Part shown: positions 1-54,056 of the stretch, piece by piece
Position numbering within the stretch: the stretch's first letter is position 1
Layout of the letters: the number at the start of each line of letters is the position of its first letter
NCBI RefSeq assembly: GCF_004168625.1
Contig: NZ_SDWW01000032.1
Span: 1-54,056 of the forward strand
Source of the DNA: Pengzhenrongella frigida
GTDB lineage: Bacteria > Actinomycetota > Actinomycetes > Actinomycetales > Cellulomonadaceae
Direction: 5' to 3'
Length of the DNA stretch: 54,056 nucleotides
Translations under genes and position numbers: made by a program
Notes under the pieces: model-generated
Database searches by the model: none
Told to the model about the DNA's origin: nothing
The model's input: the letters and a program-made list of their open reading frames with translations, nothing else

Positions 1-110
1 GCGCCCGTGTGGCGCTTATCCCCGCATTTTGGTATCTCCACACGCTCATCATATCCACGCTAAGCGACACACTACACCTGTTCGATGCGCCAGGGCCACG
101 GCGCAACGCT

Positions 111-139
111 CTATCGACAGCGCGGCCCTATCGACAGCG
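111..139. repeat. Direct repeat, two 12 bp copies
   Basis: The 12 bp word CTATCGACAGCG occurs at 111-122 and again at 128-139, a 17 bp period. It lies about 30 bp beyond the stop of the leftward beta-propeller gene. The rest of positions 1-167 is less GC-rich than the surroundings and holds no convincing gene. Confidence 0.6.
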
Positions 140-167
140 AGGTCGTCCGCCGTCCCGGTCCGCTCGA

Positions 168-1766
168 TCAGCCCAGTGCGAGGAGACCGTGCTCGGACTG
201 GCCATAGAGCTCGCCGGCGACCTCGTCGAGCCACACGCCCGTCGGCAGGGTGCTCTCCCAGAGCTCTACGCCGTTGTCCAGTCGGTAGGCGGCGAGCCGC
301 AGGGGCCGGGTCGCGTCGGAGCTGGCCAACAGGACCACTCGACCGTCGGTGAAGGTCGAGGTCGACGCCGAGACGTAGGTGTGGGTCGACGTGCTCGACT
401 CGTCGGTCGAGGCAGGTGACTGGTCGGTCGCCGTGCTCGGCTTGTTGATCGGCGTCGACCACACGGTCTCACCCGTGCGGCCGTCGATCGAGACGAGGCG
501 GTTGGCCTCTGCCCAGATGACGCGACCATCGATGACCATGGCGCCGGAGCTGCCCGGGCTCGGGACCGTCCACAGGGTTCGTTCCGCAGCAAGATCGTGG
601 GCGAGCAGATCGTCACCCGTGAGCGAATGAGCCAGGATCAGGGAGTCGAGCGAGCCGTCGTCGGGCCAGGGGTCGAACGGGCTCGCATCCACCCGGAACA
701 AGGACCCTGTGGCCAGGTCGGTCAGGGTTGCGTAGGCCGTGCCGGCTGTGCTGCCGGACGCCACGAGCAGCTGGCCGTGACGCAGCACGGTGAATCCGAC
801 GCCGTACCCGCCGGAGTCGGTCGCCGCCGGTGAGCGTAGGGCGGTGCCGTCGGCGGCGAGCACCCAGCTCGACCTGGCGCCGCCCCCGGTGCTCATCGAC
901 CACGACTCGACCTGGACGAGGTCGCCGGTCGCGAAGACCTGCGCCGAGCGGTGCCCGAACTCGTCGACGTCGAGCGGTTCTGGGGTGGTGAAGGTCCACC
1001 GGGCAGGCGTGTCCCAGGCGCTCCGTCTGCTCACCTGGTAACGGCCGTCGGACAGAACCTGGCCGATCACGAGGTTCGGGCCGGCGGAGGAGACCGTGGT
1101 GCTCGGATCTGTCGGCTCGGCCAGCAGGACGGTGCCGTCGGTCGCATCGAGCACGAGCAGGTTCGCCGTGGCCGGCAGGCTCGGGTCACCGGCCGCGGTG
1201 GCCGTCTCGTTCTCGGTCCCCGCGGCCAAGACGCACACGACGACGTCGACGCCCGCTGGGTCTTGGGTCGCCTCGGTGGGGGCGGTGCACTGGGTGGCGT
1301 TGGTGACGTCACCGGCCGGTCGGACGGGAACCTCCCAGATGGGGTTGCCGGAGTTCGCGTCCAGGCCGACGACCGCCTCGCTCCCGTCCGCCCGGTCGAG
1401 CGTCCCGATCAACAGCCCGGTGCTGGTGCCCAGGACCGAGTACGGCCCGTCACCCGTACGCCACTTCTCGGTGACGGTGTCCCCGAGCGTGGTGACGACG
1501 CCCGGGACTCCGGCCAGGTCCGCCATGCGATCGCGCTCGCGCTGCTCGGCGACAACGGACGTCGTGACCAGGATGAGGGCTAAGCCGACCGCCGCGGGCC
1601 ACCAGCGCCGCGCGCCCCGATTCCAGGCGATTCGCCGGTCGCTGGGCGGGCTCGGCGGTCCGAGCGAGCCCGGAGCGCCGGCGCCGGATCGCACATCGTC
1701 GGCCGGCGAACCCGTCTCATCGTCCACGAAGGCGACGTCGACCATCCTCCGGCGCGCAGACCTCAT
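168..1766 (-). CDS. Membrane-anchored PQQ-like beta-propeller protein
   Basis: A predicted 532-residue protein. A polar, Pro/Ser-rich N-terminus of about 50 residues precedes one membrane segment (about residues 56-72), so the rest should lie outside the cell. The outer part carries repeats of the PQQ/quinoprotein-like blade, such as VVGLDANSGNPIWEV, LLVLDATDGTVLLA, LVSIDGRTGETVW and LAAYRLDNGVELWE. These are typical of eight-bladed propellers of the BamB/PQQ_2 class. No catalytic quinoprotein residues were recognised, so a structural or binding role is likelier than an enzyme. The start at 1766 has a weak AGGG seven bases upstream; an alternative ATG at 1745 has GGAGG directly abutting it. 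The gene is divergent from the hemerythrin-like gene. The function is unknown. Confidence 0.75.
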   Translation of the reverse strand: MRSARRRMVDVAFVDDETGSPADDVRSGAGAPGSLGPPSPPSDRRIAWNRGARRWWPAAVGLALILVTTSVVAEQRERDRMADLAGVPGVVTTLGDTVTEKWRTGDGPYSVLGTSTGLLIGTLDRADGSEAVVGLDANSGNPIWEVPVRPAGDVTNATQCTAPTEATQDPAGVDVVVCVLAAGTENETATAAGDPSLPATANLLVLDATDGTVLLAEPTDPSTTVSSAGPNLVIGQVLSDGRYQVSRRSAWDTPARWTFTTPEPLDVDEFGHRSAQVFATGDLVQVESWSMSTGGGARSSWVLAADGTALRSPAATDSGGYGVGFTVLRHGQLLVASGSTAGTAYATLTDLATGSLFRVDASPFDPWPDDGSLDSLILAHSLTGDDLLAHDLAAERTLWTVPSPGSSGAMVIDGRVIWAEANRLVSIDGRTGETVWSTPINKPSTATDQSPASTDESSTSTHTYVSASTSTFTDGRVVLLASSDATRPLRLAAYRLDNGVELWESTLPTGVWLDEVAGELYGQSEHGLLALG

Positions 1767-1984
1767 ACCGCGACCCTACTCAGCGGCGACCCCCACGGAC
1801 CGGGACCAGACCAAGTACCGCATCGTCACCGTGCTCGTCGTCGAACACCGCCGCGACGTCTACCGGCGACCAGTCCGCCGGAGTCGTCCAGCACCGCCGG
1901 CGGGGATGTGGCGCGCAGCGGGTGGGAGTAGCGTTTTTCCAGCGCTGCGACGACGCCGATGTCGATGATCGGGTGGAGGACGGG

Positions 1985-2719
1985 ATGGCCAAGAAACTCC
2001 CTTCCCCCGGGCCGTTGCCCGCGGGGCAGCACCCTGGCTGCGACACGTCGGGGATGATCCTCGTCCATCGGATCTTCCGCTGGCTGTATCGGGAACTCCC
2101 CGAGCTGGTGCGCGAGGTCGAGCCCGGCGACACCGCACGCTCCGCGGTCGTCGGCCGCTACGCCCACCTCGACTTCTTCGCCCTGCACATGCACCACGAG
2201 ACCGAGGACATGGTGCTGTGGGACAGGCTGGAAGCACGCGAACCCGCCTGCACCCTGCACGTCGGTCAGATGCGAGCGCAGCACGCCGAGGTCGCGGTGC
2301 GGCTCGCACGGATCGAGCCGCAGCTGGCGCCCTGGGTGGTCACCGCCGATCCCCGGCTTCGCGAGGTCTTCGCCACCGACATCGAGGGTCTCCGCGACCT
2401 GCTGTCGGCGCATCTCGGGCAGGAGGAGGACGACATCCTCCCGGTCGCCGGGGAGGTGATGTCGCAGCAGGAGTGGGACTTCATGGAGGAGCACACCCGC
2501 GCCACCCTCATGGCGCACCGCAAGGAGCTCGGGAAGGACGTCATGTCGCTGCAGCTCGGCCTGCTGATCGCGAGCGTCCCCGAGGCCGAGCGAGAGGACT
2601 GGGTCCGCGCCAACGTGCCCGCCCCGATCCGGCTCCTGTACCTCCTCCTCATGAAGCGGAGGTACGACAGCGCGATGCGGGAGCTCTATCCCGACCGTCC
2701 CGTGCCCACGATGGTGTGA
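1985..2719 (+). CDS. Hemerythrin HHE domain protein
   Basis: A 244-residue predicted cytoplasmic protein with the spaced His/Glu pattern of hemerythrin-like cation-binding domains: H in LVHRIFRWLYREL, HLDFFALHMHHETED, MRAQHAEV and SAHLGQEEDDILPV. This family binds a di-iron centre and is linked to oxygen, nitric oxide or iron sensing and storage; the ligand here is unknown. The C-terminal third (about residues 160-244) is helical and outside the HHE core. The start at 1985 was chosen because GGAGG lies five bases upstream (1975-1979); a longer frame from 1922 has no such site. The SRPBCC gene follows 28 bp downstream on the same strand, so the two may form an operon. Confidence 0.8.
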   Translation: MAKKLPSPGPLPAGQHPGCDTSGMILVHRIFRWLYRELPELVREVEPGDTARSAVVGRYAHLDFFALHMHHETEDMVLWDRLEAREPACTLHVGQMRAQHAEVAVRLARIEPQLAPWVVTADPRLREVFATDIEGLRDLLSAHLGQEEDDILPVAGEVMSQQEWDFMEEHTRATLMAHRKELGKDVMSLQLGLLIASVPEAEREDWVRANVPAPIRLLYLLLMKRRYDSAMRELYPDRPVPTMV

Positions 2720-2747
2720 CGCGGCGACCGGCGAGGCGGAGGAACTC

Positions 2748-3203
2748 ATGTGGCGACGTGTGACGCTCGACGTCCATCTCGATCACCCGCCGTCGCGCGT
2801 GTACCCGTACTTCGCCGATCCGGGTCGGTGGCCCGAGTTCGCGCCTGCGGTCGACTCCCGCCGCCCGTTGGACAGCGGTCCGCTGCAGGTGGGGAACCGG
2901 TGGGCCGCTGTCGACCGCATCGGGCCGTTCCGGATCCGGTTCACCGACGTGCTCGAGGTCCTCGAGCACGACCGGCGGGTCGTGTGGCACTCGACCTCGC
3001 CGTGGAACTCCGGCGTCGAGTACGTGTGCACGCCCGACGCCGGGGGCACGCGCGTCCATGCCGACTACGGCGGCGACGTCGCCGCCTGGCTCCGGCTGGT
3101 GGCGCTCCTGCCGACCTTCGTGCTGGCGCGGATCCTGCTGCGCGACTTCACCGGCCTCCGTCGGGTGCTCGTGGCAGCAGACCGGGCTCGCTGCGAACCC
3201 TGA
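2748..3203 (+). CDS. SRPBCC-family protein
   Basis: A 151-residue protein of the START/Bet v 1-like SRPBCC fold (polyketide cyclase/dehydrase and lipid-transport family). The opening beta strand and helix (VTLDVHLDHPPSRVYPYFADPGRWPEFAP) and the later strand VVWHSTSPWNSGVEYVC fit the fold. These proteins bind hydrophobic ligands in a cavity, and the substrate cannot be read from sequence. The C-terminus (LLPTFVLARILLRDF) is hydrophobic. GGAGG precedes the ATG. The TGA stop (3201-3203) is the first three bases of the symmetric 68 bp repeat described separately, so the repeat provides this gene's stop. Confidence 0.72.
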   Translation: MWRRVTLDVHLDHPPSRVYPYFADPGRWPEFAPAVDSRRPLDSGPLQVGNRWAAVDRIGPFRIRFTDVLEVLEHDRRVVWHSTSPWNSGVEYVCTPDAGGTRVHADYGGDVAAWLRLVALLPTFVLARILLRDFTGLRRVLVAADRARCEP

Positions 3204-3268
3204 GATAGTCCATCGCGGTTGAGATAGTCCTTCGAAACGGACTATCTCAACGCTGAAGGACTATCTCG
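3201..3268. repeat. 68 bp four-module palindromic element, copy A
   Basis: Four copies of an 11 bp half-site lie on an exact 19 bp grid. TGAGATAGTCC is at 3201-3211 and 3220-3230; its inverse GGACTATCTCA is at 3239-3249 and, with one change, at 3258-3268. All four are symmetric about one axis between 3234 and 3235. The inner pair extends to a 12 bp perfect stem (3219-3230 with 3239-3250) with an 8 base loop. It sits between convergent genes (SRPBCC and ychF). A second copy is at 31311-31378. Confidence 0.9.
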
Positions 3269-3285
3269 AGGCCAGTCCTTGGCGG

Positions 3286-4371
3286 CTAGACGTTGAAGCG
3301 GAACTCCACCACGTCGCCGTCGGCCATGACGTAGTCCTTGCCTTCGATGCGGGCCTTGCCGGCGGCGCGGGCAGCGACGATCGAGCCGGTCTCGAGCAGG
3401 TCGTCGAACCCGATGACCTCGGCCTTGATGAAGCCGCGCTGGAAGTCGGTGTGGATGACGCCGGCCGCCTGCGGGGCGGTCCAGCCGCGGTGGATCGTCC
3501 AGGCCCGGGTCTCCTTCGGGCCGGCCGTCAGGTAGGTCTGCAGGCCGAGGGTGTGGAAGCCGACCCGCGCGAGCTGGTCCAGGCCGGGCTCGCCCTGGCC
3601 GCTCTCGGCGAGCATCTCGGCGGCCTCGTCGGGCTCGAGCTCGACGAGCTCTGCCTCGAACTTGGCGTCGAGGAACATCGCGTCGGCCGGGGCGACCAGC
3701 GCGCGCAGCTCGTCCTGCATCGCGGTGTCCGCCAGCCCGGCGTCGTCGGTGTTGAAGACGTAGATGAACGGCTTGGAGGTCATGAGCTGCAGCTCGGCGA
3801 CGCGGTCCGGGTCGAGCCGCGCGCCGGCCGCCCCCTGGGCGAGCGTCGTGCCGGCCTCGAGCAGCTTCTGGGCGCCGATCGCCGTGTCGAGCAGCTCCTG
3901 GGGCGCCTTCTTGCCGCGGACCTCCTTCTCGAGGCGCGGGATCGCCTTCTCGAGGGTCTGCAGGTCGGCGAGGATCAGCTCGGTGTTGATGGTCTCGATG
4001 TCGTCCTTCGGCGAGACCTTGCCCTCGACGTGGATCACGTCGGGGTCGGAGAACACGCGGGTGACCTGGCAGATCGCCTCGGCCTCGCGGATGTTCGCGA
4101 GGAACTTGTTGCCGAGCCCCTCCCCCTCGCTGGCGCCGCGCACGATGCCGGCGATGTCGACGAACGACACCGTGGCGGGCAGGATGCGCTCGCTGCCGAA
4201 GATCTTCGCCAGCTGGGCCAGGCGCGGGTCCGGGAGCGGGACCACGCCGACGTTGGGCTCGATCGTCGCGAACGGGTAGTTCGCCGCGAGAACCTGCGCC
4301 CGGGTGAGCGCGTTGAAAAGGGTGGACTTGCCGACGTTGGGCAGGCCGACGATGCCGATAGTGAGTGCCAC
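3286..4371 (-). CDS. ychF: Redox-regulated ATPase YchF (Obg-family)
   Basis: A 361-residue protein, the usual length for YchF/OLA1. The P-loop GLPNVGKS is at residues 9-16. The G3 region is FVDIAGIVRGASEGEGLGN. The fourth motif is FNTDD rather than the NKxD of true GTPases, in keeping with the ATP preference known for the family. The C-terminus holds the TGS domain (RAWTIHRGWTAPQAAGVIHTD is its start). YchF associates with ribosomes and is linked to the oxidative stress response. The start is a GTG at 4371, giving the canonical ALTIGIVGLPN opening. The gene converges on the SRPBCC gene across palindromic element A. Confidence 0.96.
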   Translation of the reverse strand: MALTIGIVGLPNVGKSTLFNALTRAQVLAANYPFATIEPNVGVVPLPDPRLAQLAKIFGSERILPATVSFVDIAGIVRGASEGEGLGNKFLANIREAEAICQVTRVFSDPDVIHVEGKVSPKDDIETINTELILADLQTLEKAIPRLEKEVRGKKAPQELLDTAIGAQKLLEAGTTLAQGAAGARLDPDRVAELQLMTSKPFIYVFNTDDAGLADTAMQDELRALVAPADAMFLDAKFEAELVELEPDEAAEMLAESGQGEPGLDQLARVGFHTLGLQTYLTAGPKETRAWTIHRGWTAPQAAGVIHTDFQRGFIKAEVIGFDDLLETGSIVAARAAGKARIEGKDYVMADGDVVEFRFNV

Positions 4372-4427
4372 GGGCGTCGAGTCTACGGGGCGCCCACCTC
4401 CGCCGGGTCAGGCCAGATGTCCGCCGG

Positions 4428-6002
4428 TCAGGTGTACGAGACCATGCGGGCGAGCAGCTCCGGGGCGGAGCGGTCCAGGGTGCGGCCGCCGGACCGGATC
4501 CCGACGGCGAGCACCACCCCGCCGAGCGCGATCCCCACGACCAGCGCGAGCACCCCGAGGACGACGGATCCCGTGCCCACCGAGAACCCCGCGAGCACGA
4601 GCGCGGGCAAGCACAGCCCGAGGATCGCGCTCCACCCGAGCAGCTGGGAGGCGGCGGCGGCCATGGACGCCCCCTGCTGGGAGGCGAACGGGTTCTGACC
4701 GGCCAGCGGCACCTGGTAGACGACCCGCGCCGAGACCACGCTCGAGCAGCCGAGGGCCGTGAGCAGCAGGCCGCCGCTCGCGCCGAGCACGGCCGGCAGC
4801 GCATCGACCCGCCCCGTCACCAGCACGGACGCGACGACCAGGAGGAGCGTCACCGGCACGGCGATCAGCCCCGTGGCCAGGACCCGGCCCGTGCGGTCCA
4901 CGCGGCCACTGATCGGCGCGGCCACGTGTGTCCAGAACGGCGTGCCGTCGTAGGCGACGTCGGCCGAGATGGTCCAGCCGAGCAGGAAGGCGGCGATCGG
5001 CCCGGTCAGCAGCATCGCGTCGCTGATGCCGCCGCCGGTCGAGAAGTACAGCAGGACGGGAAGCAGGGGCACCACGACGATGCCGGCCGCGTAGCGGGGG
5101 TCCCGCACCCAGTAGGTCAGGCAGCGGGCAACGACCGCGCCCGTCGGGGTCGCGGGCAGGCGGCCGAACGCGCCGAGGCCGCGGCCGCGCACCGGACGCC
5201 GGGCAGACCCGGACGATGCGGGCTGCACGAGGGCACGCCCCAGGGCCCGGTCCCAGACGACCACGAGCCCGGCCAGGGTCGCGACGGCGATGAGGAGCTT
5301 CAGCCCCGCGGCCCCCCAGGCCCCCGCCGCGACGTCCGCCGGGATCGCCCAGGCCGCACCCCAGGGGGTCCACCCGACGACCCGGGCCGCGGCGGGCATC
5401 GACGCGAGGCCCTGCTCGACGCCGGTGGCCAGCCCCCGCATCAGGGGTCCGAGCAGGAACAGCGGCACGATCAGGACGATCGTGAGGAACTCGCGGTACC
5501 GCCGCCGACCGACCACCCGGGCCAGCGCGGTGGTGGTCGCTCGCGAGCCGACGATCGCCGTCGCCAGGCTGAGCACCGCGCAGGGCAGCGCCACCAGGGC
5601 CACGCCCGGCTGCCGCCACCACGCCAGGACCGTGGCCAGGACGACGACGGCGGTCGTGACGCCGGGGATCCCGAGCACCCCGCTCAACGCCAGACCGGTC
5701 AGGAGGTCACGGCGCGGGATGGCGAACGTGACGAAGCGAGCCGGATCGAGCGTGGCGTCCACCCCGAACGCCACCAGCGGCACGATCCACCACGCCAGCA
5801 CGAGCACGGACCCCATCAGGACGAGCACGGTCTCGATCAGCTCGGCGTCGGACCTGCCGAGCAGGAGGAGCCCGGGGATCGCCACGCCGATGGCACCGAA
5901 CGCGTACAGCGCGGCGAACCCGAGCCCGATCGTCTGCCACACGCTCCGGCGCAGGCCGTTGCGCAGCAGCGTCAGCTTGAGCCTCAGGAGGTGCGCAACC
6001 AT
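4428..6002 (-). CDS. ABC transporter permease (exporter type)
   Basis: A 524-residue polytopic membrane protein with about ten to twelve hydrophobic segments, beginning with a short basic N-terminus (MVAHLLRLKLTLLRNGLRR) and a first helix at about residues 25-45. It has no solute-binding or ATPase motif. Its ATG (6000-6002) lies inside the end of the upstream ATPase gene, an overlap of 19 bp, so the two proteins almost certainly form one transporter. The layout of ATPase followed by one large permease is typical of ABC-2-like exporters of unknown substrate in actinobacteria. The function beyond export is not inferable. Confidence 0.82.
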   Translation of the reverse strand: MVAHLLRLKLTLLRNGLRRSVWQTIGLGFAALYAFGAIGVAIPGLLLLGRSDAELIETVLVLMGSVLVLAWWIVPLVAFGVDATLDPARFVTFAIPRRDLLTGLALSGVLGIPGVTTAVVVLATVLAWWRQPGVALVALPCAVLSLATAIVGSRATTTALARVVGRRRYREFLTIVLIVPLFLLGPLMRGLATGVEQGLASMPAAARVVGWTPWGAAWAIPADVAAGAWGAAGLKLLIAVATLAGLVVVWDRALGRALVQPASSGSARRPVRGRGLGAFGRLPATPTGAVVARCLTYWVRDPRYAAGIVVVPLLPVLLYFSTGGGISDAMLLTGPIAAFLLGWTISADVAYDGTPFWTHVAAPISGRVDRTGRVLATGLIAVPVTLLLVVASVLVTGRVDALPAVLGASGGLLLTALGCSSVVSARVVYQVPLAGQNPFASQQGASMAAAASQLLGWSAILGLCLPALVLAGFSVGTGSVVLGVLALVVGIALGGVVLAVGIRSGGRTLDRSAPELLARMVSYT

Positions 6003-6805
6003 GCCAGCCCCTGCCCCGTCGTCCGGCCGCCGACGAGCTCCACGAACTTGTCCTCGAGGCTCCCGTCGCCGCGCACCGCGTCGACGGTCCCGGCGGCGAG
6101 CACGCGGCCGCCGGCGATGACCGCGACGTGGTCGCACATCCGCTGGACCAGGTCCATGACGTGCGACGAGACGATCACCGTCCCGCCGCCCTCGCGCACG
6201 TAGGTGCCCAGGATGTCCCGGATGTTGGCCGCCGAGACGGGGTCGACCGCCTCGAACGGCTCGTCGAGCACCAGCAGCCGGGGTGCGTGCACGAGGGCGC
6301 AGGCCAGGGCCACCTTCTTGGTCATCCCGGCCGAGTAGTCCACCACCAGGTTGTTCGCGTCGCCGGTGAGGTCGAGCGCCTGCAGCAGATCGGTGGTGCG
6401 CGCCGCGACCGTGTCGCGGTCCAGGCCGCGCAACAGCCCCGAATAGGTGATGAGCTGCGCGCCCGTGAGCCGGTCGAACAGGCGCACGCCGTCGGGAAGC
6501 ACCCCGAGCAGCATCTTGACCTGCGTCGGGTCGGCCCACAGGTCCTGCCCGTGCACCCACACCTGTCCGAAGTCGGGGCGGAGCAGCCCGGTCGACATCG
6601 ACAGGGTGGTGGTCTTGCCCGCACCGTTCGGACCGACCAGCCCGTAGAACGAGCCGACCGGGACGTCGAGGTCGAGGTCGCTGACCGCGATCTTGTCGCC
6701 GAACCGCTTCCACAGCCCGCGCACCGCGAGGGCCGGGGGGATCAGGGCAGGGGCCGACGGCGGCGTGGGGCCGGCCGATGGTGCGGAGGCAGTTCCGGAC
6801 GTCAT
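5984..6805 (-). CDS. ABC transporter ATP-binding protein
   Basis: A 273-residue nucleotide-binding domain. After a Pro/Ala-rich leader of about 27 residues come the Walker A GPNGAGKTTTL, the Q-loop region LLGVLPDGVRLFDRLT, the Walker B LLVLDEPFEAVD and the H-loop VSSHVMD. The signature motif is degenerate: YSAGM stands where LSGGQ is normal. This is tolerated in the DrrA/CcmA-like exporter class and fits a drug- or lipid-export role. The stop overlaps the permease start. The start at 6805 is the ATG just before MTSGTASAPS; rmuC diverges from it with about 110 bp between the starts. Confidence 0.88.
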   Translation of the reverse strand: MTSGTASAPSAGPTPPSAPALIPPALAVRGLWKRFGDKIAVSDLDLDVPVGSFYGLVGPNGAGKTTTLSMSTGLLRPDFGQVWVHGQDLWADPTQVKMLLGVLPDGVRLFDRLTGAQLITYSGLLRGLDRDTVAARTTDLLQALDLTGDANNLVVDYSAGMTKKVALACALVHAPRLLVLDEPFEAVDPVSAANIRDILGTYVREGGGTVIVSSHVMDLVQRMCDHVAVIAGGRVLAAGTVDAVRGDGSLEDKFVELVGGRTTGQGLAWLRTS

Positions 6806-6916
6806 GGCTGCAGGGTAGCCGGGCCAGTGCCGCTGACCTGCCCAAAGGCTGGATCGCGGCCGACCGGGGAGGCACCGGCGAGCGGGTGTGTCGGAGGGCC
6901 GTGGCACGGTACGGAC

Positions 6917-8242
6917 ATGACCCTCACGACCGCCTTGATCCTCGTCGCCGGCGCGTTGCTGCTGGGCGGCCTCGCGGGCTGGTCCCTCGCGGCCGCTCGG
7001 GTCGGCTCCGCGCAGGTCCGGACCGCATCGCTGCAGGCCCAGCTCGACGCCGAACGCTCGTCCGGTGCGGAGCGGGTGCGCTCGCTGCAGGCCGACCAGC
7101 TGCACCTCGCCGAGCAGTTCCGGGCGCTCGCCGCGGACGCGCTCGCGACCAACAACGAGCAGTTCCTCGCCCTGGCCGACCAGCGGCTCGCGGCGAGCCA
7201 GCAGACCCAGTTCTCCGAGCTCGCGCGCCGCGAGGAAGCCGTCAAGCAGCTGGTCGAGCCGCTCACGCGCACGCTCGACCAGGTCAAGGCCGAGATGACC
7301 CTCGCCGAGAAGGCCCGGCTGACCGGCACAGCCGCGCTGGGCGAGCAGGTCCGGGCGATGCGCGAGTCGTCCGACCTGCTGCGCACCGAGACCAGTCAGC
7401 TCGTCACAGCCCTGCGCTCGTCCCAGGTGCGGGGCCGGTGGGGCGAGATCCAGCTGCGCCGCGTGGTCGAGTCGGCCGGGATGGTCGAGCACGTCGACTT
7501 CGTCGAGCAGGACCAGGTCCGCACCGACGACGGCCTGCTGCGACCCGACATGATCATCAACCTGTCGGGCGGCAAGAACGTCGTGGTGGACGCGAAGGTC
7601 GCCTTCCTGGGGTACCTCGACGCGACCCAGGCGACGGACGACACCGTCCGGGCCCAGCGGCTCGCCGCCCACGCGCGGCACTTCCGCAAGCACATCGACG
7701 ACCTCGCCACGAAGCGGTACTGGGACCAGTTCGCCCCCGCACCCGAGTTCGTGGTGATGTTCGTCCCGGCCGAGGCGTTCTTCCACGCGGCCCTCGAGCA
7801 GGACGCCACCATCTTCGAGTACGCGTTCGAGCGCAACGTGATCGTCGCGACCCCGATGACGCTGATCGCGCTCCTGCGGACGGTCGCCTACGCGTGGCGC
7901 CAGGACGCGCTCGCGGCGAACGCCCAGCAGGTGCTCACCCTCGGCAAGGAGCTGCACGGTCGGATCGCGACCCTCGGCGGGCACCTGGCCAAGCTGGGCC
8001 GCGCGCTCGACGGCGCGGCCGGGGCCTACAACCAGACCGTGTCGTCGCTCGAGACCCGGGTGCTCGTCAGCGCCCGGCGGTTCGCGGACCTCCAGGTCGT
8101 GGACGGCGACCTGCCGACGCCGCCCCCGGTGAACCCGCAGCTCAGCGCCGTGAGCGCGCCGGAGCTGGTCGCCTCGGCCACCGAGCAGATGGTGGCGCTG
8201 GCGGACGTGCCGCGGACCGACGCCGCGACGAGCGCGGGCTAG
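6917..8242 (+). CDS. rmuC: DNA recombination protein RmuC homologue
   Basis: A 441-residue protein with an N-terminal membrane helix (about residues 4-25). A long coiled-coil segment rich in Gln, Glu and Ala follows (about 35-170). Then comes the RmuC nuclease-like domain, with VRGRWGEIQLRRVVESAGM, the strand pair LSGGKNVVVDAKVAFLGYL and FVVMFVPAEAFFHAALEQD. RmuC limits inversions at short inverted repeats in E. coli. The ATG at 6917 gives the expected membrane start; the long in-frame extension upstream runs antisense through the ABC ATPase and is rejected. The TAG stop is part of the first unit of a five-copy tandem repeat. Confidence 0.93.
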   Translation: MTLTTALILVAGALLLGGLAGWSLAAARVGSAQVRTASLQAQLDAERSSGAERVRSLQADQLHLAEQFRALAADALATNNEQFLALADQRLAASQQTQFSELARREEAVKQLVEPLTRTLDQVKAEMTLAEKARLTGTAALGEQVRAMRESSDLLRTETSQLVTALRSSQVRGRWGEIQLRRVVESAGMVEHVDFVEQDQVRTDDGLLRPDMIINLSGGKNVVVDAKVAFLGYLDATQATDDTVRAQRLAAHARHFRKHIDDLATKRYWDQFAPAPEFVVMFVPAEAFFHAALEQDATIFEYAFERNVIVATPMTLIALLRTVAYAWRQDALAANAQQVLTLGKELHGRIATLGGHLAKLGRALDGAAGAYNQTVSSLETRVLVSARRFADLQVVDGDLPTPPPVNPQLSAVSAPELVASATEQMVALADVPRTDAATSAG

Positions 8243-8308
8243 GGGCGAGCGCGGGCTAGGGGCGAGCGCGGGCTAGGACGAGCGCGGGCTAGGACGAGCG
8301 CGGGCTAG
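8230..8308. repeat. Five-copy tandem repeat carrying stop codons
   Basis: The 13 bp core GAGCGCGGGCTAG occurs at 8230, 8247, 8264, 8280 and 8296, with periods of 17, 17, 16 and 16 bp. Each core ends in CTAG, which reads as TAG on both strands. The first copy supplies the rmuC stop (8240-8242) and the last supplies the ispH stop (8305-8307). Confidence 0.95.
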
Positions 8309-9330
8309 ATCCTCGAGACGCCGAGCTCCGGACGCGCGCCGCGGCGCAGCGGGGGGACGGGGGTCCCGGCCGCCTTGAGGTCGGAACGCAGCTCCTTCGG
8401 CAGCGAGAACATCAGGTCCTCGGTCGCGGTGCGCACCTCCTCGACGTCCTCGAAGCCGAAGCTCGCCAGCAGCGCGAGCACGTCGCGCACGAGGATCTCG
8501 GGGACCGAGGCCCCCGAGGTCACCCCGACCGTGGAGGCGCCGTCGAGCCAGGTCGGGTCGACCTCGGCGGCAGTGTCCACGCGGTAGGACGCGCGTGCAC
8601 CGGCGTCGCGGGCGACCTCGACCAGCCGGACGGAGTTCGACGAGTTCGCCGACCCGACCGTGATCACGACGTCGCACTCCGGCGCGAGCTTCTTGACGGC
8701 GACCTGCCGGTTCTGGGTGGCGTAGCAGATGTCGTCGCTGGGCGGGTCCTGCAGGGACGGGAACCGCTCGCGCAGCCGGCGCACGGTCTCCATCGTCTCG
8801 TCGACCGAGAGGGTGGTCTGCGAGATCCAGATCAGCTTCTCCGGGTCGCGGACGGTGACCTTGTCGACCTCGTCCGGGGACTCCACCACCTGGATGTGCT
8901 CCGGCGCCTCGCCGAGGGTGCCCTCGACCTCCTCATGCCCGGAGTGCCCGATGAGCAGGATGTCGTAGTCGTCCGACGCGAACCGGATGGCCTCCTTGTG
9001 CACCTTCGTGACCAGCGGGCACGTGGCGTCGATGGTCAGCAGCGACCGGGCGGCGGCGGCCGCGAGCACGGCCGGGGAGACCCCGTGCGCGGAGAACACG
9101 ACCCGGGCACCCTCGGGCACCTCGTCGGTGTCGCTCACGAAGATCGCCCCGCGGGCGGCCAGGGTCTCGACCACGTACTTGTTGTGGACGATCTCCTTGC
9201 GGACGTAGACGGGCGCCCCGTAGTGCTCGAGCGCCTTCTCTACGGCGATCACTGCTCGGTCGACGCCCGCGCAGTACCCGCGAGGGGCTGCCAGGAGGAC
9301 TCTCTTGCGCTGCTCGGACACGCTGCCCAT
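8305..9330 (-). CDS. ispH: 4-hydroxy-3-methylbut-2-enyl diphosphate reductase
   Basis: A 341-residue enzyme for the last step of the MEP isoprenoid pathway, reducing HMBPP to IPP and DMAPP with a [4Fe-4S] cluster. The three cluster cysteines are visible in [29 protein letters not shown] and [16 protein letters not shown] and [11 protein letters not shown] are the usual substrate-binding motifs. The ATG at 9328-9330 gives the expected start ([13 protein letters not shown]); the Ala/Gly-rich upstream extension lies antisense to xseA and is rejected. The gene is divergent from xseA and converges on rmuC across the tandem stop-codon repeat. Confidence 0.97.
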
Positions 9331-9352
9331 GCTACGTGGCACCCTGGTCCGG

Positions 9353-10657
9353 GTGACCGCCGAGCAACCAACCGCACCCGCCGCCCCGTCCGCTGCGCCG
9401 CCCGCGGCACCGCCCGCCGCTCCGCCCGCGGCGCTGCCGGCCCGCGCGCTGGACACCACGCCCGAGCACCCCTGGCCCGTGCGGCTGCTGTCGTCGAAGA
9501 TCGCCGACTACGTCGCGAAGATGGCCCCGGTCTGGGTCGAGGGGCAGATCGTGCAGCTCAACCGGCGGCCCGGCGCGGGGATGGCGTTCCTCACGCTGCG
9601 CGACACCGACGCCGACATGTCGTTGCCCGTCTCGGCCTACGCGCGCGTGCTGGACGCGGTCGCGATGCCGCTCACGGAGGGCTCGCACGTCGTCGTGCAC
9701 GCGAAGCCGACCTTCTGGACCAAGCGCGGCACCCTGCAGCTGCAGGCCGACGACCTCCGGGCCGTGGGCGTCGGCGAGCTGCTCGCGCGCATCGAGCACC
9801 TCAAGCGCGTGCTCGCGGCCGAGGGCCTGTTCGACGTCGCACGCAAGGTCCCGCTGCCGTTCCTCCCCGGCGTCGTCGGGCTCATCTGCGGGCGCGAGTC
9901 GAAGGCGGAGCACGACGTCGTCGTCAACGCCCAGGCGCGCTGGCCCCAGGTCCGGTTCGAGATCCGCGAGGTCGCCGTGCAGGGCGTCGGTGCGGTCCCT
10001 CAGGTCAGCGCCGCGATCGCCGAGCTCGACGCCGATCCGCGCGTCGAGGTGATCGTCGTCGCCCGCGGCGGGGGCGCCGTCGAAGACCTCCTGCCGTTCA
10101 GCAACGAGGCTCTCGTCCGGGCCGCCGCCGCGTGCCGCACCCCGCTCGTGAGCGCCATCGGGCACGAGACCGACACCCCGCTGCTCGACCTCGTGGCCGA
10201 CTACCGCGCCTCGACCCCGACGGACGCCGCCAAGCGGATCGTGCCGGACGTCACCGAGGAGCGCTCGCGGCTCGTCCAGGCCCGGACCCGGATCCGGTCC
10301 GCCGTGGTGCATCTGCTCGGTCGCGAGCAGGCGGGCCTGGACGCGGCGCGGTCACGGCCCGTGCTCGCGGCCCCGGAGTCGATGGTCGAGGCGCGCGAGC
10401 GGGACGTGCGGCAGCGGAGCGAGGCCGGGCGGCGGTCGCTCGACTCGTGGCTCGCCCGGGCGACCGGTCAGAACCAGCAGCTGGCGGCCCAGCTGCGCGC
10501 CCTGTCGCCCGCCGCCACGCTCGACCGGGGCTACGCCGTCGTGCAACGAGCCGACGGCGCCGTCGTGCGCGACCCGGCGGAGGTCGCCCCGGGTGAGGCG
10601 CTGCGGATCCGCGTCGCCCGGGGCGAGATCCGGGCCACGGTCGCGGCCCCCCGCTGA
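9353..10657 (+). CDS. xseA: Exodeoxyribonuclease VII large subunit
   Basis: About 434 residues. A Pro/Ala-rich leader precedes the OB-fold domain ([17 protein letters not shown]). The catalytic region follows: [49 protein letters not shown] and [15 protein letters not shown]. The C-terminal part is helical, ending in the [13 protein letters not shown] segment. With XseB it forms exonuclease VII, which degrades single-stranded DNA to oligonucleotides. The start is uncertain: GTG 9353 is given, but an ATG at 9329 is in frame and would overlap the ispH start codon. Either way the two divergent starts are almost back to back. xseB follows after 24 bp. Confidence 0.95.
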
Positions 10658-10681
10658 GCCCGGGTGGGTGATACTTGGCCC

Positions 10682-10942
10682 GTGCCGACGACGACCACAC
10701 CTGACCCGACCGCGCCCGACGACGGGCTCGCCGCCCTGAGCTATGAACAGGCCCGGGACGAGCTGATCTCCGTCGTCGCCCGCCTCGAGGCGGGCGGGGC
10801 CACGCTCGAAGAGTCCCTCGTGCTGTGGGAACGCGGTGAGGCGCTCGCCGCCCGCTGCCAACAGTGGCTCGACGGCGCACGCGAACGCTTGGACACGGCC
10901 CGCACGGCCGCCACCGGAACGACCGAGGAGACCGGCTCATGA
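10682..10942 (+). CDS. xseB: Exodeoxyribonuclease VII small subunit
   Basis: About 86 residues, with the characteristic small-subunit core [18 protein letters not shown], then [19 protein letters not shown] and a C-terminal helix ([13 protein letters not shown]). It partners XseA. The start is placed at GTG 10682; another GTG at 10664 would add six residues. The TGA stop overlaps the ATG of the PfkB-family kinase (ATGA), so the three genes xseA, xseB and the kinase are probably translated from one message. Confidence 0.93.
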
Positions 10943-11880
10943 CCGCCACGCCCGGAGCTCAGCCGACGCCGCGCGCGCTTGTCGTGGGCGAGGCCCTCGT
11001 CGACGTCGTGCGCCAGCTCGACGGCAGCATCGAGAACCATGTCGGCGGGAGCCCGGCGAACGTCGCGATCGGCCTCGGCCGCCTCGGGCGTCCCGTCGAC
11101 CTGCTGACCTGGTTCGCACCCGACGCGCACGGCGAGCTCGTACGCCGGCACCTCGAGGACTCCGCCGTGCACGTCCTGCCCGGCAGCGACGGCGCCGGCT
11201 CGACGTCGGTCGCGCTCGCCACCCTGGACGAGACCGGCGCGGCGACGTACACGTTCGACCTCGACTGGCAGGTCCCGGCCGGGACCGAGCTGGCGGCCGA
11301 CGTCGTCGTCGTGCACTCGAGCACGATCGGTGCGGCCCTCGAGCCGGGCGGCGAGGCCGTGCTGCAGCTCCTCGGCCAGGCGCGCTCCCAGGCCACCGTG
11401 ACGTACGACCCGAACGTGCGGCCCGCGCTGCTCGGGAGTGCCGAGCAGATGCGTCCGCTCGTCGCCCGGCTGGTGGAGCTCGCCGACGTCGTCAAGGTCA
11501 GCGATGAGGACCTCGCCTGGCTCGAGCCCGGTGTGGCCCTCATCGAGGTGGCCGCGAAGTGGGCCACCTCCGGTCCCGGGATCGTGGTGGTGACCCGCGG
11601 CGGTGCGGGCGTGGTCGCGGTGACCTCCGGCGGGGTGCACGTCGAGGTGCCGGCGCGGACCGTCGCCGTCGCCGACACCGTCGGGGCGGGCGACTCGTTC
11701 ATGTCCGGCCTGATCGACGGGCTGTGGACGGCGGGCCTGCTCGGTGCCGAGCGCCGGGGAGATCTCGGCGGGATCGACGCCGGGACGCTCACGCGCATCC
11801 TCGAACGGTCCGCCCGGATCGCGGCCATCACCGTCTCGCGCGCCGGCGCCAACCCGCCTCGGCTGGCCGAGCTGATCTGA
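10939..11880 (+). CDS. PfkB-family carbohydrate kinase (fructokinase-like)
   Basis: A 313-residue ribokinase/PfkB-fold sugar kinase. The N-terminal sugar-binding signature is [17 protein letters not shown]. The C-terminal signature with the catalytic Asp is [19 protein letters not shown], and [11 protein letters not shown] is the typical middle motif. Fructokinase is the nearest call, because [14 protein letters not shown] and YDPNVRP are usual there, but ribokinase or another sugar kinase is possible. It is translationally coupled to xseB by an ATGA overlap, which reflects operon structure rather than shared function. It ends 19 bp before the stop of the convergent rhodanese gene. Confidence 0.87.
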
Positions 11881-11899
11881 GCTGGTCGCTGGTCTGGCG

Positions 11900-12307
11900 C
11901 TAGTCCAGGACGACCGGGCCCCCCTCGGCCTGCCAGGCGGCGATGCCGCCCTCGACGTCGTAGACGTCCGTGAAGCCGAGGCCGGCGAGCGTGTCGGTCG
12001 CGACCCCGGAGCGGTTGCCGGACTGGCAGTACACGACGTAGGTGGCGTCCTTGGGCAGGTCGGCGACCCCGCTCTCGAACGCGCCGCCCTCGACGTCGAT
12101 GTTGACCGCGTCGGCGAGGTGACCGGCGGCGAACTCGCCCGCGGTCCGCACGTCGATCACGGTGACGTCGGGTTCGGCGAGCACCGTCGCGGCGTCGGAC
12201 ACCGTGACGTCGGTGACGGCGTCGGGCGCCGTCGAGCAGCCCGCCAGTCCTCCGATCACCATCGTGGCGGACACGATCACTGCGGCTGCGCCTCGTCTGA
12301 TCTGCAT
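11900..12307 (-). CDS. Rhodanese-like lipoprotein
   Basis: A 135-residue exported protein. The signal peptide ends in a lipobox LAGC with Cys24, so it should be tethered outside the membrane. A single rhodanese domain follows, with DVTVIDVRTAGEFAAGHL and the active-site loop VVYCQSGNRSG, whose Cys would carry the persulfide. The ATG at 12305-12307 gives the signal peptide; a longer frame upstream is arginine-rich and rejected. The ribosome-binding site (AGGGGG) lies within a CsoR/CstR-type operator that overlaps the start codon, suggesting induction by sulfide/persulfide or by a metal. It may detoxify reactive sulfur at the cell surface. Confidence 0.9.
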   Translation of the reverse strand: MQIRRGAAAVIVSATMVIGGLAGCSTAPDAVTDVTVSDAATVLAEPDVTVIDVRTAGEFAAGHLADAVNIDVEGGAFESGVADLPKDATYVVYCQSGNRSGVATDTLAGLGFTDVYDVEGGIAAWQAEGGPVVLD

Positions 12308-12321
12308 ACCCCCTAGGGTAT
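12306..12321 (-). promoter_or_regulatory. CsoR/CstR-family operator
   Basis: ATACCC, four bases (CCTA), then GGGTAT form the TACCC-N4-GGGTA pattern bound by CsoR/RcnR/CstR-family repressors. The site overlaps the start codon and includes the ribosome-binding site of the rhodanese gene. CstR sites commonly control sulfurtransferase genes. No repressor gene is in the window. Confidence 0.7.
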
Positions 12322-12441
12322 CAGTCGACCGGAGCGCGCACCCGCGAACAGGGCCGGCACCTCCCGACGGCGGGCGCCGCCGGAGCGAGGACCCGCTGAG
12401 ACGGACACGGGGCCCGCGGCGGGGTCTGTCAGGATGCCCGC

Positions 12442-13077
12442 ATGGCCCCGCAACCCACTCCCGCCGCCGCCTGGGCGACCCTGCGTGCCGGCAACGCCCG
12501 CTTCGTCGCCGGCACCATGGAGCACCCGTCACAGAGCGCCGACCGCCGCACCGAGCTCAGCGAGGAGCAGCAGCCGTTCGCGGTGATCTTCGGCTGCTCG
12601 GACTCGCGCGTCGCGGCGGAGATCGTCTTCGATCAGGGCCTGGGCGACCTCTTCGTCGTGCGGACGGCCGGGCACGTGCTCGACACGACCGTCGTCGGCT
12701 CGATCGAGTACGGGGTCGACCTGCTCGACGCCCCGCTCGTCGTCGTCCTCGCGCACGACCGCTGCGGTGCCGTCGCCGCCGCGACCGCGGCACTGACCAC
12801 GGGCGAGCTGCCGCGTGGGTTCGTGCGCGCGATCGTCGACCGGGTGATCCCGAGCATCGTCGGCCTGGGGGTCGGCGGGATCGGGGGCATCGGTGCGCTG
12901 GATGCCGAGACGCTCGGCCGCGAGCACACCCGCCACACCGTCCAGATGCTGCAGAGCTACTCCGCCGGGCTGTCCGAGGCGATCGCGGCCGGGCGGTGCG
13001 CGATCGTGGGCGTCGAGTACACGCTGGCCGATGGCCGGGTCTCGCTGATCGAGTCGGTCGGCGACATCGGCGTGTGA
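12442..13077 (+). CDS. Beta-class carbonic anhydrase
   Basis: A 211-residue cytoplasmic enzyme interconverting CO2 and bicarbonate. The zinc ligands and catalytic dyad are present: C52, D54 and R56 in FGCSDSRV, and H105 and C108 in AHDRCGA. The C-terminal strand [13 protein letters not shown] is typical. The length is normal for a beta-carbonic anhydrase. fumC follows 67 bp downstream on the same strand. A bicarbonate supply role for carboxylation reactions is inferred. Confidence 0.95.
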
Positions 13078-13144
13078 CGCGCGCGGCGTCGTACCGGCGC
13101 CCGGTTGGCCGCCCCACCCGCGCGGGGTACGGCACGATGACCCC

Positions 13145-14578
13145 ATGACCGACAACGCCGTCACCCCGACCGCCGCCACCGAGCCCGCCTTCCGCGTCGA
13201 GCGCGACACCATGGGCGAGGTGCGGGTGCCCGCCGACGCGCTCTACCGTGCCCAGACCCAGCGCGCCGTCGAGAACTTCCCGATCTCCGGCACCGGGCTC
13301 GAGCGCAGCCACATCGAGGCGCTCGCCCGCATCAAGAAGGCCGCCGCCCGGGCGAACGCCGAGCTCGGGGTGCTCGACGCCGATCTCGCCGCCGCGATCG
13401 TGCTGGCCGCCGACGAGGTCGCGGGTGGCGCGCACGACGCGCACTTCCCGATCGACATCTTCCAGACGGGCTCGGGCACGAGCTCGAACATGAACGCCAA
13501 CGAGGTCATCGCGACGCTCGCCACCCGCCACCTCGGTCGCGACGTGCACCCCAACGACCACGTGAACGCGTCGCAGTCGTCCAACGACGTGTTCCCGACG
13601 TCCGTGCACGTCGCCGCGACGGCCGGCGTCGTGCACGGTCTGATCCCCGCGCTGACCCACCTGGCGGGAGCCCTCGAGGGCAAGGCGATCGAGTTCGCGG
13701 ACGTGGTCAAGTCCGGCCGCACGCACCTCATGGACGCGACGCCGGTCACGCTCGGGCAGGAGTTCGGCGGGTACGCCGCCGCGATCCGGTACGGGATCGA
13801 GCGCGTGCAGTCCGCCCTCCCCCGGGCCGCCGAGGTCCCGCTGGGCGGGACCGCGGTCGGCACCGGCATCAACACCCCCGCGGGCTTCCCGCAGCGGGTC
13901 ATCGCCCTGCTGGTCGAGGACACCGGGCTGCCGCTGACCGAGGCGCGCGACCACTTCGAGGCCCAGGGCGGCCGCGACGGGCTGGTCGAGCTCTCGGGGG
14001 CGCTGCGCGGCGTCGCGGTGAGCCTGACCAAGATCTGCAACGACCTGCGCTGGATGGGCTCGGGCCCCAACACCGGGCTCGGCGAGATCGCGATCCCCGA
14101 CCTGCAGCCCGGCTCGTCGATCATGCCCGGCAAGGTGAACCCGGTGATCCCCGAGGCGGTGCTCATGGTCGCCGCGCGCGTGATCGGCAACGACGCCACG
14201 GTCGCCTGGGCCGGCGCGAGCGGCTCGTTCGAGCTCAACGTCCAGATCCCGGTGATCGCCCTCGGCGTGCTCGAGTCGATCCGGCTGCTCTCGAACGCCT
14301 CGACCCTGCTCGCCGACAAGACCGTGACCGGGATCCAGGCGAACGTCGCGCGGGCCCGCGCCCTCGCGGAGTCGTCGCCGGCGATCGTCACCCCGCTCAA
14401 CCGGGTGATCGGCTACGAGTCCGCCGCCAAGGTGGCCAAGCACGCCGTCGCGCACGGGGTCACGGTGCGCGAGGCCGTGACCGCGCTGGGCTTCGTCGAG
14501 CGCGGCGAGCTCAGCGAGGCGGACCTGGACACGGCCCTGGACGTCATGTCGATGACCCGCCCGCCGACGCGCCCCTGA
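13145..14578 (+). CDS. fumC: Class II fumarate hydratase
   Basis: A 477-residue fumarase of the TCA cycle, converting fumarate to malate in the cytoplasm without an iron-sulfur cluster. The fumarase/aspartase signature [11 protein letters not shown] is intact. [15 protein letters not shown] and [14 protein letters not shown] are the other conserved active-site segments. The homotetramer is expected. The last 35 bp overlap the 3' end of the convergent Fes-like gene, which is unusual for a housekeeping gene and marks the left edge of the iron cassette. Confidence 0.97.
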
Positions 14579-15854
14579 CGACCCCTCGGTCCCCGAGCAG
14601 CTCGACGAGCCCGGCGCCGAACCGCACGCCCCACCAGGCCCAGTCGTGACCACCGGGGACCTCCGTGAACCGCAGCCACTCGCCCCGGTCCGTCACGAGC
14701 GCGGCGACCTCACGGTTCGCCTCGGTGAGGTCGCCCTCGAACAGGCCGACCTGGATGACGGCGCGCGCGGTGCGCGGAGGGGCGGTCCGCAGCCAGGTCG
14801 CGACCCGCCGGGTCGACGTGTCCTGCAGGTCGGGCCACCAGAACGACCCCGACTGGCTCAGCGACGCACCGAACCGGTCCGGGCGGTGGATCGGGGCGTA
14901 GAACGCCGCGAGCCCGCCGTAGGACTGACCCCCCACGACCGTGGCCCCCGGATCTCGGGTCGCAACGAGCCCCCGCGCGCTCAGGACCGAGCTCACCAGC
15001 CCGGGGATCAGGTCGTCGGCGATCGCGTCGATGAACGTGCCTCGGCAGGTGAGGTCGTCCCGACGCTCGTCGGGCGTGCCGGAGTCGAGGAGCACGGCGG
15101 CGGTCGCCGGGAGCGCACCGTCGTCGATGAGCTCGTCGAGGACGGGCAGGAGCGGGACGCCTGCGGACCACACCTGGCCGTCGAACACGACAGCGAGCGC
15201 GACGACCTCGCCGGGACGGGCCGTCGGCACATAGACCCACACCCGTTGGTCACGGTCCACGTCGGGCCGCCGCCAGGTCGTCGCGACCAGCTCGCCGCGC
15301 ATCGGTGCGGTCGATGAGCACCGAGCGCGCGGAGCGGCCGCGCCCGCGCCCGCGCTCGCGCTCGCGCTCGCGATCGACCGGCGTCCGTCGCGCAGGCCCG
15401 CGAACGCGGCACCGGTTCCGAGCGGATCGGGACGAGCCGTCGCGAGCACCGAGACCCACCAGGCCCGCGCCTCATCGGTGTCCCGGGGGCCGGGGGAGAC
15501 GAGCGGTGCGTCGTGCGAGATCAGGCTGTACGAACCGACGAAGTCGCTCGGGACGCCGAACGCCGCGCACCAGACATCGGTCCCCGCGACCCGATCCATC
15601 GCGCCTGTGCTCAGATCCTCGCGGTCCGTGAGCCCGATGAGGTCGACATAGGCGCCGCCCGCCTGTCCGTCGCGGTACAGGAACACCAGGACCTCGGTGC
15701 CGTCGACCGCTCCCGGCAGGTGGAGCGGCGTCCCGGTCGCGGCGATCCACTGCCACCAGCCCGACGAGCCGACCTCCTCGGCACGCATGAGGTCGAGCGC
15801 GGGGGAAGCAAGCGGGACCCGACCGATCCCGACGGGCAGATCGAGCCGGCTCAT
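14544..15854 (-). CDS. Enterochelin esterase-like (Fes) alpha/beta hydrolase
   Basis: A 436-residue protein with an N-terminal Fes-type domain, an Ala/Ser-rich linker (about 162-176, encoded by a short repeat) and a C-terminal esterase D-like hydrolase. The nucleophile Ser311 is in GGQSYGG and the catalytic His403 in [26 protein letters not shown] begins the hydrolase domain. Family members cut the lactone backbone of ferric enterobactin-like siderophores inside the cell to free iron. It is divergent from the FepB-like gene and shares its DtxR-type operator. No siderophore synthesis genes are nearby, so uptake of foreign catecholates is a reasonable inference. The start is the ATG at 15852-15854. 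Confidence 0.85.
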
Positions 15855-15887
15855 GGGCGGATCACACAACGACGAAGGTGCATAAAG

Positions 15888-15906
15888 ATAGGTTAGCCTT
15901 ACCTTC
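15888..15906. promoter_or_regulatory. DtxR/IdeR iron box
   Basis: ATAGGTTAGCCTTACCTTC matches the 19 bp DtxR/IdeR consensus TTAGGTTAGSCTAACCTAA in its core (AGGTTAGCCT then ACCT). It lies in the divergent promoter between the Fes-like esterase and the FepB-like binding protein. Iron-loaded DtxR should repress both directions. Confidence 0.85.
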
Positions 15907-15943
15907 CTTCGCCTGCCGACCCTTTCAGAATGAGGACATTGCC

Positions 15944-16957
15944 ATGTCTCGCACGTCCCGCAGCCTCGGTGTGGTCGCCCTCACCGCCCTCGTCGCGCTC
16001 GGCTCGGCCGCATGCTCCAGCCCCGGCCCGGCCGAGGCCGACGCGACCGCCGATACCGCCGCGTCGTCCGCCATCGCGGACGCCGCCTGGCCCCGCACCG
16101 TCACGCATGCACTCGGTGAGACCGTCATCGAGACAGCGCCGACATCGATCGTCTCGACGTCGCTCACCCTGACCGGCGTGCTGCTGTCGATCGATGCACC
16201 GGTCACGGGGAGCTCGGCGTCGACCCCTGCCGACAGCAACGACGGCACGGGCTTCTTCGACTGGTGGGCCGACATCGCGCAGGAGCGTGGCGTCGAACCG
16301 CTCTATCAGAACCTCGAGCACGACGAGGAAGCCATCATCGCCGCGGCCCCGGACCTCATCGTCGTCTCGACGAGCGGCGCCGACTCGACCGCCGACCAGT
16401 ACGACGCGCTGAGCGCGATCGCGCCGACGATCGTCCTGGACTACAGCGCGAGCACCTGGCAGGACATCGCCCTGGAGCTCGGCTCCGCGACCGGCCTCGA
16501 GGAACAGGCGAAGGCGACCGTCGACACGTTCGACCAGCGGGTCGCCGAGGTCGCCGGAAAGATCACGATCCCCGAGGGCACCGTCAACGCGGTCGTGTAC
16601 TACGGCGACGGCGGCGACACCGCGTTCGCGAAGCCCGAAGGCTCGCACGGCACCCTGCTCGCCTCCCTCGGCTTCGACGTCGTCGGAGCCGACGACGCGT
16701 TCGACACGAGCGCGCAGACGCGCACCGACTTCGCGTTCGTCTCGCTCGAGAACACCGTCACCGCACTGACCGGGGAGACCGTCTTCATCATCAGCGGCTC
16801 GGACACCAACGTCGACGCCATGCGCACCACCCCGGTCCTCGCCAACGCACCCGCGGTGACCAACGGCCAGGTGTACGCGCTCGGGGACGACTCGTTCCGC
16901 ATCGACTACTTCAGCGCGACGCAGGTCCTCGACGTCATCGAGGGCCTGTTCTCCTGA
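15944..16957 (+). CDS. Siderophore-binding lipoprotein (FepB/FecB-like)
   Basis: A 337-residue exported lipoprotein. The signal peptide ends SAAC with Cys24, a slightly atypical lipobox. The mature protein has the two-lobed periplasmic-binding fold of the FepB/FhuD class, with WPRTVTHALGETVIETAP at its start, then EAIIAAAPDLIVVSTSG and GQVYALGDDSFRIDY. It would capture ferric siderophore at the cell surface and hand it to the FecCD permeases next to it. GAGGA lies seven bases before the ATG at 15944. A DtxR-type box 40 bp upstream predicts iron repression. Confidence 0.9.
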   Translation: MSRTSRSLGVVALTALVALGSAACSSPGPAEADATADTAASSAIADAAWPRTVTHALGETVIETAPTSIVSTSLTLTGVLLSIDAPVTGSSASTPADSNDGTGFFDWWADIAQERGVEPLYQNLEHDEEAIIAAAPDLIVVSTSGADSTADQYDALSAIAPTIVLDYSASTWQDIALELGSATGLEEQAKATVDTFDQRVAEVAGKITIPEGTVNAVVYYGDGGDTAFAKPEGSHGTLLASLGFDVVGADDAFDTSAQTRTDFAFVSLENTVTALTGETVFIISGSDTNVDAMRTTPVLANAPAVTNGQVYALGDDSFRIDYFSATQVLDVIEGLFS

Positions 16958-17994
16958 CCCGGGCGGACACCTCCGCTCCACCCCGCCGGCCCGATCGCGT
17001 CCGTCGTCGGACGATCGGACTCGGGTGCGCGCTCGCCGCGCTCGCAGCGATCACGCTGCTGAGCCTGGCGATCGGGTCCCGGTCCGTGCCGATCGGGTCG
17101 GTGTGGGATGCGCTCGTCACCTTTGACGCGTCACATGACGACCACCTCATCGTCCACACGTTGCGCATCCCTCGGACCCTGCTCGGGCTGCTCGTCGGCT
17201 CGGCGCTCGGGGTCGCGGGCGCGCTCATGCAGGCCGTGACCCGCAACCCGCTCGCCGACCCCGGGCTGCTCGGCATCAACGCGGGCGCGGCGGCCGTCGT
17301 CGTGACCGCGATCGCCGCGTTCGGTGTCGTGCGACCCGGGTCCTACCTCGTCTTCGCGCTGCTCGGCAGCGCGGCGACCGCCGCCCTGGTGTTCGCGCTC
17401 GGCGGCGCGATGCGCGGCGGGTCGAGCCCGGTGCGCCTCGTGCTCGCCGGGGTAGCGCTCTCGGTGGTCCTCGGGGCGTTCACCTCCACGGTCACGATCA
17501 ACTACCCCGACGTGTTCGACGTGTTCCGCTTCTGGGTCGTCGGGTCGCTGCAGGGCAGGGGGTACGACGTCCTGATCCCGGCCGGGGTCCTCATCGTCGT
17601 CGGGCTCGTCCTCGCGCAGTCGCTGGCCGGGTCGCTGAACGCGCTCGCGCTGGGGTCCGATGCGGGCACCGCGCTCGGGGTCGCGGTACGCCGCACGTGG
17701 ACCCTGGCGCTCGTCGCCGTGGTGCTGCTCGCCGGTTCGGCGACGGCCGCCGCGGGCCCCCTCGCGTTCATCGGGCTCGCGGCACCGCACGTCGCCCGGC
17801 TGCTCGTCGGACCCGACCAGCGCTGGGTGATCCCCTTCTCGACCCTCATCGGGGCGGACGTGCTGCTCGGCGCCGACGTCGTCGGCCGGATCGTCGCGCT
17901 GCCCAGCGAGGTCCCTGCCGGCGTCATCACCGCGATCGTCGGTGCGCCGCTGTTCATCGCGCTGGTGCGACGGCGCCGGCTCGCGGCGCTGTGA
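16954..17994 (+). CDS. FecCD-type iron-siderophore permease, subunit 1
   Basis: About 346 residues with roughly nine to ten membrane helices and the family motifs LRIPRTLLGLLVGSALGVAG, AVTRNPLADPGLLGINAGA and GPLAFIGLAAPHVARLLVG (the coupling loop for the ATPase). No ATG, GTG or TTG in this frame could be found between the FepB gene and a point well inside the first helix region. The only sensible start is CTG 16954-16956, which overlaps the FepB stop (CTGA) and has GAGGG nine bases upstream. A GTG at 17101 would remove the first helix. The next gene overlaps by GTGA. Confidence 0.85.
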   Translation: MTRADTSAPPRRPDRVRRRTIGLGCALAALAAITLLSLAIGSRSVPIGSVWDALVTFDASHDDHLIVHTLRIPRTLLGLLVGSALGVAGALMQAVTRNPLADPGLLGINAGAAAVVVTAIAAFGVVRPGSYLVFALLGSAATAALVFALGGAMRGGSSPVRLVLAGVALSVVLGAFTSTVTINYPDVFDVFRFWVVGSLQGRGYDVLIPAGVLIVVGLVLAQSLAGSLNALALGSDAGTALGVAVRRTWTLALVAVVLLAGSATAAAGPLAFIGLAAPHVARLLVGPDQRWVIPFSTLIGADVLLGADVVGRIVALPSEVPAGVITAIVGAPLFIALVRRRRLAAL

Positions 17995-19076
17995 GCCCGG
18001 CCGAGACCAGCACGGCCGCAACCAGCACGGTCGAGCCGGGTCGCCACCTGCCGGGCCGCGTCGTGCGCCGAGGTGCCCTGTCGCTGCGCTGGCAGCCGCG
18101 CTCGGTCGTCGTCGCCCTCGGGCTGCTCCTGCTCACCGCCGTCGTCGGCGTGCTCGCGATGACGCAGGGCACGGTCGAGGTGAGCCCGTCGGACGTGCTG
18201 CGCGGGGTGCTCGGGACCAGCCAGGACGCGACGACCGCACGGGTCGTGCGCGGCATCCGGCTGCCCCGGTTCGTCACGGGCGTCGCGGTCGGCGCCGCGC
18301 TCGGCATGGCCGGGGCCATCTTCCAGTCGGTGTCGCGCAACGCGCTGGGGTCACCCGACATCATCGGCTTCACCGCGGGGTCTGCGACCGGGGCCGTGCT
18401 CCAGATCATCGTGTTCGACGGCGGGCCGCTCGACGTCGCGATCTGGGCCGTCGGCGGCGGCGTGCTCTGTGCGGTCGGCGTCTACACGCTGTCGATGCGG
18501 CGTCGCACCAGCGGCGGATACCGGCTCGTCCTCGTCGGCATCGGCGTCGGTGCGCTGCTGTCCGCCGTCAATTCCCTCCTGCTCACCCGAAGCGACCTCG
18601 ACCACGCGCTCGAGGCCCAGCTGTGGCTCCAAGGCAGCCTCACGGCGCGACGCTGGGAGCAGGCGGTCCCCGTGCTCGCCGTGCTCACGGTCGTCGGCCC
18701 GATCGCCGCTGCCGCCGGTCGCCGGCTCGACCTCATGGAGATGGGCGACGACACCGCAACCCAGCTCGGCCTGCGCGTCGAGCGTGAGCGCCTGTTCCTC
18801 GTCGTCGTCGGCGTCGTGCTGACCGCGGTCGCGACCGCCGCCGCAGGCCCGATCTCCTTCGTCGCGCTCGCCGCACCTCAGCTCGTGCGCCGGCTGACTC
18901 GCGGCACCGGCGCACACCTCGTTCCCGCGGCAGTCATGGGCTCGACGCTCCTGGTCTGCGCCGACCTCCTCTCGCAGCATGTCCCGTTCCGCTGGTCCGT
19001 CCCGGTCGGCCTGACCACCGGACTGCTCGGCGGTATCTACCTCCTGTGGCTTCTCGGCCGCAGCGGAAAGGTGTGA
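17991..19076 (+). CDS. FecCD-type iron-siderophore permease, subunit 2
   Basis: About 361 residues, with a 40-residue polar leader and then the polytopic FecCD fold: GIRLPRFVTGVAVGAALGMAG, SVSRNALGSPDIIGFTAGS and GPISFVALAAPQLVRRL. It pairs with the preceding permease as a heterodimer, with the split ATPase downstream supplying energy. The GTG start (17991-17993) overlaps the stop of subunit 1, and its own TGA overlaps the GTG of the ATPase gene, so the operon is tightly coupled. Confidence 0.92.
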   Translation: MSPAETSTAATSTVEPGRHLPGRVVRRGALSLRWQPRSVVVALGLLLLTAVVGVLAMTQGTVEVSPSDVLRGVLGTSQDATTARVVRGIRLPRFVTGVAVGAALGMAGAIFQSVSRNALGSPDIIGFTAGSATGAVLQIIVFDGGPLDVAIWAVGGGVLCAVGVYTLSMRRRTSGGYRLVLVGIGVGALLSAVNSLLLTRSDLDHALEAQLWLQGSLTARRWEQAVPVLAVLTVVGPIAAAAGRRLDLMEMGDDTATQLGLRVERERLFLVVVGVVLTAVATAAAGPISFVALAAPQLVRRLTRGTGAHLVPAAVMGSTLLVCADLLSQHVPFRWSVPVGLTTGLLGGIYLLWLLGRSGKV

Positions 19077-19890
19077 GCACCATCGGTACCTCACGGCTGC
19101 ACGGCGACGACCTCACGCTCGCCTACGACGATCGCGTCGTCTGCGAGCACCTCGACCTGCGGATCCCCGACGGGTCGTTCACGGTCGTCGTCGGCCCCAA
19201 CGCCTGCGGCAAGTCCACTGCCCTGCGCGCGCTCGCCCGGCTGCTCCGGCCGCGCGCGGGAGAGGTCTTCCTCGACGACGCACCGATCGCCTCACGCCCC
19301 GCGAAGGAGACCTCACACCGCTTGGGACTTCTTCCGCAGGCCCCCCTCGCGCCCGACGGGATCGCGGTCGTCGATCTCGTGGCCCGCGGTTCCCGCACCA
19401 GCGGCTCCTGCGGCAGTGGTCGGTCCACGACGAGGCCGCCGTGAACCGAGCGATGCATGCGACCGGCATCGACGACCTCGCAGAACGGTTGGTCGACGAG
19501 CTGTCGGGCGGCCAGCGCCAGCGCGTCTGGCTCGCGATGGTCCTCGCCCAGGACACGCCGCTGCTGCTGCTCGACGAGCCGACGACGTTCCTTGACATCG
19601 CCCACCAGATCGACGTGCTCGACCTGTGTCGCGACCTGCACGAGGCGCACGGACGCACGCTCGTCGCGGTGCTGCACGACCTGAACCACGCGGCGCGCTA
19701 TGCGACGCACCTCATCGCGATGCGCGACGGGCGCGTGGTCGCCGAAGGGCCCCCCCACGACGTCGTGACCGAAGCGATGGTCGCGTCGGTGTTCGGCCTC
19801 GCCTGCCGAGTGATCGAGGACCCCGTGACCGGTGCGCCGCTCGTGCTGCCGCTCGACCGACGCCGGTCGGCAACCGCACCCGCCTCCTAG
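19073..19890 (+). pseudogene. Iron-siderophore ABC ATPase (FecE/FepC-like), split by a frameshift
   Basis: Two overlapping frames together make one ATPase of about 272 residues. Frame 1 (19073-19444) carries Walker A (VVVGPNACGKST) and the Q-loop (LLPQAPLAPDGIAVVDL). Frame 2 carries LSGGQRQR, Walker B (LLLLDEPTTFLD) and the H-loop (VLHDLNHAARYA). Homology passes between frames near 19388-19391: before the frame 1 stop, the -1 frame reads FPHQRLLRQWSVHDEAAVNR, as intact homologues do. Frame 1 ends in a GTGA overlap with a possible GTG restart at 19441. The cause may be a one-base loss, a sequencing error, or frameshifting. If real, the uptake system lacks a normal ATPase unless two half-proteins assemble. 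Confidence 0.85.
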
Positions 19891-19905
19891 CCTGCGTCGG
19901 GGACG

Positions 19906-21285
19906 TCAGACTTCGATGCCCTCGAGCATCTCCGTGACCAGGGCGGCCACCGGGGAGCGCTCCGATCGGGTCAGGGTGACGTGGGCGAACAGGGGGTGAC
20001 CCTTGAGCGCCTCGATCACGGCCGCGACGCCGTCGTGCCGCCCGACGCGCAGGTTGTCGCGCTGGGCGACGTCGTGGGTGAGCACCACGCGCGAGCTCTG
20101 CCCGATCCGGGAGAGCACCGTGAGCAGCACGTTCCGCTCGAGGGACTGCGCCTCGTCGACGATCACGTAGGCGTCGTGCAGCGACCGTCCCCGGATGTGG
20201 GTCAGGGGCAGCACCTCGAGCAGCTCGCGGTCCATGATCTCCTCGACGACCTCCTTGGAGACGACGGCCTCGAGGGTGTCGAAGACGGCCTGCGCCCACG
20301 GCCCCATCTTGTCCGAGGCGTCGCCCGGCAGGTATCCGAGGTCCTGGCCGCCGACGGCGTACAGCGGGCGGAAGACCATCACCTTGCGGTGCTGCCGCCG
20401 CTCGAGCACCGCCTCCAGGCCGGCGCACAGAGCGAGCGCGGACTTGCCGGTCCCGGCCCGGCCGCCGAGCGAGACGATGCCGATCTCCGGGTCGAGCAGC
20501 AGGTCGATCGCGACCCGCTGCTCGGCGCTGCGCCCGTGCAGGCCGAACACGTCCTGGTCGCCGCGGACGAGCTGTACGTGCTTGTCGGCCGTGACCCGCC
20601 CGAGGGCGGACCCGCGCGGCGAGTGCAGCACGAGTCCCGTGTGGCACAGCAGCCCGCGGGCCGAGGCCCCCTCGACCTCCGCGAGATCGATGGACTCGTG
20701 CTCCCAGGCGGTGGCCATCTGGGCCTCGGAGATGTCGAGCGCGTCCATCCCGGTCCACCCGGAGTCCACCGCGAGCTCGGCCCGGTACTCCTCGGCGCGC
20801 AGCCCGACGGCGGACGCCTTGACCCGCATGGGCAGGTCCTTCGACACGAGCGTCACGTCCCGCCCCTCGAGGGCGAGGTTCTTCGCGACGGCGAGGATCC
20901 GGTTGTCGTTCTCGCCGAGCCGGAAGCCGACGGGCAGCTGGTCGGCGCTCGTGTGGTTCAGCTCCACGTGCAGGGTGCCACCCTCGTCCCCGATGGGCAG
21001 GGGCTCGTCCAGTCGGCCGTACTCGATGCGCAGGTCGTCGAGCAGCCGCAGCGCCGACCGGGCGAAGTACCCCAGCTCGGCGTGGTGCCGCTTCGCCTCC
21101 AGCTCCGTGATCACCACGACGGGCAGGACGACGTCGTGCTCCTTGAAACGCAGGATCGCACGCGGGTCGGACAGGAGAACGGAGGTGTCGAGGACGTACG
21201 TCCTGCGGCCGGCGAGACCGTCGGCGTCGCTGCTCGCTGCGTCCGCGGTGCGGGTGGTGTCCTGGCTCGATGCGTCAGTGACCAC
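19906..21285 (-). CDS. PhoH-family ATPase with N-terminal PIN domain
   Basis: A 459-residue protein fusing a PIN ribonuclease domain (about 28-160, with [12 protein letters not shown] and [14 protein letters not shown] holding the acidic residues) to a PhoH helicase/ATPase domain (about 240-459). Walker A is [15 protein letters not shown] and Walker B is [10 protein letters not shown]. This is the PhoH2/PhoH-like class, which in mycobacteria acts as an RNA helicase and ribonuclease. Here it is one chromosomal polypeptide without an upstream antitoxin gene. GTG 21285 is chosen because GGAGGGAG lies a few bases upstream. A strong 11 bp inverted repeat stands in its leader region. Confidence 0.93.
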
Positions 21286-21425
21286 GACGGGCTCCCTCCG
21301 GCGCCTGCGCGCCGTTCTCGCTACCTCCGACCGGCGCTGCGCCGATCGTCGGTGACTGGGTGGGGGTCGGTCGGCCGTGAGAGCCGGAACCGGCCCTCCC
21401 CCGGGAGCACGTGCTCCATGGGCTG

Positions 21426-21468
21426 ACCTCCCGCGGGACGACAGGTGCCGTCCGTTACCGCGGGAGGT
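21426..21468. promoter_or_regulatory. Inverted repeat upstream of phoH-like gene
   Basis: ACCTCCCGCGG (21426-21436) and CCGCGGGAGGT (21458-21468) form a perfect 11 bp inverted repeat with a 21 base spacer. It lies within the 297 bp region between the phoH-like start and the uppS stop. It may be the upstream operator or leader of the phoH-like gene, or a terminator for uppS. Nothing else was recognised in this gap. Confidence 0.5.
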
Positions 21469-21582
21469 TACGCCGGGGGCGCAGCCGCCGACAGCGACAC
21501 GCCAGGGCGAAACACGATGTTCATCCGGACCCACCCGGGCGGTCACCTGGGGCGCGCGCACCGCCGGGAACGGGGTGCGCGC

Positions 21583-22344
21583 TCAGCGCCCGAGCCGTCG
21601 CTCCCGGGCAGCGAACGCCCGCAGGGCGCGCAGGAAGTCGACCCGCCGGAAGTCCGGCCAGTAGGCCTCGCAGAAGTAGAACTCCGAGTGCGCGCTCTGC
21701 CAGAGCAGGAACCCGCCCAGGCGCTGCTCCCCGGAGGTGCGGATGACGAGCTCGGGATCCGGCTGCCCCTTGGTGTAGAGGTGGTCCGCGATCTGGTCGA
21801 CGTCGAACGACTCGGCGAGGGCCTCGAGCGAGTTGCCCTGCGCGACGTGCTCGCGCAGCAGCGACCGGAAGGCCTCGGCGATCTCGTGCCGGCCGCCGTA
21901 GCCGATGGCGACGTTCACGTGCAGGCCCTGGACGTCGCGGGTGCGCTCCTCGGCGGCCCGCAGCGCCCCGGCCGCGTTCGCCGGGAGGAGCTCGAGGTCG
22001 CCCATGACCTGGATCCGCCAGCGACCGGTGTCGGCGAGGTGGCACACCGCGTCGGTGATGATCTCCACGAGCTCGGCGAGCTCGTCCGGGTTGCGTCCGA
22101 GGTTGTCGGTCGAGAGCATCCACAGCGTGACGACCTCGACCCCGACCTCCTCGGACCAGGCGAGCAGCTCGGTGATCTTGTCGGCGCCGCGCTTGTGGCC
22201 GGTCGAGGCCGGCTCCCCGAAGGACTTCGCCCAGCGCCGGTTCCCGTCCAGGATGACCCCGACGTGCCGCGGGATCGCGTCCTTCGGTAGCGAGGCCGCC
22301 AGACGTCGCTCGTACAACCCGTAGAGCGGATGGGGCAGGCGCAC
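21583..22344 (-). CDS. uppS: Isoprenyl (polyprenyl) cis-transferase, UppS family
   Basis: About 253 residues of the cis-prenyltransferase family, which extends allylic diphosphates with IPP to make the lipid carrier for cell-wall synthesis. Asp33 in HVGVILDGNRRWAK is the catalytic/magnesium residue. The C-terminal motif RTSGEQRLGGFLLWQSAHSE and FYFCEAYWPDF complete the active site. Actinobacteria often have two paralogues of differing chain length, so whether this makes the short or long product is uncertain. GTG 22344 (RLPHPLYGLYERRL) is the likely start, with GGAAGG upstream; the frame remains open to 22395. Confidence 0.93.
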   Translation of the reverse strand: MRLPHPLYGLYERRLAASLPKDAIPRHVGVILDGNRRWAKSFGEPASTGHKRGADKITELLAWSEEVGVEVVTLWMLSTDNLGRNPDELAELVEIITDAVCHLADTGRWRIQVMGDLELLPANAAGALRAAEERTRDVQGLHVNVAIGYGGRHEIAEAFRSLLREHVAQGNSLEALAESFDVDQIADHLYTKGQPDPELVIRTSGEQRLGGFLLWQSAHSEFYFCEAYWPDFRRVDFLRALRAFAARERRLGR

Positions 22345-22525
22345 GCGAGGGACCTTCCGGCGGGGGGAAACGTGTGAGGTCACGCTACCGCGCACCGGGG
22401 CCCCCGCCTCGCTCCCCGGTCCGCGCCGAGCGGTGCCCGGGCGCGTCCCGACCGCGCGTGCCGGCCACCGGAGACCAAGGACCAGCCGAGCGCCGCGGCG
22501 GCCGTGTCGGTCCTCCCGGACACGT

Positions 22526-22547
22526 ACCTACGGTGCAGTAACCTACG
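22526..22547. promoter_or_regulatory. Direct repeat in hemolysin III promoter region
   Basis: ACCTACG occurs at 22526-22532 and 22541-22547, exactly 15 bp apart, in an unusually AT-rich stretch (CGGTGCAGTAACCTACGAAG) about 70-90 bp before the hemolysin III gene. It resembles TetR-type operator and promoter regions of actinobacterial lipid genes. This is a weak inference. Confidence 0.35.
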
Positions 22548-22612
22548 AAGGCGTAAGGGAGAGATCCGCGAGGATGCTTGCAGGACCCGCAGACCGAAGG
22601 AGCCGATCGAAG

Positions 22613-23326
22613 ATGGCACGCAGTCGAACCGCAGGCGAGGGCGCAACCGTCGGGGACGCGCTGCGCAGCGGCGCCACCCAGATGGCCGACGCCGTCAAGC
22701 CGCGGCTGCGCGGCTGGATCCATGCGGGGATGTTCCCGCTGGTCGTGGCGGCCGGGATCGTGCTCGTCGTGCTGTCCCCCACCGCGCCCGCCAAGATCTC
22801 CACCGCGGTGTTCGCGGCCTCGTCGGTGCTCCTGTTCGGGGTGAGCGCCGTGTACCACCTGGGCACCTGGTCCCCGCGCGTCACCGCTGTGCTGCGGCGC
22901 ATGGACCACTCGAACATCTTCCTCATCATCGCGGGGACCGGCACGCCGCTCGCCGTCATCCTGCTGCCGCCCGCCACCGCGCAGGTGATGCTCTGGGTCA
23001 TCTGGACCGGTGCCGTGCTCGGGCTGCTCGGCCGGGTGATCTGGCTCGGTGCGCCGCGCTGGGTCTACACGCCGGTGTACGTCGCGCTCGGGCTCGTGAA
23101 CCTGTTCTTCCTCCCCGACTTCTGGCGCGAGGGCGGGCCGGCGATCGTCTGGCTCATCGTCGCCGGCGGCGCCGCGTACATCGCCGGCGCCGTCGTCTAC
23201 GCGCTCAAGCGCCCCAACCCGAGCCCGCGGTGGTTCGGGTTCCACGAGGTGTTCCACGCGCTCACCGTGGTCGGTTTCACCTGCAACTACGTGGCCGTGT
23301 CGATCGCGTCGTACGGCTCGGCCTAG
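22613..23326 (+). CDS. Hemolysin III / PAQR-family membrane protein
   Basis: A 237-residue protein with about seven membrane helices after a 45-residue polar N-terminus. PAQR/HlyIII motifs are present: SAVYHLGTW, MDHSNIFLIIAGTGTP and FHEVFHALTVVGF, whose Ser, Asp and three His residues form the metal site in the family. Members act in membrane-lipid homeostasis; haemolysis is only a historical name. The ATG at 22613 follows AAGGAG by 11 bases. Its TAG stop is part of a CTAG (23323-23326) that also provides the stop of the convergent nitrilase gene. Confidence 0.9.
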   Translation: MARSRTAGEGATVGDALRSGATQMADAVKPRLRGWIHAGMFPLVVAAGIVLVVLSPTAPAKISTAVFAASSVLLFGVSAVYHLGTWSPRVTAVLRRMDHSNIFLIIAGTGTPLAVILLPPATAQVMLWVIWTGAVLGLLGRVIWLGAPRWVYTPVYVALGLVNLFFLPDFWREGGPAIVWLIVAGGAAYIAGAVVYALKRPNPSPRWFGFHEVFHALTVVGFTCNYVAVSIASYGSA

Positions 23327-24192
23327 GCCTCGCGGGGCACGACGGCGTAGCGCCGGTTCGCCAGCGACGGGTTCCGTTCGCGCACGGCAGCCAGGGCGAT
23401 CGGGTCGAGGTCGGTCGTCCCCGCCCCCGGCACCGCCCCGAGCTCGAGCCGGACGTCGCCGTCCGGTCCGACCACGAGCGAGCGGCCGATCACCCCTCGC
23501 CCCGCCTGCCCGACGGCGACCACCACGGACGTGTTCTCGATCGCCCGGGCCACGGCCAGGGCCCGCCAGTGCTCCGGCTTGCGCGGTCCGGCGGCCCAGG
23601 CCGCGGGCACCACGAGCACCTGCGCGCCGGCGTCCACCAGGCGCCGGGCCATCTCGGGGAAGCGCAGGTCATAGCAGGTCATGATCCCGAAGCTCAGGCC
23701 CGCGACGTCGAGCACGACGGGCGGGGTGTCCGGCGACCCCGGTTCGAGGCGGTCGGACTCGCGCTGACCGAACGCGTCGTAGAGGTGGACCTTGCGGTAC
23801 ACCCCGACGAGCGACCCGGTCCCGTCGACCGCCACGACCGCGTTGACGGCCCGGTCCGCGCTCGCGCCGGGCAGGGTGGTACCCGCGATCACGGCCACGC
23901 CGGTGGCCGCGGCCCGGTCGCGCAGCGCCTGGACGAACGGGCCGGACAGCGGTTCGGCATCCTGCGCCCCGGGGCCGCGCGGGTCGAGGCCGGAGGCGTA
24001 CTCGGGCAGGACCAGCAGGTCGGAGCCGGCGGCGGCGGCGGCGTCCACGGCAGCGACGGCCTGACGCAGGTTCGCCGCATGGTCGGCCCCGACCGCGACC
24101 TGCCCGAGCGTCACCCGGACGGCGGGCCGCAGCGGCCGGGCGGGCAACGGCAGGACACCGGGACGGTCAGCTCCGGGCAGCGACCCGGTCAT
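23323..24192 (-). CDS. Carbon-nitrogen hydrolase (nitrilase superfamily, Nit-like)
   Basis: A 289-residue amidase of the nitrilase superfamily. The Glu-Lys-Cys catalytic set is visible: Glu in LLVLPEYASG, Lys in VYRKVHLYDAFGQRESD and Cys in IMTCYDLRFPE. The RKxHLxD...ESD pattern is closest to the Nit1/Nit2 branch (omega-amidase and deaminated-thiol repair), but the substrate is not determined. Its ATG overlaps the stop of the small membrane protein gene (ATGA), which in turn overlaps mca, so the three are one leftward operon. A link to mycothiol metabolism is possible but unproven. Confidence 0.88.
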   Translation of the reverse strand: MTGSLPGADRPGVLPLPARPLRPAVRVTLGQVAVGADHAANLRQAVAAVDAAAAAGSDLLVLPEYASGLDPRGPGAQDAEPLSGPFVQALRDRAAATGVAVIAGTTLPGASADRAVNAVVAVDGTGSLVGVYRKVHLYDAFGQRESDRLEPGSPDTPPVVLDVAGLSFGIMTCYDLRFPEMARRLVDAGAQVLVVPAAWAAGPRKPEHWRALAVARAIENTSVVVAVGQAGRGVIGRSLVVGPDGDVRLELGAVPGAGTTDLDPIALAAVRERNPSLANRRYAVVPREA

Positions 24193-24539
24193 CGATCGGC
24201 GCCGTCCGAGGCGTCGTCGTCGCGCACCACCCCCGGCGCCGTCGTGGCCGCGCTCGCCGCGGCGGCTTCCTCGGCATCGATCTGGGCCTGCTTGCGGTTG
24301 ACCTTGCGCAGCTTGGACGTCAGCGACAGGAACAGGCCGATGCAGGCCAGGGCGATGAGGAACACCGGCAGGAAGCCGATCAGTCCGGGCGAGACGTCGC
24401 CGGGCTCGAGATCGCCGGTCCGGCCGGGGCTCGGGGACGGCGTCGCGGCGCTCGTCGACGTGGACAGGGCCCCCGAGAGCGGCCCGGAGTCCCACCCCGA
24501 GAGGTCCAGCGCGGGACGGTCGAACGGGACGGTGGTCAT
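24189..24539 (-). CDS. Small single-pass membrane protein, unknown function
   Basis: A 116-residue protein, not recognised as a named family. An N-terminal Ser/Thr/Pro-rich stretch of about 55 residues precedes one membrane helix (LIGFLPVFLIALACIGLFLS). A basic juxtamembrane segment (KLRKVNRKQ) and an acidic Ala-rich tail follow. The charge pattern suggests the N-terminus is outside and the tail inside. It is locked between mca (TGATG, one-base overlap) and the nitrilase gene (ATGA), so co-expression with both is near certain. Confidence 0.75.
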   Translation of the reverse strand: MTTVPFDRPALDLSGWDSGPLSGALSTSTSAATPSPSPGRTGDLEPGDVSPGLIGFLPVFLIALACIGLFLSLTSKLRKVNRKQAQIDAEEAAAASAATTAPGVVRDDDASDGADR

Positions 24540-25420
24540 CACGAGCCTTCCGGACGGATTCCGGCGAACAGGTCGTCCTCCGGCAAGGTGGTGGGCACGT
24601 GGGACACGGCCAGCTCGAAGTCCTCGAACGGCCAGGTCTCGGCCTCGATCGCGCGGGGGATCGCGAAGAAGAAGCCGTCCGGGTCGATCTGGGTCGCATG
24701 GGCGCGCAACGCGTCGTCCCGCGCGGGGAACCAGTCGGCGCACGCGATCCGCGTGGTCACCGAGCGTTCGGGGATCTCGCGCGCCTGCCGGGACTCGATC
24801 CACTCACCGAACGGCGACTCCCGGTCGGCCGCGACCAGTGCCTCGTGCATGGCGCGCATCCGCACCATGGAGAAGCCGTGGTTGAAGTAGAGCTTGAGCG
24901 GCTGCCACGGCTCGCCCAGCCCGCGGTAGCGCTCGGGGTCGCCCGCGGTCTCGAACGCCTCGACCGAGACCCGGTGGCACATGATGTGGTCCGGGTGCGG
25001 GTAGCCCCCGCTCGGGTCGTAGGTCGTCACCACGTGCGGGCGGAACTCGCGGATGAGCTGCACGAGCGGGGCGGCGGCCTCCTCGAGCGGGGTCATTGCG
25101 AAGCACCCTTCGGGGAGCGGCGGCAGCGGGTCCCCCTCGGGCAGCCCCGAGTCCACGAAGCCGAGCCAGCGCTGGCGCACCCCCAGGGCCCGGGCGGCGC
25201 TCGCCATCTCGGCGCGCCGGATCTCGCGCATCGCCTCGATCCCGCCCTCGACCGGCGGGTAGGACGGGTTGAGCAGGTCGCCGCGCTCGCCGCCCGTGCA
25301 GGTCGCCACGAGCACGTCGACGCCCTCGGCGACATAGCGGGCGGTGGTCGCCGCCCCCTTGCTCGACTCGTCGTCGGGATGGGCATGTACCGCCATGAGT
25401 CGAAGTCGATCTGTTGCCAC
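24539..25420 (-). CDS. mca: Mycothiol S-conjugate amidase
   Basis: A 293-residue zinc amidase of the MshB/Mca (LmbE-like) family. Zinc-binding motifs are AHPDDESSKGA near residue 13 and GYPHPDHIMCHR near residue 145. Mca cleaves mycothiol adducts to a mercapturic acid, for export, plus glucosaminyl-inositol, a detoxification step specific to actinobacteria. The length and the CTGGERGDLLNP segment favour Mca over MshB. GTG 25420 has GGAGGA six bases upstream. It heads the mca-membrane protein-nitrilase operon and is divergent from the DUF4307 gene across a 19 bp tandem repeat. Confidence 0.95.
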   Translation of the reverse strand: MATDRLRLMAVHAHPDDESSKGAATTARYVAEGVDVLVATCTGGERGDLLNPSYPPVEGGIEAMREIRRAEMASAARALGVRQRWLGFVDSGLPEGDPLPPLPEGCFAMTPLEEAAAPLVQLIREFRPHVVTTYDPSGGYPHPDHIMCHRVSVEAFETAGDPERYRGLGEPWQPLKLYFNHGFSMVRMRAMHEALVAADRESPFGEWIESRQAREIPERSVTTRIACADWFPARDDALRAHATQIDPDGFFFAIPRAIEAETWPFEDFELAVSHVPTTLPEDDLFAGIRPEGS

Positions 25421-25474
25421 CGAGATCCTCCTGCGTCAGTCGCCACATCTTTCGGTGCCGGGTCGAGAGACAAT

Positions 25475-25512
25475 GTTCTCGCACCCCGGCGACGTTCTCG
25501 CACCCCAGCGAC
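25475..25512. repeat. 19 bp tandem duplication between divergent genes
   Basis: Two adjacent 19 bp units starting GTTCTCGCACCCC occupy 25475-25493 and 25494-25512 and differ at one base. They lie in the 140 bp divergent promoter region between mca and the DUF4307 gene, so they could be paired regulator sites or a simple duplication. Confidence 0.85.
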
Positions 25513-25560
25513 CCGACGCGCCAGATCGTCGTGCGCGCGCCGCCTGACGGAAGGACACCC

Positions 25561-25977
25561 ATGAGCGAGTCGACCACCCAGCACCTCCCCGCGCGGCGGT
25601 ACGGGCCGGAACCGACGGCGCGCCGCAAGCGCTCGATCGTCGTCGGCCTCGCGGTCGGCGGCGCCGTGGCGACGGCGCTGGGGATCTGGATCGGGATCGG
25701 GGTGCTCCAGGACCCGGTGCAGTGGAAGGACGTCGGCTTCTCGGTCGAGGGGCCGGAGCGGATCGATGTGACCTTCGACGTGATCAAGGACCCGGCGGCG
25801 ACCGCCGAGTGCACGGTGCACGCGCTCAACCAGGGCTTCGCCGAGGTCGGGCTGGCCCGGGTCACGGTCGGCCCGGGAACGACCCGCATCCACCGCGAGA
25901 CCGTCCCGGTGGCCACCCAGGAGCTCGCGGTGACCGGCCTCGTCGAGACGTGCGCGATCGTCGCCGACGCCGACTGA
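25561..25977 (+). CDS. DUF4307 membrane protein
   Basis: A 138-residue protein with one N-terminal membrane helix (about residues 26-46) after a basic stretch (ARRKRS), and an outside beta-rich domain (DVGFSVEGPERIDVTFDVIK, ECTVHALNQGFAEVG). This matches the actinobacterial DUF4307 family, usually found next to mca. Its function is unknown. The ATG at 25561 follows a GAAGGA site. greA lies 197 bp downstream on the same strand with its own probable promoter. Confidence 0.85.
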   Translation: MSESTTQHLPARRYGPEPTARRKRSIVVGLAVGGAVATALGIWIGIGVLQDPVQWKDVGFSVEGPERIDVTFDVIKDPAATAECTVHALNQGFAEVGLARVTVGPGTTRIHRETVPVATQELAVTGLVETCAIVADAD

Positions 25978-26174
25978 TGGGCCGTTCGGAGGCGCTGACC
26001 AGCGCCGAAAGGCATCCGGTTGCTAGACTGAGCGATTCACACGCTGCCCCCGGCTCGGCGTGGCCTTAGGTCGACGCAGTCGGGAGAGTCCAAGCGTGGT
26101 CACTGGCGTATCCAATTCCACGGGTGCGTCCCGTGCCGACAGATGCGCGCTATTGAAGCAAGGAAGGAGCGATC

Positions 26175-26660
26175 GTGACCGAGACTGCCGCCGTCACATG
26201 GCTGACCCAGGAGGCCTACGACCGGCTCAAGGCCGAGCTCGACCAGCTGTCCGGGCCGGGCCGCACCGACATCACCGGGAAGATTGCCTCGGCCCGCGAC
26301 GAGGGTGACCTCAAGGAGAACGGCGGCTACCACGCCGCCCGCGAGGAGCAGGCCAAGATGGAGGCCCGCATCCGCGAGCTCACCGCGAAGCTGCGCCACG
26401 TCGAGATCGGCACCCCGCCCGACGACGGCGTCGTCGAGCAGGGCATGGTCGTCACCGCCGTGGTGGCGGGCGACGAGATGACGTTCCTGCTCGGCTCGCG
26501 CGAGATCGCCGGGTCGACGCAGATCGACGTGTACTCCCCGACGTCCCCGCTCGGCGCCGCGATCAGCGGGAGCAAGGTCGGCGACAAGGTGAGCTACGAG
26601 ACGCCGAACGGCAAGCAGGTCCAGGTCGAGATCCTGGCCGCCAAGCCCTTCCAGCCCTGA
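26175..26660 (+). CDS. greA: Transcription elongation factor GreA
   Basis: A 161-residue GreA. An N-terminal coiled coil reaches into the RNA polymerase secondary channel, with the acidic tip in SARDEGDLKENGGYHAARE. The C-terminal FKBP-like domain (IDVYSPTSPLGAAISGSKVGD) follows. It rescues backtracked polymerase by stimulating transcript cleavage. GTG 26175 follows AAGGAG. A TAGACT hexamer at 26024-26029 could be a -10 element, which would leave a leader of well over 100 bases. Confidence 0.96.
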   Translation: MTETAAVTWLTQEAYDRLKAELDQLSGPGRTDITGKIASARDEGDLKENGGYHAAREEQAKMEARIRELTAKLRHVEIGTPPDDGVVEQGMVVTAVVAGDEMTFLLGSREIAGSTQIDVYSPTSPLGAAISGSKVGDKVSYETPNGKQVQVEILAAKPFQP

Positions 26661-26715
26661 CCCCACCCGCCCAGCCTCAGGCACGTCGCGAGGCGGGCGG
26701 CCGGCGAGGTCGACC

Positions 26716-26795
26716 GACAGCGAAGTCGACGAACCGGGAGAAGTGGTCGCCCTGACCCTCGGTCAGGCAGCCACTCCTCCCGGTTCGTCGCTGTC
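26716..26795. terminator. Large branched hairpin, probable bidirectional terminator
   Basis: Arms CGACGAACCGGGAG (26727-26740) and CTCCCGGTTCGTCG (26777-26790) pair perfectly. GACAGCG and CGCTGTC extend the base with a four-base bulge, and a second hairpin (CCTGACC with GGTCAGG) sits in the loop. It lies between the convergent greA and ilvA genes. Confidence 0.8.
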
Positions 26796-26809
26796 TGGGC
26801 GGCGGGCGG

Positions 26810-28069
26810 TCAGCCGGGGACGATGCGGAAGCCGGCCGCGCTGAGCTGGTCGAGCACCTGGGCGCAGTGGTCCGGGCCCTTGGTCTCGAGCTGGACGTCG
26901 ATCTCGACCTCGGCGATCGCGAGGTCCCCACGCGTGCGCACGTGCCCGATGTGCATGACGTTGCCCCCGCTGGCGGCCAGCTGCGCGAGCAGAGCGGCGA
27001 GCGATCCGGGCCGATCGTCGATCCGCACCCGGAACTGCAGGTAGCGCCCCGCCGACGCGAGCCCGTGGCGCAGCACGCGCAGCAGCACGAGCGGGTCGAT
27101 GTTCCCGCCGGACAGGACCGCGACCGCGGGCCCCTCGAACTCGCCCGGATCGGCCATCAGGGCCGCGACCGCAGCGGCACCCGACGGCTCGACGAGGAGC
27201 TTGCCGCGCTCGGCCACGAGCAGCAGCGCCCGGGAGATGCCCTCCTCGCTGACGGTCCGGACCTCGACGCCCGCCTGCTGCAGCAGCGTGAACGGCACCA
27301 GGCCGGGCGTGCCGACCGCGATCCCGTCCGCCATCGTCGCGAGCCGGGCCGCGGTGACCGGGTGACCGGCCGCCAGCGAGTCCGGGTACGACGCCGCGTT
27401 GGCCGCCTGCACGCCGACGACGCGCACGTCGGGCCGCAGGGCGCGGACCGCGGTCGCGATGCCCGCAGCCAGGCCACCGCCGCCGATCGGCACGAGGATC
27501 GTCTTGACGTCGGGGACCTGCTCGAGGATCTCGAGACCGACGGTTCCCTGGCCCGCGACGATGTCGACGTGGTCGAACGGGTGGATCAGCACCGCGCCGG
27601 TCCGCTCCGCGTCGGCGCGCGCGGCGACGAGGGCCTCGTCGACCGAGGTACCCACGAGGCGGACCTCGGCACCGTAGTCCCGGGTGGCGGCGATCTTCGG
27701 CAGCGCGGCGTCGGTCGGCATGTACACGACGGCGTCGATCCCGAGCAGCTGGGCCGCGAGCGCCACGCCCTGCGCGTGGTTGCCGGCGCTGGCCGCCACC
27801 ACTCCACGGGCCTGCTCGGCCGCGGACAGTCGCGCCATCCGCACGTAGGCGCCGCGGATCTTGAACGAGCCCGCGCGTTGGAGGTTCTCGCACTTGAACA
27901 CGACCCGGGTGCCGGCCAGGGCCGAGAGCCCGCGGCTCTCCTCCACCGGGGTACGGGTCGCGACGCCGTCGAGCAGGCGAGCCGCGGCCTGGATGTCGGC
28001 CAGGGTGACCCCCGGGGCGTCGGGCGATGCTGCGAGGGCCACCTGAGCCGGCTCGCCGTGCGCGGTCAC
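26810..28069 (-). CDS. ilvA: Threonine ammonia-lyase (threonine dehydratase)
   Basis: A 419-residue fold-type II PLP enzyme converting threonine to 2-oxobutanoate and ammonia, the entry to isoleucine synthesis. Lys70 in AGSFKIRGA binds PLP; SAGNHAQGVALAA and VPIGGGGLAAGIA bind the cofactor phosphate and substrate. One C-terminal ACT domain (FRVRIDDRPGSLAALLAQLA) replaces the paired regulatory domains of classical biosynthetic IlvA, as in the shorter catabolic-type and actinobacterial forms. GTG 28069 overlaps the stop of the AI-2E gene (GTGA). Confidence 0.94.
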   Translation of the reverse strand: MTAHGEPAQVALAASPDAPGVTLADIQAAARLLDGVATRTPVEESRGLSALAGTRVVFKCENLQRAGSFKIRGAYVRMARLSAAEQARGVVAASAGNHAQGVALAAQLLGIDAVVYMPTDAALPKIAATRDYGAEVRLVGTSVDEALVAARADAERTGAVLIHPFDHVDIVAGQGTVGLEILEQVPDVKTILVPIGGGGLAAGIATAVRALRPDVRVVGVQAANAASYPDSLAAGHPVTAARLATMADGIAVGTPGLVPFTLLQQAGVEVRTVSEEGISRALLLVAERGKLLVEPSGAAAVAALMADPGEFEGPAVAVLSGGNIDPLVLLRVLRHGLASAGRYLQFRVRIDDRPGSLAALLAQLAASGGNVMHIGHVRTRGDLAIAEVEIDVQLETKGPDHCAQVLDQLSAAGFRIVPG

Positions 28070-29253
28070 GCCACGGACCGGGTCGGGACGAACGGGTCGG
28101 TCCCGAGCTCGGGGTACTTGTCGTGCCCGTTGAGGTACAGGAGCACCGTGTTGACCACCGCCGCGATCGGCACGGCGAACAGCGCGCCGACGATGCCCGC
28201 CGCCAGGGTGCCCGCGGCGACGGCGAGCAGCACCGCGACCGGGTGCAACGAGACCGCGTGCCCCATCAGCAGGGGCTGCAGCAGGTGCCCCTCGATCTGC
28301 TGCACCAGCAGCACGACGGCGAACATGGCGAGCGCGATCACCGGACCGTGCGCCACCAGGGCGACCAGGACCGCAACCGAGCCGGACACCAGCGCACCGA
28401 CGATCGGGATGAACGAGCCGAGGAAGACGAGCGTCGCGAGCGGCAGCGCGAGCGGGACCTGCAGGATCGCGGCGCCGATCCCGATGCCGACGGCGTCCAC
28501 CAGCGCCACCAGGATCTGCGTGCGGGTGTACGCGCCCAGCGCGACCAGGCCCCGACGGCCGGCCTCGTGCGTGCGCTCACGTGCCGACTTCGGCAGCAGC
28601 CCGATCAGCCACGACCAGATCTGCCGCCCGTCGATCAGGAAGAACAGGGTGCAGAACAGGGTGATGAGCGCACCGGCACCGACATGTCCGAGCGTGGTCG
28701 TCACCGACAGCGCACCCGAGAGCAGCGACGAGGCGTTGTCGCTCACCGACGTCGAGATCTGGTCGCGGTACACCTCGATCTGTTCGGCGCTGATCTGCAG
28801 CGGCCCGGTCGACAGCCAGCTGACCAGCGTGTCGATGCCGGCGGAGGCCTGGTCCGCGAGGTCGGCGAAGCCGTTGGCGATCGAGCTGCCCGCGAGGGTG
28901 AGCAGACCGCCGACCACCACGAGCAGCCCGACCACGGACGTGGCGGACGCCGCGACCCGCGAGAACCGCACGCGCCGGCGCAGCCACCTCGCCACCGGCG
29001 CCAGGAGCACGCTGAGCAGCAGCGCGACCGTGACCGAGACCGCGATGACCTTGAAGAACGCGAGCAGCCACAGCCCGGCCGCGGTCGCCGCCGCGATCAG
29101 GAGCAGCCGCCACGACCAGGCCGCCGACAGCTGCACGGACCTCGGGAGCGCAGCGTCCAGCGGGTTCGGGCTCGGGCTCGGGCTCGTCTCCGGCACCGGC
29201 ACCGGCACGGCAGCGTCCACGGTCGGGTTCGAGGTGGGGTCCGACGGCGTCAC
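28066..29253 (-). CDS. AI-2E family transporter (permease)
   Basis: A 395-residue membrane protein of the AI-2 exporter/PerM superfamily (DUF20). It has an N-terminal Pro/Ser-rich leader of about 45 residues, then roughly eight helices with the family features GSFIPIVGALVSGSVAVLVAL and VQQIEGHLLQPLLMG. Homologues export autoinducer-2 or act as sodium/proton antiporters, so the substrate here is open. It overlaps metB upstream (GTGA) and ilvA downstream, giving the order metB, permease, ilvA. Confidence 0.88.
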   Translation of the reverse strand: MTPSDPTSNPTVDAAVPVPVPETSPSPSPNPLDAALPRSVQLSAAWSWRLLLIAAATAAGLWLLAFFKVIAVSVTVALLLSVLLAPVARWLRRRVRFSRVAASATSVVGLLVVVGGLLTLAGSSIANGFADLADQASAGIDTLVSWLSTGPLQISAEQIEVYRDQISTSVSDNASSLLSGALSVTTTLGHVGAGALITLFCTLFFLIDGRQIWSWLIGLLPKSARERTHEAGRRGLVALGAYTRTQILVALVDAVGIGIGAAILQVPLALPLATLVFLGSFIPIVGALVSGSVAVLVALVAHGPVIALAMFAVVLLVQQIEGHLLQPLLMGHAVSLHPVAVLLAVAAGTLAAGIVGALFAVPIAAVVNTVLLYLNGHDKYPELGTDPFVPTRSVA

Positions 29254-30473
29254 GCGAGGGCCTGGGTCAGGTCGGCGATCAGGTCGGCGACGTCCTCGAT
29301 CCCGACCGAGAGCCGGATCAGGTCCGCCGGCACCTCGAGGGCGGTCCCGACCAGCGCGCCATGGGTCATCTGCCCGGGGAGCTCGATCAGCGACTCGACG
29401 CCGCCGAGCGACTCGGCGAGCGTGAACACGTGCGTGCGTGCGCACACCGCGAGCGAGGTCTCGACATCGCCGGTGCGGAACGAGATCATGCCGCCGAAAC
29501 CGCTCATCTGCGCCGCAGCGACCTCGTGCCCGGGGTGCGAGGCGAGCCCGGGGTAGATCACCTCGGTGACCTTGTCGTGCCCCTCGAGGAACGCCGCGAC
29601 CGCGGCGGCGTTCGCGCAGTGCCGGTCCATGCGGACCGCCAGCGTCTTGAGGCCGCGCAGGGTGAGCCAGGAGTCGAACGGGCCGGCGACCGCGCCCGAG
29701 GCGTTCTGCTGGAACGCGACCGCGTCGGCGAGCGCCGTCGTGCCGGTCGGCCCGTCCAGCCCGATCGGCAGCTGCGCGCCGTCGGCCACCACGAGGGCCC
29801 CGCCGACGACGTCGCTGTGGCCGCCGATGTACTTGGTCGTCGAGTGCACGACGACGTCCGCCCCGAGCGCCAGCGGCTGCTGCAGGTAGGGCGTGGCGAA
29901 GGTGTTGTCGACGACGAGCAGCGCGCCGGCCGCACGGCACATCGCGGCGATCGCCGCGATGTCGCTGACCCCGAGCAGCGGGTTGGTCGGCGTCTCGACC
30001 CAGACCGCCTTCGTGCGACCGGGCTCGATGGCCGCGAGCACCGCGTCGAGGTCGGTGAGGTCGACGGGCGTGTGGTCGATGCCCCAGGGCCCGAACACCC
30101 GCGCGATCAGGCGGTAGGTGCCGCCGTAGGCGTCGTTGCCCATCACGACGTGGTCGCCGGGACGCAGCACCGCGCGCAGCAGGGTGTCCTCGGCCGCGAG
30201 ACCCGAGGCGAACGCGTAGCCGTGCGCGCCACCCTCGACGGCCGCGAGGGCCTCCTCGAGCGCGGCCCGGGTCGGGTTGCCGGAGCGCGAGTACTCGTAC
30301 CCGCCGCGCAGCCCCCCGACGCCGTCCTGCTTGAACGTGGACACCTGGAAGATCGGGGTCACCACCGCGCCCGTGGCGGCGTCCGGATCCTGTCCGGCGT
30401 GGATCGCGCGGGTCGCGAAACCTGCGGTGGTCCAGTCGGGCTCAGGCGGCAGGTGCTGGGGCGAGGTGGTCAC
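29250..30473 (-). CDS. metB: Cystathionine gamma-synthase
   Basis: A 407-residue Cys/Met-metabolism PLP enzyme. Lys214 in [12 protein letters not shown] holds [23 protein letters not shown] and [16 protein letters not shown] are family motifs. It would join O-acyl-homoserine and cysteine to cystathionine. The sequence alone does not exclude cystathionine gamma-lyase activity, which many actinobacterial members also show. Cystathionine beta-synthase lies 1.8 kb away, so both directions of transsulfuration are represented. GTG 30473 starts the [11 protein letters not shown] leader; msrA is divergent. Confidence 0.9.
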
Positions 30474-30603
30474 GGGAGCCAGGCTACGCGGACGGGCAGA
30501 CGGGAACACCCGTCGGGTCTGCGCGCGTTGCACCGGTCGAGCGGAACGCTCACGCGCCGGAGGCTGCAGCGGGCGCGTTGGTGTTGGACGGAAGGTGACG
30601 CAC

Positions 30604-31263
30604 ATGTTCGGATCGATGCTCAAGACGACGATGGTGGCCCCCGAGCGCGCGCTGCGCGGTCGGGACGGGTACGCGTACGAGATCCCGGCGACGCACGCCG
30701 TGCTGGGCACGTCGCTGCAGGGTCCATGGCCGGCCGGGACCGCCCAGCTGTTCCTTGCGATGGGGTGCTTCTGGGGCGCCGAGAAGGCGATGTGGCAGCT
30801 CCCGGGCGTGGTGACGACCGCCGTCGGGTACCAGGGCGGGTTCACGCCGTTCCCGACCTACGAGGAGGTCTGCACCGGCCAGACCGGGCACACCGAGGCG
30901 GTGATGGTCGCGTACGACCCGGCCGTGCTCTCGCACGAGGACCTGATCCGCGCGTTCTGGACGTCGCACGACCCGACGCAGGGCTTCCGGCAGGGCAACG
31001 ACTCGGGGACGCAGTACCGGTCCGCGCTGTACGTGACGCCCGAGCAGGAGGCCGCCGTCGAGGCGACCCGCGCCGCGTACCAGGTGGAGCTGACCCGCGC
31101 GGGCTTCCGCGCGATCACGACCGAGATCCGCCCGGCGGCCGAGGCGGGGACGTTCTACTACGCCGAGGAGTACCACCAGCAGTACCTCGCGAAGAACCCG
31201 AACGGCTACTGCGGGCTGGGTGGCACCGGGGTGTCATGCCCGATCGGGCTCACGAAGAGCTGA
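30604..31263 (+). CDS. msrA: Peptide methionine sulfoxide reductase MsrA
   Basis: A 219-residue MsrA that repairs methionine-S-sulfoxide. The catalytic Cys55 is in [37 protein letters not shown] and [19 protein letters not shown] are canonical. C-terminal cysteines in [13 protein letters not shown] are likely resolving residues for thioredoxin or mycoredoxin recycling. The 45-residue N-terminal extension is typical of the longer MsrA class. The ATG at 30604 is preceded by a GGAAGG site. The gene ends 47 bp before palindromic element B. Confidence 0.96.
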
Positions 31264-31310
31264 GCCCGCCGCCGACGGCAGCGGATGCCGCCGTCGGGCA
31301 GCGGTAGCAG

Positions 31311-31378
31311 TGAGATCGTGCTTTCGCGCTGAGGTAGTCCTTCACGAAGGACTACCTCAGCGCAGAAGGACTACTTCG
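31311..31378. repeat. 68 bp four-module palindromic element, copy B
   Basis: The layout matches copy A. Half-sites start at 31311 (TGAGATCGTGC, diverged), 31330 (TGAGGTAGTCC), 31349 (GGACTACCTCA) and 31368 (GGACTACTTCG), each 19 bp apart and symmetric about one axis. The inner pair extends to an 18 bp perfect inverted repeat (31326-31343 with 31346-31363). The fourth half-site contains the TAG stop of the leftward Ddn-like gene (31371-31373). Confidence 0.9.
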
Positions 31379-31808
31379 GCCCGGGATCGCGCGGTTCGCA
31401 GACCACGACCGGGATCGGCCGGGTGGTCTTGGTCTGGTAGCCGGCGTAGCCGGGGTTGTTCGCCACCGCCGCGGCCCACAGCTCGACCCGCTCGTCGCCC
31501 TCGGCGGTGCGCGCACGCATCGGTCGGGGCACGGCGCCGCGCTGGACGACCACGTCGGGGTGGGCCACCAGGTTGCGGTACCACCCGGGATCGCGATCCG
31601 CGCCGCCGGCCGAGGCGATCAGGACGAGCTTGTCACCCACCACCGTCACCGCGAGCGGCGTGGTGCGCGCATGGCCGGTGGTGCGCCCGGTGGTGGTGAA
31701 CAGGACCTGCTCGAGGTGCCCGAGCCGGCCGCCGACCCGCCCGCCGGTCCACCGGAACACGAGCCCGTGCAACCGGATGACGAGCAGGGCGGCTCGGCTG
31801 ATCGCCAT
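31371..31808 (-). CDS. Deazaflavin-dependent nitroreductase-like protein (Ddn family)
   Basis: A 145-residue protein of the F420/FDOR-type split beta-barrel family. LEQVLFTTTGRTTGHARTTP, LVLIASAGGADRDPGWYRNL and VHAHPDVVVQRG-like segments match the Ddn pattern, in which the glycine-rich loop and YRNL contact the deazaflavin phosphate. It probably uses F420H2, but no F420 genes are in this window. An N-terminal hydrophobic helix may attach it to the membrane. The stop codon lies inside palindromic element B. The FKBP gene ends six bases beyond its start and may lie in the same operon. Confidence 0.85.
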   Translation of the reverse strand: MAISRAALLVIRLHGLVFRWTGGRVGGRLGHLEQVLFTTTGRTTGHARTTPLAVTVVGDKLVLIASAGGADRDPGWYRNLVAHPDVVVQRGAVPRPMRARTAEGDERVELWAAAVANNPGYAGYQTKTTRPIPVVVCEPRDPGPK

Positions 31809-31814
31809 CTCAGG

Positions 31815-32219
31815 TCAGTTCACGCCGACGATGTCGACGACGAACACGAGGGTGTCGGTGCCCTTGATCCCGGCGGCGGGCATGCCGCGGGGGCCGTAGC
31901 CGAGGTGCGGCGGGATCGACAGGAGCAGGCGGGAGCCGATCTGCCGGCCGACGAGGCCCTCGTCCCAGCCCGCGATGACGGCGCCCAGGCCGATCGGGAA
32001 GCTGATCGGGGTGCCGCGGTCGTAGGAGTTGTCGAAGATCGCCCCGCCCCACGTCTGACCGAGGTAGTTCACGACGAGGTCGTCGCCGGCCACGACCATC
32101 TCGCCGTCACCCGGCTCGAGCACGACGACCTGGAGGTCGGCCGGCGCGGCGACGTCGGGGAAGGTGAGCGTGGGCTTGTCGCCGAACGTTCCGGTGGCCA
32201 CGGGCAGCTGAACAGTCAC
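31815..32219 (-). CDS. FKBP-type peptidyl-prolyl isomerase
   Basis: A 134-residue, single-domain FKBP. The fold motifs GDDLVVNYLGQTWGGAIFDNS, FPIGLGAVIAGWDEGL and IPPHLGYGPRGMPAAGIKGT are present. It catalyses proline cis-trans isomerisation during protein folding. There is no signal peptide, so it should be cytoplasmic. GTG 32219 is chosen because GGAGAT lies just upstream; an Arg/Pro-rich upstream extension is rejected. It is downstream of cystathionine beta-synthase, on the same strand, with 62 bp between. Confidence 0.9.
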   Translation of the reverse strand: MTVQLPVATGTFGDKPTLTFPDVAAPADLQVVVLEPGDGEMVVAGDDLVVNYLGQTWGGAIFDNSYDRGTPISFPIGLGAVIAGWDEGLVGRQIGSRLLLSIPPHLGYGPRGMPAAGIKGTDTLVFVVDIVGVN

Positions 32220-32281
32220 AGGTACATCTCCTTGAGTCGGTGAAGCGATCATCTTCCCCGGGACCTGCCCGGGGCTGGGGG

Positions 32282-33685
32282 TCAGCGGGTCAGGTAGCCC
32301 AGCAGGTCGGAGCGGGTCAGGACGCCGACGGGGTTGCCGTCGTCGACCACGAGGAGCGCGTCGCACTCGGCCAGCGCCTTGCGGGCGGTCTCGACGCTCT
32401 CACCGGTGCCGATGAGCGGCAGCGGCGCGGACATGTGCTTGTCGACCCGGTCCGCCAGCGCCGCAGCCCCGGAGAACACCGCATCGGTCAGGGTGCGCTC
32501 GCTGACCGAGCCCGCCACCTCCCCGAGCATCACCGGGGGCTCGGCCTTGACGACGGGCATCTGCGAGACGCCGTACTTCTGCAGGATCTCGATCGCGTCG
32601 CGGACCGTCTCGGTCGGGTGCGTGTGCACCAGCTCGGGCAGGTCGCCGGACTTGGTGCGGAGCACGTCCGCGACGCTGGCCCCCTCGCCGCCGCTGAGGA
32701 AGCCGTAGGACCGCATCCACGGGTCGCTGAAGATCTTCGACAGGTAGCCGCGACCGCCGTCGGGCAGCAGGACGACGACGACCGGGGCCGGCCCGCCGGG
32801 GTTCTCTGCGCGGGCTGTCTCGAGCCGCGCGGCCAGCCGCAGCGCGGCGACCACCGCCATCCCGGACGAGCCGCCCACGAGCAGCCCCTCCTCCCGGGCG
32901 AGCCGGCGGGTCATGGCGAACGAGTCGGCGTCGGAGACGGCGATGATCTCGTCGGGCACGGTCGGGTCGTAGGCGGTCGGCCAGAAGTCCTCGCCGACGC
33001 CCTCGACGAGGTACGGGCGTCCGTCCCCGCCCGAGTACACGGACCCCTCGGGGTCGGCGCCGACCACGACGACGCCGCCGTCGGCCCGGGCGGCGCTCGC
33101 GTCCTTGAGGAACCGGCCCGTACCGGTGATCGTGCCGCCGGTGCCGACCCCCGCGACGAAGTGCGTGATGCGCCCGTCGGTGTCGGCCCAGATCTCGGGC
33201 CCGGTGGTCTCGTAGTGGCTCGCGGGACCGTTCGGGTTCGCGTACTGGTTCGGCTTCCACGCCCCCGGGATCTCGCGGCTGAGGCGGTCGGAGACCGAGT
33301 AGTACGAGTCCGGGTGGTCCGGCGCGACGGCGGTCGGGGTCACGAGGACCTCGGCGCCGTAGGCCGTGAGCACGTCACGCTTGTCCTGGGACACCTTGTC
33401 GGGGCACACGAACACGCACCGGTAGCCCTTGCGCTGGGCCACGAGCGCGAGCCCGACCCCGGTGTTGCCGCTCGTGGGCTCGACGATGGTGCCGCCCGGG
33501 AGCAGCGCGCCGCTGGCCTCGGCCGCCTCGACCATCTTCAGCGCGATCCGGTCCTTGACCGACCCGCCGGGGTTGAGGTACTCGACCTTCACCAGGACGG
33601 TCGCCGACAGCCCGCGGGTCACGGACGTGAGCCGGACGAGGGGGGTGTTCCCGACGAGCTCGGTGATGTGCTGGGCGTACTTCAT
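32282..33685 (-). CDS. cbs: Cystathionine beta-synthase
   Basis: A 467-residue PLP enzyme condensing serine (or O-acetylserine) with homocysteine. Lys44 in NPGGSVKDRIA binds PLP; EPTSGNTGVGLAL and VGTGGTITGTGRFL are cofactor motifs. Unlike plain cysteine synthases it carries a C-terminal pair of CBS domains (about 345-467), ending in DGNPVGVLTRSDLLGYL, which usually bind adenosyl ligands and regulate. It has no N-terminal haem domain. Together with metB it completes both arms of transsulfuration. The ATG at 33685 gives the expected MKYAQHITELVGNTPLV opening. Confidence 0.94.
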   Translation of the reverse strand: MKYAQHITELVGNTPLVRLTSVTRGLSATVLVKVEYLNPGGSVKDRIALKMVEAAEASGALLPGGTIVEPTSGNTGVGLALVAQRKGYRCVFVCPDKVSQDKRDVLTAYGAEVLVTPTAVAPDHPDSYYSVSDRLSREIPGAWKPNQYANPNGPASHYETTGPEIWADTDGRITHFVAGVGTGGTITGTGRFLKDASAARADGGVVVVGADPEGSVYSGGDGRPYLVEGVGEDFWPTAYDPTVPDEIIAVSDADSFAMTRRLAREEGLLVGGSSGMAVVAALRLAARLETARAENPGGPAPVVVVLLPDGGRGYLSKIFSDPWMRSYGFLSGGEGASVADVLRTKSGDLPELVHTHPTETVRDAIEILQKYGVSQMPVVKAEPPVMLGEVAGSVSERTLTDAVFSGAAALADRVDKHMSAPLPLIGTGESVETARKALAECDALLVVDDGNPVGVLTRSDLLGYLTR

Positions 33686-33783
33686 CGCGTGAGGACTTTC
33701 GAATCGGGGCGGCCGGGACGGGAACGTGCGGCGGCTCGATGCTACCGGCGCGGCTGCCCGCGCCCCCGGACCGCCCTGAACGG

Positions 33784-33819
33784 CCGAGCGCCGACGCCCT
33801 CTCGGACGTCAGCGCTCGG
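33784..33819 (-). terminator. Hairpin downstream of the BI-1 gene
   Basis: CCGAGCGC-GACG and CGTC-GCGCTCGG arms (33784-33796 and 33807-33819) pair with a single mismatch and a ten-base loop. The hairpin lies just beyond the stop of the leftward BI-1/YccA-like gene. A run of thymines is absent, as is usual in this GC-rich DNA. Confidence 0.5.
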
Positions 33820-33842
33820 GTGGTGCGGGTCGTGCGAACCGG

Positions 33843-34691
33843 TCAGTTCCGCAGGATCGCGATCAGGCGGAGGAACTCGAGGTACATCCACACGAGCGTG
33901 ACGATGAGGCCGAAGGCCGCGGTCCAGGCGAACTTCGCCGCCACGCCCTGCTCGACGCCGCGCTTGATCGAGTCGAAGTCCATGATCAGCATGGCTGCGG
34001 CCAGGCCGACGGCGAACAGCCCGACGACGATGCCCAGGCCGCCGCTGCGCAGCGGGCCGAACTCCCCGCCACCGACGTTGAAGACCATGAGCAGCACGTT
34101 GACCAGCGAGAACACGAGGTAGCCGACCATCGCGACCAGCAGCCACTTGGTGAACTTGGGCGTGACGCGCACCTTGCCGGAGCGGAACAGCACGAGGCAG
34201 GCGGCGAACGTCGACATGGTCGCGAGGACGGCCTGCACCACGATGCCGGGCCACTGGGCCTCGAAGTACCAGGAGATCCCTCCGAGGAAGACGCCCTCGG
34301 CCGCGCCGTACAGCATGATCAGCGCGGGGCTCGGGCTCTTCTTGAACGAGTTGACCATGCCGAGCACGAAGCCGATGAGCGCGCCGCCGATGGCGAGCGG
34401 CATCCGAGCCGCCTCGGGCGCCACGACCCAGGTGACGGCAGCGAACGCCACGACGATGGTGAGCAGGAAGCCGCTCTTCATGATCACGTCGTCGTACGTC
34501 ATCCGGCCGGTCTGCACGGAGGTGGCCGACGGCGCGTTGTACATCTGGTCCAACGACGCGGCGTTGTAGCCGGCGGTCGCGGTCGCGTTGCCCTGCAGCA
34601 CCGTGCCGGACTGCTGGCCGGCCTGGTTCGGCTTTCCTGCCTTCTTCGGGTCGCGGAAGATCGCGTTGTTCTCGAAGACGGGGTTGCTCAT
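33843..34691 (-). CDS. Bax inhibitor-1 / YccA-like membrane protein
   Basis: A 282-residue protein with an 80-residue polar N-terminus (Asn/Gln/Ala-rich) and about seven membrane helices. This is the actinobacterial Bax inhibitor-1 (YetJ/YccA-like) family with the MTYDDVIMKSGFLLTI opening and the terminal LVWMYLEFLRLIAILRN. Relatives are pH-sensitive calcium channels or FtsH modulators, but no role is known for this branch. The ATG at 34691 is preceded by AGGAG. It is divergent from an ABC exporter operon; the 295 bp between them shows no other gene. Confidence 0.85.
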   Translation of the reverse strand: MSNPVFENNAIFRDPKKAGKPNQAGQQSGTVLQGNATATAGYNAASLDQMYNAPSATSVQTGRMTYDDVIMKSGFLLTIVVAFAAVTWVVAPEAARMPLAIGGALIGFVLGMVNSFKKSPSPALIMLYGAAEGVFLGGISWYFEAQWPGIVVQAVLATMSTFAACLVLFRSGKVRVTPKFTKWLLVAMVGYLVFSLVNVLLMVFNVGGGEFGPLRSGGLGIVVGLFAVGLAAAMLIMDFDSIKRGVEQGVAAKFAWTAAFGLIVTLVWMYLEFLRLIAILRN

Positions 34692-34986
34692 CAATTCCTC
34701 CTGGTCATGCGCTGCCCGCTCCGCAGCTGCGGAGGATCGGTGCAAGGCCTCTGGCCGTTTCTTACTCTACGCAACGCACCGTCCGCGGATCTCGTTCCCG
34801 ACCCGGCGATCTCACCGGCGATCCACAGCCTCATCCCGAGGACCCGCGCATCCTCCTTGCGGCGTACAGGCGGTCCACAGACAGATCACTCCCCCGGGGG
34901 GCTCGCCGCGGTGGGCGCACGCCGTAGCGTCGCTCCTGGCGGCCTGTTGCGACTGCGCCACTCCCGAATCCGAAGGACTCCTCACC

Positions 34987-35958
34987 ATGATCGAGGCCCA
35001 CGGCCTGACCAAGCGATACGGAAGCAAGACGGCGGTGGACGACGTCTCGTTCACCGTCCACCCGGGCAAAGTCACCGGCTTCCTCGGCCCGAACGGCGCC
35101 GGGAAGTCCACCACGATGCGGATGATCGTCGGTCTGGACCGCCCCACGCACGGCACGGTGACCGTCAACGGCCGCCCGTACGCCCAGCACCGCGACCCGC
35201 TGCGCCAGGTCGGCGCCCTGCTCGACGCCAAGGCCATCCACACCGGCCGCAGCGCGTACAACCACCTGCTCGCGATGGGCGCCACCCACGGCATCGGCAA
35301 GACCCGCATCCGCGAGGTCATCGAGATGACCGGGCTGGAGTCCGTCGCCAAGAAGCGGGTCGGCGGGTTCTCGCTCGGCATGGGCCAGCGGCTCGGGATC
35401 GCGTCGGCGCTGCTCGGCGACCCGCGCACCCTGATCCTCGACGAGCCGGTGAACGGTCTCGACCCCGAGGGCGTCGTCTGGGTCCGCAACCTGGTGCGCT
35501 ACCTCGCGAGCGAGGGCCGCACCGTGTTCCTGTCCTCGCACCTCATGAGCGAGATGGCCCTCACGGCCGACCACATCATCGTCGTCGGGCGCGGCCGCGT
35601 GCTGGCCGACGCCACGACGGCCGACATCGTCGCCCGCGCAGCCGGCACCACGGTGCGCGTGCGCAGCCCGCAGGCCTCCCGGCTGGTCGAGCTGCTCGCA
35701 GGCCCCGGCGTGTCGTTCACGTCCACCGCCCCGCAGGCCGTCGAGATCACCGGCAGCACGGCCGAGGCGATCGGCGAGGCCGCTGCGGCCGCACAGCTCG
35801 TGCTGCACGAGCTCACCCCGGTGAACGGCTCCCTCGAGGACGCGTACATGTCCCTGACGCAGGACTCGGTCGAGTACCACTCCGGCGAGCCCGGCCCGCA
35901 CACCGACCACGCCGGCGCGCACACCGCGCCCGCCACCCAGGAAGGCGCACACCGATGA
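34987..35958 (+). CDS. ABC transporter ATP-binding protein (ABC-2 type)
   Basis: A 323-residue ATPase: Walker A GPNGAGKSTTM, Q-loop VGALLDAKAIHTGRSAYNHL, signature FSLGMGQRLGIAS, Walker B TLILDEPVNGLDPEG, H-loop LSSHLMSEM. The C-terminal regulatory segment ends in a His/Ala-rich tail. This form is typical of bacitracin/lantibiotic-type exporters in actinobacteria. The ATG (34987) is preceded by AAGGACTCC. Its stop overlaps the permease ATG. A LuxR-type two-component pair follows downstream, which commonly controls such exporters. Confidence 0.92.
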   Translation: MIEAHGLTKRYGSKTAVDDVSFTVHPGKVTGFLGPNGAGKSTTMRMIVGLDRPTHGTVTVNGRPYAQHRDPLRQVGALLDAKAIHTGRSAYNHLLAMGATHGIGKTRIREVIEMTGLESVAKKRVGGFSLGMGQRLGIASALLGDPRTLILDEPVNGLDPEGVVWVRNLVRYLASEGRTVFLSSHLMSEMALTADHIIVVGRGRVLADATTADIVARAAGTTVRVRSPQASRLVELLAGPGVSFTSTAPQAVEITGSTAEAIGEAAAAAQLVLHELTPVNGSLEDAYMSLTQDSVEYHSGEPGPHTDHAGAHTAPATQEGAHR

Positions 35959-36827
35959 GCACCGAGACCCTCACCTCCGCCACGGACACGCCCCTGGGCA
36001 CGGCCTCGACCGGCCGCATCCACCTCACCTTCCCGCGCGTGGTGCGCTCCGAGTGGATCAAGTTCCGCACGCTGCGCTCGACGGTCTGGACGCTCGCCAC
36101 GACCATCGTGCTGATGGTCGGCATCTCGCTGCTGTTCGCGTGGGGCGTGACCAGCAGCACCGGCGCGGGCGGCAACCCGGAGGACTTCGGCGGCCTGACC
36201 GGCGCCAACGTCGTGACCGGCGGGTACTACTTCGGCCAGCTCACGCTGGCAGTTCTCGGCGTCCTGGTGATCAGTGGCGAGTACTCGACCGGCATGATCC
36301 GCTCGACGCTCGCGGCCGTGCCGACCCGGCTGCCCGCACTGTGGGCCAAGGCCCTCGTGCTCGGCGTCACCTCGTTCGTCGTGAGCAGCATCGCGATCGG
36401 GCTCTCGTACGTGGCGACCCGGGCGATGCTCGACCCGATCGACCTGGCGACCGACCTGGGCGACCCGGAGCAGATCCGGATCCTGCTCGGCACGGCGCTG
36501 TACCTGACCGCCATCGCCCTGCTCGCGTTCGCGTTCGGTGCACTGCTGCGGCACTCCGCAGCGGCCCTGGCCGCGGTGCTCGGCCTCCTGCTGGTCGTGG
36601 AGAACGTCTTCCTGCTCATCCCGCTGACGTTCTTCGAGAAGATCAGCCCGTTCCTGCCGTCCACGGCGGGCAGCCAGCTGATGATGCCGCAGGCACAGAT
36701 CGACCTGATGGCACAGAGCGCCACCGGCGCGGTCCTCACCCCGTGGGAGGGCTTCGCGGTCCTGGCCGCCTGGGTGGTCGTGCTGCTCGGGGTGGCAGCG
36801 GTCCTCCTCAAGCGCCGCAACGCCTGA
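35955..36827 (+). CDS. ABC-2 type transporter permease
   Basis: A 290-residue permease with six predicted helices. It has the ABC-2 start pattern FPRVVRSEWIKFRTLRSTVWTLATT, the conserved FGQLTLAVLGVLVISGEYSTGMIRSTLAAVPTR-type region just after helix 2, and a closing WVVVLLGVAAVLLKRRNA. It overlaps the ATPase gene (ATGA) and forms the exporter with it. The substrate is unknown; cell-envelope antibiotics are the usual guess. A strong hairpin follows, so the sensor genes downstream may have separate transcription. Confidence 0.9.
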   Translation: MSTETLTSATDTPLGTASTGRIHLTFPRVVRSEWIKFRTLRSTVWTLATTIVLMVGISLLFAWGVTSSTGAGGNPEDFGGLTGANVVTGGYYFGQLTLAVLGVLVISGEYSTGMIRSTLAAVPTRLPALWAKALVLGVTSFVVSSIAIGLSYVATRAMLDPIDLATDLGDPEQIRILLGTALYLTAIALLAFAFGALLRHSAAALAAVLGLLLVVENVFLLIPLTFFEKISPFLPSTAGSQLMMPQAQIDLMAQSATGAVLTPWEGFAVLAAWVVVLLGVAAVLLKRRNA

Positions 36828-36847
36828 CCGGACCGGCCCACCGCCAG

Positions 36848-36888
36848 CCCGCCTGCGAACCCGCCGATCCGCCGGGTCCGCAGGCGGG
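36848..36888 (+). terminator. Terminator hairpin after ABC-2 permease
   Basis: CCCGCCTGCG (36848-36857) pairs with CGCAGGCGGG (36879-36888). An inner ACCC/GGGT pair extends the stem and TTTCG follows. It lies between the permease stop and the histidine kinase start. Confidence 0.75.
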
Positions 36889-36984
36889 TTTCGCGGTGGT
36901 GGGCAGGTGGGGCGAAGGTGGGGTCGGGCGCGGACCGACAGTTCTGCATGGTCCTGGAGCGATGACGGAAGGAGCGCGGAAGCC

Positions 36985-38298
36985 GTGAGTGTGCCGGAAC
37001 CGGTGTTCACCGAGCTGAACACGCGGCGGCTCGGACCGGTGCGGCGCTACTTCCTGCGCCACCCGCGCACGATGGACGCGACCGTCGCCGCCCTGTTCGG
37101 GGTGCCGGCGTTGCTCGTCGCGATCTTCTCCGACGCGTCGCAGCTCGCGCTCGGGGTGTTCGCGGTGCTCGGTGCCGGCGCCCTGATGTGGCGGCGGCTC
37201 TACCCGGTCTGGACCGCGACCGCGATCGGCGTCCTCACGGCGCTCACGGTCGCGGTGACCGGCCAGGTCAACGGGTACGACCTCGCCATCGGGTTCGCGA
37301 TCTACGCGGTCGCCGCCGCCCGCCCGCTGCGCACCACCTGGCTGACGTCCGCCGCCCTCGGGCTCGCCGCGTCCGGGGCGGTCTGGTTCTGGCAGCAGGA
37401 CCTCCCGGGCAACGACGGGTCAGGACTGTTCATCGGGTCGCCCGACGGTGAGTCGCTCACCGATTCGCGGTTCTCCTCGATCGCGAGCCTGCTGATCCTC
37501 GCCCTGGCCGCGATCGCCATCGGCACCAACGTGCGCAACCGGCGGCTCCACCTCGCCGCTCTCGTCGACCGGGCGAACCGGATCGCCGTCGAGCGGGATC
37601 ACGAGGTCAAGCTCGCCGCGGCCGAGGAGCGTGCCCGCATCGCGCGGGAGATGCACGACGTCGTCGCGCACAGCCTGTCGGTGATGATCGCCCTGGCCGA
37701 CGGCGCCGGCGCCGCCCTGGACCGCTCCCCCGAACGCGCTCGCGACGCGGTGACCGAGCTCTCGGCGACCGGCCGGACCGCGCTGGCCGACATGCGCCGC
37801 GTGCTCGGGGTGCTGCGCGACCCCGAGGCGCCGCTCGGCCCGCAGCCGGGGGTGCCCGACCTCGCCGAGCTCATCGAGAGCTTCCGCAGCGCCGCGCTGC
37901 CGGTCCGCACGACGTTCGCCGGTGCGCCGCTGCCCGCCGACCCCGGGCTGCAGCTGGCGGTCTACCGGATCATCCAGGAGTCCCTCACCAACGCCCTGCG
38001 GCACGCCCCCGGCGCCGGCCTGGTCGACCTGAGGCTCTCCTATGCCGCCGGCCGGGTGGAGATCACGGTGACCGACGACGGCGGCCTGCGCGCGCGGGCC
38101 CCGGCGGCACCCGGTCCCGCCGGGAGCGGCTCCGGCGGGGGGCCCGGTGGGGGGGCCGGCGGGGGGCCCGGTGGGGGGAAGGGCATCATCGGGATGCGCG
38201 AGCGGGCCGCGGTCTACGGCGGCGTCGTCTTGGCCGGCCCCCACGGGGGTGGTTGGCGCACCCACGCGGTCCTGACCTGGGAAGAGGACCAGCGATGA
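36985..38298 (+). CDS. Sensor histidine kinase (HisKA_3, NarL-type partner)
   Basis: A 437-residue membrane kinase. About five helices span residues 33-182, followed by a dimerisation helix with the phospho-acceptor His224 in REMHDVVAHSLSVMI. The ATPase domain has the N-box QESLTNALRHA and the G1 box VTDDGG. Between that and the G2 box (KGIIGMRERAAVYGG) lies a Gly/Pro-rich insert (about 372-399) encoded by a 12 bp G-run repeat. This region is the ATP lid, so the insert could alter activity. GTG 36985 follows AAGGAG by about ten bases. The stop overlaps the response regulator ATG. It may sense envelope stress and control the adjacent ABC exporter. Confidence 0.92.
   Translation: MSVPEPVFTELNTRRLGPVRRYFLRHPRTMDATVAALFGVPALLVAIFSDASQLALGVFAVLGAGALMWRRLYPVWTATAIGVLTALTVAVTGQVNGYDLAIGFAIYAVAAARPLRTTWLTSAALGLAASGAVWFWQQDLPGNDGSGLFIGSPDGESLTDSRFSSIASLLILALAAIAIGTNVRNRRLHLAALVDRANRIAVERDHEVKLAAAEERARIAREMHDVVAHSLSVMIALADGAGAALDRSPERARDAVTELSATGRTALADMRRVLGVLRDPEAPLGPQPGVPDLAELIESFRSAALPVRTTFAGAPLPADPGLQLAVYRIIQESLTNALRHAPGAGLVDLRLSYAAGRVEITVTDDGGLRARAPAAPGPAGSGSGGGPGGGAGGGPGGGKGIIGMRERAAVYGGVVLAGPHGGGWRTHAVLTWEEDQR
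38137..38178 (+). repeat. 12 bp G-run tandem repeat (G-quadruplex motif)
   Basis: Runs of six or seven G start at 38137, 38149, 38161 and 38173, exactly 12 bp apart, separated by CCCGGT or CCGGC. They encode GGGP-GGGA-GGGP-GGGK inside the kinase lid. Four runs this close meet the usual G-quadruplex pattern on the coding strand. Confidence 0.9.
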
Positions 38299-39101
38299 GC
38301 ACCGGGCACGCCGCGAGCGGTCCTGCGGGACGCGATCCGGCGAGCGTCGCCGAGGCGACGGCCCCTCTGGGGGAGACTGCTCCGGTGGAGACTTCGCAGG
38401 CCCGGCCCGGATCGTCCGCCGGGCACCAGATCGGCCTTCTGCTGGTCGACGACCAGGCGCTGCTGCGGATGGGTTTCCGGCTCGTGCTCGAGGCCGAGGA
38501 CGACCTCGTCGTGCTGGGCGAGGCGGGTGACGGTGAGCGGGCCGTCCAGCAGGCCGTCGCGCTGCGCCCCGACGTCGTGCTGATGGACGTCCGGATGCCC
38601 GGGGTGAACGGGATCGAGGCGACCGAGCGCATCGTCGCCGCCCTGCCCGAGTGCCGGGTCATCATCCTCACCACGTTCGACCTCGACGAGTACGCGTTCG
38701 CCGGGCTGCGCGCCGGGGCGAGCGGGTTCCTGCTCAAGGACGCCCGCCCGGCCGAGCTCACCGCGGCGATCCGCACCGTGGCCGCGGGCGACGCCGTCAT
38801 CTCGCCCCGCGTGACGCGGCGGATGCTCGAGATGTTCTCCGGCTACCTGCCCGCGCCCGGCGATCTCGCCCCCGACGCAGGCGGGCTCGATCCCCGCCTG
38901 CGTGCGCTCACCCCGCGCGAGCTCGAGGTGCTGGGGACGATGGCCGAGGGGATGTCGAACGCGGAGATCGCCGACCACTTCGTGCTCTCGGAAGCCACCG
39001 TCAAGACGCACGTCGGGCGGATCCTGGGCAAGCTCCAGCTCCGCGACCGGGTCCAGGCCGTCGTGCTCGCCTACGAGTCGGGCCTCGTCCGGCCCGGCTA
39101 G
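38295..39101 (+). CDS. LuxR/NarL-family response regulator
   Basis: A 268-residue regulator. The receiver domain (about 46-165) has the acidic pair Asp52/Asp53, phospho-acceptor Asp98 in VVLMDVRMPG and Lys148 in FLLKDA. A NarL-type helix-turn-helix closes it (LTPRELEVLGTMAEGMSNAE, then ATVKTHVGRILGKLQ). The ATG at 38295 overlaps the kinase stop and gives an unusual 45-residue Ala/Ser-rich leader; a GTG at 38385 would give a shorter leader. Its TAG stop is part of CTAG (39098-39101), shared with the stop of the convergent prpC. Confidence 0.93.
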   Translation: MSTGHAASGPAGRDPASVAEATAPLGETAPVETSQARPGSSAGHQIGLLLVDDQALLRMGFRLVLEAEDDLVVLGEAGDGERAVQQAVALRPDVVLMDVRMPGVNGIEATERIVAALPECRVIILTTFDLDEYAFAGLRAGASGFLLKDARPAELTAAIRTVAAGDAVISPRVTRRMLEMFSGYLPAPGDLAPDAGGLDPRLRALTPRELEVLGTMAEGMSNAEIADHFVLSEATVKTHVGRILGKLQLRDRVQAVVLAYESGLVRPG

Positions 39102-40306
39102 CGCGTGGCCAGCTCGATCGGGACGGCCCGCTGCGGGACGCCGTCGTAGCTGCTCAGCGGCCGGATCAGCGCGTTGTGCGCGCGCTGCTCGGCGATGTGC
39201 GCGGTCCAACCGACGACGCGGGACATCACGAACATGGGCGTGAACATCTCGATGTTGAACCCCATGAGGTAGTACGCCGGCCCCGTCGGGAAGTCGAGGT
39301 TCGGATAGATCCCCCGCTCGGCGAGCATGGTCTGCTCCATCGCGGTGTACATCTCCGTCCAGCGCTCGCCACCCCCGACGACCGCGGCGGTGTCCCACAG
39401 CGCGGCTTTCATGGTCGGGACCCGCGAGTCCTCGTTCTTGTACACGCGGTGCCCGAACCCCATGATCTTGCGGTGCGCGGCCAGCTCCGCGCGCATCCAG
39501 TCGGCCGCCTTCGCCGGGTGGCCGATCTCCAGCATCGTGTGCATGACGGCCTCGTTCGCGCCGCCGTGCAGCGGGCCCTTGAGCGCGCCGATCGCCGCGG
39601 TGACGGCGCTGTACTGGTCGGACATGGTCGAGGTGACCACCCGCGCCGTGAACGTCGAGGCGTTGAACGAGTGCTCCATGTACAGGATCAGAGACGTCTC
39701 GAAGGCGCGCGCGATCTGCGGCGAGGGCACCGAACCGAAACACATGTGGAAGAAGTTGTCGACGTAGTTGAGCGACTCGTCCGGAGGGATCGGTTCCTGG
39801 CCGAGTCGGCGTCGATGGTCGATCGCGACCACGGTCGCGATCTGGGCGAGCAGCATCTCGCTCTTGCGCTGGTTGGCCGCCTCGTCGTAGGTGCCCGCGT
39901 CGGGGTCCTCCGTGCCGATCCAGCTCACGGCGGTGCGCAGCGTGTCCATCGGGTGGCAGCTGGTCGGGAGCAGCCGCAACGCCAGCATCAGCCCTGGCGA
40001 CAGTGCGCGACGGGGCCGCTGCATGGCCTGGAAGTCCACCAGCTCCTCGGGCGTCGGGAGCTCGCCGTGCCACAGCAGGTAGGCGACCTGCTCGAAGCTG
40101 CAGTGCGCGGTCAGGTCCTGCACCGCGTACCCGCGGTAGGTCAGCGAGTTGGTCTCCGCCATGACGTTTGAGACCTTCGTGGTGTCGGCGACCACGCCGG
40201 CGAGCCCGCGGTGGATCACCGGCTCCGTCGTCGCGCCGGTCGTGCTCGTCGTGCCGGTCGTGCCTGTCGTGCCTGTCGTCGCCGAAGCGTCCGCTGCTGT
40301 CGTCAT
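39098..40306 (-). CDS. prpC: 2-methylcitrate synthase / citrate synthase
   Basis: A 402-residue citrate-synthase-fold enzyme. In this operon it would join propionyl-CoA and oxaloacetate to 2-methylcitrate. Catalytic segments are GPLHGGANEAVMHTML (His), IMGFGHRVYKNEDSR (His) and NLDFPTGPAYYLMGF (Asp). The N-terminus has a low-complexity TTGTTGTTGTTSTTG stretch from a 9 bp DNA repeat (about 40239-40279), absent from the usual enzyme. It overlaps prpB (ATGA). It shares CTAG with the response regulator stop. Some actinobacterial homologues use acetyl-CoA as well. Confidence 0.93.
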   Translation of the reverse strand: MTTAADASATTGTTGTTGTTSTTGATTEPVIHRGLAGVVADTTKVSNVMAETNSLTYRGYAVQDLTAHCSFEQVAYLLWHGELPTPEELVDFQAMQRPRRALSPGLMLALRLLPTSCHPMDTLRTAVSWIGTEDPDAGTYDEAANQRKSEMLLAQIATVVAIDHRRRLGQEPIPPDESLNYVDNFFHMCFGSVPSPQIARAFETSLILYMEHSFNASTFTARVVTSTMSDQYSAVTAAIGALKGPLHGGANEAVMHTMLEIGHPAKAADWMRAELAAHRKIMGFGHRVYKNEDSRVPTMKAALWDTAAVVGGGERWTEMYTAMEQTMLAERGIYPNLDFPTGPAYYLMGFNIEMFTPMFVMSRVVGWTAHIAEQRAHNALIRPLSSYDGVPQRAVPIELATR

Positions 40307-41211
40307 TGATCAGCACCCCCCAAGGTGAAGTTGAAGATGGTGGAGTCGAACCGGTTGTACTCGGCGTAGTCGATCAGCTCGTAGAGCCGCGCCCGGGTCT
40401 GCATCATCGGCACCACGGACTCCTGCGTCCCGGTCGCCGCGATCGTGCGCAGCCCCGCCTCGACGGCGCCCATGGCGATCCGCAGCGTCGTGACCGGGTA
40501 GATGACGACGTTGAACCCGAGGTTCTCGAGCGTCGCGGCGTCGAGGAGCTTCGACTTGCCGAACTCCGTCATGTTCGCCAGCAGCGGGAGGTCCACCCCC
40601 GCACGGAACGCCTCGAACTCCGACTCGTCCGCGAGCGCCTCGGCGAAGATCAGGTCGGCGCCGGCGTCCGCATACGCCTTCGCGCGGTCGATCGCTGCCG
40701 ACAGGCCCTCGACGCTTCGCGCGTCGGTGCGCGCGCAGATCACGAAGTCCGGGTCGGTGCGCGCATCGACGGCGGCCCGGATCCGGCCGAGCATCTCCGC
40801 GACCGTCACGACCGCCTTGTTGTCGAGGTGACCGCACCGCTTGGGGTTGACCTGGTCCTCGAGGTGCAGCCCCGAGAGCCCGGCCTGTTCGAGCACCCGC
40901 ACGGTCCGGGCCGCGTTCAACGGCTCACCGAAGCCGGTGTCGGCGTCGATGAGGGTCGGCAGGTCGGTTCCCTGCGCGATCGCCCCGCCCCGGGCGGCCA
41001 CCTCGCTGAGCGTGGTCAGACCGATGTCGGGCAGGGCGAGGTCGGCGGAGAGCGCCGCCCCCGACACGTAGACGCCGTCGAACCCGACCTCCTGGACGAT
41101 CCGCGCGACGAGCGGGGAGAACGCCCCGGGCATCCGCAGCAGGTTCCCGGAGGCCAGGCCGGCCCGGAACGTCTGGCGCTTGGCCGCGGCGGTGCGCGTC
41201 GAACCCAGCAT
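40303..41211 (-). CDS. prpB: Methylisocitrate lyase
   Basis: A 302-residue enzyme of the isocitrate lyase/PEP mutase family, splitting 2-methylisocitrate into pyruvate and succinate. The active-site motif NPKRCGHLDNK contains the catalytic Cys126; DADTGFGEPLNAART binds magnesium; GVYVSGAALSADLALPDIG is typical of PrpB. It is in the cytoplasmic methylcitrate cycle. The ATG at 41209-41211 overlaps the prpD stop by one base (TGATG), and its stop overlaps prpC. Confidence 0.96.
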   Translation of the reverse strand: MLGSTRTAAAKRQTFRAGLASGNLLRMPGAFSPLVARIVQEVGFDGVYVSGAALSADLALPDIGLTTLSEVAARGGAIAQGTDLPTLIDADTGFGEPLNAARTVRVLEQAGLSGLHLEDQVNPKRCGHLDNKAVVTVAEMLGRIRAAVDARTDPDFVICARTDARSVEGLSAAIDRAKAYADAGADLIFAEALADESEFEAFRAGVDLPLLANMTEFGKSKLLDAATLENLGFNVVIYPVTTLRIAMGAVEAGLRTIAATGTQESVVPMMQTRARLYELIDYAEYNRFDSTIFNFTLGGADQ

Positions 41212-42719
41212 CAGAAGATCCCCCGGCTCGTGGCGGCGAGATCGCCGAGCCGGGCCGGATCCACGGTGAACGTGAGCCGGTGCAGCTCGCCGGCCGGCAG
41301 GTCCGGCAGCTCGGCGACCGCGGCGAGGAAGCGGTCCTGCTCGACGTCGTCGATGACGTCCGTCGCCAGGGTCCGGAACTTCTCGATGTACTGCGGGCGT
41401 GCGAACGGCCGGGCACCGAGCGGGTGGGCGTCGGCCACGGCGAGCTGGTCCTCGAGCACCGTCCCGTCGTCCAGGGTGATGACCACGCGACCGCCGAACG
41501 CCTTCTCGGCGGGGTCGACCGCGTGGTACCGGCGCGTCCACTCCGGATCCTCGGCCGTGCTGACCTTGTGCCACAGGGCGACGGTGTCCGGGCGTGCGGC
41601 GCGCTCCGGGGCGTACGAGCGCTCGTGGTGCCAGGCGCCGTCCTGCAGGGCGACCGCGAAGATGTACATGATCGAGTGGTCGAGCGTCTCGCGCGACGCG
41701 GTCGGGTCCATCTTCTGCGGGTCGTTCGCGCCGGTGCCGATCACGTAGTGCGTGTGGTGGCTGGTGTGGATCACGATGCTGCGCACGCGGGCGGTGTCCC
41801 CGACGAGCGGGCCCATCCGCCGCGCGAGGTCGATCAGCGCCTGGGACTGGTACTCGGCCGAGTGCTCCTTCGTGTACGTGTCAAGGATCGCGCGCTTGGC
41901 CTCCCCCGGTCCGGGCAGCGGGATCTGGTAGACGTGCTCCGGGCCGGACAGCAGCCACGCGATGAAGCCGTCCTCGCCCTCGTAGATCGGGGTCGGCGAC
42001 GTCTCGCCGCGCATGGCCCGGTCGACGGCCTCGACGGCCATCTTCCCGGCGAAGGCCGGGGCATAGGCCTTCCAGGACGAGATCTCACCCTTGCGAGACT
42101 GCCGGGTCGCCGTGGTCGTGTGCAGCGCCTGGCCGATCGCCTGGAAGATGACCTCGGGATCGAGCCCGAGCGCGGTGCCGATCCCGGCCGCGGCGCTCGG
42201 GCCGAGGTGGGCGACGTGGTCGATCTTGTGCTCGTGCAGGCACATGCCCTTGACCAGGTCGACCTGGATCTCATAGCCCGTGGCGACACCGCGCACGAGG
42301 TCGAGTCCGCTGCGACCCCGGTGCTGCGCGACCGCGAGGATCGGCGGGATGTTGTCGCCCGGGTGGGAGTACTCGGCGGCCAGGAACGTGTCGTGGTAGT
42401 CGAGCTCGCGCACGGCCACGCCGTTCGCCCAGGCGGCCCACTCCGGCGAGGACCGCCGCGCGGCGGCCAGGCCGAACACGGTGGCGCCGGGCGCCGTGGG
42501 GTGGGCCACGGCCTGCGCGCGGGCGGAGACCGCCGGGTGGCGCGCGATCGAGGCGGCGGCGACGGCCGCGTTGTCGATGATGCGGTTGCCGATCATCTCC
42601 GCGACGGCCGGCTCGACGTCGACCGGGTCGACGGCCAGGGCCGCGAACCGCCAGGCGAGCTGTTCCTCGCGCGGCAGCCGATCGGCCGAGGGGTGGGTGC
42701 GGACAGGATGCATCTTCAT
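41211..42719 (-). CDS. prpD: 2-methylcitrate dehydratase
   Basis: A 502-residue MmgE/PrpD-family dehydratase converting 2-methylcitrate to methylaconitate without an iron-sulfur cluster. The all-helical domain carries [20 protein letters not shown] and [20 protein letters not shown], the hallmark segments. It heads prpD-prpB-prpC, the complete methylcitrate pathway for propionyl-CoA. GGAGG lies eight bases before the ATG at 42719. No PrpR-type regulator gene is adjacent, so control is from elsewhere. Confidence 0.95.
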
Positions 42720-42813
42720 TGGTACGTCCTCCGGGGTCTTCCTCGCAGAGTACGGCCGCCCCGCGGTCCGTGGGCCAGATCGCCGCGGTGGGCCCGTCCT
42801 GGCCCGGCGCGCG

Positions 42814-43674
42814 TCAGGCGGCCGGCGCCATCGCCCACCGGATGATCGAGGTGATCGCGTGACCGCTCGCGCGCACGACGGTCTCCTCGACCGGCGGGAA
42901 GTACGGCAGCCCGAGCGGCTTGCGGGCCCACCGGGGCAGGAGCCCGACGGCGGCACCGGTCAGCGCGGTGTACGGCGGCAGGGCCACCCACGGCACGGGA
43001 GGACGCAGCAGGATGAACCGGGCGGCCTCGCGCGCCGCCGGAGTCTCGGCGAGCTCGGGCCGGTAGGCCTCGAGCTCGGCGGTGAGCTCGGCGAGCGTCC
43101 GCGGCGGGTCGATCACCCCCAAGGCCTCGCCGACGACGGCGACCTCGGCCACGTACCGGTCGCACCCGGCGCGGTCCAGGGGCTTGTCGCCGTAGCGCTG
43201 GTGCGCAGCGAGGAAGCTGTCTGCCTCGGCGACGTGGACCCAGCGCAGCAGGTGCGGGTCGGAGGCGGCGTACTCGAGCCCCTCCGGGGTGACCCCGCTG
43301 ATGCGTTCGTGGACGGAGCGCACGTGCGCGACGACGGCGGCGGCGTCGTCGGCCGCCCCGAAGGTGGTCATGGCCAGGAAGGTGCTCGTCCGCTCGAGCC
43401 GGCCCCACGGGTCACCCAGGTAGCCCGAGTGCGCCGCGACCGCGGCCATGGCCCCGGGGTGCAGCGACTGGAGCAGGAGCGCGCGCAGGCCGCCGACGAA
43501 CATCGACGCGTCGCCGTGCACCCGCTGGATCGCGGAGTCGGGCGTGAACCAGCGCGGTCCGGGCCGGTGGTGGATCCGGTCGCGCTGGGCCGGACCCCGC
43601 TCGCCCGCGACCCGCGCGAACAGCGCGGCCCCGACGCGGAGCCGCACGCCCTCGACCAGTGCCAAGTCACTCAT
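42814..43674 (-). CDS. Oxygenase MpaB-like (DUF2236) protein
   Basis: A 286-residue all-helical protein of the DUF2236/MpaB/latex-clearing-oxygenase-like family. [28 protein letters not shown] carries the family His; [16 protein letters not shown] and [20 protein letters not shown] are conserved segments, with a candidate haem-contact His in each of the first and last. The substrate is unknown; fungal MpaB cleaves a prenyl chain. The ATG at 43672-43674 fits the family start. It is upstream of prpD on the same strand, 94 bp away, with no overlap. Confidence 0.85.
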
Positions 43675-43751
43675 GCCCGCGCTCCGCTCGTTGATCCCGC
43701 CGCCATCATCACCCGCGCGCCGACGATCGACAATGCCCGCACCGAAGGGGG

Positions 43752-44086
43752 GTGTCGACCGGGCACGATCAGTCAGATCGGGAGCCGGTCGGCACGGTCG
43801 ACAGCGGGAGCGGGTCGGGTCCGGTGTCCAGCGTCTCGGTGCGGGCACCGTCGGGCTGTGCGCCGGGATCGCGGCGCCCGCCGCCGCGCTCATCGGCGCG
43901 CTCTTCAGCGCCCCCTTTCCGGCGCGGGGAGCCTGGCTGGGGATGGCCGTGATCGCCGCCGGTCTGCTCATCGGGTTCCTGCCGAGCCGCGGCTCGGCGC
44001 AGCGCACCGACACGATCAGCCGCACCGCCACGGTCAGCTCAGCCACGGTCAGCTCAGCCACGACGAGTGCCCCCGACGGGGTTTGA
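43752..44086 (+). pseudogene. Possible small membrane protein with a frameshift
   Basis: In the 393 bp between the MpaB-like gene and the tRNA, the GTG frame from 43752 reads STGHDQSDREPVGTVDSGSG with high GC at third positions until about 43845. The coding signature then moves to the -1 frame, which encodes two membrane helices (GLCAGIAAPAAALIGALF and AWLGMAVIAAGLLIGFL) and ends at 44086 inside the tRNA on the other strand. A small two-helix protein with one indel is a reasonable reading. A Ser/Thr-rich 15 bp repeat (44027-44056) encodes part of its tail. It could also be noncoding. Confidence 0.3.
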
Positions 44087-44141
44087 ACCCGCACTGGACC
44101 GGGTTTAAGCCGGTTGCCTCTGCCAATTGGGCTACGGGGGC
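44068..44141 (-). tRNA. tRNA with UAA anticodon (leucine codon UUA) but short variable loop
   Basis: A complete 74-base cloverleaf on the minus strand. The acceptor stem is GCCCCCG with CGGGGGC and A73. The D-arm is GCCC-AATTGGCAG-AGGC. The anticodon stem ACCGG/CCGGT is perfect with loop CTTAAAC, so the anticodon is UAA. The variable loop is only five bases (CCAGT). The T-arm is GCGGG-TTCAAAC-CCCGT. CCA is not encoded. The anticodon predicts leucine, but bacterial leucine tRNAs normally have a long variable arm, so amino acid identity is uncertain. It lies downstream of ndh. Confidence 0.85.
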
Positions 44142-44153
44142 GTGCGCCCCATC

Positions 44154-44270
44154 CTGCCCGACGGCGAGACGTCGTCGGGCAGGCGATCGCCGTCGGGCAG
44201 GCGGGGTCGTCGGGCAGGCGGGGTCGTCGGGCAGGCGGACGTCGTCGGGCAGGCGGACGTCGTCGGGCAG
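44154..44270. repeat. Six-copy tandem repeat and hairpin between ndh and the tRNA
   Basis: CGTCGGGCAG recurs at 44173, 44191, 44208, 44225, 44243 and 44261 (periods 17-18 bp). An inverted copy CTGCCCGACG at 44154-44163 can pair with the first direct copy to form a ten base-pair stem with a nine-base loop. The array starts six bases beyond the ndh stop and fills the gap to the tRNA. Confidence 0.9.
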
Positions 44271-44275
44271 GGGAC

Positions 44276-45694
44276 CTAGCCGAGCGACTCCGCCGGCGGC
44301 AATGGGATCCGCACCGACGCGGCGCGGAACTCGGCACGCGGGTCGTGCAGCGACCCGAGGGCGACCACCTCGCGCCGGAAGATCAACGAGCTGGTCCAGT
44401 CGGCCATGATGCGGACCTTGCGGTTCAGGGTCGGCATGGCGAACACGTGGTACGTGCGGTGCAGCACCCAGGCGAGGAAGCCGCGGACCTTGATCCGGCC
44501 GAACATCTGCGCGACGCCCTTGTACATGCCGAGCGAGGCGACCGCGCCGACGTTGCGGTGCTTGTACTCGGTCGGTGCGTCGCTGCGCAGGATCCGGGCC
44601 AGGTTGTCGCCGAGGTGGTTGCCCTCCCGCAGGGCGTGCTGGGCGTTCGGCGGGCAGGTCTGACCCGGGTTGAACAGGTCCGGGACGGCGGCGCAGTCGC
44701 CGGCGGCCCATGCGTCGGGGATGACCTCCCCCTCGGCGGTCGCGACCTGCAGCGTCGGCAGGCAGATGACGCGGCCCAGCTTGTCGAGCGGCAGGTCCGA
44801 CTTCTTGAGCACCGGGTTGGCCATCACCCCGGCGGTCCAGACCAGGGTCTCGGCGTCGAACTCGACCCCGCTGGACAGCACGACGTGCCCGCCGACGCAC
44901 GACGTGAGGAAGGTCGACAGGTGGATCTCGATGTTGCGCTTGCGCAGCTCGTCGAGCGTGTAGCCCCCGAGCTCGGCGCTCACCTCGGGCAGGATCCGGG
45001 CGGACCCCTCGACGAGCACGAACCGCAGCTCGGACACGTCGAGGGAGTCGTAGTACTTCGCCGACGCGCGCGCCATGTCCTCGACCTCGGCGAGCGCCTC
45101 GATCCCGGCGAACCCGCCGCCGACGAACACGAACGTGAGCATCTTGCGGCGCAGGTCGGCGTCCCAGATGGACGACGCCACGTCGATCCGGTTGAGCACG
45201 TGGTTGCGGACCGCGATGGCCTCTTCGATGTTCTTGAACCCGATGCCCTCCTCGGCGAGGCCGGGGATCGGCAGCGTGCGGGCGACCGAACCGAGACCCA
45301 CGATCAGGTGGTCGTACGAGATCTCGTAGGGGTCGCCCTCCTCCGGCGTGATCTCGACCCGCCGGTCGCCGTGCCGGATCGAGGAGACCTTGCCGTACAG
45401 CACGTCGATGCCCTTGAGCGCGCGGCGGTGCGGGGCGACCGCGTTGCGCGGGTCGATCGAACCGGCGGCGGCCTCCGGCAGGAACGGCGCATAGGTCATG
45501 TACGGACGGGGATCGACGACGACGATCGCCGCCTCGCGCTTGCCCAGGCGCTTGCGCAGGCGTCGGGCCGAGTACACCCCGACCGTCCCGCCACCGAGGA
45601 TCACGATCCGGGGCACCTTGCGCGGGGGCAGCGCGTCGTCGGACTCGGGCACGGAGCCGTGAGCGGCGTCGACCGGCTGATCAGAGGGGGACAT
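44276..45694 (-). CDS. ndh: Type II NADH dehydrogenase
   Basis: A 472-residue two-dinucleotide-binding flavoprotein that passes electrons from NADH to menaquinone without pumping protons. The FAD site IVILGGGTVGVYSARRL (near residue 30) and NAD site FVFVGGGFAGIEALAEV are intact. PDAWAAGDCAAVPD is the second FAD contact, and the GMYKGVAQMFGRIKVRG region leads to the amphipathic membrane-binding C-terminus. Actinobacterial NDH-2 commonly has this N-terminal polar leader of about 25 residues. It is followed by a tandem repeat and the tRNA. Confidence 0.93.
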   Translation of the reverse strand: MSPSDQPVDAAHGSVPESDDALPPRKVPRIVILGGGTVGVYSARRLRKRLGKREAAIVVVDPRPYMTYAPFLPEAAAGSIDPRNAVAPHRRALKGIDVLYGKVSSIRHGDRRVEITPEEGDPYEISYDHLIVGLGSVARTLPIPGLAEEGIGFKNIEEAIAVRNHVLNRIDVASSIWDADLRRKMLTFVFVGGGFAGIEALAEVEDMARASAKYYDSLDVSELRFVLVEGSARILPEVSAELGGYTLDELRKRNIEIHLSTFLTSCVGGHVVLSSGVEFDAETLVWTAGVMANPVLKKSDLPLDKLGRVICLPTLQVATAEGEVIPDAWAAGDCAAVPDLFNPGQTCPPNAQHALREGNHLGDNLARILRSDAPTEYKHRNVGAVASLGMYKGVAQMFGRIKVRGFLAWVLHRTYHVFAMPTLNRKVRIMADWTSSLIFRREVVALGSLHDPRAEFRAASVRIPLPPAESLG

Positions 45695-45764
45695 ACCGGC
45701 AGTTTATCGACGGGCCCCGCCGCGGAGATAGCCCTGGCGCCGGTGATGCCGCGCACACGAAGGC

Positions 45765-45791
45765 GCCGGCCCCGCCGGGGTGGGAGCCGGC
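45765..45791 (-). terminator. Hairpin downstream of the LacI-type regulator
   Basis: GCCGGC at 45765-45770 and 45786-45791 flank an inner CCCC-GCC-GGGG hairpin, 20 bp beyond the stop of the leftward LacI-family gene. It is a probable rho-independent-like stem without a T-run. Confidence 0.55.
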
Positions 45792-45811
45792 CCTGATCGT
45801 CCAGCGGCCGC

Positions 45812-46834
45812 TCACCGGCCTCGAGCTGGGCCCGTGGACGAACGCACGACGAGTTCCGGCATGATCCGAGCGTCCCGCGCGACGTCGCCCCCGGCGGCCT
45901 CGCCGAGGAGGAGCGCGACCGCGCGACGACCGAGGGCCGAATGATCCTGGCGCACCGTGGTGAGCGGCGGGAGATAGTGCTCGGCGTCGGGGATGTCGTC
46001 GAAGCCGACCACGCTCACGTCGCGGGGAACGTCCAGGCCCTCGTCGCGGAACGCGTGCAGCAGCCCCAGCGCCATCTGGTCGTTCGCGGCGAACACGGCG
46101 GTGAACTCCCGGGACCGCAGCAGCTCGCGTCCGGCGAGGTAGCCGCACTTCGCCGTCCAATCCCCCAGGAGCGGCGGGTAGGCCGACAGGTCGGACTTGT
46201 CGATCTCGACGAGGTAGCCCTGCATCCGGGCCTCCGCCTCGATCCAGTCCTGCGGGCCGGCAAGGTGGATGATCTCGCGGTGCCCCAGCTCGATCAGGTG
46301 GCGGGTCGCCATCAACCCGCCCGCGATCTGATCGGCAGAGAGCGTGCGGGGGTTGGTGTCAGCCGTGGACTGCAGGCTCACGTACGGCACGTCGATCGAC
46401 AGCTTCGCAAGGACGTCGAAGACCCGCACCTGCGGGGCGATGACCACGAGCCCCTCGATCGCCTGCTCCATCAGGTGCCCGATCGCACCCGCGATCGACT
46501 CAGGATCGACCACCGAGAGGTTCGCCGTGTTCACGTAGTAGCCGGCTTCGCGGGCGGCGTCCTCGATCGCGGCGACGCTCCGCGCGGGACCGTACTGCGC
46601 ATTCGACGCCGAGAGCACCCCGATCGTGCGGGAGTGCTTCGTCGCCAGCGCCCGGGCGGCCTGGTTCGGCCGGTACTGCGTCTCCTCCATGACCTGGAGC
46701 ACGCGCGCCTTCGTGTCGTCGCGCACGCTCGGGTGGTGGTTGAGGACCCGCGAGACGGTCTGGTAGGAGACTCCGGCGAGGCGCGCGACATCCCGGATGC
46801 TCGGGATGCGGCCCGGGGGGAGCTTTGCTGACAC
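45812..46834 (-). CDS. LacI-family transcriptional regulator
   Basis: About 340 residues. The N-terminal LacI helix-turn-helix and hinge are SIRDVARLAGVSYQTVSRVL and YRPNQAARALATKHSRTIGVL. The C-terminal sugar-binding fold has PYVSLQSTADTNPRTLSADQ and VSVVGFDDIPDAEHYLPPLT. It should bind a sugar or sugar phosphate, but no sugar transport or hydrolase genes are near, so its target is distant. GTG 46834 is chosen because GAGG lies nine bases upstream; an in-frame TTG at 46843 has GAGG directly against it. ppx/gppA lies upstream on the same strand. Confidence 0.92.
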   Translation of the reverse strand: MSAKLPPGRIPSIRDVARLAGVSYQTVSRVLNHHPSVRDDTKARVLQVMEETQYRPNQAARALATKHSRTIGVLSASNAQYGPARSVAAIEDAAREAGYYVNTANLSVVDPESIAGAIGHLMEQAIEGLVVIAPQVRVFDVLAKLSIDVPYVSLQSTADTNPRTLSADQIAGGLMATRHLIELGHREIIHLAGPQDWIEAEARMQGYLVEIDKSDLSAYPPLLGDWTAKCGYLAGRELLRSREFTAVFAANDQMALGLLHAFRDEGLDVPRDVSVVGFDDIPDAEHYLPPLTTVRQDHSALGRRAVALLLGEAAGGDVARDARIMPELVVRSSTGPARGR

Positions 46835-46890
46835 GGGGTTCAACCTCGATCTGCGGACGGGTCACGATGGTGGCAGGACAGGTAGGTGAC

Positions 46891-47841
46891 TCATCCGGCG
46901 ATGCTCCACGCTATGCCGTCAAGGATGTCGTGCTCCGAGGTCACGACGAAACCGAGCTTGCCGCCCGCGATCCCCACCTCTGCCCGGACGCGCGCGACGA
47001 CGTCGGACCACACCAGCGCCCCCGCACCGATCACATCCGCGCGGCCCGGGTGCATGAACGGCAGCGCGGCCCGCTCGGCCCGTGAGCGACCGAGCAGGTC
47101 CGCGCAGGAGGCGAGCACGGCGTCGACCCGCAGCTCCGCCCCGTCGATGGCGAACGGGTCGTACGTCTTCAGCTTGAGCGTGTGCGCCGTGACCGTGGTG
47201 ACCGAGCCGGCCAGCCCCACGAGGGTCGCCGTCCGCCCGAACGGCACGACGGCGGCGGCGGCGTCGAGCGCGGCCGTGACGTCGGCGCTGGCGGCGGCGA
47301 TCTGCTCGCGGGTGGGGGGATCGTCGTGCAGGTGCCGCTCGGTGAGCCGCACGCACCCGACGTCGATCGAGTACGCGGCGACGGGCGACGTGGTGCCGAA
47401 GGCGAACTCGGTCGAGCCGCCGCCGAGGTCGACCACGAGGAACGGGCCGCGGTGCCGGCCCGCGAGCACGGCGGTCGCACCGCGGAACGACAGCGCGGCC
47501 TCCTCCTGCCCGCCGATCACCTCCGGCTCGACCCCCAGGGCGGCGTGCACGCCGTCGACGAACTCCTGCCGGTTCGCCGCATCGCGGGTCGCGGACGTGG
47601 CCACGAACCGGATCCGTTCGACCTCGAGGTCGGCGCAGATCTCGGCATATCGGCGCGCCGCATCCAGCGTGCGCTCGAGCGCCTCCGGCGCGATCCGTCC
47701 GGTGCGGTCCACGCCCTGCCCGAGCCGGACGACCTCCATCCGCCGCTCGAGGTCGGTCAGGGTCCCGGCCCCAGGGTCGACATCGGCAACCAGGAGGCGG
47801 ATGGAGTTGGTCCCACAGTCAATAGCCCCGACACGAGTCAT
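46891..47841 (-). CDS. Ppx/GppA-family exopolyphosphatase
   Basis: A 316-residue protein of the actin-like ATPase superfamily, matching actinobacterial Ppx1/Ppx2-type enzymes that degrade polyphosphate or pppGpp. Phosphate-binding loops are VGAIDCGTNSIRLLVADVD (start) and FLVVDLGGGSTEFAFG. VATSATRDAANRQEFVDGV is the catalytic segment, with Glu in VIGGQEEAALSF. The short form lacks the C-terminal HD-like domain of E. coli Ppx. The ATG at 47839-47841 is used. The DUF501 gene lies upstream, in the usual actinobacterial eno-ftsB-DUF501-ppx order. Confidence 0.93.
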   Translation of the reverse strand: MTRVGAIDCGTNSIRLLVADVDPGAGTLTDLERRMEVVRLGQGVDRTGRIAPEALERTLDAARRYAEICADLEVERIRFVATSATRDAANRQEFVDGVHAALGVEPEVIGGQEEAALSFRGATAVLAGRHRGPFLVVDLGGGSTEFAFGTTSPVAAYSIDVGCVRLTERHLHDDPPTREQIAAASADVTAALDAAAAVVPFGRTATLVGLAGSVTTVTAHTLKLKTYDPFAIDGAELRVDAVLASCADLLGRSRAERAALPFMHPGRADVIGAGALVWSDVVARVRAEVGIAGGKLGFVVTSEHDILDGIAWSIAG

Positions 47842-47900
47842 TCGAGCAGCCTGCCACCCTGGAGGCACCTCTCCCGACCGCCGGCTCGCGGCGACCGGGC

Positions 47901-47939
47901 GGTGCAGCTCAGCAGGTGCAGCTCAGCAGGTGCAGCGGG
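47901..47939. repeat. 14 bp tandem duplication at a stop codon
   Basis: GGTGCAGCTCAGCA occupies 47901-47914 and 47915-47928, and a third partial copy begins at 47929. The TGA stop of the DUF501 gene (47923-47925) lies in the second unit, and the first unit carries the same TGA again in reserve. Confidence 0.9.
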
Positions 47940-48441
47940 TGGGGGTCCAGGTGGCGGCGATGAGCGCCAGAGCCTCGTCGCCCAGGGGGTTGACGCCCGG
48001 GCCGGCGGCGAGCGCGTGACCGACCAGGACGTGCAGGCACTTGACCCGGGTGGGCATCCCGCCCGCGGAGATGCCGGCGATCTCCTCGACATGGCCGAGC
48101 GCCTCACGTTCGGCGAGGTAGTGCTCGTGCGCTCGGGCGTACGCCGCCGCGAGGTCCGGATCGCGTCCCAGCCGGGCGGTCCACTCCTTCATCAGGCCAC
48201 CCGCCTCGAGCGTGCTGACCGCCTGCACCGCCGGCGGGCAGGTGAGGTAGAACGTGGTCGGGAACGGGGTGCCGTCGTCGAGCCGCGGCGCCGTGCGGAC
48301 CACGAGCGGGCGGCCGCACACGCAGCGCGCAGCGATCCCGACCACGCCGCGCGGGACGCGCCCGAGCTGTTCGCGGAGCGTGTCGAGATCACGCTCGACG
48401 ACCTCGGGGCCGGTCGTGTACGGGCGGGGATTCTCGGTCAC
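47923..48441 (-). CDS. DUF501 family protein
   Basis: A 172-residue protein of the actinobacterial DUF501 family. Features are a Cys pair in IAARCVCGRPLVV, the segment FPTTFYLTCPPAVQAVSTLEAGG, and MKEWTARLGRDPDLAAAYARAH. It ends in CTC. The Cys residues could bind metal, but the role is unknown. It is conserved between the DivIC/FtsB and ppx genes across Actinomycetota, which suggests a link to envelope growth or division. The stop codon lies within a 14 bp tandem duplication. Confidence 0.88.
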   Translation of the reverse strand: MTENPRPYTTGPEVVERDLDTLREQLGRVPRGVVGIAARCVCGRPLVVRTAPRLDDGTPFPTTFYLTCPPAVQAVSTLEAGGLMKEWTARLGRDPDLAAAYARAHEHYLAEREALGHVEEIAGISAGGMPTRVKCLHVLVGHALAAGPGVNPLGDEALALIAATWTPTRCTC

Positions 48442-48523
48442 GGTGATCCGTTCACAGGTCGGGGCGGGGTCGGGCGAGGAGCAGGCGGGGGCAGGCGATC
48501 GGGCGGGATGCGTCGCCAGGCAC

Positions 48524-49339
48524 TCAGGGCGCGGCCGGGTCGGCCGGCGGGTCGGCCGGCGGGTCGGCCGGGGGGCTGATCGCCGGATCGGTCGGCTGGC
48601 TGGTGGGCACGCCGGTCGGCGAGTCGGCCGGCAGGGTCGGCAGCGGATCAGCGACGTCCGCCTCCCCCGCGATCCGCACCGACTCCCAGATCGTGGCGTA
48701 CCACGGTGTCGTGGTTCCCTCGGCGGCGAGCGCAGGTCCGCTCCCGGTCACATCGACGAGCGGCGCGGCGGGGTCGTGGACCGTCTCGGGGTCGACCACC
48801 CGGAAGGCCGTGTCGCCGGGGAGCACGAACGCGAGCCGCTCCCGGGCCTGGGCCGCGACGTAGGCATCGTCCGTCCAGCGATCGAGCTCGGCGGCGAGGT
48901 CCTCGTTCTCGGCGCGCGCCTGAGCCACGTGCTGGACCAGCCGGTCGTTGTCCGCCCGCTGCGCGAGATACGCGCGCACGGTGGGAAACAGCAGGACGAA
49001 CGCGAGGAGCACGACGACGAACAGCACGAGCGCGCGGACGCTGAACAGCCGGGGCAGCCGTGAGCCCTGGACCGGACCGCGGTCGGTCCCACCAGTACCC
49101 CGACCGCCCGAGGACGACCCCGACGACGGGCCGGTGCCGTTCGATCGCGAGGCGGGCCGGCTCGGGCCGTGGCCGGAAGAGCGCGCCCCGACCGAGGGCG
49201 CCGCGGGCCGAGGAGAAGCGGTGCGTGGTGCCGCCGGACGCCGCGGGGCGCCGGCTCCCGCCCCGGGCCCGGGGTTCGTCCGGCGCGCGCCCGTCTCCCG
49301 GTCGCCGGCGTGCGGCGCGTTCGGTCGGCGGGCGGACAT
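48524..49339 (-). CDS. Septum formation initiator (DivIC/FtsB-like)
   Basis: A 271-residue single-pass protein. A Pro/Gly/Ala-rich basic N-terminus of about 105 residues precedes one membrane helix (ALVLFVVVLLAFVLLFP). A short coiled coil (about 135-165, LAQRADNDRLVQHVAQARAE) and the DivIC-type segment ARERLAFVLPGDTAFRVVDP follow. FtsB/DivIC joins FtsL and FtsQ at the division site. The C-terminus is an unusual Pro/Ala/Asp repeat (PADPPADPPADPAAP) encoded by a 12 bp DNA repeat near 48538-48573. The ATG at 49339 gives the expected start. It lies downstream of eno. Confidence 0.88.
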   Translation of the reverse strand: MSARRPNAPHAGDRETGARRTNPGPGAGAGAPRRPAAPRTASPRPAAPSVGARSSGHGPSRPASRSNGTGPSSGSSSGGRGTGGTDRGPVQGSRLPRLFSVRALVLFVVVLLAFVLLFPTVRAYLAQRADNDRLVQHVAQARAENEDLAAELDRWTDDAYVAAQARERLAFVLPGDTAFRVVDPETVHDPAAPLVDVTGSGPALAAEGTTTPWYATIWESVRIAGEADVADPLPTLPADSPTGVPTSQPTDPAISPPADPPADPPADPAAP

Positions 49340-49410
49340 GCATCGATTCTCCCCCGCGCCGGCGTCAACCCGGTGCAGGTGCCGCCCTTCGCGTGTCCGT
49401 CGCCCGAACG

Positions 49411-49453
49411 CACCGGAGCCCGGCATCCCGTGTCGGGATACCGGGCTCCGGTG
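49411..49453 (-). terminator. Terminator hairpin downstream of eno
   Basis: CACCGGAGCCCGG (49411-49423) pairs with CCGGGCTCCGGTG (49441-49453), with an inner ATCCCG/CGGGAT stem and a three-base loop. It lies 47 bp beyond the eno stop and before the DivIC/FtsB-like start. Confidence 0.75.
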
Positions 49454-49499
49454 GATCAGCTCGCGCAGGTGCCGCTCGCCGATACTGGGCCTGAGGTTG

Positions 49500-52335
<2,836 letters not shown>

Positions 52336-52339
<4 letters not shown>

Positions 52340-52692
52340 CGCGCGCCACCTTCAGTAGTTGCGGAGCCAGCGGACGACGACGCGTCGGCGGCAGCGGGCG
52401 CGGGGCGCGCCGGGCGCGCCTTGAACATGCCGAGCATGCGGTCGGTGACCACGTATCCGCCGACCACGTTCATCGCGGCGAACGCCGCCGCCACGAACGT
52501 CAGGAAGTACGCGAACGGGTCGTCCGCGAGGCCGGCCACGATCACCGCCCCCACCACCACGACCCCGTGGATCGCGTTGGCGCCCGACATCATCGGCGTG
52601 TGCAGGGTCGCGGGGATCTTGGAGATCACCTCGAAGCCGACCAGCACCGCCAGCACAAACAGTCCCAGGTTGCTCAGAAGTTCACTGCTCAC
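52336..52692 (-). CDS. pntAB: NAD(P) transhydrogenase subunit alpha, membrane part
   Basis: A protein of about 118 residues with three to four helices, the separate membrane segment of the alpha chain (the 4TM_12 family): FVLAVLVGFEVISKIPATLH, TPMMSGANAIHGVVVVGAV and VTDRMLGMF. GTG 52692 is preferred because GAGGG lies eight bases upstream; the frame stays open to a GTG at 52701. It overlaps pntAA by about 11 bp and pntB by 4 bp, so all three are translationally coupled. Confidence 0.94.
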
Positions 52693-53833
52693 CGGTCGCA
52701 CCCTCTGCTCGAATCCACACGGCCGCGACGATGTCGTCGGCCGGGTCCAGCGCCACAGCGCCGTCCTTCACGATCGCGGCCAGCAACGCCGTGACGTTGC
52801 GCGCATACGCCGACGACGCCCCGGTGGCCATCTGCGCGGGCAGGTTCCCCGCCCCGATGACGCTCACCCCACCCGGGGTGACGACCGTGGAGTCGGGCAC
52901 GGAGCCCGCGACGTTGCCCCCGAGCGGCCCCGACGCGAGGTCCACCAGGACCGCGCCCGGCTTCATCCCCGCCACCGTCGCCGCGGTGACCAGCACCGGG
53001 GGGACCCCGCCGGGGACCTGCGCGGTGGTGATCACGATGTCGAACTTGCGGATCGCGGCGTCGAGCTCGGCCCGCTGGGCCTTGCCCTCCTCCTCGGTCA
53101 GCGCACGGGCGTAGCCACCCGCGCCGTCGCCCGCGGCAACCGTCGAGGTCGTCGTCAAGAACGCCGCACCCATCGAGGTCACCTCGCCGCGCGCGGCGTC
53201 GCGCACGTCATACCCGGTCACCTGCGCACCCAGCCGGCGCGCGGTCCCGATCGCCTGCAGCCCCGCGACGCCGGCGCCGAGCACGAGCACCGTGGCGGGC
53301 CGGGCTGTGCCGGCCGCGGTGATCATCATCGGGAAGTACCGGGCGAACGCCTCGGCCGCCACGATCGCGGCCCGGTACCCGGCCACCGACGCCTGCGAGC
53401 TCAACGCGTCCATCGTCTGCGCCCGCGGCAGCGTGCGCGGCAGCAGGTCCAGGCTCAGCAGCCGCACCCCACGCCCCGCGGCGTCGTCCAGGTCCAACCG
53501 ACCCGCACCGGTGGCGCGCCCGTCCAGCAGGCCGATCACGACCTGACCGGGGCGCAGCTGGGCCAGCACCGCGGCCGACGGCCGACGGACCGCGAGCAGC
53601 ACGTCGCACGCGGCCAGCACCTCGTCGGCCGGGGCGACCTTCGCGCCCGCCTGGAGGTACGCATCATCGAAGAACAGCGCCTCAGCCCCAGCACCCGTCT
53701 CGAGCAGCACCTCGAACCCCTGGCCGACCAGCTTCTCGACCACCTCGGGCACCAGCGCCACCCGCCGCTCGCCCGGCGCACGCTCCGCCAGCGCAGCGAT
53801 CACGAGCACCTTCGCATCTTCGGGCGCAGTCAT
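52682..53833 (-). CDS. pntAA: NAD(P) transhydrogenase subunit alpha, NAD-binding part
   Basis: A 383-residue soluble domain I related to alanine dehydrogenase. ERRVALVPEVVEKLVGQGFEV opens the fold; DLLPRTLPRAQTMDALSSQA, VLVLGAGVAGLQAIGTARRLG (NAD-binding Rossmann loop) and VVTPGGVSVIGAGNLPAQMA are canonical. It binds NAD(H) on the cytoplasmic face. The three-gene split alpha form (PntAA, PntAB, PntB) is usual in actinobacteria. The ATG at 53833 has AAGGAGGA upstream. It heads the pnt operon. Confidence 0.97.
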   Translation of the reverse strand: MTAPEDAKVLVIAALAERAPGERRVALVPEVVEKLVGQGFEVLLETGAGAEALFFDDAYLQAGAKVAPADEVLAACDVLLAVRRPSAAVLAQLRPGQVVIGLLDGRATGAGRLDLDDAAGRGVRLLSLDLLPRTLPRAQTMDALSSQASVAGYRAAIVAAEAFARYFPMMITAAGTARPATVLVLGAGVAGLQAIGTARRLGAQVTGYDVRDAARGEVTSMGAAFLTTTSTVAAGDGAGGYARALTEEEGKAQRAELDAAIRKFDIVITTAQVPGGVPPVLVTAATVAGMKPGAVLVDLASGPLGGNVAGSVPDSTVVTPGGVSVIGAGNLPAQMATGASSAYARNVTALLAAIVKDGAVALDPADDIVAAVWIRAEGATGEQ

Positions 53834-53942
53834 CAGTCCTCCTTGGGTGCCGTCCCGTTCGGGCGGCGGGGATGATTCTGCCCTTGTGAAGGCGAAGCGA
53901 CCAAGGACGTTCGCCCTGGCAACGCCACGAACCCCCGCGTTG

Positions 53943-53959
53943 CACCCCGAAACGGGGTG
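53943..53959 (-). terminator. Terminator hairpin after chemotaxis receptor gene
   Basis: CACCCCG (53943-53949) and CGGGGTG (53953-53959) form a seven base-pair stem with a three-base loop. Flanking ACCCCxGCG and CGCxGGGGT can extend it with one mismatch. It lies just beyond the stop of the partial leftward gene at the window edge and upstream of pntAA. Confidence 0.7.
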
Positions 53960-53981
53960 AATCGCAGGGGTCCGAGGTGGG

Positions 53982-54056
53982 TCAGGAGCGGAACTGCCCG
54001 ACGAGCTGCTGCAGCTCGGCGGCCATCCGGGCCAGCTCGTCCGCGGCCTGCGCCGT
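53982..54056 (-). CDS. C-terminal end of a methyl-accepting chemotaxis protein (partial)
   Basis: The last 24 codons of a leftward gene cut by the window edge. The reading TAQAADELARMAAELQQLV followed by GQFRS and a stop matches the usual terminus of methyl-accepting chemotaxis receptors (AxELxxMAxxLQxLVxxF). It implies a motile or chemotactic organism, or a receptor-like regulator. The call rests on this short tail only. Confidence 0.65.
   Translation of the reverse strand, partial: TAQAADELARMAAELQQLVGQFRS

Follow-up and report, generated by a model that had tools for sequence, protein, structure and literature searches.

Short palindromes of a single design, each composed of four half-sites in the order + + - - on a fixed grid of about 19 bp, are dispersed over the chromosomes of Pengzhenrongella frigida and related actinobacteria, and members of the family flank genes for a group of nuclease-like proteins. 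Two such palindromes lie in the 54,056-nucleotide stretch analyzed here, which we call the window. Our best reading is that of a two-part system organized like REPIN/RAYT and served by an unrelated enzyme. At a rough probability of 0.6, each palindrome is a dispersed, non-autonomous copy of a repeat family whose cognate enzyme is an AbiEi-like nuclease acting by the mechanism proposed below. The features of the window on which this reading draws are as follows.

3201-3268, no strand: four-half-site palindromic element, copy 1, 68 bp (geometry, fold, profile model, shuffles)
3201-3211, plus strand: half-site 1, TGAGATAGTCC, whose TGA is the stop codon of the open reading frame 2748-3203
3220-3230, plus strand: half-site 2, TGAGATAGTCC (sequence match)
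3239-3249, minus strand: half-site 3, inverted, GGACTATCTCA on the plus strand (sequence match)
3258-3268, minus strand: half-site 4, inverted, GGACTATCTCG on the plus strand (sequence match)
2748-3203, plus strand: SRPBCC-type gene, ending in copy 1 (open reading frame; Pfam Polyketide_cyc2)
3286-4371, minus strand: convergent gene that we take to encode a YchF-type GTPase, its end 18 bp from copy 1 (open reading frame, orthologues)
31311-31378, no strand: four-half-site palindromic element, copy 2, 68 bp (geometry, profile model)
30595-31263, plus strand: peptide methionine sulfoxide reductase gene, upstream of copy 2 (Pfam)
31371-31808, minus strand: F420H2-dependent quinone reductase family gene, its end inside copy 2 (Pfam)

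An earlier note on this DNA had described copy 1 as four half-sites on an exact 19-bp grid, the first of them opening with the stop codon of the SRPBCC gene. Both statements hold. The 11-bp half-sites start at 3201, 3220, 3239 and 3258, and the first three bases of the element (3201-3203) end the SRPBCC reading frame. One correction is needed for half-site 4, which reads CGAGATAGTCC on its own strand and therefore agrees with half-site 1 at 10 of 11 bases, the sole difference being the outermost base. The geometry also exceeds chance, as the note had supposed. Allowing at most one mismatch, GAGATAGTCC has 10 matches in the window against 1.72 expected, a number reached in 0 of 100 shuffles. 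A degenerate form of the four-half-site layout has a single match in the window, and 100 shuffles yield none. In single-stranded form, as RNA or DNA, copy 1 is predicted to form a near-perfect hairpin of -46.1 kcal/mol, with an RNA fold z of -9.3 and 0 of 200 shuffles equally stable. It fills the gap between two convergent genes, of which the second (3286-4371) has orthologues 88-91% identical in four congeneric genomes.

The second window copy suspected at that stage is likewise real. Its outer half-site contains the TAG stop of the minus-strand gene, and its neighbors are again convergent. A profile model built on 13 of the 14 copies in the source genome (G000; the congeneric genomes are G001-G004) gives 28 strand matches down to E 1.6e-12, which correspond to 14 copies because the symmetric element is matched on both strands; the next match has E 0.007. 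The family extends past the two window copies, and the 19-bp grid recurs across genera, as opposed to the isolated pair with random spacing and no relatives that would have spoken against a family. By eye, half-site position 7 is A or C throughout an alignment of 13 G000 copies, and in six of these it alternates as A C A C or C A C A, which would place A.G and C.T mismatches, not pairs, in the hairpin. Rfam searches at the elements (window 2700-3800 and 15 loci) gave only sub-threshold microRNA-type hairpin matches and none above the gathering score, which speaks against a known RNA family. A 64-bp imperfect palindrome of another family (CGACGAACCGGGAGAAG...) is present at 26727-26790 of the window.

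Across genomes, the geometry is retained while the letters change. The G000 model matches 30 of 59 related genomes, and the best match in each has the same layout with different letters; within the genus it finds 52 strand matches (26 places) in G004 and none in G001-G003. A G000-specific pattern has 0 matches in the genome_contigs collection. We also used a geometry scan that is blind to sequence and scores + + - - equality alone. Most fetched loci have a spacing of 19, and some genera have 20 or 21 (e.g. G010, G024, G015; G007, G031). Shuffled sequence gave 0 matches in 300 kb; chance matches in real coding DNA occur at spacings d of 15, 18, 21 and 24, and at d 19/20 with a score of 24 there were 0 in 400 kb.

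The core-and-distance pattern YGAGNTNG-N11-YGAGNTNG-N14-CNANCTCR-N11-CNANCTCR identifies at least 119 stretches in a species-level genome collection. Among the 80 matches listed, the taxa include Oerskovia, Cellulomonas, Cellulosimicrobium, Sanguibacter, Promicromonospora, Actinotalea, Pseudactinotalea, Flavimobilis, Cryobacterium and unclassified Micrococcales/Actinomycetales bins. With at most one mismatch, 20 of 396 genomes of the order match at 1 to 43 places each, and a reversed-pattern control on the same 396 genomes shows 0 among the matches listed. Members of a single genus in this draw carry 41, 39, 9, 2 and 0 copies. Genomes that seem empty by the CGAG pattern use other letters, such as CCAGGTAGTCG in G188, GAGTCAGACCC in G251 and CGGCAGTTC in G006 and G030. 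Arrays with more than four half-sites also occur (L103:6718, L229:2861-2990, and L110 at about 3485-3600), and these keep the 19-bp period.

The half-site is the unit of the element. It has the core CGAGNTMG and is repeated directly at 19 bp, and the repeat extends past the core: in 126 distinct elements, direct identity at offset 19 is 0.88, 0.81 and 0.72 at half-site positions 9, 10 and 11, which the search pattern leaves unspecified, and falls to 0.35-0.54 beyond position 11. Position 7, also free in the pattern, is A or C only. The three-base tails of the half-sites agree at 0.80 within an element versus 0.31 between elements, and pairing across the palindrome is 0.68-1.00 in half-sites versus 0.49-0.79 in spacers, part of this gap being forced by the pattern. 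This conservation fits a putative bound site. When all variable half-site positions are considered (130 elements), agreement is 0.80 inside single elements, 0.68 among elements of the same genome and 0.38 across genomes, and the excess within genomes indicates that each genome has one or a few dialects of the half-site.

An all-against-all comparison of 1270 proteins encoded close to elements produced one telling cluster, of seven records (six distinct genes), and all seven directly adjoin an element. The G000 member lies outside the window, on contig C50.

C50, about 38812-39801: gene for an AbiEi-like protein with a Vsr/I-Bth0305I-like nuclease domain, with elements of the window dialect on both sides
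C50, 38603-38673 and 39816-39884: the elements flanking this gene

Elements likewise flank the G004 orthologue; there, a MerR-type gene separates the nuclease gene from the downstream element. A protein-alignment search of 34 genomes, picked to span element-rich and element-free examples, supplied 70 loci whose nuclease-gene flanks were scanned regardless of sequence, with start codons chosen by rule and with one doubly counted gene and three GC-run matches removed. Elements and nuclease genes are strongly associated. An element is present within 400 bp of 43 of the 52 strong homologues (E < 1e-40; 27 genomes), lying upstream in 32, downstream in 37 and on both sides in 26. The corresponding figure is 2 of 17 for weak, distant homologues, which come mostly from the same genomes and form an inner control, and 0 of 374 for control genes in 400 kb of G001-G003, a comparison limited by the fact that these congeners are element-free. 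The nine strong homologues lacking an element are at L307, L310, L312, L333, L322, L344, L347, L354 and L356.

This association persists at other thresholds. A stricter score of 26 leaves 33 of 52 homologues with an element (20 on both sides), and a more severe complexity filter, which also removes genuine repeats, leaves 36 of 52 (13 on both sides). The looser score of 22 gives 48 of 53 (32 on both sides), but this comes with eight control matches over 400 kb and includes a double count of one gene (L328 = L372). In a draw across the phylum, 26 of 296 genomes have homologues; when spacing was left free from 14 to 26, 11 of 29 loci had a match, and 9 of these 11 had a spacing of 19. In-frame stops, as in decaying genes, are seen in several nuclease homologues (L307, L329, L350, L352, L355, L358 and others).

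Dialects connect each gene with its own elements. For the 30 genes that have an element on each side, agreement is 0.81 between the two elements of a gene, versus 0.51 for elements of different genes and 0.48 for those of different genes in the same genome, and in 25 of the 30 the best match of a flank is its own partner. Of the five strong homologues in genome G062, four are flanked by elements of their own, and in one of these the two 71-base flanks are identical. Of the 24 dispersed dialects, 15 are seen three or more times next to a homologue of the genome that carries them; the other nine are without three matching half-sites at their own gene. Similarity of proteins is not correlated with similarity of half-sites (Mantel rho 0.04, with 273 of 999 permutations as high; n=39 genes, nearly all protein pairs being below 60% identity), suggesting that half-sites evolve too quickly for the protein tree to reveal it. 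This missing correlation counts against our reading, as do the nine strong homologues that lack an element and the nine dispersed dialects unmatched at their own gene. On balance, we consider it very probable that the repeats and the AbiEi-nuclease form one system.

The nuclease is modeled as an AbiEi-like DNA-binding region, occupying the first two thirds, fused to a PD-(D/E)XK domain of the Vsr/homing-endonuclease type. Pfam assigns AbiEi_4 to 7, AbiEi_1 to 4 and the MTES_1575 nuclease to 2 of 41 homologues, and PADLOC AbiEi models match five of five proteins. An AF2 model (pLDDT 93.8, pTM 0.90) was compared with known structures by Foldseek, in which the matches are individually weak: the front and middle resemble Rv2827c (1zel, E 6.3e-4) and AbiEi (6y8q, E 4.5e-3), and the C-terminal end resembles the catalytic domain of I-Bth0305I (3r3p, E 0.017, probability 1.00, TM 0.74 by target) and Vsr (1cw0, E 0.14). 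The catalytic residues of the nuclease domain look intact, with E218, D249, E260, D262 and K266 invariant in 41 of 41 aligned sequences. The portion of the AbiE report on which we draw (PMC7319586) describes AbiEi and Rv2827c as binding 23-bp inverted repeats in their own promoters, two pairs in the case of Rv2827c, and on that account the AbiEi-like part is the natural candidate for a reader of the half-sites.

We propose that the AbiEi-like part binds half-sites of its own dialect, and that the nuclease part would then cut or nick at the element. Repair or strand transfer might place copies elsewhere, at times moving the whole palindrome-gene-palindrome unit. Copies would survive chiefly just behind stop codons, by selection, as they should do least harm there, and the stops carried by the half-site (TGA, TAG) could even end a gene. 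Mobility, which would operate in trans, is the step of this scheme that we favor by a slight degree. The broadest form of the proposal, to which we give about even odds, is an undescribed two-part selfish element in which an AbiEi-Vsr-type nuclease recognizes its dialect of the 11-bp half-site and multiplies both the 68-bp palindromes, in trans, and its own gene with a palindrome on each side, in cis. Dialects would diverge fast enough for several separate systems to coexist in one genome, as the five genes of G062 would exemplify, and the palindromes would be reused as gene ends and stop codons.

Positions of the elements turn over between species. Only 3 of 13 G000 sites are common to G004, as judged from 20 loci with 23 of the about 26 G004 copies, and the SRPBCC/ychF junction occupied by copy 1 is not conserved in the comparison of orthologous sites. 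At the copy 2 site, the orthologous gap in G004 is 56 bp and without an element, versus 146 bp in G000; G001 is also without an element there, G003 has a hairpin of a different type and G002 an ordinary terminator-like hairpin. Flank identity at copy 2 is only 75-85%, and the exact borders of an insertion are therefore unreadable. A clean empty site at high identity was absent from the compared loci, and no target duplication was visible by eye in a non-systematic inspection of the 13 G000 copies. The earlier note had listed a non-autonomous mobile palindrome that lands at gene ends as one of three options. This is the best supported of them, given 14 dispersed copies, the convergent neighbors of 9 of 13 G000 copies, and the element-free site of copy 2 in G004 and G001. 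The nuclease genes at L273:3291 and L383 apparently occupy the same place (right flank 83% identical), and their downstream half-sites are quite different.

In the strongest rival, the flanking elements would serve the AbiEi-like protein as operators for autorepression. The dispersed elements would then be additional binding sites: sinks, roadblocks, or marks of self DNA by which the nuclease is restrained or guided, much as in a defence or addiction module. Ordinary recombination, and not the protein, would have spread them. This model ranks first because AbiEi proteins autoregulate and because a nuclease with many chromosomal sites of its own needs restraint. The AbiEi-like character of the protein (Foldseek, PADLOC) and the promoter binding described for AbiEi and Rv2827c (PMC7319586, as far as that source is drawn on here) agree with such a role, as do the upstream elements, whose distance from the chosen start ranges in many nuclease genes from a few bp to about 200 bp. 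Also in keeping with it is a pair of loci (L262:4857 and 7373 versus L265) in which two species share gene junctions whose elements differ in dialect. However, an operator would not require a second copy behind the stop codon, yet most strong homologues (37 of 52) have a downstream element. Moreover, up to 43 places per genome at the ends of host genes exceed what operators need, and most G000 places are not common to G004. We therefore regard autorepression with self-marking as rather unlikely, though it is the rival to be taken most seriously. In either case, the observations suggest a mobile or self-marking DNA system of a new kind.

Copies of the repeat family favor gene ends. Sixty copies in five genomes are distributed as 29 convergent, 26 tandem, 4 divergent and 1 called inside a gene; the 126 elements from named genomes include 50 between convergent genes, 52 in tandem and 5 in divergent settings, plus 7 called inside a gene and 12 at locus edges. 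In these loci, intergenic gaps that reach 80 bp number 67 convergent, 217 tandem and 102 divergent, and convergent positions are accordingly enriched among placed copies (50/107 versus 67/386, Fisher 2e-9). The median distance from stop codon to element is 34 bp, with 108 of 152 at 60 bp or less and 11 overlapping the gene end. The functions of neighboring genes offer no common theme, as a Pfam scan of 148 of 153 listed neighbor proteins revealed no recurrent family (at the top, ABC_tran with 6/148). On the single contig of G004 (C1), the 23 copies among the matches listed avoid roughly 0.92-2.47 Mb and are concentrated elsewhere.

Such positions, the very stable hairpin, and the fact that copy 1 is the sole hairpin between its two convergent genes are what one would expect of bidirectional terminators or mRNA 3′-end hairpins that are incidentally copied around. 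As intrinsic terminators, however, the elements do not qualify: the GC-rich hairpin is present, but a T-tract (at least five T in the next 10 nt) follows on only 1 of 214 element sides. The bidirectional terminator of the earlier note is weakened in this intrinsic sense, and hairpin-assisted termination independent of a T-tract could still take place. Furthermore, a hairpin requires neither direct repeats nor equal tails, half-sites pair better than spacers (about 0.7-1.0 versus 0.5-0.8), copy 2 sits behind another hairpin, and the nuclease gene is left unexplained. Termination as the primary role of the family is thus improbable. Less probable still are sites for a chromosome-organizing protein other than the nuclease: 14 to 43 copies with fixed geometry and conserved half-sites would suit one, but their distribution is patchy within genera (G000 and G004 but not G001-G003; 41, 39 and 0 copies in members of one genus), positional conservation is slight, and the nuclease is a better partner.

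Several other origins were considered. DNA uptake sequences are single copies in the hundreds, and G000 holds 53 GAGRTAGTCC against 25 of the reversed pattern. Phage or plasmid origin is contradicted by 0 matches of the geometry pattern in the viral_contigs collection and by the single weak record of the nuclease in plasmids and in phages (31.6% and 33.9% identity, respectively). Solo insertion-sequence ends and MITEs can carry repeated transposase sites, as in IS21 and Tn7-like elements, and resemble our palindromes in having two direct half-sites at each inverted end. No DDE-type transposon with ++ ... -- ends was present among the fetched loci, in which surviving matches are mostly coding repeats and arrays of more than four half-sites.

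The arrangement most similar to the proposed two-part system is REPIN/RAYT, to our knowledge the only well-described population of tiny bacterial palindromes with a dedicated single-copy enzyme. Shared features are extragenic palindromes in many copies, mostly downstream of genes, and a single enzyme gene flanked by the same repeats, with repeats and enzyme both varying by genome. According to the parts of the RAYT literature used for this comparison (PMC2817692, PMC3116915, PMC3733652), RAYT genes are flanked by two inverted REPs and co-evolve with them (PMC2817692). In contrast, the enzyme here is AbiEi-like with a PD-(D/E)XK domain and not Y1/HUH, and the repeat comprises four direct/inverted half-sites, spaced at 19 bp and sharing a CGAG-type core, instead of a short hairpin tagged GTAG/CGTC. 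The Y1 REP-associated transposase (PF01797) was found in 0 of 35 genomes, G000 and G004 among them, compared with 5 of 14 control genomes. The family is not a REPIN/RAYT member, because it lacks the defining transposase and its repeat has a different construction.

Two further systems each share one part of the protein. Type IV AbiE toxin-antitoxins have the predicted fold of its first two thirds, as PADLOC AbiEi models also indicate, and AbiEi proteins are described as binding multiple inverted repeats (PMC7319586, in the portion used). Unlike AbiE, which has a separate DUF1814 toxin, our protein has a C-terminal nuclease-type domain; its repeats lie also behind the gene and are dispersed over the chromosome, and they are 11-bp half-sites on a 19-bp grid, as against the 23-bp repeats given in that source. 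Homing endonucleases of the Vsr/EDxHD type (I-Bth0305I) share the C-terminal fold and the conserved acidic residues and lysine (41/41), whereas the gene here lies between two full palindrome copies and not inside a self-splicing intron. In the open-access literature, covered through titles and the beginnings of abstracts with subscription journals outside this scope, we encountered no link between DUF559/AbiEi-type proteins and dispersed palindromes.

If the proposed system is as we describe, it would represent a second, unrelated invention of a REPIN/RAYT-like arrangement, made in actinobacteria by joining an antitoxin-like DNA binder to a homing-endonuclease-like domain. It would suggest what a large group of so far unannotated AbiEi/DUF559-like proteins does, and would open to experiment the question of how repeats of this sort can spread with neither an HUH nor a DDE transposase. 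The natural series of matched protein/half-site pairs may also be useful for reading a DNA-recognition code. Finally, two congeners without the four-half-site family have repeated simple hairpins of their own, located at L284:8608-8678 and L285:6946-7002 in G003 and at L298:1217-1274 and L301:179-224 in G001. These hairpins are of the CGAGTGCGACGAAATC and AACGTCCGCACTC types, with two copies each in the sampled stretches.
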